A stretch of 42,432 bases of DNA from Actinomycetales bacterium (GTDB lineage: Bacteria; Actinomycetota; Actinomycetes; Actinomycetales; Dermatophilaceae). The DNA is taken from positions 1 to 42,432 of the forward strand of contig JAAYYA010000050.1 of the NCBI GenBank assembly GCA_012515595.1, given 5' to 3'. The translations under genes and the position numbers were made by a program. The notes under the pieces were generated by a model, which was given only the letters and a program-made list of their open reading frames with translations, was not told the DNA's origin and ran no database searches. Below, piece by piece: positions 1 to 42,432 of this stretch. How positions within the stretch are numbered: the stretch's first letter is position 1; each line of letters starts with the position of its first letter.

Positions 1-64
1 CGACGCGCCCGGTGGCACTCAGGACCGCAACACGACGCGCCCGGTGGCACTCAGGACCGCAACG
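1..64. repeat. Two tandem 32-bp repeats (CGACGCGCCCGGTGGCACTCAGGACCGCAACa/g) just 3' of the carbonic anhydrase gene; partial third copy from 65
   Basis: Direct reading: 1-32 and 33-64 differ only at the last base; continues as ccgcgcgcccggt. Confidence 0.9.
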
Positions 65-93
65 CCGCGCGCCCGGTCGTTGGTGGAGGCCGG

Positions 94-599
94 TCAGACG
101 AGGTGCTCGAGCAGGCCGGTGTCGACGTCATACAGGAAGCCGCCGACCTTGGCGCGGGCGCCGATGAGCGGGTGGCTGGTCACCCGGTGGACGTCCTCCA
201 CGAGGGCGGCGTGCTGGTCGGGGACGACGTGGAAGTGCTGCCACCAGGCGTCCATCCCGGACAGCTCGGTGATCTTGTCGCGGAACTCGTTCTCCGACAT
301 CTTGGACATCGCGCACCGGGTGTGCGGGACGATCATGATCCGGTTGACGTTGAGCAGGTGGACGCCGAGGACCAGGGCCTCCAGCGCGGCGTCGGTGACG
401 CGACCACCGGGGTTGCGGAAGATCTTGGCGTCGCCGTGGGTCAGCCCGACCATGGCCAGCGGCTCGATGCGGGAGTCCATGCAGGTCACGATGGCCACCC
501 CCTGCTGGGCGATGCCGTCGAAGCCGCCGAGGGCGAAGTCCTGGCCGTAGTCGCGGTTGCGCTCCAGCAGATCCGCGAAGTCGTCGGGGGAGGGGGTCA

Positions 600-600
<1 letters not shown>
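94..600 (-). CDS. Beta-class carbonic anhydrase
   Basis: CMDSR...PHTRCAM zinc-binding motifs, NPGGRVTD; stop adjacent to 3' repeat; ATG overlaps stop of upstream fumarase gene. Confidence 0.92.
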
Positions 601-2333
<1,733 letters not shown>

Positions 2334-2511
2334 GCCCGCAGCCTAGACCGTGGCGAATCCTCGGCGTTGTGCGGTGGCGCAGGTCACACAATGAGTGTTC
2401 TATGGATTGCGTCAATAAGAGGAGTCCCCGGGTCTCCTCCGGCTGAACGACTGCGGAAGCCCCCGCCGACACCAGCCGGGAGCGGACCACGTTCTGACGA
2501 AGGAGCCAGAT

Positions 2512-3816
2512 GTGAGCAGACACAGATCACGCTCCAGGGTGATAGTGGCGCTCTGTGCCGCGTCCGCGCTGGTCGGGTTGACGGCCTGCGGTGGCAGCGA
2601 GGACAGCACGCGCCTGACCTGGTACATCAACCCGGACGGTGGCGGATCGAACCCTGAGGGGAAAGGTCAGGCCCAGATCGCGGCTCAGTGCACGGAGCAG
2701 GCCGGCGGCGCGTACTCCATCGAGGTCCAGCTGCTGCCCAACAGCGCCAGCGACCAGCGGCAGCAGCTGCTCCGCCGGCTCGCGGGCGGCGACGCGAGCG
2801 TCGACCTGATGAGCCTGGACCCGCCGTTCATCCCCGAGTTCTCCCAGGCGGGGTTCCTGGCCCCGGTGCCCGAGGACATGGTCGAGACTTTCACCGAGGA
2901 CCGGGTCGAGTCCTCGGTCACCGCCTCCACCTGGAACGACGAGCTCGTCACCGTGCCCTTCTGGGCCAACACCCAGCTGCTCTGGTACCGCAAGAGCATC
3001 GCCGAGGCCGCTGGGCTGGACGTCGAGGGTGGCAACGTCACGTGGGAGCAGCTCGTCGAGGCCGCCGAGTCCCAGGGTGTCACGATCGGCGTGCAGGCCA
3101 ACCGGTACGAGGGCTACACCGTGTGGATCAACGCCCTCATCGCCGGCGCCGGCGGTGAGATCCTGGTCAACCCCGGCCCCGACCTCGACGACATCGAGCT
3201 CGGCCTCGACAGCGACGCCGGTCGCACCGCGGCCAACATCATCCGCTCGGTCGCGGACGCCGGTGTCGGCGGGCCGTCGATGGGCACCTCCGACGAGACG
3301 GTGGCGCTCAACCTGTTCCAGGACCCCGACACCAGCGGCTTCCTGGTGAACTGGCCGTACGTGTGGGCCGCCTTCCCGGCCAACGGCGTCGAGTTCATCG
3401 ACGACATCGGCTGGGCGGTGTACCCCGCGACCAGCGACGAGGGCGACCCGGCGCCGCCCTACGGCGGAATCTCGATCGGGGTCGGCGCCTTCACCGAGGA
3501 CCCGGACCTGGCCTACCAGGCCGCCGAGTGCATCACCAACCACGAGCACCAGGTGCTCTACATGACCGGGACGGGTAACCCCGCCTCCCGGGCCGCCGTC
3601 TTCGACGAGCCCGAGGTCGTCGAGCAGTTCCCGATGGCGGACGTGATCCGCGAGTCGCTGGAGCAGGCCGTGCCGCGGCCGCAGACCCAGTTCTACGGCG
3701 ACCTGTCGACCGCCATCCAGCGCGAGTGGAGCCCGCCGAGCGGCGTCACCGAGGACACGCCCGCGCAGTCCGCCACCTTGATCATGCAGGTTCTGAGGGG
3801 AGAGGCATTGCTGTGA
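2512..3816 (+). CDS. lpqY: ABC transporter extracellular sugar-binding lipoprotein, LpqY-like (trehalose/maltose type)
   Basis: Signal peptide with lipobox LTACGG; family 1 solute-binding fold; RBS aaggag; first gene of SugABC-type operon. Confidence 0.8.
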   Translation: MSRHRSRSRVIVALCAASALVGLTACGGSEDSTRLTWYINPDGGGSNPEGKGQAQIAAQCTEQAGGAYSIEVQLLPNSASDQRQQLLRRLAGGDASVDLMSLDPPFIPEFSQAGFLAPVPEDMVETFTEDRVESSVTASTWNDELVTVPFWANTQLLWYRKSIAEAAGLDVEGGNVTWEQLVEAAESQGVTIGVQANRYEGYTVWINALIAGAGGEILVNPGPDLDDIELGLDSDAGRTAANIIRSVADAGVGGPSMGTSDETVALNLFQDPDTSGFLVNWPYVWAAFPANGVEFIDDIGWAVYPATSDEGDPAPPYGGISIGVGAFTEDPDLAYQAAECITNHEHQVLYMTGTGNPASRAAVFDEPEVVEQFPMADVIRESLEQAVPRPQTQFYGDLSTAIQREWSPPSGVTEDTPAQSATLIMQVLRGEALL

Positions 3817-4763
3817 GCACCGTCACCGACACACCCCCGACACGCAGACGCGACCAGCACCGGCCGAAGCTCTCGGACCGGGCCCGCGCCGAGCGCGCGC
3901 TCGGCTGGAAGCTCGCCGGTCCCGCCTTCGTCATCATGCTGGCGGTCACCGCCTACCCGATCCTCCAGGCGGTCTGGCTGTCGTTCTTCCGCTACCGGCT
4001 GACCGACCCGGACTCCCGGGAGTTCATCTTCCTGAGCAACTACTCGGTGATCTTCACCGACCCGCTGTTCTACCAGGCGCTGTGGAACACCGTGTTCATC
4101 ACGGTCGTCACGGTGGCCGTGGAGCTGGTGCTGGGCTTCGCCATTGCCATGCTGATGCACCGGATCGTGCTGCCGCGGCGGACGCTGCGCACGATCGTGC
4201 TGATCCCCTACTCGATCATCACCGTGGTCTCCGCGTTCGCCTGGCTCTACAGCTTCCGGACCGACACCGGCTACGTCAACGGCTGGCTGAACACGCTGAC
4301 CTTCGGGGCCTGGGACGCTTCCTTCGACTGGTTCGGCAGCTGGCTGCCGGCCATGGGCGTCATCATGATCTCCGAGATCTGGAAGACCACCCCCTTCATG
4401 TCGCTGCTGCTCCTGGCCGGCCTGGCCCAGATCGACGGCGCCATGGAGGAGGCCGCCAAGGTCGACGGCGCGACCTTCTGGCAACGGCTGTTCAAGGTGG
4501 TCCTGCCCAACATGAAGGCGGCCATCATGGTCGCGGTGCTCTTCCGGACCCTGGACGCCTTCCGCATCTTCGACAACGTCTTCGTCATGACCAGAGGCGC
4601 CAACAACACCGAGACACTGTCCACGCTGGCCTATAAACAGACCATCGACCGGGTCGAGATAGGGATGGGATCGGCCTTGTCGGTGGTCCTGTTCCTGCTC
4701 GTCTTTGCGATCGCCTTGATCTTTATCAGAGGCTTCAAGGTCGACCTGGCCGGATCGAAGTAA
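3813..4763 (+). CDS. sugA: Sugar ABC transporter permease, SugA/MalF-like
   Basis: GTG start overlaps preceding stop (GTGA); EAAKVDGATFWQRLFKVVLPNMK EAA loop; 6 TM segments. Confidence 0.88.
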   Translation: MSTVTDTPPTRRRDQHRPKLSDRARAERALGWKLAGPAFVIMLAVTAYPILQAVWLSFFRYRLTDPDSREFIFLSNYSVIFTDPLFYQALWNTVFITVVTVAVELVLGFAIAMLMHRIVLPRRTLRTIVLIPYSIITVVSAFAWLYSFRTDTGYVNGWLNTLTFGAWDASFDWFGSWLPAMGVIMISEIWKTTPFMSLLLLAGLAQIDGAMEEAAKVDGATFWQRLFKVVLPNMKAAIMVAVLFRTLDAFRIFDNVFVMTRGANNTETLSTLAYKQTIDRVEIGMGSALSVVLFLLVFAIALIFIRGFKVDLAGSK

Positions 4764-4773
4764 GGAGGCTGAC

Positions 4774-5610
4774 ATGGACGCCACACCCAAGCAGAAGTGG
4801 AGCCTGGCCGCGGTCTCGATCCCGGTCATGCTCTGGACCCTCGTCCCGCTGTTCTGGATCTTCTCCCTGGCGGTGAAGCCGCAGTCGATCCAGGCGGACA
4901 ACAAGTACTTCCCGCGGGAGTTCTCGTGGGAGAACTTCCAGCTCATCACGACCGGCACCGCCAGCGACCTGTTCAACCCCGCGCTGGTCAACTCCATCGT
5001 GGTCTGCCTGATCGCCACCGTGATCAGCGTCGTGCTCGCCACGTTCTGCGCCTACGCCATCGCCCGCCTGAACTTCCCGGGCAAGAAGCTGATCCTGCTG
5101 GTCTCGCTGGCCGTGTCGTTCTTCCCGGTGATCTCCCTGGTCACGCCGCTGTTCGACCTGTGGCGAAACATCGGGCTGTTCGACACCATCCCCGGTCTAG
5201 TCATCCCCTACCTGTCGCTGACCCTGCCGCTGTCCATCTGGGTCCTGTCGGCCTTCTTCCAGCAGATCCCCTGGGAGATGGAGCAGGCCGCGCAGGTCGA
5301 CGGTGCGACCAGCTGGCAGGCGTTCCGCCGGGTGATCGTGCCGCTGGCGGCCCCCGGGGTCTTCACCACCGCGCTGATCACCTTCTTCACGGCGTGGAAC
5401 GACTTCGTCTTCGCGATCTCGCTGACCTCGGAGAACGCCCGGACCGTCCCGGCGGCCCTGGCCTTCTTCACCGGGGCCAGCCAGTTCGAGCAACCCACCG
5501 GGGCCATCTCGGCGGCTGCGGTCATCGTGACCATCCCCGTCGTCATCCTGGTCCTCATCTTCCAGAAGCGCATCGTGGCCGGGCTGACCTCCGGCGCCGT
5601 CAAGGGCTGA
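4774..5610 (+). CDS. sugB: Sugar ABC transporter permease, SugB/MalG-like
   Basis: EQAAQVDGATSWQAFRRVIVPLAAPG EAA loop, 6 TM segments. Confidence 0.88.
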   Translation: MDATPKQKWSLAAVSIPVMLWTLVPLFWIFSLAVKPQSIQADNKYFPREFSWENFQLITTGTASDLFNPALVNSIVVCLIATVISVVLATFCAYAIARLNFPGKKLILLVSLAVSFFPVISLVTPLFDLWRNIGLFDTIPGLVIPYLSLTLPLSIWVLSAFFQQIPWEMEQAAQVDGATSWQAFRRVIVPLAAPGVFTTALITFFTAWNDFVFAISLTSENARTVPAALAFFTGASQFEQPTGAISAAAVIVTIPVVILVLIFQKRIVAGLTSGAVKG

Positions 5611-5637
5611 GGCCCGCCCAACCCAAGGAGAGTCTCA

Positions 5638-6897
5638 ATGGCACAGATTCAGCTCAAGGAGATCGGCAAGACCTACGCCGACGGCTACGAGGCGGTCAAG
5701 GGGGTCAGCATGGACATCGCCGACGGCGAGTTCATGATCCTGGTCGGCCCCTCCGGCTGCGGCAAGTCCACGCTGCTGCGGATGGTCGTCGGGCTGGAGG
5801 ACATCTCCTCCGGCGACATGCTCATCGACGGCAAGCGGGTCAACGAGCTCGCGCCCCGCGACCGCAACCTGTCGATGGTCTTCCAGAACTACGCGCTCTA
5901 CCCCCACCTGACAGTCTACGAGAACATCGCCTTCCCGCTGCGGCTCACCAAGGGCGCGGTGAGCGAGGAGGAGATCAAGCGCCGGGTGGCCGACGCGGCG
6001 GACATGCTCGAGCTCAACGACCACCTGGAGCGCAAGCCGGCCAACCTCTCCGGTGGCCAGCGGCAGCGGGTGGCGATGGGCCGGGCGATCGTGCGGGACG
6101 CGGACGCGTTCCTGTTCGACGAGCCGTTGTCCAACCTGGACGCCAAGCTGCGCGGCCAGATGCGCACGGAGATCGCCCGGATGCAGCGGCGCCTGGGGCA
6201 GACCACGATCTACGTCACGCACGACCAGACCGAGGCGATGACCCTGGGCGACCGGGTCACCGTGCTGAAGAAGGGCGTCGTGCAGCAGATCGCCTCGCCG
6301 CGCGAGCTCTACGAACAGCCGGTCAACCTGTTCGTGGCCGGGTTCATCGGCTCGCCGCCGATGAACTTCCTGCCGGCCCGCGTCGAGGGCAACACCCTGC
6401 AGCTGCCGTTCTGCGAGGTCAGCTTCGGCGACGAGTTCGCCGGCAAGGTCGCGGGCAAGGACCTGGTGATCGTCGGGCTGCGGCCGGAGTTCATCAAGGA
6501 CGCCGCGATCCAGGAGCCGATGGAGAACGCCATCCACTTCGAGGCGGACGTGGACGTCACCGAGTGGCTGGGCAACGAGCTCTACGCCTACGTCCCCTTC
6601 GAGGCCGACCCCTCGGTGCAGGCCAAGCTCGACGAGCTGGACCGCGACCTGGACGGCGAGGGCATGCGCACCCAGATGGTGGTCAACCTGGAGTCCCGTT
6701 CCCGGGTCCGGGAGGGCGAGCGGGCGAAGTTCTTCTTCGACCCGATGCTCATGCACGTCTTCGACCCGGAGACCGGCGAGAACCTCACCCGCAACGAGGA
6801 GGCGGCCGCGAAGATCGCCGCGGAGAGCGAGGAGGACCGCAAGCGGGCCCTGGACCGTGCCAAGCGGATGGAGGCGGAGGCCAGCGCCCCCGCCTGA
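5638..6897 (+). CDS. sugC: Sugar ABC transporter ATP-binding protein, SugC/UgpC/MsmK family
   Basis: Walker A GPSGCGKST, LSGGQRQRVAMGRA signature, Walker B, TOBE-like C-terminus. Confidence 0.9.
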   Translation: MAQIQLKEIGKTYADGYEAVKGVSMDIADGEFMILVGPSGCGKSTLLRMVVGLEDISSGDMLIDGKRVNELAPRDRNLSMVFQNYALYPHLTVYENIAFPLRLTKGAVSEEEIKRRVADAADMLELNDHLERKPANLSGGQRQRVAMGRAIVRDADAFLFDEPLSNLDAKLRGQMRTEIARMQRRLGQTTIYVTHDQTEAMTLGDRVTVLKKGVVQQIASPRELYEQPVNLFVAGFIGSPPMNFLPARVEGNTLQLPFCEVSFGDEFAGKVAGKDLVIVGLRPEFIKDAAIQEPMENAIHFEADVDVTEWLGNELYAYVPFEADPSVQAKLDELDRDLDGEGMRTQMVVNLESRSRVREGERAKFFFDPMLMHVFDPETGENLTRNEEAAAKIAAESEEDRKRALDRAKRMEAEASAPA

Positions 6898-6904
6898 GCG
6901 CGCG

Positions 6905-7840
6905 TCAGGAGGCCAGGTCCGAGCGGGTCGGTGCTGCGGCACCGGCCCGCTCGATCGTCCAGTGGGCGCAGGCGCCGGCCCGGTCGACGGCAGGTCGTAT
7001 GTCCTCCGCACGCGCCCTCCGCAGCCGGTCCCGGGCTCCTGGGTCACCCAGGTAGCCGGCGTCCAGCAGCCCGGAGAGCAGTCCGGCCATGAACGAGTCC
7101 CCGGCCCCGACCGTGTCGACCACCTGAGCCGCGGCGGCCGGGACCAGGTCCTGACCGCCCGTGGCGGGCAGGTGCAGCAGGGCGCCGGCGGGGCCGCGGG
7201 TGATGACCACCACCGACGGACCCAGCCGACCCCAGAGGTGAGCGACCTGCTCGACGGGTGCCCCGTCATACAGCCAGGTGACGTCCTCGTCGCTGGCCTT
7301 GACGACGTCGCTCCAGCCGATGAGCTCCTCGACGCGGGAGCGGACGTCGTGGGGCGCGCCCATGATGCTGGGCCTCAGGTTGGGGTCGTAGCTGAGGGTC
7401 GCCGTCGCCCGGGCCGCCTGCAGGGTCTCCAGGACGTGGCTGGCCCCGGGCTCCAGGGTGGCGGCGACGGACCCGGTGTGCAGATGGCCGGTCCCGGTGA
7501 GGTCGACGGCCGCCGGGAGGTCCCAGGCCAGGTCGAAGTCGTAGGTGGCCACGCCCTCGGCGTCCAGGCGCGCGGTGGCCGTGGAGGTCCGTGCCGCGGT
7601 CCGGCCGTGGGCGAGCCGGACCCCGGTCTGGAGCAGCTGGTCTGCGATGCGACGGCCGCGCGCGTCGGCGCCGAGGTGGGTGAGGAAGTCGACCGGGTGG
7701 CCGAGCTGGGCCAGGCCCATGGCGACGTTGGCGGGCGAGCCGCCGACATGCTCCGCAGGTCCCTCGGGGCCGAGGACGACGTCGATGAGCGACTCGCCGA
7801 CGACGAGCGTGCGAGCCGCAGCCGCGGGTTCCGACGTCAT
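6905..7840 (-). CDS. PfkB-family carbohydrate kinase (fructokinase-like)
   Basis: GGSPANVAMGLAQLG and DTVGAGDSFMAGLL PfkB signatures. Confidence 0.9.
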   Translation of the reverse strand: MTSEPAAAARTLVVGESLIDVVLGPEGPAEHVGGSPANVAMGLAQLGHPVDFLTHLGADARGRRIADQLLQTGVRLAHGRTAARTSTATARLDAEGVATYDFDLAWDLPAAVDLTGTGHLHTGSVAATLEPGASHVLETLQAARATATLSYDPNLRPSIMGAPHDVRSRVEELIGWSDVVKASDEDVTWLYDGAPVEQVAHLWGRLGPSVVVITRGPAGALLHLPATGGQDLVPAAAAQVVDTVGAGDSFMAGLLSGLLDAGYLGDPGARDRLRRARAEDIRPAVDRAGACAHWTIERAGAAAPTRSDLAS

Positions 7841-7871
7841 GACCGCGCGCAGCCGGGGGCCGACACGTCGC

Positions 7872-8897
7872 TCAGCTCGTGGCGCCGCGCCCGACCAGGT
7901 TGGCCACCTTGTCCAGCCGGTGGTGGGCCTGGATCTCCCGGAGGGTGCCGGACTTGGAGCGCATCACCAGGGAGTAGGTCACGGCCGACCCCGCACCGGC
8001 GTAGCGGACGCCGCGCAGTAGCTCGCCGTTGGTGATGCCGGTCGCCACGAAGAAGCAGTTGTCGCCGGTGACCAGGTCGTCGGTTGCCAGCACCGCGTCC
8101 AGGTCGTGCCCGGCGTCGATGGCCTTCTGCCGCTCCTCGTCGTCCTTGGGCCACAGCTTGCCCTGGATCACCCCGCCCATGGCCTTGACGGCGCAGGCGG
8201 TGATGATGCCCTCGGGGGTGCCGCCGATGCCGAGGAGCATGTCGATGCCGGAGGTCTCGCGGGCGGCCGCGATGCCGCCGGCGACGTCACCGTCGGTGAT
8301 GAACTTGAGCCGTGCTCCGGCCTCCCGGACCTCCTGGGCGAGCTGGTCGTGGCGGGGCCGGTCGAGCATGACGACCGTGACGTCCTCGACGCCGCGCTTC
8401 CTGGCCTTGGCGACGCGGCGAACGTTCTCCTTGACGGGGAGGCGGATGTCGACCACGTCCGCGGCCTCCGGGCCGACCACGAGCTTGTCCATGTAGAAGA
8501 CCGCGCTGGGGTCGTACATCGTCCCCTTCTCCGAGACCGCCATGACCGCGATCGCGTTGTCCATGCCCTTGGCGGTCAGAGTGGTGCCGTCGATCGGGTC
8601 CACGGCCACGTCGACCTGGGGCCCGGTGCCGTCGCCGACCTTCTCGCCGTTGAAGAGCATCGGCGCCTCGTCCTTCTCGCCCTCGCCGATCACGACGACG
8701 CCGTCCATGGCCACGCCCGAGATGACCTTGCGCATCGCGGCGACGGCCGCACCGTCGGCGCGGTTCTTGTCGCCCATGCCCACCCAGCGGGCGGCGGCCA
8801 GCGCCGCTGCCTCGGTGACGCGCACGAGCTCCAGCGCCAGGTTGCGGTCCGGGAGCACGGACTCGTGGGAGGTGCTGCGGGCGTCCTCTGTGGGCAT
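7872..8897 (-). CDS. glpX: Class II fructose-1,6-bisphosphatase
   Basis: [35 protein letters not shown]; full length. Confidence 0.95.
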
Positions 8898-8969
8898 GGT
8901 GGCTCCTTGGGGGCAGGCGTCGTTGCTGGCTCGACACTACCGCCCGGCGCGGGATGGGACGATAGGAGC

Positions 8970-9560
8970 ATGAGCAGCCCGACGCAGACCCAGCCGACCT
9001 CCCCGCAGCAGGGGAGCAAGGCGGCCAACCGGCTGCGCAGCTACTCGGTCAAGAACATGATCTACTCGCTGCTGGCCGTCTTCGCCCTGGCCTTCGCGTG
9101 GTGGGCGCTGATGCCCAACCCGGACCGGCTGGAGCGGCGGCCGGTCGAGGTCGCCCCGGTGGCGGCCTACGCCGCGTCCGAGTCGGACGGGCCGGTGTGG
9201 ACCCCCGAGTCGCTGGGGGAGGGGTGGACCGCCAACTTCGCCACCTTCGAGACGTACGCCGGAGCGCTGTCCTGGCGGGTCGGCCTGGTCACCCCGGGCG
9301 AGGAGTACGTCGAGATCTCCCAGGCCGCCGACGCCACCGACGCGTGGGTCTCGGCCCTCACCGCGAAGGCGGGGGACGAGGCCGGCACCCGCACCATCAC
9401 CGGCCCCGACGGCCCGCAGGAGTGGACGGCCCGCGAGGGGGAGGAGCGCGCCGTCGTGCTCGGCCCGGCCGAGGGCCGCGAGGTCACCACGGTGGTCCGC
9501 GGCACCGCCGACTGGGACGAGATCGAGGAGTTCATCGGCCTCCTCGAGGTCGCCGACTAA
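8970..9560 (+). CDS. DUF4245 family membrane-anchored protein
   Basis: Single N-terminal TM then extracytoplasmic domain; divergent from glpX as commonly seen in actinobacteria; start ATG 8970. Confidence 0.8.
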   Translation: MSSPTQTQPTSPQQGSKAANRLRSYSVKNMIYSLLAVFALAFAWWALMPNPDRLERRPVEVAPVAAYAASESDGPVWTPESLGEGWTANFATFETYAGALSWRVGLVTPGEEYVEISQAADATDAWVSALTAKAGDEAGTRTITGPDGPQEWTAREGEERAVVLGPAEGREVTTVVRGTADWDEIEEFIGLLEVAD

Positions 9561-9562
9561 AC

Positions 9563-9692
9563 AATTTTCGCAGGGGTTTTGCGGGTCCATCCCGGATTTT
9601 CGTAGGGGTTTTGTCGGTCCCACCCGCATTTTCGTAGCGGTTTCGTACGCCCTCCACACAACTTCGCAGGGGTTTCGTACGTCTCCCGCACC
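9563..9692 (+). repeat. Four imperfect tandem copies of a 32-33 bp unit (approx. ATTTTCGTAGGGGTTTcGTacGcCCtCCcCaC)
   Basis: Copies at 9563, 9596, 9628, 9661; begins 2 nt after the DUF4245 stop. Confidence 0.85.
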
Positions 9693-9778
9693 TGGTCGGC
9701 CCTCCTGACTGATCCGTTGGGTGTCGGTGCGCCGGGCGGAGGGAGTATGACGCCCAGCCCGCCTGGCTCGACCCCCGG

Positions 9779-9903
9779 TGCCTCGTGGGTCAATCAGGTG
9801 CGCTCTGGGGGACCCCATCTTCCCCACGAGCCGACTGCCCTCGGACGGGGTGCCTCGTGGGTCAATCAGGTGCGCTCGGGGGGACCCCAACTTCCCCACG
9901 AGA
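9779..9903. repeat. Two direct copies, 72-bp period, each with inverted arms CTCGTGGG...CCCACGAG
   Basis: TGCCTCGTGGGTCAATCAGGTGCGCTC(t/g)GGGGGACCCCA(t/a)CTTCCCCACGAG at 9779 and 9851. Confidence 0.9.
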
Positions 9904-9929
9904 CGATGCTCCGGACGGGGGCAGCCGCG

Positions 9930-10032
9930 GGGTCAGGGGTCGAGCGGCGGCCGCGCGGGGTCAGGGGTCGAGCCCCCACGTCGAGGGATCGCCGCCACGC
10001 GCACGGCGGCCGCGCGGGGTCAGAGGTCGAGC
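9930..10032. repeat. Three copies of GGGGTCAGRGGTCGAG, the last straddling the 3' end of the GNAT gene
   Basis: Copies near 9930, 9957 and 10017; spacing about 28 and 60 bp. Confidence 0.75.
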
Positions 10033-10580
10033 GGTAGTCGCGGGGTCTCCGGCCAGGGGTCCGTGGCCAGCCGCGCGTAGGTGTGCACGTCGATCCGCAC
10101 CCCGTTGACCAGGAACTTCTCCCGCTCGATGCCCTCCTGGATGAACCCGGCGGCGCGCGCCACGCCACCCGAGGCGGGGTTGTTGGCGCGGTGCCCGAGC
10201 TCGAGCCGGTGCAGGAACATCTCGGTCAGCGCGTGGTCGGCCAGGGTCACGGCGGCGCGGGACATCCAGCCCTTGCCCCGGTGGTCACGGTGCATCCAGT
10301 ACCAGAACCACCCGGTCTCATTCTCCTGGTCGATCGAGCTGACCACGACCGCGCCGACCATGTGCCCGCCCAGGTCGATGGCCAGCGCCAGGCGCTCGCC
10401 GCGGCCCCCCATGAAGCTCACCCAGTTCTCCGCCTCCTCCAGGGTGCGGATGGTGCCTTGGCGGCGCATGTCGTCATCGTCGAAGGCGTCGAGAACCGCG
10501 GGGGCGTCGCGTTCCTCGATGACCCGAAGTCGAGGGAGGTCCGAGACGGCCCGCAGTCCCCGCGACCGCGCCTCAGGCAT
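10020..10580 (-). CDS. GNAT family N-acetyltransferase (RimJ/RimL-like)
   Basis: WFWYWMHRDHRGKGWMSRAAVTLADHAL...RLELGHRANNPASGGVARAAGFIQEG; start chosen at MPEARSRG. Confidence 0.85.
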   Translation of the reverse strand: MPEARSRGLRAVSDLPRLRVIEERDAPAVLDAFDDDDMRRQGTIRTLEEAENWVSFMGGRGERLALAIDLGGHMVGAVVVSSIDQENETGWFWYWMHRDHRGKGWMSRAAVTLADHALTEMFLHRLELGHRANNPASGGVARAAGFIQEGIEREKFLVNGVRIDVHTYARLATDPWPETPRLPLDL

Positions 10581-10884
10581 CGTCGCTGTCGTCCTCGTCG
10601 GGCTCATCCTGGTCATCGCCGCCCTCGTCCTGGGCGCCGACGCCAGCCCCCGCGGCGCCGACCCCGGCGCCCGCGGTGCCGCGGTCCAGCTGCTCCTGGG
10701 CCTGGTCGAGCTTGGCCTGACAGTGCGCCGCGAGCGCCTCCCCGCGCTCCCACAGCTCCATGGACTCCTCGAGCGAGGCGTTGCCGCCCTCGATCCGGGC
10801 CACGATCGCCACCAGCTCGTCCCGGGCCTCCTCATAGCTGAGGTCGGCGACGGGTGGGGGTTCTGCGGTGCGCTCGGTGCTCAT
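10573..10884 (-). CDS. xseB: Exodeoxyribonuclease VII small subunit
   Basis: LSYEEARDELVAIVARIEGGNASLEESMELWERGEALAAHCQAKLDQAQ. Confidence 0.92.
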   Translation of the reverse strand: MSTERTAEPPPVADLSYEEARDELVAIVARIEGGNASLEESMELWERGEALAAHCQAKLDQAQEQLDRGTAGAGVGAAGAGVGAQDEGGDDQDEPDEDDSDDA

Positions 10885-10893
10885 GGACCGACT

Positions 10894-11301
10894 CTAACGG
10901 CGCAGCAGGTCCGACTTGCCGAAGAGTTCGGCGGTGGCCCGGGCGGTGGGTTCGCCCGCGTCCGGGTCGGCCCCGTGCTCCAGCAGGGCCGCGACGACGT
11001 CGGGATCCCCCTTGAAGACCGCCCCCGCCAGGGGCGACTGGCCGCGGTCGTTGAGCCGGTCGACGTCCGCGCCGCGGCGACCCAGCTCACGCACGAGGTC
11101 GGCGTGGCCGTGGTAGGCCGCGAGCATCACCAGGGTGTTGCCGGACGGGTCGGTGAGGTCGACCGGCGCCCCCGCATCCAGGTAGGCGGCCAGCTGCTCC
11201 GTGCGGCCCTGCCGTGCCATGTCGAACAGCTGGTGGGCGAGGTCGACGGCGGCCTGGTCGTCCGTCGTGGCCTCCGGGGTCGGCTGGTCCTGCTCGGTCA
11301 T
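10894..11301 (-). CDS. Ankyrin-repeat protein
   Basis: Three ANK-like units (LTDPSGNTLVMLAAYHGHADLVRELGRRGADVDRLNDRGQSPLAGAVFKGDPDVVAALLEHGADPD). Confidence 0.88.
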   Translation of the reverse strand: MTEQDQPTPEATTDDQAAVDLAHQLFDMARQGRTEQLAAYLDAGAPVDLTDPSGNTLVMLAAYHGHADLVRELGRRGADVDRLNDRGQSPLAGAVFKGDPDVVAALLEHGADPDAGEPTARATAELFGKSDLLRR

Positions 11302-12596
11302 CGTCCCGTCCTCTCCGAGGGGCTGTCGTCCCCCAGCGTAGGGGTCGCCACCGGCCGGACGCCGAAGTCGCCGCGGGCCACCGTGACCCGCAGCAGCTCG
11401 TCGGGCTCCACCTCCTCGATGTCACGGACGATCGCCCCGTCGCTGTGCCGCACCACGGCATAGCCCCGCTCCAGGGTGTGCTGCGGCGACACGGCGCGCA
11501 GGTGGCGGGCCAGCCCGGCGACCCGGTCGGACTCCCGGGAGACCTGGGTGGTCACCCGGTGCCGCCCGCGCTCGGCCGTCGTGTCGATGTCCTTCCTGTA
11601 TGCCGTGATGATGGCCTGCCGGTCGGCCATCACCGGGCGGCTCATGGTCGCCTCCAGCCGACGGCGCTGCTCGGTGACTCGCCGCTGGAGCGCCTGGCGG
11701 CCGCGGGCGCGCGTCGCGGCGAGCCCGCGCAGCTCCTCCTGCTGGTCGGGGACGATCTGGCTGGCCGCGTGGGTCGGCGTCGAGGCGCGGTAGTCGGCGA
11801 CGTAGTCCAGCAGCGGGGTGTCGGTCTCGTGGCCGATGGCGCTGACCACGGGGGTGCGAGCCTGCGCCACCGCCCGCACCAGGGCCTCATTGCTGAACGG
11901 CAGGAGGTCCTCGAAGGACCCGCCGCCGCGGGCGATCACGATGACCTCGACCTCCGGTATGCCGTCCAGCTCGGTGAGCGCAGCGGTCACCCCCGCGACG
12001 GTCGAGGGACCCTGGACCGCCACCTGCCGGATCTCGAACCGGGCGGCCGGCCAGCGGCGCCGGACGTTCATGACGACATCGCGCTCGGCCGCGGTGTTGC
12101 GCCCGCACACCAGGCCGATGCGGCGCGGCAGGAAGGGCAGGGTCTGCTTGCGGCCCGGCTCGAACAGCCCCTCAGAGCGGAGCAGCTGCTTGAGGTGCTC
12201 CAGCCGCGCGAGCAGCTCGCCGACCCCGACGTGGCGGATTTGCCGGGCCTCCAGCTGCAGCGTGCCCCGCTTGGTCCAGAAGGCCGGCTTGGCGTGGATC
12301 ACGACCCGCGCGCCGGCGTCCGGCGGTGCCGCGAGGGCGTCCAGCGCCGGCACCGGGATCGACACCGAGAGCGACATGTCGACGTCCGGGTCGCGCAGCG
12401 TGAGGTAGGCGTAGGACATGCCGGCCCGCCGGTTGAGCTGGACGATCTGGCCCTCGACCCACAGCGGCGACATCTTGTCGACGTAGTCGGAGATCTTCAT
12501 CGACAGCACCCGCACGGGCCAGGGCGACTCCGCGGTGGTCTCCCGGGCCGTCGCGGGCACCGAGCGCGGGGCGGAGGGCTGGCTCACGGTGGACAC
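11298..12596 (-). CDS. xseA: Exodeoxyribonuclease VII large subunit
   Basis: WVEGQIVQLNRRAGMSYAYLTLRD OB fold; GLVCGRNTAAERDV; GGGSFEDLLPFSNEALVRAVA; likely GTG start at 12596. Confidence 0.93.
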   Translation of the reverse strand: MSTVSQPSAPRSVPATARETTAESPWPVRVLSMKISDYVDKMSPLWVEGQIVQLNRRAGMSYAYLTLRDPDVDMSLSVSIPVPALDALAAPPDAGARVVIHAKPAFWTKRGTLQLEARQIRHVGVGELLARLEHLKQLLRSEGLFEPGRKQTLPFLPRRIGLVCGRNTAAERDVVMNVRRRWPAARFEIRQVAVQGPSTVAGVTAALTELDGIPEVEVIVIARGGGSFEDLLPFSNEALVRAVAQARTPVVSAIGHETDTPLLDYVADYRASTPTHAASQIVPDQQEELRGLAATRARGRQALQRRVTEQRRRLEATMSRPVMADRQAIITAYRKDIDTTAERGRHRVTTQVSRESDRVAGLARHLRAVSPQHTLERGYAVVRHSDGAIVRDIEEVEPDELLRVTVARGDFGVRPVATPTLGDDSPSERTGR

Positions 12597-12681
12597 GATA
12601 GGCGGAGGTCCGGACAGGGCGGGGGATCCTGGCCCGGAGGCCGTATGCCGATCGGTCACCTGGGCAGCCGGACCCGTGGGT

Positions 12682-13683
12682 TCACCAGCGGTTGCGGGCC
12701 TCCTCGGCCCAGCCCTCCAACCCGTCCAGCGCGACCCGGGTCCCGTCGTCGGTGAGCGCCCAGCCGGAGAACCTCCCGAAGCACTGGTGCGTCTCACCGG
12801 CGATGACGAGCAGGTCGGTCACGGCCACCCGCTCGTGGAAGGGGGTGAACACGACGTCGACCCGCGCGCCCTGGATCCGCCACGGGGCGAGCCAGTCGGA
12901 CGGATCGTAGTGCCAGGCCACCTCCTCGTGGATCTTGTGCAGGCGGCCGTCGACGAACAGCCCGTTCTCCGTCTGGCCGGTGCCGGCCGTCCACCTCCCG
13001 CCGAGCTGGATCGCCAGGTCGCCGCCGGGCCGCGACCCCGCGGCCCAGTTCCACGCCATCGAGTAGGGCCACCTGCCGCGGCCGTGGTCCAGGACCGCGA
13101 AGGACTCCGCGGAGCTGATGGGGTGCTCGACGCCGTCCACGACCAGGACGCCGTCGACCGGGCGGCCGAGGTCCTTCAGCGTGTACTGGAAGCGCGTGCC
13201 GCTCCACGGGACGAGGACCCCGAGCGCCTCGTGGCCGTGGTGCCCGATGGCCAGCCGGACCTCCACGGGACCGGCGGACGCGGTGACGTGCACGTCATAC
13301 GACCCGTCGATGGTGACCGACAGGTCCTTGCCCCGGGCGCGGACCGGACCCCCACCGCTGCGGCGGGGCAGCACGGTGCCACGGGCCAGCGGCACCACGG
13401 CCTCGGGGGTCCACTCGCGCCCGGTGGCCCGGTCCAGGACGTAGAGGCTGTGCACCCCCGCGTAGTCCAGCGAGGAGACCACGACGCCGATGATGTGGGT
13501 CGGGGTCACCACGCCCCAGTACTCCCACCGCTTGGTCCGTCCCCAGCCGCGGAGGGAGTCCGTATGCAGAGGCGTGCGTGACCAGCCCACCGCCCGTGGG
13601 TTGAGCCGCCCGTTGGGCAGGGCGATGTCCACGGGGTCGGTGATCTCGCGGGCCGCGGGCGGGCGGCCCGCGTCCGGTGTCAC
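12682..13683 (-). CDS. DUF2804 family protein
   Basis: Family resemblance: WGVVTPTHIIGVVVSSLDYAG..., WAAGSRPGGDLAIQLGGRWT. Confidence 0.75.
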   Translation of the reverse strand: MTPDAGRPPAAREITDPVDIALPNGRLNPRAVGWSRTPLHTDSLRGWGRTKRWEYWGVVTPTHIIGVVVSSLDYAGVHSLYVLDRATGREWTPEAVVPLARGTVLPRRSGGGPVRARGKDLSVTIDGSYDVHVTASAGPVEVRLAIGHHGHEALGVLVPWSGTRFQYTLKDLGRPVDGVLVVDGVEHPISSAESFAVLDHGRGRWPYSMAWNWAAGSRPGGDLAIQLGGRWTAGTGQTENGLFVDGRLHKIHEEVAWHYDPSDWLAPWRIQGARVDVVFTPFHERVAVTDLLVIAGETHQCFGRFSGWALTDDGTRVALDGLEGWAEEARNRW

Positions 13684-15413
13684 AGCGCGCTCAGCTCCCG
13701 CTCGAGGTCGTCCAGCCCCAGGGCCCCTAGGGACAGGGCCTTCATGTGCCAGGCCTTGAGGTCGAACTCCTCACCGCGGGCCTCGTACGCGGCCTTGGCA
13801 CCCTCGCGCCCGGCCAACCAGGCGCGCTCACCGAGCTTGTAGCTGATCGCCTGACCCGGCCACCCGAGGTAGCGGATGATCTCGGAGTCGATGAACTCCT
13901 GGGGCCGGCCGGAGTGGGCCGCGAAGAACTGGTTGGCCAGTTCGGGAGTCCAGGTCTCGCCCGGCGCGATGGGGGAGTCCGCCGGGATCGGCAGCTGCAG
14001 GTGCATGCCGAGGTCGATGACCACCCGGATGGCCCGCATGATCTGGCAGTCCAGGTAGCCCATCCGGGCCTCGGCGTCCAGGTAGCCGAGCTCGTCCATC
14101 AGCCGCTCGGCATACAGCGCCCACCCCTCGGTGGCACCGCTGGAGGAGCCGAGCGAGGTCTGGTAGATCGACAGCTGCGGCGCCACGTGGACCCACTGCG
14201 CCAGCTGCAGGTGATGGCCGGGCACGCCCTCGTGGTACCAGGTGCTGACCAGGTCGTACATCGGGAAGCTGGTGCGCCCCATGGTCGGCAGCCAGGTGCG
14301 ACCCGGGCGGGAGAAGTCGATGGAGGGCCGGCTGTAGTAGGGGGCGGCGGCGCTCCCGGCCGGGGCGATCATCGCCTCCACGTGCTTGATCGGCTCGGCG
14401 ATGTCGAAGTGCGTGCCGTCGAGGTCCGCGATGGCCCGGTCCATCATCTGCTGCAGGGTCTGCCGGACCTCCTCGACGCCGTGGATGATCTCCCCGTGCT
14501 CGTCGAGGTGCCGCATGGCCTCGACCGGCGTCGACCCCGGCAGGATCTGCTCGGCCAGCGCGACCATCTGGGCGTGGATCTGCTGGTACTCGGCCCACCC
14601 CCACGCGTAGGCCTCCTCGAGGTCGAGGTCCGCGCCCATCCACCGTCGGGCGTTGAGCCGGTAGCGTTCCGCCCCCACCGCGTCCGGGGTGTCCTGGGTC
14701 GCCGGCAGGTAGGTGTCCTGCAGGTAGTCGCGGAGCTCCACGGTGCCGGCGGCGGCCGTCTCCGCGGCGGCGACCAGCTCTCCCTGCCGCGACGCGGGCC
14801 CGGCCGCCACGAACTCCTGCCACCACCCGGTGTCGTTCCACTCGGTGAGCTGGCCGATCAGGGTGCGCACCTGCAGCGGCGCGGCGAACAGGCCTCGCCG
14901 CGAGCCCTCGTCCAGGGTCAGGGTCCAGGACCGGTAGGCCTCCGGGACCCGGGCCATCCGCCGGGCCACCGCGCCCCAGTCCTCCTCGGTCGAGGAGGGC
15001 ATCATCGAGAAGAGCTGCCGGACGGCCTGGGGCGGCCCGAAGATGTTGCGGACCTCGCGCAGGTGCTCTCCCGCGGCGTGGGCCTCGAGCTGGACACCCA
15101 GCCGGTCACGCAGCAGGGTGGCGCACCGGCGCTCCAGGTCGTCCCACCCCTCCGGCCCGGCTTCCCGTTCCAGCGCGTCGAGCTCGGCCAGCACGGCCGA
15201 GGCCAGGTCCGCCTTGGCCTGGTAACCCTCGGGGGACAGGTCCGGCACCCGGTCGTCCCGCGGGTTCAGGCCCAGGCCGGTGGCGACCGACGGGTCGAGC
15301 TCGGCGAGGTCGTGCACGAAGCGGTCGGCCAGCTGGCGAGGGGTGGATGGACGGTCGGGTGCGTGATTCGGCATACCGACATCCTCACCCATGAGGGGCG
15401 CCCGACGGGTCAC
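13680..15413 (-). CDS. DUF885 family protein (putative metallopeptidase-like)
   Basis: STWYHEGVPGHHLQLAQ HExxxxHH-type motif, EGWALYAERLMDELGYL. Confidence 0.88.
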   Translation of the reverse strand: MTRRAPLMGEDVGMPNHAPDRPSTPRQLADRFVHDLAELDPSVATGLGLNPRDDRVPDLSPEGYQAKADLASAVLAELDALEREAGPEGWDDLERRCATLLRDRLGVQLEAHAAGEHLREVRNIFGPPQAVRQLFSMMPSSTEEDWGAVARRMARVPEAYRSWTLTLDEGSRRGLFAAPLQVRTLIGQLTEWNDTGWWQEFVAAGPASRQGELVAAAETAAAGTVELRDYLQDTYLPATQDTPDAVGAERYRLNARRWMGADLDLEEAYAWGWAEYQQIHAQMVALAEQILPGSTPVEAMRHLDEHGEIIHGVEEVRQTLQQMMDRAIADLDGTHFDIAEPIKHVEAMIAPAGSAAAPYYSRPSIDFSRPGRTWLPTMGRTSFPMYDLVSTWYHEGVPGHHLQLAQWVHVAPQLSIYQTSLGSSSGATEGWALYAERLMDELGYLDAEARMGYLDCQIMRAIRVVIDLGMHLQLPIPADSPIAPGETWTPELANQFFAAHSGRPQEFIDSEIIRYLGWPGQAISYKLGERAWLAGREGAKAAYEARGEEFDLKAWHMKALSLGALGLDDLERELSAL

Positions 15414-15545
15414 GGTCCTGGGTGACTAGTTCCGGACATGACGTGATCCCGTCAGTGTGAGGGAGGTCGCATCGTGGCACGTCCATGTCAAAGTCTGAAC
15501 GACCACCCCGTGTGCCATCCCCTGTGATCCGAAGGAAGCATCCCA

Positions 15546-18248
15546 GTGCGAAGAATCACCCAGCTCACCTCACGCCGGTCCCGCGGCGCCGCGGCCCTGG
15601 CCCTGGCGTTCGCGGTCTCGGCCCCCCTGCTGAGCCTGCCCGCGAGCCAGGCCGACGAGGTCACCTCCGACGAGGTCACCACCGACGGCGCCGACAAGCT
15701 CGGCGACCACGACCGGCAGCTGCTCAAGGACTATGCCGCCAAGGCGCGCGGCCGCTCCGGCGGCTTCGACGCGTCGGGCGAGTTCGTGCCCTACCCCAAC
15801 CACGCCACCCTGATCCTCGCGGTCCGCCCCGAGACCACCCTGGACACGGCTGCGGCGATCGAGGGCCTGGGTGCCCAGATCATCACGACCGAGGAGCGGG
15901 TCGGCCTGGTCACCGCCAACGTGCCGTTCACCGCGGTGGACGCCGTGGTCGCCCTCGGCGATGTCCAGCGCGTCGACGTCGACGAGCTCAACGAGCTGAC
16001 CGACGTCACGCCCGACGGGGCAGCGACCCCGGGCGGCAAAGGCAAGCCGGGTCCGGACAAGCCTGGCCACGGCCAGGAACTGCCGGAAGGGCCCTCGGCC
16101 TCCACCCCGGACGCCAACCCCTACATGCCGACCGAGGACCTCGGCTCGGCCTCGTTCAAGGCGAAGAACAGCACCTTCGACGGTCGGGGCATCACCATCG
16201 GCATCATGGACACCGGCATCGACCCGACCCACCCCGCCCTGGCCACCACGACCACCGGCGAGGACAAGCTGGTGGACACCGTCGTCGGCTCCAACCCCAT
16301 GACGATCATCGACATCCTCACCGACCGCACCTGGTCGCTGTTCACCTCGCTCAACCAGGTCAGCACGCCGGAGGCGACCTACAAGGGCGAGACCTGGACG
16401 ATGCCCGAGGGCGGTGGCGAGGGCATGTACTTCAAGACCCGCCTCTACAGCTCCTTCGGTGCGGTCGACCCGACGCTGACCGGCTACCAGGGCATCGCGA
16501 TGCGCGCCTCGGACCAGGCGATCTGGATCGACGCGGACGGCGACCACGTGTTCAGCGACGACGAGCTGATGCGGCCGTTCGCCGAGGACCGCCAGATCGG
16601 CTACATCGGCACCGACAACCCCGACACGGAGATCAACGAGCGCGAGCCGTTCACCGTGGAGTGGAAGCAGCTGAGCACCAGCATCATCGGCGTCAACATC
16701 AACACCCTCGACGTCGCCCACGGCACCCACGTCGCGGGCATCACTGCCGCCAACGGGATGCTCGGCGGGACGATGGACGGACAGGCCCCCGGCGCCAAGC
16801 TGGTCTCGATGCGCGCCTGCACCTCCAAGGGCTGCTCCAACCACGCCATCACGACGGGTATGACGTCACTCGCCCTGGACTACGACGTGGACGTCATCAA
16901 CATGTCGATCGGCTCCTCACCGGCCCTCAATGACGGCCAGAGCGCGATGGCGCTGCTGTATGACCGGATCATCGAGGAGTCCGGCGTCCAGATCTTCAAC
17001 TCCGCCGGCAACTCCGGCGCCGGCAACAACACGATCGGCGACCCCTCGACCGCGTCCAACGTGGTCAGCGTCGGCGCGAGCGTCACCAAGGACACCTGGT
17101 GGGCCAACTACGGCTCGGCCGTGACCCCGCGGGAGGACATCATGCCCTTCTCCTCGCGCGGTCCGCGTGAGGACGGCGGGCTCAAGCCCGACCTCGTCGC
17201 GCCCGGGTCGGCGATCTCCACCGTGCCGTCCTGGCTGGACTGGAGCGCCGTGGGCGACACCGGCTACACGCTCCCGGTGGGTTACTCCATGCTCAACGGC
17301 ACCTCGATGTCCTCGCCGCAGGCCGCCGGCGCCGCGGCGCTGCTCCTGTCCGCCGCCCAGCAGCGCGGCGTCAGCGCCACCCCCGAGGAGCTGCGGACCG
17401 CGCTGTTCTCGACGACCGACTGGATCGCCGAGGGCGACGCGGTCGACCAGGGACGCGGCAAGATCGACGTGCCCGAGGCCTGGAAGACGCTGTCCAAGGG
17501 AGTCTCCGACACCGCGCGCATCGACGTCTCGGCGCCCGTGTGCACCGTGCTCTCCGGTGACCTGGTCTCACCCCACACCGGCGTCGGTCTCTACAACAAC
17601 TGCGCCCCTGCCGCGGGCGGCCAGGCCGTCGGCGAGGTGCGCACCTACGAGCTCACCCTGACCCGGACCACCGGCGAGGCCAAGTCCCACCCCTACCAGG
17701 TGCGGATCCAGGGCAACGACGGCACCTTCCGGGCCACCAAGATGGTCAAGCTGGCCAAGGACGTGCCGACCACGATCGAGGTGACCGCCGCGCCGTCGTC
17801 GGCCGGCATGCACAGCGCCCTGCTCACCATCGACGACGCCCGCACCCGTGGTGTCGAGGGATCGGTCATGCTCGCCGTCGAGGCCGCCGACGAGCTGGCG
17901 TTCGACAGCACCTGGTCGGCCTCCGGGACGGTTGAGCGCAACGACACGGTGACCTACTCCATCGCCGTGCCCGAGGGCACCGACGAGCTCACCGTGAACC
18001 TCTCCGGGCTGGCCGAGGGCAGCCAGACCCGCTGGTGGGCTTTCGAGCCGACCGGCGTGGAGGGCGAGCGCGGGAGCGCCGGCACCAGCTTCTGCTACGC
18101 CAACTACCTGGACGGCAACGGCTGCGACCCGTTCACCCGCACCTATGAGAACCCGGAGCCGGGCGTCTGGGAGCTGGTCGTGGAGGCGCGCCGCACCTCC
18201 CCGCTGCTGGACAACCCCTTCACCGTGGAGGCCACCGTCACGCAGTGA
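15546..18248 (+). CDS. Secreted S8 family serine peptidase (subtilase) with large insertion between catalytic D and H
   Basis: Signal peptide; DTGID, HGTHVAG, GTSMSSPQAAG triad motifs; C-terminal beta-rich region. Confidence 0.92.
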   Translation: MRRITQLTSRRSRGAAALALAFAVSAPLLSLPASQADEVTSDEVTTDGADKLGDHDRQLLKDYAAKARGRSGGFDASGEFVPYPNHATLILAVRPETTLDTAAAIEGLGAQIITTEERVGLVTANVPFTAVDAVVALGDVQRVDVDELNELTDVTPDGAATPGGKGKPGPDKPGHGQELPEGPSASTPDANPYMPTEDLGSASFKAKNSTFDGRGITIGIMDTGIDPTHPALATTTTGEDKLVDTVVGSNPMTIIDILTDRTWSLFTSLNQVSTPEATYKGETWTMPEGGGEGMYFKTRLYSSFGAVDPTLTGYQGIAMRASDQAIWIDADGDHVFSDDELMRPFAEDRQIGYIGTDNPDTEINEREPFTVEWKQLSTSIIGVNINTLDVAHGTHVAGITAANGMLGGTMDGQAPGAKLVSMRACTSKGCSNHAITTGMTSLALDYDVDVINMSIGSSPALNDGQSAMALLYDRIIEESGVQIFNSAGNSGAGNNTIGDPSTASNVVSVGASVTKDTWWANYGSAVTPREDIMPFSSRGPREDGGLKPDLVAPGSAISTVPSWLDWSAVGDTGYTLPVGYSMLNGTSMSSPQAAGAAALLLSAAQQRGVSATPEELRTALFSTTDWIAEGDAVDQGRGKIDVPEAWKTLSKGVSDTARIDVSAPVCTVLSGDLVSPHTGVGLYNNCAPAAGGQAVGEVRTYELTLTRTTGEAKSHPYQVRIQGNDGTFRATKMVKLAKDVPTTIEVTAAPSSAGMHSALLTIDDARTRGVEGSVMLAVEAADELAFDSTWSASGTVERNDTVTYSIAVPEGTDELTVNLSGLAEGSQTRWWAFEPTGVEGERGSAGTSFCYANYLDGNGCDPFTRTYENPEPGVWELVVEARRTSPLLDNPFTVEATVTQ

Positions 18249-18374
18249 CGTCACCATCCACCGGACGGCGGGCCGTTCTGGCGCTTCCTCTCTGCGGCGC
18301 CGGGGCGGCCCGCCGCGCGTAGAATCGCGCTTCGTGGAGGGCCTTAACCAGCACCGCGCCCGGGGAGCGCGCAC

Positions 18375-19328
18375 GTGAGCCACGGTGGACTCGGGCCGCT
18401 CGGACTGACGGGTGACGAGGAACGGCTCTACCGCGAGCTGCTTGATCGAGGAAGTGCTGACCTCGGGCCCGATGCCGAGCACGACCAGCAGCGAGCTGTC
18501 CTCGAATCGTTGGTGGAGCGGGGTCTCGTGGTGCGGGACGATCAGGGAGTGGCGCGGGTCGCGCCACCGGCCGGGGCCCTGGGCTCCCTGGCACTGCACC
18601 GGATGGACGAACTGCGCGATGCGCAGCGCCAGATCGAGCTGCTCGTCAAGCGCTACGAGTCCCAGGACGCGGGTGCGCGGTCCCCGCTGATCGAGGTCGT
18701 CCGCGGGGCGGAGACGATGGCCACGAGGTACGCCCTCGCCCTGCGGAGTGCGCGGGAGGAGGTGTGCAGCCTGGTCAAGGCTCCGGCCATCATCACCACA
18801 CCCGAGGGCAACGAGGGGCAGCGGCACGCGCTCGGCTCCGGCGTGCGTTTTCGCGTCGTCTACGACCGGGCTGCCCTGGAGACCGGGGCCGTGGACTTCC
18901 CGACCATGCTCAAGGAGCTCGCCAGCATGGGCGAGGAGATGCGCGTCGCCTTCGACGTCCCGTTCAAGGTGGCGGTCATCGACCGACAGACCGTGGTGCT
19001 GATCCACGCCGAGCCGAGCAACCCCTACTTCGTCCTGGTGCGCGAGCCCCTGCTGGCGGCGGTCTGCCAATGGGTCTTCGAGACCGTATGGGACTGGGGA
19101 CTCCCGGTCCCGGAGGCCCTGGCGGCCACGGCTACCGACGAGCTGTCGGCCGACGAGCGCGAACTGCTGGCGCTGCTGTTGGCCGGGCATACCGACGAGT
19201 CGGTGGCCAAGGCGCTCGACGTGAGCCCCCGCACCGTCCAGCGTCGCGTGCAGCGGCTGCTACGGCTGGCCGGGGCGCAGAGCCGCATCCAGCTCGGCTG
19301 GCACGCGGCGCGCCGGCAGTGGGTCTGA
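18375..19328 (+). CDS. Transcriptional regulator with TrmB-like N-terminus and LuxR-type C-terminal HTH
   Basis: LSADERELLALLLAGHTDESVAKALDVSPRTVQRRVQRLL. Confidence 0.82.
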   Translation: MSHGGLGPLGLTGDEERLYRELLDRGSADLGPDAEHDQQRAVLESLVERGLVVRDDQGVARVAPPAGALGSLALHRMDELRDAQRQIELLVKRYESQDAGARSPLIEVVRGAETMATRYALALRSAREEVCSLVKAPAIITTPEGNEGQRHALGSGVRFRVVYDRAALETGAVDFPTMLKELASMGEEMRVAFDVPFKVAVIDRQTVVLIHAEPSNPYFVLVREPLLAAVCQWVFETVWDWGLPVPEALAATATDELSADERELLALLLAGHTDESVAKALDVSPRTVQRRVQRLLRLAGAQSRIQLGWHAARRQWV

Positions 19329-19331
19329 CAG

Positions 19332-19355
19332 TGTGACTACTGTGACGAATGTGAC
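19332..19355. promoter_or_regulatory. Three TGTGAC direct repeats at exact 9-bp period
   Basis: TGTGACTAC TGTGACGAA TGTGAC at 19332, 19341, 19350. Confidence 0.45.
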
Positions 19356-19409
19356 TCGGCGCGGCGGGTCTGCGACGTTCTGCCAGTGCGTGCCGCCATG
19401 GTGGTGCCC

Positions 19410-19640
19410 ATGGCAAGCTCGCAGGTGACCGAGGAAGAACTGCGCCGCATCTGTCTGGACGCCGCCGCCCGGGGCGAGGGCGTCAGCCACATCATCAACG
19501 ACTACCTCTATCTCAACTTTCAGCACGAGCAGCACGAGGCCGACCGCGCCGCTCTGCATCGCAGCGAGGACCAGGCGGAGGAGTGGTGGATCGCCTCCGG
19601 TGCGCCACGTCCGCAGGGGCGTCATCGGGCGGCTGGCTGA
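19410..19640 (+). CDS. Small hypothetical protein (76 aa)
   Basis: ORF MASSQVTEEELRRICLDAAARGEGVSHIINDYLYLNF...; fills the gap before ispH; no recognised family. Confidence 0.45.
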   Translation: MASSQVTEEELRRICLDAAARGEGVSHIINDYLYLNFQHEQHEADRAALHRSEDQAEEWWIASGAPRPQGRHRAAG

Positions 19641-19670
19641 TCCTGGGGCCGTCTCGCCTACCATGGAGGC

Positions 19671-20690
19671 GTGACTGCCCTACCCACTGACCAGGTGTCC
19701 AAGCGCGTCCTGCTGGCCGCGCCCCGCGGCTACTGTGCCGGTGTCGACCGGGCCGTTGTGACGGTCGAGAAGGCCCTGGACCTCTACGGCCCGCCGATCT
19801 ATGTGCGCAAGCAGATCGTCCACAACAAGCACGTGGTGCGCACCCTCGAGAAGCGCGGCGCGATCTTCGTGGACCAGACCGACCAGGTGCCCGAGGGCGC
19901 CACGGTGATCTTCTCCGCGCACGGCGTCTCACCCGCCGTCCACCAGGAGGCCGCAGCCCTCCAGCTGAAGACGATCGACGCCACGTGCCCTCTGGTGACG
20001 AAGGTGCACCGGGAGGCCGTGCGCTTCGCCAAGGACGACTACGACATCCTGCTCATCGGGCACGAGGGGCACGAGGAGGTCGAGGGCACCGCGGGGGAGG
20101 CCCCGGACCACATCGTCCTCGTGCAGGGGCCGCACGAGGTCGACGACGTCGAGGTGCGTGACCCGGACAAGGTGGTCTGGTTGTCCCAGACGACGCTGTC
20201 GGTCGACGAGACGATGGAGACCGTCCGGCGCCTGCGGGAGCGGTTCCCCAAGCTGCAGGACCCGCCGAGCGACGACATCTGCTACGCGACGCAGAACCGC
20301 CAGGTCGCGGTGAAGCAGATGGCCGCCGAGTGCGACCTGATGATCGTGGTCGGTTCCCAGAACTCGTCCAACTCGGTGCGTCTGGTCGAGGTCGCTGTCG
20401 AGCACGGGGCGCGGGCCGGCCACCTGGTCGACTACGCCGACGAGATCGACGAGTCCTGGCTCGACGGCGTGCAGACCGTCGGTGTCACCAGCGGGGCGAG
20501 CGTCCCCGAGGTGCTGGTGCGGGACGTGCTGCAGTGGCTCGCCGACCGGGGCTATGAGGACGTCAAGCCGATCACGGCTGCCGAGGAGTCATTGCTCTTC
20601 GCCCTGCCCAACGAGATCCGCCGCGACCTCAAGGCGCGGGACGGCGTCGAGGCCGCCAAGATCCGCCACGACGCGGGCTCCCTCCACTGA
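19671..20690 (+). CDS. ispH: 4-hydroxy-3-methylbut-2-enyl diphosphate reductase
   Basis: [60 protein letters not shown]. Confidence 0.96.
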
Positions 20691-20751
20691 CAGAGAAGGT
20701 TTCGCTCGTCCCTTCCTGACGCGACGGGTTTCGCCCGCCTGTCGCGGGTTT

Positions 20752-20766
20752 GACGCAGCCTGCGTC
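20752..20766 (+). terminator. Short hairpin GACGCA-GCC-TGCGTC downstream of ispH (no U-tract)
   Basis: 6-bp perfect stem. Confidence 0.35.
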
Positions 20767-20972
20767 GCGCATGCAGTCGACGATCACGGTGGGGTCTCGG
20801 CCTTGCTCGTCGAGCTCTTTCGGGCGCCACGCAGGGCGCCGCCGGGTCACAAAAGGGTCACAACACCATCGCCCTGATGCACGTCCCACGGAGTGTTGGG
20901 ATAGTCATTTCGGAGGTGCACGCGCGCGCGATAAACGACTATCGCGTGGTTGTCCAGCCAGCCAGGACGCGT

Positions 20973-21001
20973 TTGACCTGCTTGGCGGACCTTTCTATGT
21001 T
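20973..21001 (+). promoter_or_regulatory. Sigma70-like promoter TTGACC-N17-TATGTT upstream of amino-acid ABC operon
   Basis: -35 20973-20978, -10 20996-21001. Confidence 0.55.
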
Positions 21002-21033
21002 CGATGAAACCCACATGGAGAAAAGGACTTCCA

Positions 21034-21861
21034 ATGACAACCTTGCCCAGGGCCGGCCGTCGCGCCGGCGCCCTCGTCGCGGTCGCTGCGGCGTCCCTCG
21101 CACTCACCGCCTGCGGCGGTAGCGACCAGAAACTTCTCAACGACGGTGAGCTCGTCGTGGCGATGAGCGGGGAGTTCCAGCCCTTCAGCCACTTCGAGGG
21201 TGACCAGCTGACCGGCTTTGACTTCGACATCGCCGTCGCGATCGCCGAGGAGATGGGTCTGGAGCTGGAGACGCAGACCGGTGCGTTCGACAGTCTGATC
21301 CAGGGTCTGAAGTCCGACCGCTACGACGTCCTGATCGCCTCGATGACTCCCACCGAGGACCGGGACAAGCAGGTGGACTTCACCGACCCCTACTACCTCT
21401 CCGGCGCGACGGTCTTCGTGACCAACGACAGCGACTGCACGGACCCGACGCAGATGGACAGCCCGGTGATCGGGGTCGCCTCCGGCACGACCTACGAGTC
21501 GTTCCTGAGCGAGGAGGACTGGGTCGGGGAGATCCGCACCTTCACCTCCGACATCACCGCGCTGGAGGACACCGAGGTTGGCCGGCTGGACGCCGCGATG
21601 ACCGACCGCCTCGTGGGCCTCTTCCAGATCAACCAGGCGGACCGGGACCTGCGGGTGTGCGGCGAGCCGCTCTACACCGAGGAGCCGGCGTTCGCGGTGC
21701 GCGAAGGCAATACCGAGTTGGTCAACGAGCTGAACGCGGCGCTCGCCGCCATCATCGACGACGGCACCTATGCGGAGATCTCCGAGAAGTGGTTCGGCCA
21801 GAACATCCTGGAGTCCGACGTCGAGGCACCGGCCGACGACGCCGAGCAGACCAGTGACTGA
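21034..21861 (+). CDS. Polar amino acid ABC transporter substrate-binding lipoprotein
   Basis: Lipobox LTACGG; LVVAMSGEFQPFSHFEGDQLTGFDFDIAVAIAEEMG. Confidence 0.9.
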   Translation: MTTLPRAGRRAGALVAVAAASLALTACGGSDQKLLNDGELVVAMSGEFQPFSHFEGDQLTGFDFDIAVAIAEEMGLELETQTGAFDSLIQGLKSDRYDVLIASMTPTEDRDKQVDFTDPYYLSGATVFVTNDSDCTDPTQMDSPVIGVASGTTYESFLSEEDWVGEIRTFTSDITALEDTEVGRLDAAMTDRLVGLFQINQADRDLRVCGEPLYTEEPAFAVREGNTELVNELNAALAAIIDDGTYAEISEKWFGQNILESDVEAPADDAEQTSD

Positions 21862-21870
21862 GTCACGGCC

Positions 21871-22596
21871 ATGACCTTCTTCGACTACTTCGTCGAGTAT
21901 GCGCCGCTGTTCATCGAGGCGAGCTGGGTCACCCTCCGCCTGACCGCGGTGGCGTTGGTCATCGCGATGGTGCTCGGCGGCGTGATCGCCTGGATGGTGA
22001 TGAGCAGGTTCGGTCCGCTGCGCTGGCTCGGCACGGCCTACATCGGGCTCATCCGGGGCACGCCGCTGATCGCCCAGATCTTCGTGCTCTACTTCGGCAT
22101 CTCCGAGATCGTGAAGATGCCAGCGTTCTGGGCCGGTGCCCTGGCGCTGGCGGCGCACAACTCGGCCTACATCGCCGAGATCTTCCGCTCCGGCTTCCAG
22201 GCCGTGCCCAAGGGGCTGGTCGAGGCCTCCCGCTCCCTCGGCATGGGCAGGCGCAAGACGCTGCGCCGGGTGCAGGCCCCGTTGGCGCTGCGCACCACGC
22301 TGCCGGTCCTGGGCAACCAGTACATCATCGCGGTGAAGGACTCCTCGCTGGTCTCCTTCATCGGCATGACCGAGCTGTTCCAGACCTCGCGCAACCTGCA
22401 GGCGCAGAACTACGAACCGCTCCAGATGTACCTCATGGTCTCGATCTACTACCTGGCCATCGTGCTGGTGCTGACCTTCGTGGTGAACCGGCTCGAGCAC
22501 TCGCTCAGCAAGCACCGCAGACCTGTGGACACGCCCTCCGGAGGGAGTGACCGAGGCAGTCTGGTCGAGAGTGGGAAGTCGGAGGGCGCAGAATGA
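21871..22596 (+). CDS. Polar amino acid ABC transporter permease (HisMQ type)
   Basis: [47 protein letters not shown]. Confidence 0.92.
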
Positions 22597-23348
22597 CGGG
22601 CACACCCCAGGGTCAGCCCCTGGTCAGCATGCGCAACATCGTCAAGACGTTCGGCGACAACGTGGTGCTCGACGGGGTCGACCTCGACGTCTATCCCGGC
22701 GAGGTGGTCGTCCTCATCGGCCCGTCCGGTGCCGGCAAGAGCACGCTGCTGCGCTGCATCAACGGGCTGGAACGGATCTCCTCGGGCACCATCGAGGTGG
22801 ACGGTCAGCAGCTCAGCTACCAGGAGTCCGCGATCAACCGGATCCGGTCCCGGATCGGCATGGTCTTCCAGTCCTTCAACCTGTTCCCGCACATGACGGT
22901 CGCACAGAACATCATGATGGCCCAGCGTGACGTCCTGGGCCGCTCCGCCAACGAGGCGCGTCAGCGCGCCGAGGACCTGCTCGGTCGGGTCGGGCTCGGC
23001 GAGAAGGCCGACGCCTACCCGGACAGCCTGTCCGGTGGTCAGCAGCAGCGCGTCGCGATCGCCCGGGCCCTGGCGATGGACCCGGCGGTGATGCTCTTCG
23101 ACGAACCGACCTCGGCCCTGGACCCCGAGCTCGTGGGTGAGGTGCTGCACGTCATGCGAGAGCTCGCGGACGCCGGGATGACGATGGTCGTGGTGACCCA
23201 CGAGATGCGCTTCGCACGCCGCGCGGCCGACCGCGTGGTGCTGATGGCCGACAAGCAGATCGTCGAGGAGGGCACCCCCGAGCAGGTGCTGGACAACCCG
23301 ACCAGCGAGCGGGGTCAGGCCTTCCTGCGCCAGCTCTCCGAGGAGTAA
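22593..23348 (+). CDS. Polar amino acid ABC transporter ATP-binding protein (GlnQ type)
   Basis: [46 protein letters not shown]. Confidence 0.94.
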
Positions 23349-24571
23349 CCCGGGCCGGCGTCATCGCGGCCCGGACCCGCACCCTGCGACTGGCCCGGGC
23401 CGGCGGCCAGGTCCGGGTCGATCTCGTCACGGACACCGGCGACCTCGGTCAGCTCGTCGGAGATCAGCTCGGGTGCGGTCAGCGGGCGCACCGACGCGCG
23501 CACCGGCTCGAGGTCGGGGTGCGCCGACTCGGCGATGCCGACCTGCTGCAGGTTGCGGCTGGTCACCATGACCCGCGACTCCAGCGTGCCGACCATGCTG
23601 TTGTAGGTCTCCACCGAGCGCCGCAGCGCCGACCCCATCGCGCTGACATGCCTGCCGAGGGTGCCGATCCGTTGATGCAGCTCGGTGCCGAGGCGGACCA
23701 GCTCACGTGCGTTGTCGGCAAGAGTGTCCTGCTGCCAGGCGAAGGCGAGGGCACGCAGCAGCGCCAGCAACGTGGCGGGGGAGGCCAGCACGACCTTCCT
23801 GGCCTGGGCGTGGTCGTAGAGGTCGGGCGCCGCCTGGAGCGCAGCGGCCAGGACCGCGTCGCTGGGGACGAAGCAGATCACCAGCTCGGGCGTCGTGGTG
23901 AAGGCGCTCCAGTAGGACTTGGCGGCGAGCGCGTCGACGTGACCGCGCAGCGCTCGGGCATGCTGACGGAGCAGACCCGTGCGCTCGCCGGTGGTGATGC
24001 CGTCGGCCTGGGCCTGCAGGAACGCCCCGAGCGGGGCCTTGCTGTCCAGCACCAGGAGCTTGTCGCCGGGAAGGTGCACGACCACGTCCGGGCGCACCGT
24101 CGCGTCGTGCTGGCTGACCGCGCTCACCTGCTCCTCGAAGTCGCAGCGCGCCAGCATCCCCGAGTGCTCCAGGATGCGCCGCAGCTGGGCCTCGCCCCAC
24201 GTGCCGCGCACGCCGGAGGAGTTGAGCGCACCGGACAGGCTCGCGGTCTGGTCCCGCAGCTCCGCGGTCTGCCGGGCCACCTCCCCGAGCCGTTCACCCA
24301 CCGAACCGAACTGCTCCACCCGGTCCCGCTCGAGGTCCCGCACCTGGGCCTCCATCCGCGACAGGGCCAGCCTCAGCGGGGCGAGCTCCGCGGCGGTCTG
24401 CCGGTCGTCCTCGTCGAGGGCCTCGCGGGCGGCCAGCCGTTCCGCGAGCAGATCTCGCTCGGCGCGGGCGCGGGCCAGCTCGTGGCCGGCCCCGCCCCTG
24501 CCCAGCGACCAGCCGAGCACGGCGCCGATGACGACAGCCGCGAGGCCGACCAGAAGCGTGGTTGTGTCCAT
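23315..24571 (-). CDS. rmuC: DNA recombination protein RmuC
   Basis: N-terminal TM, coiled coil, [40 protein letters not shown]. Confidence 0.92.
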
Positions 24572-24596
24572 GGCGTCCACCGTGCCAGAGCCCACT

Positions 24597-24641
24597 GACA
24601 GACAGGACACCGACAGACAGGACACAGACAGACAGGAGACC
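24597..24641. repeat. Three tandem 15-bp repeats GACAGACAGGACACC
   Basis: 24597, 24612, 24627, with 1-2 substitutions. Confidence 0.85.
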
Positions 24642-24764
24642 GACACGGACGCACCACCGGGGGCAGGGCGGAGGCCACGGGCACACCAAAGGCCCCCATC
24701 GGCATACTGCCGGACAGGGGCCCAGGTGGTGCGAGGGTCACGCGTCAGCGGACCCGGCCCTCGG

Positions 24765-25568
24765 TTACTGCCACAGGACGGGGGAGGCCAGGTAGGCGTT
24801 CTCGCTGAAGCCGCCGTCGATCTCGCGGACACCGGTCCAGGCGGCGCCGGTGACCTCCTGGCCCTCGGGAGCCAGCGAGACGTTGCAGGTGGTGGCGGTC
24901 GCCCCGGTCACGAAGTCCTCGAAGTAGTCGTTGGGGCACTCGGCGATCCCGGTGCTGATGACGATGAGGCCCTGGGCGGGGGTGCCGTCGTCCAGCACGC
25001 CCTCGAAGCTCGGCTGCAGGTTGGTGACGCCCTCGTCGCCCTCGGCGTAGAGCACCTCGTGCTCGGCCATGATGAAGTACGGCGTCATCCCCTCGAAGTC
25101 GTCCGTGTCGTCGAACTGGTCGAAGAACGAGGCGTCCCCCTTGACGATCTCGGTCACGGTGGACTCGACGTAGCCGAAGGCGTAGTACTCCTCGCCCTCC
25201 TCGCGCTGCTGCGTGTGCAGCACGGCACCCTCACCGAGCGCGAGCTCGGTGCCGGGGGCGACGGTCTTGAAGTCCCCGCCCGTGGCGGCCGGGGCCTCGG
25301 TCTCCTCGGCGGCGTCGGCCGGGGCCTCGGTCTCCTCCGCCTCCTCGGCGGGGGCCTCCGTCTCGATGGCCTCGTCCTCGGTCGGCTCCTCGGTCACCGC
25401 GTCGGCGTCGGTGGTCTCCTCGGCCGGCTCCTCCACCGCGCTCTCCGTCGTGGGCTGCTCCGCGGGCTCCTCCTCCCCGCCGCAGGCGGTGAGGACCAGG
25501 GCCGCGGCTGCCGCGGCTCCCGCCAGGCTCAGGCCGCGTCGGGTGCTGCGGATGGTCGTGCGCTTCAT
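24765..25568 (-). CDS. Secreted lipoprotein with long acidic Glu/Ala/Thr-rich linker
   Basis: Lipobox VLTACGG; EEEPAEQPTTESAVEEPAEETTDADAVTEEPTEDEAIETEAPAEE... then globular domain. Confidence 0.85.
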   Translation of the reverse strand: MKRTTIRSTRRGLSLAGAAAAAALVLTACGGEEEPAEQPTTESAVEEPAEETTDADAVTEEPTEDEAIETEAPAEEAEETEAPADAAEETEAPAATGGDFKTVAPGTELALGEGAVLHTQQREEGEEYYAFGYVESTVTEIVKGDASFFDQFDDTDDFEGMTPYFIMAEHEVLYAEGDEGVTNLQPSFEGVLDDGTPAQGLIVISTGIAECPNDYFEDFVTGATATTCNVSLAPEGQEVTGAAWTGVREIDGGFSENAYLASPVLWQ

Positions 25569-25733
25569 GTCGTGCTCCTCTGTCTGTCCCCCGGCGGTCA
25601 GGGGGTCTCGAACCGCCATGGAACCGACGGGCGCCATCGGCTCCGGGTTCCACGTCGATAGAAACTTGAACAAGTCGTGATCAAGAGGTCGGCAGCCCGA
25701 GGGACGCCGGCCGGCCGGTAGACTCCTGATCCC

Positions 25734-26819
25734 GTGGCACTCACTATCGGAATCGTTGGCCTGCCCAACGTCGGCAAGTCGACCCTCTTCAACGCGCTCA
25801 CCAAGAACACGGTGCTCGCGGCGAACTACCCGTTCGCGACGATCGAGCCCAACATCGGCGTCGTCCCCCTGGCGGACCAGCGCCTGAACCGGCTCGCCGA
25901 GATCTTCGGCAGCGCCCGCCTCCTGCCGGCCCCGGTCAGCTTCGTCGACATCGCGGGCATCGTCCGCGGAGCCTCGGAGGGGGAGGGGCTGGGCAACAAG
26001 TTCCTGGCCAACATCCGCGAGGCGGACGCGATCTGCCAGGTGGTGCGGGCCTTCGTGGACGACGACGTGGTGCACGTCGACGGCAAGGTGAGCCCCAAGG
26101 ACGACATCGAGACCATCAACACCGAGCTGGTGCTGGCCGACCTGCAGACCCTCGAGTCCGCCATCCCGCGGATCGAGAAGGAGGTCAAGGGCAAGAAGAC
26201 CGACAAGGCCGTGCTCGACACCGCCCTGGCCGCCCGGACGGTCCTCGAGGCCGGCGACACCCTCTTCGCCAAGGGCGTCGCAGGTGGCGTCGACATGGAC
26301 CTCGCCAAGAGCCTGGGGTTGCTGACCACCAAGCCGTTCCTCTACGTCTTCAACCTCGACGAGGACGGGCTGACCGACACCGCGCTGCACGACGAGCTCG
26401 CGGCACTGGTCGCCCCCGCCGAGGCGATCTACCTCAACGCCAAGCTCGAGGCCGACCTGGCCGAGCTCGACGAGGACGAGGCTGCCGAGCTGCTCGAGTC
26501 CGTCGGGGTCACCGAGCCGGGCATGGTGCAGCTGGCACGCGTCGGCTTCCAGAACCTCGGCCTGCAGACCTACCTGACCGCCGGCCCCAAGGAGGCCAGG
26601 GCCTGGACGATCCGCAAGGGTTGGACCGCGCCCCAGGCCGCAGGCGTGATCCACACCGACTTCCAGCGCGGCTTCATCAAGGCCGAGATCGTCTCCTTCG
26701 AGGACCTGGACGCCGCGGGCTCGATGGCCGAGGCGCGGGCCGCCGGCAAGGTCCGCATGGAGGGCAAGGAGTACGTCATGGCCGACGGCGACGTCGTGGA
26801 GTTCCGGTTCAATGTCTGA
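25734..26819 (+). CDS. ychF: Redox-regulated ATPase/GTPase YchF (Obg-like)
   Basis: GIVGLPNVGKSTLFNALTKN, NYPFATIEPNIGVV, DIAGIVRGASEGEGLGNKFL. Confidence 0.97.
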   Translation: MALTIGIVGLPNVGKSTLFNALTKNTVLAANYPFATIEPNIGVVPLADQRLNRLAEIFGSARLLPAPVSFVDIAGIVRGASEGEGLGNKFLANIREADAICQVVRAFVDDDVVHVDGKVSPKDDIETINTELVLADLQTLESAIPRIEKEVKGKKTDKAVLDTALAARTVLEAGDTLFAKGVAGGVDMDLAKSLGLLTTKPFLYVFNLDEDGLTDTALHDELAALVAPAEAIYLNAKLEADLAELDEDEAAELLESVGVTEPGMVQLARVGFQNLGLQTYLTAGPKEARAWTIRKGWTAPQAAGVIHTDFQRGFIKAEIVSFEDLDAAGSMAEARAAGKVRMEGKEYVMADGDVVEFRFNV

Positions 26820-27171
26820 CGCCCTGCCGCCGTGCCCGGAGTGCGCCGAGAGCTACACCTACGAGCAGGGCGCCCTGCTGGTGTGCCCGATGTGCGGGCA
26901 CGAGTGGACCGCGGCGGCAGCCGAGGACGCTGCGGATGCCGGCGACACGGTGATCAAGGACTCCGTGGGCAACCCGCTGGCCGACGGTGACACCGCCACG
27001 ATCGCCAAGGACCTCAAGGTCAAGGGCGCCGGCGGCGTGGTCAAGGTCGGCACGAAGGTCAAGGGCATTCGCCTGATCACCGACGGCGTCGGCGACCACG
27101 ACATCGATGCGACTGTTCCCGGCTTCGGGCGCATGCAGCTCAAGTCGAGCGTGGTGAAGAAGGTCCTCTGA
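26812..27171 (+). CDS. Zinc-ribbon protein YjdM/PhnA family
   Basis: CPECAESYTYEQGALLVCPMCGHEW, VKDSVGNPLADGDT, IRLITDGVGDHDIDATVPGFG. Confidence 0.92.
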   Translation: MSDALPPCPECAESYTYEQGALLVCPMCGHEWTAAAAEDAADAGDTVIKDSVGNPLADGDTATIAKDLKVKGAGGVVKVGTKVKGIRLITDGVGDHDIDATVPGFGRMQLKSSVVKKVL

Positions 27172-27215
27172 ACCCATCGCTAGTCGCAACGTCGTGCTGA
27201 TGCGCGTAGAATGTC

Positions 27216-27225
27216 GGTACGTACC
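27216..27225. promoter_or_regulatory. Perfect palindrome GGTACGTACC just downstream of a TAGAAT -10-like box, upstream of the TA antitoxin
   Basis: 10-bp perfect inverted repeat; TAGAAT 27207-27212. Confidence 0.45.
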
Positions 27226-27243
27226 TACTTTGGAGTGGTGGCG

Positions 27244-27480
27244 ATGGGCACGATGACGGCGCGCGAGTTCAACCGCGATGTGAGTGCAGCCAAGCGGGAA
27301 GCCGCTCGGGGGCCGGTGGTCATCACCGATCGAGGTGAGCCGGCGTTTGTCCTTGTCTCGATCGCGGACTACGAAGCGATGCGGGACAGGCGGAGCCTGA
27401 TCGATGTGCTGCAGATGGACGAGGAGATCGAGTTCGAGCCCGTGGTCTCGCGTGCACTACCTCGAAGTGCTGACCTGTGA
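27244..27480 (+). CDS. Phd/YefM-family antitoxin
   Basis: MTAREFNRDVSAAKREAARGPVVITDRGEPAFVLVSIADYE. Confidence 0.88.
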   Translation: MGTMTAREFNRDVSAAKREAARGPVVITDRGEPAFVLVSIADYEAMRDRRSLIDVLQMDEEIEFEPVVSRALPRSADL

Positions 27481-27899
27481 CCTACCTGCTCGACACGAAT
27501 CTCGTGAGCGAGTTGCGGAAGACGCCCGCGAGGATCGACCCACGGGTCGCCGAGTGGGCGAGCACGGTGGTGGCCTCGGAGCAGTTCATCAGCGTGATCA
27601 CTCTGTTCGAGATCGAACTCGGCGTGCTCCTGGTCGAGCGTCGCGACTCGCGACAGGGAGGGGCGTTGCGTCGTTGGCTGGAGTCGAGCGTTCGTCGGCC
27701 CTTCGCGGAGCGGACGTTGCCCGTCGATGGTGCGGTGGCTCGTCGAGCTGCTGAACTTCAGGTTCCTGATCCCAAGCCGGAGCGGGACAGATACATCGCG
27801 GCCACCGCACTGGTGCACGGGCTGACGGTGGTAACCCGCAACCTCTCCGACTTCGAAGCGACCGGTGTGGCGCTCATCAATCCGTGGGATGCCGGATAG
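27477..27899 (+). CDS. PIN-domain toxin, VapC/FitB-like
   Basis: YLLDTNLVSELRK, FEIELGVLL, RDRYIAATALVHGLTVVTRNLSDF; 4-nt overlap with antitoxin. Confidence 0.9.
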   Translation: MTYLLDTNLVSELRKTPARIDPRVAEWASTVVASEQFISVITLFEIELGVLLVERRDSRQGGALRRWLESSVRRPFAERTLPVDGAVARRAAELQVPDPKPERDRYIAATALVHGLTVVTRNLSDFEATGVALINPWDAG

Positions 27900-27903
27900 C
27901 TTG

Positions 27904-28123
27904 TCAGGACGCGCCCGCGTGGTGCTCGCGGTACGGCTGGTACAACCGGCCCAGGAACGCCTCGAGCTCGGCTGCGATCTCGGGGTCCAGGGACGGGAAG
28001 GAGAAGGTCGCCTTCCCGGCGCAGGGACCGGAATCTCTCGGAGGAGGCCTCCAGCGCCTCCGGCCAGGTGTCCACCGCGAGAAGCGCCCAGATCCCCTGT
28101 TCGACCGCGTCCAGATCCGCCAT
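27904..28123 (-). pseudogene. Small hypothetical gene apparently frameshifted
   Basis: N-terminus MADLDAVEQGIWALLAVDTWPEALEASSERFRSLR in one frame, plausible C-terminus FSFPSLDPEIAAELEAFLGRLYQPYREHHAGAS* in another. Confidence 0.55.
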
Positions 28124-28309
28124 CTGCCACAGTCTAGAAGCCGTATGCCGTGAGGTCGCGTCACAAGGGCGGCGTGCGTCATGCGGTGGCGGGGTTCAGG
28201 TGCGGTGACCGAGGCCGCGACGAACCCCCTCACCAGCCATTCCATCCTCACCCATGATTTACTACACTGCGTAGTGAAATATCGGGCGCGAGCGAAGGAG
28301 CGGTCGGGA

Positions 28310-28789
28310 GTGCGCGTAGTCATCGGTGCGCCAGGCAATGGTGCGGACCTCAAGGACGCCGTCAAGGAGTTCCTCGAGCAGGACGAGCGGGTGACCGAGG
28401 TCGTCGACCTGTCCCGCCCCGACATCACCTACCCCGACGTCTCGTTCCAGGCCGCCCAGCAGGTCGTCGACGGAAAGGCCGACCGGGCCGTCCTCGTCTG
28501 CGGCACGGGGGTGGGCACCGCGATCGCGGCGAGCAAGGTGCCGGGGGCCCGTGCCGCGACCGGCCACGACCTGGTGACCGTCCGCGGCGCCGTCGAGAAC
28601 TACGACGCGCAGATCCTGTGCATGGGCCAGAACGTCATCGCCCCGGCCTACGCGCGGTCGTTGCTGGACGTGTGGCTGGACGCCCGGCACGACCCGTCCG
28701 GCTTCTACGGGCCGAAGGTGCGCGAGATCGACGACTACGAGACCCGTGGGAACCAACCCGGCACCAGCACCACGGCGGCACAGGACTAA
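28310..28789 (+). CDS. RpiB/LacA/LacB family sugar-phosphate isomerase
   Basis: VLVCGTGVGTAIAASKVPGARAATGHD, LCMGQNVIAP; GTG start after ggtcgggag. Confidence 0.9.
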   Translation: MRVVIGAPGNGADLKDAVKEFLEQDERVTEVVDLSRPDITYPDVSFQAAQQVVDGKADRAVLVCGTGVGTAIAASKVPGARAATGHDLVTVRGAVENYDAQILCMGQNVIAPAYARSLLDVWLDARHDPSGFYGPKVREIDDYETRGNQPGTSTTAAQD

Positions 28790-28850
28790 CGGCACCAGAG
28801 CGCAGCACCGGACTCACGGCATACAGACCAGACAGCAGCACAGGACTCAT
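28778..28850. repeat. Three imperfect GCACMGGACTMACGGC repeats across the isomerase 3' end and following gap
   Basis: 28778, 28805, 28838. Confidence 0.55.
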
Positions 28851-28876
28851 AGGCGTCACCGGCAAAGGAGCAGGCG

Positions 28877-30397
28877 ATGGAAGACTTCCCGTTGTGGTTG
28901 CGTGCGCAGCACCTCCTCAACTTCATCCTGATCGGCATGCTGATCCGATCGGGGATCGAGATGCTCTCCTCGCTGCCCCGATTGTGGTGGCGCAAGGACT
29001 GCGCCCCGGGCACGGAGTGGCTGAAGTTCACCAAGCGCGAGCTGCCCAAGGAGGAGGGTGTCTACACCTCCCTCATGGATGAGAAGTCTGTCCACCCGAT
29101 CCTCTCGCTCCCGGGACGGGAGAACATCGGGCTCGGCCGCCACTGGCACGGCCTGTCGGTGATGTTCTGGGTGCTCAACGGCCTGATTTACATCGTCCTG
29201 CTCTTCGCCACCGGCCTCTGGCGGCGCATCGTCCCCACGTCCTGGGACGTGATCCCCGAGGCGTGGGACTCGCTGCTGACCTACCTCAGCTTCAACACCC
29301 CGGACATCGAGCACTTCCAGCCCTACGACTCGCTGCAGATGCTGGGCTACACCTTCGTGATCTTCATCCTGGCGCCCTTCCAGATGCTCACCGGCATCGC
29401 GATGTCGCCGGCGATCCGCGGCCGGTTCCCGTGGTACGTCAAGATGTGGGGCGGCCACCAGGGCGCCCGCTCCCTGCACTTCATCGGCCTGGTCATCTTC
29501 ACCGGCTTCATCGTCATGCACGTGTCGCTGGTCTTCCTCGTCAACCGGGACCACAACGTCATCAACATGGTCTTCGGCGGTGGTGAGGTCACGACCGCCC
29601 GCGCCGCCCAGGCGCTCGTCATCCTGATCGCCACCATCGTCGCGGTCGTCGTCTTCTGGATCGCCCTGTCCTACTGGTCGCTGGCCGACCGGGTGCGGGC
29701 CCAGAAGTTCACGGCGGGCTTCACCGAGATCGGCCGCAAGATCTTCCTGAACGGCCTGCGCCCGCTCGGCGCGAAGAAGAAGGCCTACACCGACGCCGAC
29801 ATCTCCGAGTTCCACTGGACCAACGGCCTGCCCCCGACCGAGGAGGAGTCGCCGGAGTGGGTGGCGGCCCGGGACAACGACTGGGAGGGCCTGACCATCA
29901 CGGTGCGCGACGACATCAACGACGTCGAGAAGCAGCTGACCCTCGAGGACATCAAGAAGCTGCCCCGCCACTCCTACGTCGCGACCCACACCTGCATGCA
30001 GGGCTGGTCCGCCACGTCCCGGTGGACAGGGGTGCGGCTCACCGACCTCATGGCCGTGCTCGGCCCGCGGCCGGAGGGCGCCCGCTACCTCATGGCGGAG
30101 TCCTACGGTCTCGCGCAGAAGATGTACGACAACCGGCCCCGGGAGCCCTTCTACGCCGCCATCGACCTGGACACCATGGCCGAGGAGGAGTCGATCCTGG
30201 CCTACGAGCGCAACGGCCACCCCGTCGACCTGCACCTGGGCGGCCCGGCCCGGTTGCGCGTAGAGTCGAACCACGGCTACAAGCACGTCAAGTGGGTGTC
30301 CCGGGTGATGTGGATCCACGACTACGCCGACTACGGCGACGGTCGCGGTGGGACCAGGGAGGACTCGGCCCTGCAGGCGTTCAACGGAAGGATCTGA
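28877..30397 (+). CDS. Fusion: N-terminal cytochrome b561-type membrane domain + C-terminal sulfite-oxidase-like molybdopterin-binding domain
   Basis: TM segments (WHGLSVMFWVLNGLIYIVLLFATG, GARSLHFIGLVIFTGFIVMHVSLVF) then THTCMQGWSATSRWTGVRLTDL, YLMAESYG, GGPARLRVESNHGYKHVKWV. Confidence 0.88.
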   Translation: MEDFPLWLRAQHLLNFILIGMLIRSGIEMLSSLPRLWWRKDCAPGTEWLKFTKRELPKEEGVYTSLMDEKSVHPILSLPGRENIGLGRHWHGLSVMFWVLNGLIYIVLLFATGLWRRIVPTSWDVIPEAWDSLLTYLSFNTPDIEHFQPYDSLQMLGYTFVIFILAPFQMLTGIAMSPAIRGRFPWYVKMWGGHQGARSLHFIGLVIFTGFIVMHVSLVFLVNRDHNVINMVFGGGEVTTARAAQALVILIATIVAVVVFWIALSYWSLADRVRAQKFTAGFTEIGRKIFLNGLRPLGAKKKAYTDADISEFHWTNGLPPTEEESPEWVAARDNDWEGLTITVRDDINDVEKQLTLEDIKKLPRHSYVATHTCMQGWSATSRWTGVRLTDLMAVLGPRPEGARYLMAESYGLAQKMYDNRPREPFYAAIDLDTMAEEESILAYERNGHPVDLHLGGPARLRVESNHGYKHVKWVSRVMWIHDYADYGDGRGGTREDSALQAFNGRI

Positions 30398-30648
30398 TGC
30401 CCGTGGCGAAGATCGTGTCGACCCGCTTCCTCGTGGAGGGCGTGCACACCGACTGGGACACCAAGGTGGCGATGCAGCCCTTGTTCGACATCTTCGCCGC
30501 GCAGGGCATGGGCCAGGCGACCTTCGAGATCGTGCCCGGTGAGCCGACGCGTCTGTGGATCAAGCACAAGGACACCGTCGTGCCCAGTCGGGAGCTGATC
30601 GACGAGGCGCTGCGCCGGGCCGGCGACTACCGCGTCGTCGACGGGTAA
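30397..30648 (+). CDS. Small conserved-looking hypothetical protein (83 aa), translationally coupled to the Mo-oxidoreductase fusion
   Basis: ATG overlaps upstream TGA (TGATG); MPVAKIVSTRFLVEGVHTDWDTKVAMQPLFDIFAAQGMG... Confidence 0.75.
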   Translation: MPVAKIVSTRFLVEGVHTDWDTKVAMQPLFDIFAAQGMGQATFEIVPGEPTRLWIKHKDTVVPSRELIDEALRRAGDYRVVDG

Positions 30649-30674
30649 CCCCGACCGCTCGACCACCCGTGCAG

Positions 30675-30713
30675 CGCCGGTGGACCCGCTCCGCGAGGGC
30701 GGGTCCACCGGCG
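30675..30713 (+). terminator. Strong hairpin, 15-bp perfect stem CGCCGGTGGACCCGC/GCGGGTCCACCGGCG
   Basis: Arms 30675-30689 and 30699-30713, 9-nt loop; downstream of gene end. Confidence 0.75.
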
Positions 30714-30892
30714 AGATCTGTTAAAGTTGACCGGCCAAAAAGATTCAGGCTGGTGTGGTTATTCCAGCCCTCGGCACTCCTGAGATGAAGTCGCGCCCCC
30801 CGCGCGAACCCCTGGCGCCCATCACCCGACGACGGGGGACGCGGGCGCCGCGATCACCGTGGTGCGCTGCCGTCCCGGAACAGGAACCGAGC

Positions 30893-31153
30893 ATGAGCAA
30901 GAAGTACGTCTTCCTCTCCCAGGTCTTCATGACCTTCATCATGGCCGCGACGATGTCCGGCATCATGGGGCTGGTCTTCACCGGGCCCTCCGTGGAGTGG
31001 CTGGTCGCCTGGCCCCAGCAGTTCCTCATCGCCTGGCCCATCGCCTTCGCGCTGACCATGGTGGCCTGGCCCGCCTCGATGGCGCTGGCCGGCAAGGTCC
31101 TGTCGGCCACCCCGTCCGGCCCGTCGCCTCAGGGTGCGGTCGAGACGTCCTGA
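30893..31153 (+). CDS. DUF2798-like small two-TM membrane protein
   Basis: VFMTFIMAATMSGIMGLVFTG...WPQQFLIAWPIAFALTMVAWP. Confidence 0.78.
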   Translation: MSKKYVFLSQVFMTFIMAATMSGIMGLVFTGPSVEWLVAWPQQFLIAWPIAFALTMVAWPASMALAGKVLSATPSGPSPQGAVETS

Positions 31154-31833
31154 CGGTCCCCGGCGAGCCCGGCCCCGACCGTGACGGCCCGGAGCACCCC
31201 GAGCACGATGAGCAGCTGCGCCGCGATGTAGGTGAGCATCACCCAGAACCCCTGCAGGGGCAGGTCCCACCACGGGGCGAAGGCGTTCAGCGCGATGAGT
31301 CCGTCCGAGACCAGGAAGAGGGCGCCACCGGCCCAGACCAGCGGGTTGACGCCCGTGGCCAGCACGGCCATGGCGCCGAGCAGCAGGCCGTAGGCGAGCA
31401 CCGGCACCAGGAGGACCCCGGCGTGCGGCGCACAGGCGAGGACCAGGGCGACGATCGCCACGGCATACGGGATCAGCAGCATCCGCCGCCGGTGCAGCAC
31501 GCTCTCGCGGCGGTGCGGCCAGAAGGCCACGATGTAGAGGACCTGGGCGACCAGGAAGAAGCCGACCATGAGCAGGAACGCGACGTCCCCGTCCGCCAGG
31601 GACGGCGCGGTGTCCCCGAGCCAGGAGAAGAAGAGCGCGGCCAGGGTCAACCGCACCAGGCGCCCCCGCTCGGCCCCCCGCGTGCTGACCAGCAGGAACC
31701 CCGCGAGGACCGGCATCAGGAACCACTGCGAGACCCGGGCCGGCGTGTCCTGGTCGGTCAGCTGCCACACCAGGTGCACCAGGGCGAGGGCCAGGAAGAT
31801 CCGCAGGGCGATCCGTGCCGGGGTGCGCGTCAT
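31129..31833 (-). CDS. Lysoplasmalogenase (YhhN family) membrane protein
   Basis: Multi-TM; LAALFFSWLGDTAPSL, GGALFLVSDGLIALN. Confidence 0.85.
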   Translation of the reverse strand: MTRTPARIALRIFLALALVHLVWQLTDQDTPARVSQWFLMPVLAGFLLVSTRGAERGRLVRLTLAALFFSWLGDTAPSLADGDVAFLLMVGFFLVAQVLYIVAFWPHRRESVLHRRRMLLIPYAVAIVALVLACAPHAGVLLVPVLAYGLLLGAMAVLATGVNPLVWAGGALFLVSDGLIALNAFAPWWDLPLQGFWVMLTYIAAQLLIVLGVLRAVTVGAGLAGDRQDVSTAP

Positions 31834-31898
31834 GCCCGCATCGTAGGCGCCCGGTCCCTCCGATTGCGGAGCCCCGGCGGGTGGGATGCACTGGGTCG

Positions 31899-32873
31899 AT
31901 GGCACGACTCGGGTTCCACGCCTCCCACGAGCAGGCCTCGCCACGGCAGCTGCTGCGCGACGTCCAGCACGCGGAGCAGGCAGGCTTCGCCTGCGCGATG
32001 AGCTCGGACCACATCGCCCCGTGGAGCGCGCGGCAGGGTCACTCGGGCAACACCTGGGTGTGGCTCGGGGCGGCGTTGGCCACCACCGCCCTGCCCATCG
32101 GGACGCTGGCGATCCCCGGTGCCCGCTACCACCCGGTGGTGCTGGCCCACCACATCGCCACGCTCGCGCAGCTGTTCCCCGGCCGCTTCTGGGCGGCGCT
32201 CGGCAGCGGCGAGGCGATGAACGAACACGTCACCGGCGCCCCCTGGCCCCCGAAGGAGCAGCGGGTCGAGCACCTGGAGGCGGCGACCGAGGTGATCAGC
32301 CGGCTCCAGCAGGGCGAGGAGGTCAGCCGGGACGGGACGGTCACGGTGGACCGGGCCCGGCTGTGGGACGTGCCCGACCCTCCCGCGCCGCTGCGTGCCG
32401 CCGCCATCTCCGCGGAGTCGGCGGCCCGCGCCGCGGCCTGGGCCGACGGGCTGGTGACCGTCGTCCAACCGGTGGATGCCCTGCGCAGGCTCGTGACGGC
32501 ATACCGCGAGGCCTGGGGTGGCGGGTCGCTCGCCCTCCAGCTGCACCTGTCGTGGGCGCCCGACCGGAGCGAGGCCGAGGCCCTGGCGATGGACCAGTGG
32601 AGCACCAACACCTTCCCGCCCGACGTGGCCGCCGACACCGAGACCACCGCCGAGTTCGACCGGCTGGCCGCCGGGGCCACCCTGGAGGACGTGCGCGGGG
32701 CGGTGCGGATCTCCGAGGACCTGGGGCGGCACCGCGCCTGGATCCAGGAGTATGCCGAGCTGGGCTTCGAGGAGATCTACCTGCACCACGTGGGCCGGGA
32801 GCAGGCCCGGTTCATCGACACCTTCGGGGAGCACGTGCTGCCCGCGCTGCGCACCCCCGAGGAGGCCCGATGA
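31899..32873 (+). CDS. LLM-class flavin-dependent oxidoreductase (TIGR03885-like)
   Basis: LGFHASHEQASPRQLLRDVQHAEQAGF, WVWLGAALATTALPIGT, FPGRFWAALGSGEAMNEHVTG. Confidence 0.87.
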   Translation: MARLGFHASHEQASPRQLLRDVQHAEQAGFACAMSSDHIAPWSARQGHSGNTWVWLGAALATTALPIGTLAIPGARYHPVVLAHHIATLAQLFPGRFWAALGSGEAMNEHVTGAPWPPKEQRVEHLEAATEVISRLQQGEEVSRDGTVTVDRARLWDVPDPPAPLRAAAISAESAARAAAWADGLVTVVQPVDALRRLVTAYREAWGGGSLALQLHLSWAPDRSEAEALAMDQWSTNTFPPDVAADTETTAEFDRLAAGATLEDVRGAVRISEDLGRHRAWIQEYAELGFEEIYLHHVGREQARFIDTFGEHVLPALRTPEEAR

Positions 32874-34537
32874 GGATCACCGCGACCAGTGACCTGTGGT
32901 GGAAGAGCGCCGTCATCTACTGCCTGGACGTCGAGACCTACTCCGACGCCGACGGTGACGGGACCGGTGACCTCGCGGGCCTGGCCCGGCGCATCGACTA
33001 CCTGGCCCGGCTCGGGGTGAACTGCCTCTGGCTGATGCCCTTCTTCCCGACCCCCGACCGGGACGACGGCTACGACGTCATGGACTTCTACGGGGTGGAC
33101 CCCCGGTTGGGCAATCACGGGCAGCTGGTCGAGGTGATCCGCACCGCGCACGACCGCGGCATCCGGGTCATCATCGACCTCGTCATCAACCACACCTCGG
33201 ACCGGCACCCGTGGTTCCGCGCCGCGCGGCGCAGCACGGACAACCCGTTCCGGGACTACTACGTGTGGCGCGACACGGCCCCGCCCGACACCTCCGACCA
33301 GGTGGTCTTCCCCGACCAGGAGGACTCGATCTGGACGCGGGAGGAGAAGACCGGGGAGTGGTACCTGCACCACTTCTACCGCCACCAGCCCGACCTCAAC
33401 ACCGCCCACCCGGCCGTCCGCGAGGAGATCCTGCGGGTGATCGGGTTCTGGCTGGAGCTGGGGGTCGACGGGTTCCGCGTCGACGCCGTACCCTTTTTCA
33501 TCGAGGACATCGAGCGGGGCGCCGGCGAGCTGCCCCGTGACCCGCACGACGTGCTCCGCGAGATCCGTGCGTTCCTGACCCGCCGCAAGGGCTCGGCCGT
33601 CCTCCTCGGGGAGGTGAACCTGCCCTACGAGCAGCAGCTCGACTACTTCGGCGGTGAGCGGGGGGACCAGCTGCAGCTGCAGTTCGACTTCGTCGGCATG
33701 CAGGCCACTTACCTCGCCCTCGCCCGCGGCGAGGCCACGCCCCTGGTCGAGGCGCTGGGGCGCCGCCCGACGCTGCACCGCACCTCGCAGTGGGCCAACT
33801 TCCTGCGCAACCACGACGAGCTGACCCTCGACAAGCTCAGCGAGGCGGAACGGGAGGAGGTCTTCGCCGCCTTCGGCCCCGAGGAGTCCATGCAGCTCTA
33901 CGGGCGCGGGCTCAAGCGTCGGCTGCCGCCCATGCTCGACGGCGACCCCCGGCGGCTCCGGATGGCCTACAGCCTGATGTTCTCCCTCCCCGGCACTCCG
34001 GCGATCTACTACGGGGAGGAGATCGGGATGGGGGAGGACCTGGCCGCCGAGGGCCGGATGGCGGTGCGCACCCCGATGCAGTGGAACGCCGGTCCCGCCG
34101 GAGGCTTCTCCGCGGCGCCGCCCCGGCGGCTCATCCAGCGCCCGACCCCCGACGGGTACTCCCCGGAGCACGTCAACGTCGCCGACCAGGTGCGCGACCC
34201 GGACTCGCTCTGGACGTTCATGCGCTCCCTCATCGCGGCCCGCAGGGAGTGCCCCGAGCTCGGCTGGGCCCCGGAGCTCGAGGTCCTGGGCCAACCCCAC
34301 CGCCAGGTGCTGGCCCACTGCTGCCGCGGCCCGGAGGCGTCGGTGGTCGCGGTGCACAACTTCGGGGCCGACGCGGTGACTCTGGACGTCGACCTCAGCG
34401 CGTTGGGGGAGCACGCGATCGACCTGCTCGCCCACGACGCGGTCGAGCTCGCCGACGGCCGGCTCGAGCTCAGCCTGGAGGGCTTCGGACACCGCTGGTT
34501 CCGGGTGGGTCCGCCCGAGCGGATCTCCGTCCCCTGA
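32870..34537 (+). CDS. GH13 alpha-amylase family protein, trehalose synthase (TreS)-like
   Basis: VIIDLVINHTSDRHPWF, DGFRVDAVPF, LLGEVN, NFLRNHDELTLDKL; 4-nt overlap with upstream gene. Confidence 0.9.
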   Translation: MRITATSDLWWKSAVIYCLDVETYSDADGDGTGDLAGLARRIDYLARLGVNCLWLMPFFPTPDRDDGYDVMDFYGVDPRLGNHGQLVEVIRTAHDRGIRVIIDLVINHTSDRHPWFRAARRSTDNPFRDYYVWRDTAPPDTSDQVVFPDQEDSIWTREEKTGEWYLHHFYRHQPDLNTAHPAVREEILRVIGFWLELGVDGFRVDAVPFFIEDIERGAGELPRDPHDVLREIRAFLTRRKGSAVLLGEVNLPYEQQLDYFGGERGDQLQLQFDFVGMQATYLALARGEATPLVEALGRRPTLHRTSQWANFLRNHDELTLDKLSEAEREEVFAAFGPEESMQLYGRGLKRRLPPMLDGDPRRLRMAYSLMFSLPGTPAIYYGEEIGMGEDLAAEGRMAVRTPMQWNAGPAGGFSAAPPRRLIQRPTPDGYSPEHVNVADQVRDPDSLWTFMRSLIAARRECPELGWAPELEVLGQPHRQVLAHCCRGPEASVVAVHNFGADAVTLDVDLSALGEHAIDLLAHDAVELADGRLELSLEGFGHRWFRVGPPERISVP

Positions 34538-34543
34538 CCCACC

Positions 34544-34607
34544 CAAGAATGTAGGGGTCCCGTACGCCCTCCGCACAAGAATGTAGGGGTCCCGTACGCG
34601 CTCCATC
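34544..34607 (+). repeat. Two tandem 32-bp repeats CAAGAATGTAGGGGTCCCGTACGCCCTCCGCA
   Basis: 34544-34575 and 34576-34607; begins 6 nt after TreS-like stop. Confidence 0.9.
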
Positions 34608-34813
34608 CGCCCGCCACGTCAGCGTCCGAAGATGCCCGGAGTGCTCCACCCCCGCCGTCGCACTGCGTGCCCGGACAACTTCGAGCGCCTTCGTCATCTT
34701 CGGTACGGTTACAACCATCTCGAGGAACCCGAGGGCGCTCGAAGACGGGGGGAGGCGCGTCGGGGCAGGAGGGTGGTGAACCTCGAGGGAGCGCGGCTGG
34801 TGGCTAGAAGGGG

Positions 34814-35413
34814 TCAGAAGTCGATTCGGACCACGGCCCGGCGCTTCGTCGGCCGGGTCACCTCCGTGAAGCCCGCGTCCAGGTAGGTCCCGATGGTCCC
34901 GACGTGGAGCTCCTCGTCGATGGCTGCCTTCGTCGTCATCGGGTAGGCCTCCAGCGCCGCCGCGCCGCGCGCCCGGGCGAACTCGACCGCCGCGAGGACG
35001 AGCTCGGTGCCCAGACCCTGCCTGCGGAAGCGCGCCCGGGCGAACACGCAGGTGATCGCCCATACCGACGGGTCCCCGCGGTCCTCCTCGCGCCCGGCCC
35101 ACGGCACCTGGCTGTGCCGCAGACCCGGGAACTCCGGGCGCGGCTCGACCGCGCACCAGCCGACCGGCTCCCCGTCGAGGTAGGCGACCAGGCCGCTCGT
35201 GACGATCGCCTCCGGGTTGCCGCAGTCGGTCTGTGCGCGGAGCCGGGCCATCCGCTCCTCGACGGGTTGCTCGGCGAAGTTCTCCCGGGGCAGCAGCTTG
35301 TAGCGCTGGCATTGGCAGCGCGCCCCCTGCCCGCGCGTGCCGAAGACCACCTGCAGGTCCTCGCAGGCCGCCTCGTTGGCTGGGCGGATCTCGAGCACGG
35401 CGCCGTCGGCCAT
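34814..35413 (-). CDS. GNAT family N-acetyltransferase
   Basis: ITCVFARARFRRQGLGTELVLAAVEFARARGAAALEAYP. Confidence 0.87.
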   Translation of the reverse strand: MADGAVLEIRPANEAACEDLQVVFGTRGQGARCQCQRYKLLPRENFAEQPVEERMARLRAQTDCGNPEAIVTSGLVAYLDGEPVGWCAVEPRPEFPGLRHSQVPWAGREEDRGDPSVWAITCVFARARFRRQGLGTELVLAAVEFARARGAAALEAYPMTTKAAIDEELHVGTIGTYLDAGFTEVTRPTKRRAVVRIDF

Positions 35414-35472
35414 GGACGCCAGCGTAGGAGCCCGGGCGCCGCACCGCCAGCGGCGGACGGCACAATCGGCGG

Positions 35473-36057
35473 GTGCCCGAGATGTCCAGCCCGAGTCCGT
35501 CGACCGCCGGGCACGTCGACCCCGGACACACCGTGCTCGCGGTCCCGGTGCCGCCGCTGGAGGCGTTCGTCCGGGAGCGGACCGCCCACTACGACGCGGA
35601 CTACCTGGCGGCCGACCCGGACTTCGGCCAGGCCCACGTCACGGTCCTGGGGCCGTGGGTGCGCGAGCCCACTCCGGCCGACCTGGCCGTGATCGCGCAG
35701 ATCGCCGCCCGCACCGACCCGTTCGACTACGTGCTCGCCCGCACCGGGGTCTTCCCCAACGGGATCATCCACCTGCTGCCCGACCCGGACGGGCCCTTCC
35801 GGAGCCTCACCCGAGCGGTGGGAGACCGCTTCCCGGACCACCCGCCATACGACGGGCAGTTCCCCGACCCCGTGCCCCACGTGACGCTGGACGCCGTCGG
35901 TCCCGCGACGGACGAGCGCGCGGTGCGCATGATGCTCGGGCCCCGGATCCCGGTGGCGTGCCGCGCCGAGGCGGTGCAGCTGCAGTGGTGGCAGGCTGGG
36001 CGCTGCCACGTGCAGCGGACGTGGCGCCTCGGGATGAGCTCAGGAGGAGCGCGATGA
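35473..36057 (+). CDS. 2'-5' RNA ligase / 2H phosphoesterase-like protein
   Basis: Two HxT motifs: HVTVLG and HVTLD. Confidence 0.8.
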   Translation: MPEMSSPSPSTAGHVDPGHTVLAVPVPPLEAFVRERTAHYDADYLAADPDFGQAHVTVLGPWVREPTPADLAVIAQIAARTDPFDYVLARTGVFPNGIIHLLPDPDGPFRSLTRAVGDRFPDHPPYDGQFPDPVPHVTLDAVGPATDERAVRMMLGPRIPVACRAEAVQLQWWQAGRCHVQRTWRLGMSSGGAR

Positions 36058-36581
36058 GGATCCTGGTGACCGGTGGAGTCCGCTCCGGCAAGTCCCACCA
36101 CGCCGAGAGCCTGCTGCGGGAAGAGCCGTCGGTGAGCTACCTCGCGACCGGCCCGGACGAGGCGGCCGAGCCCGACCCCGACTGGGCACACCGGCTGGCC
36201 GTCCACCGAGCGCGGCGGCCGGCCACGTGGACCACGGTCGAGTCCTCCGACCCGGCGACCGCGCTCGCCGAGAGCACCGACGCGGTGCTCCTCGACTGCC
36301 TGGGCACCTGGCTGACCGCGCAGGTCGACCGGCAGGGGATGTGGGAAGAGCCGGTCGACGAGGTGACCTCGATGATGCGTCACGAGACCGCACGGCTGAC
36401 CGCGGCGCTGCAGCGTCCGCAGCTGACCGTGTTGGTGACCAACGAGGTCGGTCTGGGGGTGGTGCCCGAGCACCGGTCCGGGCGGCTGTTCCGCGACGTG
36501 CTGGGGGAGGTCAACCGCGAGGTCGCCGCCGCCTGCGACGAGGTCCACCTGGTCGTCGCGGGCCGGGTGCTCGTGCTCTGA
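36054..36581 (+). CDS. cobU: Bifunctional adenosylcobinamide kinase/guanylyltransferase
   Basis: ILVTGGVRSGKSHHAESLL, LLDCLGTWLTAQVD, TNEVGLGVVPEHRSGRLFRDVLGEVN. Confidence 0.94.
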   Translation: MRILVTGGVRSGKSHHAESLLREEPSVSYLATGPDEAAEPDPDWAHRLAVHRARRPATWTTVESSDPATALAESTDAVLLDCLGTWLTAQVDRQGMWEEPVDEVTSMMRHETARLTAALQRPQLTVLVTNEVGLGVVPEHRSGRLFRDVLGEVNREVAAACDEVHLVVAGRVLVL

Positions 36582-36658
36582 ACGGCCGTATGCCGAGTGG
36601 TCGCCCGCGAGGACGCGCGCGGCTCAGGCGACGGCGAGCAGCGGGCCTCCCCGCGCCA

Positions 36659-36717
36659 TGCGACCAGATGGGCGCCGTGAGACGTCCAGGCACGCACTCA
36701 GCGCCCATCTGGTCGCA
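36659..36717. repeat. 17-bp perfect inverted repeat TGCGACCAGATGGGCGC / GCGCCCATCTGGTCGCA, 25-nt loop
   Basis: Arms 36659-36675 and 36701-36717 between convergent cobU and cobS. Confidence 0.9.
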
Positions 36718-36754
36718 CGGCTTGCGAGCACCGCGACCTACGTCAGTGCCGGCG

Positions 36755-37513
36755 TCAGGCCACCGCGAGCAGCAGCACCGCCAGCGTGACCTCGACGCAC
36801 GCGCCGAGGACGTCCCCGGTCACGCCCCCGAGGCGGCGGACGGCCAGGGTGAGGCAGCCGGCCAGCGCGAGCGCGGCCAGGATCGGTGCCAGCAGGCCGC
36901 GGAGGTCGAAGCCGGGGAGCAGGGCGACCGCCCACACCACTGCGGCGGCCAGGAGCCCGACGGCGACCGCGCCCGCCGGGTGGACCGAGCCGGCGACGGT
37001 CGCGCCGAGCCCGTCCGGCCGGGCCGCGGGGACGCCCCGGGCGCAGGCGACCGGGAGCGCGGCGCGTGAGGCGACCACGACGGCGGCGGCGAGCCACGGC
37101 CCGTGGGCCACCGACACCAGGGAGGCCAGTCCGACGGCCTGGATCCCGAGGACGACGACGAGGGCCACCACGCCCGACGGCCCGGCGGTGCCGGAGCGCA
37201 TGACCGCCAGGGAGCGCTCCCGGTCAGTGGAGGCGGTGAGGCCGTCCACGGTGTCGGAGAGGCCGTCCAGGTGCAGCATCCGGGAGACCCAGGCCAGCAG
37301 GGCGACGCCGAGCAGGCCCACGGCGAGCGGGGCCAGCACCCCCTCCCGGCCCAGCGCGACCAGGGCGGTCACACCGCCCGCGGCGGGCAGCGCCGTCAGC
37401 GGGGCGAGCAGCATGGCCGTGCCGGCGGTGGCGCGGTCGATCGTGGCAGGCGGGCGCACCGGGATGCGGGTCAGGGTGCCCAGGGCCAGGCGCCACCCGT
37501 CGGCCAGGCTCAC
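36755..37513 (-). CDS. cobS: Adenosylcobinamide-GDP ribazoletransferase
   Basis: RMLHLDGLSDTVDGL signature; multi-TM; follows CobT. Confidence 0.92.
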   Translation of the reverse strand: MSLADGWRLALGTLTRIPVRPPATIDRATAGTAMLLAPLTALPAAGGVTALVALGREGVLAPLAVGLLGVALLAWVSRMLHLDGLSDTVDGLTASTDRERSLAVMRSGTAGPSGVVALVVVLGIQAVGLASLVSVAHGPWLAAAVVVASRAALPVACARGVPAARPDGLGATVAGSVHPAGAVAVGLLAAAVVWAVALLPGFDLRGLLAPILAALALAGCLTLAVRRLGGVTGDVLGACVEVTLAVLLLAVA

Positions 37514-38549
37514 CCGAGCTCCTCCAGCAGCGCGACGTCCCGCAGCAGGGCGGCCGCGCCGCGCAGCAGCGGCACGGCGGCCACGGCACCCGACCCCTCG
37601 CCGAGGCGCATCCCGAGGTCCAGCAGCGGCGACAGCCCGAGGGCCTCCAGGGCCAGTGCCTGGCCCGGCTCGGGGGAGCGGTGACCGGCCGCGAACCAGG
37701 CGGCCGTACCCGGGGCCAGCCGCTCGGCATACAGCCCGCAGGTCACCCCCAAGAGACCGTCGAGCAGGGCGGGGGTGCCGGCGCCGGCGGCGGTGACCAG
37801 GAAGGACGTGGCGGCGACCAGGTCGGCGCTGCCCAGCCCGCGCAGCGCCTCGGCGGGGTCCGCGGCGCGGGGGCCGAGGCGGGTGAGGGCCCGTTCGACG
37901 ACGGCGGTCTTGCGCGCCAGGCCTGGGTCGTCGACGCCCGTGCCGCGGCCGGTGACCTGCGCGGCGGACAGGCCGAGCGCCGCCGCCACCAGCGCGGCCG
38001 CGGGTGTGGTGTTGCCGATGCCCATGTCGCCGGTGACCAGCAGGTCGCCCCCGGCGGCGAGCTCCTCCCGGGCGGCGGCCTCCCCGGCAGCCCAGGCCTC
38101 GGCATACTCCCGCTCGGTGAGGGCGTCCGCCTTGTGGATCGGCGCGCTGCCGCGGTGCACCTTGTGCCGCTGGACCTCGGACCTCAGGTCATCGGGAAGG
38201 TCTGCGAACTCGTCGGTGCAGCCCAGGTCGAGGACCCGGACGTGCACGCCGTGGGCCCGGGCCAGGGCGTTGACCCCGGCCCGGCCGGTCAGGAAGGTGC
38301 GCACCATGGCGCCGGTGATATCCGGCGGGAAGGCGGAGACGCCGTGGCCCGCGACTCCGTGGTCGCCGGCGAAGATGACCAGTCGGACGGAGGCCGGCGG
38401 CGCCGGCGGGACCACTCCCTGGACGGCGCTGAGCCAGACCGCGGCCTCCCCGAGCCGGCCCAGGGCACCGGGCGGTGTCGCGAGGGCGGCGAGCCGCCGG
38501 GTGGCCCGCTCGCGGGCGGCGGCCGAGGGCGCGGGGACGGCGGGGATGA
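37510..38549 (-). CDS. cobT: Nicotinate-nucleotide-dimethylbenzimidazole phosphoribosyltransferase; N-terminus extends past first canonical start (GTG at 38415)
   Basis: VIFAGDHGVAGHGVSAFPPDIT, MGIGNTTPAAALVAAALG; upstream in-frame VIPAVPAPSAAARERATRRLAALATPPGALGRLGEAAVWL is CobT-like. Confidence 0.85.
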
Positions 38550-38604
38550 CGGCTCCTCGGGGAGGGGGTCGGGGGCCGTCCCAGGGTACGGCCCCCTCGA
38601 CCGC

Positions 38605-39195
38605 CTAGGACACCGGACGCCACCCCGGCGGCGGGTCCTCGCCGACCAACCCGTCCACGGCCTCCCGGAGCAGGTCCGCGTGACCGGTGTGACGTCCATA
38701 CTCCTCGACGAGGTCGCAGACCAGGCGGCGCAGGCTCGCGTGGTGGCCGCGGTCGTCGGTGATCGCCGCCGGCTGGTCGAGCCCGCCGTCCTCGAGGGCG
38801 TCGGTGAGCCGCTGCCGCGCCCGGGTGACCTTACTGTCGTAGAGGGCGTAGAGGGTGGCCGGCGAGTCATCCGCGGCCGTCGTGAACTCCCAGTCCGGGT
38901 CCAGGTCGAAGACCGCCGGGTCCCAGGGCCCGCCGGGCGAGTCGCCGCTCAGCTTGAGGAAGAAGGTGTGGTCCTCCACGAGCGCCAGGTGCTTGAGGAG
39001 GCCGCCCAGGGTCAGCGCGGACGCGCCGACGCGGGCGGTCAGCCCGGCGTGGTCCAGCCCGTCGGTCTTCCAGCGGAAGGTGTGGCGCAGCCGCTCCAGC
39101 ATGCCGAGCAGGTGCTCCACGTCGGTGCCCGACAGGGGCGGCTCCCACGGGGTGGCCTCGGAGCCGTGCACGGGGTCGGTCGTCTGATCGGTCAT
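38605..39195 (-). CDS. DinB/DUF664 family protein
   Basis: LGGLLKHLALVEDHTFF, LVCDLVEEYGRHTGHADLLREAVDG. Confidence 0.88.
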   Translation of the reverse strand: MTDQTTDPVHGSEATPWEPPLSGTDVEHLLGMLERLRHTFRWKTDGLDHAGLTARVGASALTLGGLLKHLALVEDHTFFLKLSGDSPGGPWDPAVFDLDPDWEFTTAADDSPATLYALYDSKVTRARQRLTDALEDGGLDQPAAITDDRGHHASLRRLVCDLVEEYGRHTGHADLLREAVDGLVGEDPPPGWRPVS

Positions 39196-39221
39196 GGTGT
39201 GCCTCCTGTGATCGGCCCGTG

Positions 39222-39259
39222 GTCCGGGTCCCTCGTTGACCGTAGAATCGGTCCCGGAC
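39222..39259. promoter_or_regulatory. 10-bp inverted repeat GTCCGGGTCC/GGTCCCGGAC (one mismatch) in the divergent DinB/WYL promoter region
   Basis: Arms 39222-39231 and 39250-39259, spacer TTGACCGTAGAAT-rich. Confidence 0.45.
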
Positions 39260-39285
39260 GATTCGGGGTAGGGACAGGAGTCGCG

Positions 39286-40242
39286 ATGCGATCCGAGGTG
39301 AGCCCGACCGCCCGGGCCCTGCTGGCCCTGGAGCTGATCCAGACCCGGCCCGGCATCACCGCCGACCAGCTGGCCGAGCGGCTCGGCGTCACGCCCCGCG
39401 CGGCCCGCCGCTACGTGGCGATCCTGCGCGAGGCGGAGATCCCGATCGTGTCCACGAGCGGGCCCTTCGGCGGCTACCGACCGGGCCGCGGGATCCGGCT
39501 GCCCCCGCTGACCTTCAGCCAGGGCGAGGCGCTGGCACTGGTCATGGCCGTGCTCGACGGTCACCACGACGCGGCCGACCCCTCCGACACGGCGGGGTCG
39601 GCGCTGGGCAAGATCCTGCGCGCCCTGCCCGAGGCGGTGGCCGCCCAGGCGGGCGCGGTCCGACTCACGGCGGCCTCGACGCCCGACCGCGGCGCCGCCA
39701 GGCCCGACCCGGTGATGACGGCGACCCTCGTGGCGGCCTGCGCCGACCGGGTGGTGACCGAGATCGGCTACCGCTCCGAGGCGGGCAACGAGTGGACCTC
39801 CCTGGTCGAGCCGTGGGCGGTCGTGGTGCGCCACGGCCGGTGGTACCTGCTGTGCCGCGCCGTCGACCGGGACGCCGTGCGCACCTACCGCGTGGACCGG
39901 ATCACCGCGGCCACGCCGGGCAGCGCCACCTTCGACCCCCCGCCGGACCTGGATCCGGTGGCCGAGCTCGAGACCCACCTCGGCACCGGCTGGGAGTTCC
40001 CCACCGAGGTCCTCATCGAGGGACCGCTGGAGATGTGCCGGCGGGTGCTGCCGGCGCCGGCGGGGAGGCTCACCGCCGTGGACGAGCGGACCACCCGCCT
40101 GGTCGGCAGCACCAGCAACCTCTACTCGTATGCCGAGTGGCTGGCTCGTCTGTCCGTCCCGTTCCGCATCGTGGAGGGACCGGAGCTGCGCACGGTCGTC
40201 CGGGAGCTGGCGGAGCGGATGACCGCGGCGGTCGACGGCTGA
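39286..40242 (+). CDS. HTH + WYL domain transcriptional regulator
   Basis: LLALELIQTRPGITADQLAERLGVTPRAARRYVAILREAEIPI; WAVVVRHGRWYLLCRAVDRDAVRTYRVDRI. Confidence 0.93.
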   Translation: MRSEVSPTARALLALELIQTRPGITADQLAERLGVTPRAARRYVAILREAEIPIVSTSGPFGGYRPGRGIRLPPLTFSQGEALALVMAVLDGHHDAADPSDTAGSALGKILRALPEAVAAQAGAVRLTAASTPDRGAARPDPVMTATLVAACADRVVTEIGYRSEAGNEWTSLVEPWAVVVRHGRWYLLCRAVDRDAVRTYRVDRITAATPGSATFDPPPDLDPVAELETHLGTGWEFPTEVLIEGPLEMCRRVLPAPAGRLTAVDERTTRLVGSTSNLYSYAEWLARLSVPFRIVEGPELRTVVRELAERMTAAVDG

Positions 40243-40289
40243 GGGCCATCTCGGTTGCCCCGCGCCCCGGCGGCATCGACGATGGGGTG

Positions 40290-40700
40290 ATGACCTCCTT
40301 CATCTCGCACACGTCGGTCGACTGCACGGACGCCTACGCGCTCTCCACGTGGTGGAAAGGCGTGCTCGGCTACACCGACCTGCCGGACGACCCCAACGAG
40401 CCGGGCCACGAGGAGTGCCTGATCCAGGACCCCGGGACCGGACACCAGCTGCTCTTCATCGAGGTGCCGGACCCGACCCCGGGCAAGAACAAGGTCCACT
40501 TCGACCTGCGACCGCGGGACCTGACCCAGCAGGAGGAGGTCGACCGGCTCCTGGGGCACGGTGCGGCGTTGTCGACCGACCACCGGGGGATCTACGGCGA
40601 GGGCACGGGGTGGGTGACGCTCGCGGACCCCGAGGGCAACCTCTTCTGCGTGCTGAAGTCCGAGGCCGAGCGGGCCGCGGCGCGGGCGCAGGACTCCTGA
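40290..40700 (+). CDS. VOC (glyoxalase/bleomycin-resistance-like) family protein
   Basis: STWWKGVLGYTDL, NKVHFDLRPRD, GWVTLADPEGNLFCVL. Confidence 0.9.
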   Translation: MTSFISHTSVDCTDAYALSTWWKGVLGYTDLPDDPNEPGHEECLIQDPGTGHQLLFIEVPDPTPGKNKVHFDLRPRDLTQQEEVDRLLGHGAALSTDHRGIYGEGTGWVTLADPEGNLFCVLKSEAERAAARAQDS

Positions 40701-41131
40701 GCGCCTTCGAGTTTCGCCACGCCTGGTCCCTGACGGCGGACCGGGCAAGGGTGTTCGCGGTGCTCGCGGACCTGGGTGACTACCCGAGCTGGTGGCCCCA
40801 GGTGCGGTCCGTGGTGCGCATCGACGACGACGCGGCCGAGGTGGTGGTGCGCAGCGTCCTGCCCTACACCCTGCGGCTCGTGCTGACCCGTGAGGTCGAG
40901 GACGAGGCCAATGGCCTGCTGCGGGTGGGGATCGGCGGTGACCTGTGCGGCTGGTCGCAGTGGGTCGTGCGCGACGACGGCCCGACGGTGGCCGAGTTCA
41001 CCGAGGAGGTCGAGGTGGCCGGCGCCCTGGGTGCGGTCGCCCGCCCCGGTGCCCGCCTGATGCGGGCGAACCATCGCGCCATGATGCACGGGGGCGAGCG
41101 GGGTCTGGCCCGCCATCTGGGGGCCGACTAG
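40697..41131 (+). CDS. SRPBCC family protein; apparent CTG start in a CTGA overlap
   Basis: FEFRHAWSLTADRARVFAVLADLGDYPSWWPQVRSV; no ATG/GTG/TTG near the fold start. Confidence 0.75.
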   Translation: MSAFEFRHAWSLTADRARVFAVLADLGDYPSWWPQVRSVVRIDDDAAEVVVRSVLPYTLRLVLTREVEDEANGLLRVGIGGDLCGWSQWVVRDDGPTVAEFTEEVEVAGALGAVARPGARLMRANHRAMMHGGERGLARHLGAD

Positions 41132-41138
41132 TGCAGGA

Positions 41139-41372
41139 CTAGTCAGCGCGGCGCCGGTTGCGCGGGTGCTGTCGGGCGACGCGCTCGTTCCCCCGGCGGT
41201 AGTTGCCGGTGACCCGCGCCATGAGCAGCTGGTCGTCCCCGAAGGCCACGTCCTCGAGGAAGTCGGCGGCCCGCCTCCCGCGCAGCGTCGTCGCCAGGAC
41301 CCCGTGGTGCCGGATGCGGACCTCCCCGGCCGCGCTCACGGCATACTCGAATCCCTCTGGCACGTGCCCCAT
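41139..41372 (-). CDS. Small hypothetical protein (77 aa)
   Basis: MGHVPEGFEYAVSAAGEVRIRHHGVLATTLRGRRAADFLEDVAFGDDQLLMARVTGNYRRGNERVARQHPRNRRRAD. Confidence 0.7.
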   Translation of the reverse strand: MGHVPEGFEYAVSAAGEVRIRHHGVLATTLRGRRAADFLEDVAFGDDQLLMARVTGNYRRGNERVARQHPRNRRRAD

Positions 41373-41460
41373 GGACCCAGCCTGACGCAGGGAGGGGCGT
41401 GGGTGCCACCCCTTTGCGCGTGCGACATACTGGACACCCAGCGCAACGGAGGTGGGCGAG

Positions 41461-42345
41461 ATGTCCAAGGGACACGTGGTCGTGGGTGTGGACGTGCCGG
41501 AGACCAGCGGCGATGCGGTCAAGTGGGCCGCCCGGACCGCGCAGGTGCACGGGGTGCCGCTCACGATGGTGCACGCCGTCGAGGGGGTCGCAGGACTGCC
41601 GACAGGTGTCGTGGGGGCGGAGGACACCACGACCCGGGACCTGCTCCAGGCCACCACGGAGGCCGAGACGACCCTGGACCACGCCGTGGCGGCGGTGCGC
41701 GAGGAGTTCCCCGACCTCGCAGTCAACCCGGTCGAGATCGTGGGGGACAACGTCAAGTCCCTCCTGGCCCACCAGGAGGACGCGCTGCTGGTCGTTGGCA
41801 CGGGCCGGCGCAACTCCCTGTCCGAGCTCATCCTCGGATCCACCTCGCTCGGCGTGGCGATGCACGCGTCCAGCCCGGTGGCCGTCGTGCCCCCCGGCAG
41901 CAGCGGCCAGGAGGTCCGCGGCGTGATCTCGGTCGCGGTGGACGGCAGCGCCGACAGCGCGGTGGCCGCGCGGATCGCCTGCCAGGAGGCGCGGGTCCGC
42001 GGTGCGAAGGTCGTCGCGATCAACACCTGGGGCCTGGAGGTGGTCGACGGGTTCGTGGTCACCGAGTCGGACCAGGAGCAGTTCGCCGCGATCCAGCAGC
42101 GCCAGGCTGACCTGGTGGAGCGGACCCTGGCGGGCGCCCGGCGGGACTACCCCGACGTCGAGATCGAGGTCCAGGTGGTGCACGGGCGGGTGATCGCGAC
42201 CCTCGTCGACTGGGCGGCCCGCTCCGACCTGCTCGTGATGGGCAGCCGTGGCCTTGGCGGGTTCTCGGGCAAGCTGCTCGGCTCGGTGAGCCAGCGCGTG
42301 CTGCGCCAGTCGACCTGCCCGGTGATGATCGCCAAGTCCAGCTGA
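41461..42345 (+). CDS. Universal stress protein, two tandem UspA domains
   Basis: VVVGVDVPETSGDAVKWAA; second domain GVISVAVDGSADSAVAARIA; LLVMGSRGLGGFSGKLLGSVSQRVLRQSTCPVMIAK. Confidence 0.93.
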   Translation: MSKGHVVVGVDVPETSGDAVKWAARTAQVHGVPLTMVHAVEGVAGLPTGVVGAEDTTTRDLLQATTEAETTLDHAVAAVREEFPDLAVNPVEIVGDNVKSLLAHQEDALLVVGTGRRNSLSELILGSTSLGVAMHASSPVAVVPPGSSGQEVRGVISVAVDGSADSAVAARIACQEARVRGAKVVAINTWGLEVVDGFVVTESDQEQFAAIQQRQADLVERTLAGARRDYPDVEIEVQVVHGRVIATLVDWAARSDLLVMGSRGLGGFSGKLLGSVSQRVLRQSTCPVMIAKSS

Positions 42346-42359
42346 CCGCCCCTTTCCCG

Positions 42360-42432
42360 ACCGGGCGCGCCGTGTGGCGCTCTCAGACCCCACCGGGCGC
42401 GCGGGGTGGCGCTCTCAGACCTGACCGGGCGC
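42360..42432 (+). repeat. Tandem 32-bp repeats ACCGGGCGCGCsGkGTGGCGCTCTCAGACCyS (2 full + 1 truncated by window)
   Basis: 42360-42391, 42392-42423, 42424 onward; begins 14 nt after USP stop. Confidence 0.9.

Follow-up and report, generated by a model that had tools for sequence, protein, structure and literature searches.

The window analyzed here, a stretch of 42,432 nucleotides, is one complete contig of a 3.97-Mb genome that is split into 568 contigs. Its carbonic anhydrase is 93% identical to the counterpart in Ornithinimicrobium sp. F0845 (G020), and the source actinobacterium is a relative of Ornithinimicrobium. Four genes of the window are each followed by a tandem array: a carbonic anhydrase gene (Pro_CA, PF00484; 94-600, minus strand), a DUF4245 gene (PF14030; 8970-9560, plus strand), a GH13 alpha-amylase-type (TreS-like) gene (PF00128; 32870-34537, plus strand), and a universal stress protein (Usp) gene (PF00582; 41452-42345, plus strand). 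Pfam matches bore out these gene assignments, which had been made in the initial annotation, and all four of the arrays claimed there were recovered. TRF returned a period of 32 at 1-77, 9564-9643, 34544-34604, and 42356-42432, and a lag scan extended the second one to 9681. The period had been given as exactly 32 bp at three loci and as 32 to 33 bp at the fourth; the first part stands, and the fourth array proved to have its anchors exactly 32 bp apart as well (4/4 arrays).

The repeats do vary in sequence between loci, as had been proposed. They are not four unrelated sequences, and instead fall into two families. Family A lies at both ends of the window. The array behind the carbonic anhydrase gene (1-77, minus strand) has cores at 58-77 and 26-45 and a half-site, ACCGGGCGC, at 5-13, with the first core beginning 16 nt past the stop codon. 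The array behind the Usp gene (42356-42432, plus strand) has cores at 42360-42379 and 42392-42411 and the half-site at 42424-42432, with the first core 14 nt past the stop codon. Each of the two is truncated by a contig end. Family B consists of a 17-bp core, CGTAGGGGTTTCGTACG, followed by a 15-bp spacer with an A/T tract, in which A and T are exchanged for one another while the A/T character is kept. The array at 9564-9681 (plus strand) begins 4 to 8 nt past the DUF4245 stop codon and contains four 17-bp cores, at 9569, 9601, 9633, and 9665, with 15-bp spacers; the array at 34544-34604 (plus strand) contains two cores, at 34550 and 34582, and lies 12 nt past the GH13 stop codon. The family A core (CGCACGGTGTTGCG) resembles the family B variant at 9569 (CGCAGGGGTTTTGCG), and on this resemblance the two families may share a common origin or a common binder.

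Cores were found at 5 of 105 contig ends compared with 0.4% of interior windows, so that ends are about eleven times richer, and the arrays contribute to the breaks in this assembly. Since the window is a whole contig and contig ends are enriched in arrays, both of its ends lie inside arrays. The convergent gap that holds the family B array at 9564-9681 also contains, at 9777-9920, two copies (∼91% identical) of a 72-bp unit with inverted arms CTCGTGGG and CCCACGAG; weaker relatives of this unit occur on other contigs of the genome (L011, L012, and L028).

A genome-wide excess at lag 32

Twelve segments with lag 32 were found in an unbiased 357-kb sample of this genome, compared with 0 to 4 at any other lag from 13 to 99. 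In 400 kb of a relative assembled as a single contig (G010), lag 32 gave 15 segments, lag 33 gave six, and lag 31 gave three. The genome-wide autocorrelation by which the initial annotation had proposed to check its claim thus yielded the excess at lag 32 in both samples. A 400-kb mix of other genomes, mostly of other genera, gave only two lag-32 segments, one belonging to family B in a same-genus genome (G006) and one coding; the repeat families are therefore not universal.

Family A cores with two or fewer mismatches numbered 263 in this genome, with 0 in the reversed control. A search for anchor pairs (ACCGRGCGC N{9,39} ACCGRGCGC, permitting lags of 18 to 48) returned 336 pairs in this genome and 0 in the control; among the 100 pairs listed, 89 were at lag 32 and four at lag 33. 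Relatives gave 201 (G010), 128 (G021), 51 (G008), and 48 (G002) pairs, with controls of 0 to 2, and G020 gave 16 with a control of 3. Lag 32 accounted for 42/51 of the pairs in G008 and lag 33 for five, and the spacers there were unlike those of the present genome (G000). The 20-bp family A core was at background level in most other genomes. A search of 32 genomes for family B found 71 pairs, spread over six species, of which 62 were at lag 32, eight at lag 31, and one at lag 33; the reversed-pattern control gave 0.

Reversed-pattern controls of 0 rule out a chance origin, and the same arrays in the single-contig genome G010 rule out an assembly artifact. The repeats are real and genome-wide, with hundreds of arrays in this genome and its kin. 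Intergenic arrays of the same genus and family also have periods of 13, 14, 23, 37, 41, 42, 45, 51, and more. On the basis of these other periods, tandem repeats are a common feature downstream of genes in this group, and 32 bp is a strong mode and not a rule. One array of another period is a perfect 14-bp tandem array of ATCGAAAGCCCCCG in G046 (L240:3345-3436), which starts 15 nt past a stop codon.

Conserved cores and spacers of constant length

We analyzed the anatomy of family A in 72 distinct arrays from the fetched stretches. Each unit consists of an invariant ACCGRGCGC within a 20-bp core, ACCGRGCGCRYSGTGTTGCG, followed by a 12-bp spacer, and arrays contain 1 to 9 units. Core bases 1 to 9 are nearly invariant. 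The first core is preceded by a C-rich leader (C fraction of 0.56, versus 0.41 after other stop codons) that ends in CG in 58 of 70 cases. In the last unit, the 5′ half has 0.56 mismatches and the 3′ half 3.58; arrays thus terminate in a half-site, with the 5′ part of the core retained and the 3′ part gone. In this genome, the array at L034:2885-2946 is preceded by shortened 22-bp units made of a half core and a spacer, an example of how a unit can lose precisely the last 10 bp of its core.

Gaps between family A units measured 32 bp in 130 of 153 cases, 33 bp in 15, and 34 bp in five, and the modal period was 32 in 60/63 arrays. Between arrays, the anchor was 0.89 identical and the spacer 0.46, where composition alone predicts 0.32 for the spacer. 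Spacers were more alike within an array (identity of 0.68) than between arrays (0.44), which rules out a CRISPR array. Since spacers differ strongly between loci while their length is kept, spacing appears to be constrained, as the initial annotation had suggested for variable sequence at a fixed period, and this pattern is seen genome-wide in more than one sequence family.

A rival explanation is that these are non-functional tandem repeats. A founding 32-bp array would have spread long ago, with its period inherited and not selected, and its descendants would be kept up by replication slippage and unequal exchange and survive where they are harmless, at gene ends and in protein linkers. Within one family, a founding array's period inherited via unequal exchange could mimic selection on spacing. 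The homogenization of spacers within loci is as this explanation would have it, and so are the half-sites at array ends, which resemble the partial units found on either side of Borg tandem repeats (PMC9879509). It accounts less well for non-core sequence that has diverged widely with few changes in length. We regard a non-functional origin as a genuine possibility, although not as the probable one.

Gain and loss of arrays between species

Arrays are gained and lost between species. Comparison of this genome with G010 revealed arrays at shared positions with different numbers of units (L259/L212 and L251/L220) and empty sites (for example, L034/L227 and L254/L212). Many orthologous regions of G010 have no array, so that an array is dispensable at any one locus. 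The flanks of the empty sites in G010 are too diverged for a MITE-style target duplication to be read. Downstream of the carbonic anhydrase gene, a short array in O. cavernae overlaps the stop codon, and strain F0845, the closest relative, has a half-site only. Abundance varies within the genus as well (336, 201, 128, 51, 48, and 16 family A pairs in six genomes). This variation in copy number and presence, together with the lone half-site of F0845, would be expected of repeats without a function.

Arrays lie at gene borders and occasionally within genes

Gene borders were taken from a simple codon-usage caller, with a Pfam check in 16 cases. Among the 62 intergenic family A arrays that had a called gene toward the anchor, the anchor side faced a stop codon in 45/62 cases (p = 5e-4) and a start codon in 17/62. 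The association with 3′ ends put forward in the initial annotation therefore holds for the majority of arrays, and the start-side minority does not agree with an exclusive 3′ element; start-side arrays include one that precedes the called start of an MreB gene by 25 nt and another that precedes a GlnR-like gene by 23 nt. Of 55 arrays, 42 had the anchor side toward whichever gene boundary was nearer (p = 1e-4). In 22 arrays, the first core began 9 to 19 nt past a stop codon; uniform placement would give 4.4, and no more than 11 occurred in any of 2000 trials. A non-functional origin with uniform placement leaves this peak unexplained.

By region, 25 arrays were in convergent, 23 in tandem, and 7 in divergent regions, and the sample contains 21 convergent versus 51 divergent regions. 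Arrays are thus enriched in convergent and depleted in divergent regions. If the repeats had no function, purifying selection alone would deplete them from divergent promoters. Of the arrays between tandem genes, 14 had the direction of transcription and 9 the opposite direction (p = 0.40); the orientation of an array appears to track the gene border and not transcription. A single region often contains a forward and a reverse array that face each other.

The initial annotation had stated that the repeats are never within a coding sequence. Our data contradict this: 7 of 72 family A arrays are inside called genes, and at least one is clearly in frame. One ABC transporter gene encodes two ATPase domains, and the linker that joins them contains four units in frame, two forward and two reverse. 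The orthologues in G006, G010, and G021 carry family A arrays of their own in the same linker, and that of G008 carries a half-site. In-frame arrays in a linker tolerant of insertion are compatible with repeats that are simply harmless. The linker of the Ornithinimicrobium sp. F0845 gene (G020; L290) holds an unrelated, nearly perfect in-frame hairpin of ∼23 bp, and repeats of different kinds thus seem to have landed in the ABC linker. A strong transcription stop would be costly in this gene, which argues against an obligatory barrier. Together with the start-side arrays, the in-gene arrays mean that a strong barrier to RNA polymerase cannot be the general effect.

RNA structure and mobility

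Could the arrays act at the RNA level, as terminators or 3′ untranslated region (3′UTR) hairpins, or as structures that stall ribosomes near the stop codon? The position of the first core 9 to 19 nt past the stop codon would suit such a role, C-rich leaders would suit Rho loading, and ribosomes stall at Escherichia coli REPs that lie no more than 15 nt from a stop codon, according to work cited in PMC12306157. RNA fold z-scores of nine arrays ranged from -0.9 to +2.1, no better than shuffles. Possible pairings within the family A core had one-sided changes at positions 1-14 and 3-12 in ∼42 to 46% of 65 distinct cores, and no compensatory changes were present among these 65. By this comparison, the palindrome of the core is not preserved. 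No terminator-like site (GC-rich hairpin plus T run) was found at the two arrays scanned in 34400-42432, and a search of Rfam gave no match for the arrays. On the fold statistics, one-sided changes, terminator scan, and Rfam search, we rejected the RNA hairpin or terminator reading, and an RNA-level terminator or 3′UTR structure, one of the candidate roles in the initial annotation, has the in-frame arrays within genes against it as well. We consider any RNA-level role very improbable. With RNA structure unsupported, recognition at the DNA level is more likely.

The arrays might alternatively be mobile palindromic elements of the REP/BIME or MITE type, moved by a transposase supplied in trans. 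REPs are short, many-copy, extragenic sequences, found mostly at gene 3′ ends and in convergent gaps and sometimes in genes, and they are lineage specific (PMC3733652); many are within 15 to 20 nt of a stop codon (PMC12306157). The arrays share the dispersal to gene ends, the convergent enrichment, the occasional in-gene copies, and the species-specific abundance, and forward and reverse arrays facing each other in one region would also fit. However, REPs are conserved palindromes tagged with GTAG or CGTC, often with a RAYT transposase, whereas the present units follow one another in a single orientation every 32 bp, and their palindrome is not kept, two of its four pairs being broken without compensation in ∼40 to 46% of units. 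The GTAG present in family B is not at a hairpin end. The elements stand in head-to-tail phase and vary in copy number, which does not resemble movement as one unit. The Y1 domain of RAYT-type transposases (PF01797) was absent from this genome, which is 93% complete, and present in 5 of 14 control genomes; on this result, REP/RAYT mobility was rejected. Taken together, mobility of this kind is unlikely. We also discarded a phage origin, as cores were at chance level in IMG/VR (four single matches for family A and none for family B).

Other families with conserved lengths

A third family, unrelated in sequence to A and B, is the palindrome TTTCCCTAGGGAAA, first found 14 nt past a stop codon in Janibacter hoylei. 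In one Janibacter-type genome (G157), it gave 74 strand-wise matches (∼37 close pairs); among the 11 places listed, eight were at lag 32 and three at 31, with unrelated spacers. In J. hoylei, the palindrome GTATTTCCCTAGGGAAATAC is repeated at a 31- to 32-bp pitch (L092:6997-7086). If the repeats had no function, it would be difficult to explain why two unrelated families here and a third in another genus share 31 to 32 bp. The agreement of unrelated families on this length favors protein binding over a non-functional origin, although three clear families are too few to settle the question.

A fourth family, TGTCCGCAG...CTGCGGACR, had an exact outer length of 42 bp in all matches but one, in five genomes, and a period of 64 in G035. 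Across these families, sequence varies and length is conserved. Intergenic arrays of 64-bp units with inverted arms were observed in Metallococcus, Humibacillus, and G035 (L091:9779-10018, L119:10356-10486, L128:10231-10317, and L308:12707-12817). We dropped the inverted arms 32 bp apart in the units of Humibacillus and Metallococcus as a further instance of the 32-bp pitch; only the 64-bp period is counted there because the distance between inverted arms depends on the chosen arm end.

Discussion

We propose, with a probability of roughly one-half, that the arrays are helically phased, lineage-specific protein-binding sites at gene borders that are amplified locally. Of the candidate roles put forward in the initial annotation, the helically phased protein-binding array is the one that fits best. 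At 10.5 bp per turn, a period of 32 bp corresponds to roughly three turns. The arrays would be rows of sites for a sequence-specific DNA-binding protein, recurring every three helical turns, so that the 32-bp pitch would align every site along a single side of the double helix. Binding would take place at the conserved core (20 bp in family A, ∼17 bp in family B), and the 12 to 15 bp between cores would be a spacer whose length matters and whose sequence does not. Sites would lie at gene borders, most often 9 to 19 bp past a stop codon between convergent genes. The putative protein would cover the border by cooperative binding and exert its effect on the DNA, possibly by insulating neighboring transcription units, by slowing read-through, or by constraining supercoils at the meeting points of transcripts. 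The data demonstrate the periods, the division into core and spacer, the placement and orientation of arrays, their homogenization by locus, and their gain and loss between species; protein binding, cooperativity, and every functional step are what we infer. The arrays would grow and shrink through local tandem duplication, which is our proposed reason why spacers are alike within a locus and different between loci.

Several known repeat systems share parts of this organization. Cyanobacterial LTRRs and the TAACTGA repeats of Beggiatoaceae are intergenic direct repeats with biased orientation and gene-end distance (PMC2408588, PMC4679880). As with the LTRR kind, head-to-tail units of one family occur here at many loci (72 distinct family A arrays). 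Unlike TAACTGA, which consists of pure 7-bp repeats mostly upstream of start codons, and unlike LTRRs, the present arrays combine a conserved core with a locus-specific spacer of fixed length and lie mostly past stop codons. The stoperators of cluster A mycobacteriophages are asymmetric, transcription-oriented sites in short gaps at which one repressor halts elongation (PMC9283540). By analogy, the arrays might work in a stoperator-like mode, although stoperators are 13-bp sites in a phage genome, whereas the arrays belong to the chromosome, where each of the more than 60 loci examined usually has 2 to 6 copies at a 32-bp pitch. Borg tandem repeats are intergenic and in frame in genes, have partial flanking units, and evolve fast (PMC9879509). 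The arrays likewise are both intergenic and in frame, with partial end units; however, almost every Borg repeat is unique and perfect, and unit length varies among them, whereas here two families occupy many loci at one pitch. None of the compared systems joins a conserved core, free spacer sequence, and a fixed three-turn pitch, and we found no prior description of these repeats in this group in the open-access literature.

A broader reading is that this actinobacterial family has a general class of gene-border elements, in which lineage-specific protein sites at a 32-bp pitch, with their spacing conserved and their sequence replaced, form a bacterial boundary or insulator at the ends of transcription units. 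We offer this extension tentatively and consider it rather doubtful.

The arrays account for part of the fragmentation of short-read assemblies, and they are ready-made typing markers. They also constitute a natural experiment on how the period of a tandem array persists through sequence turnover. If selection acts to maintain the spacing, an abundant DNA-binding protein would mark gene ends across an actinobacterial group. Such a system, if true, would be comparable to eukaryotic roadblock terminators or insulators, for which we know of no bacterial chromosomal counterpart.
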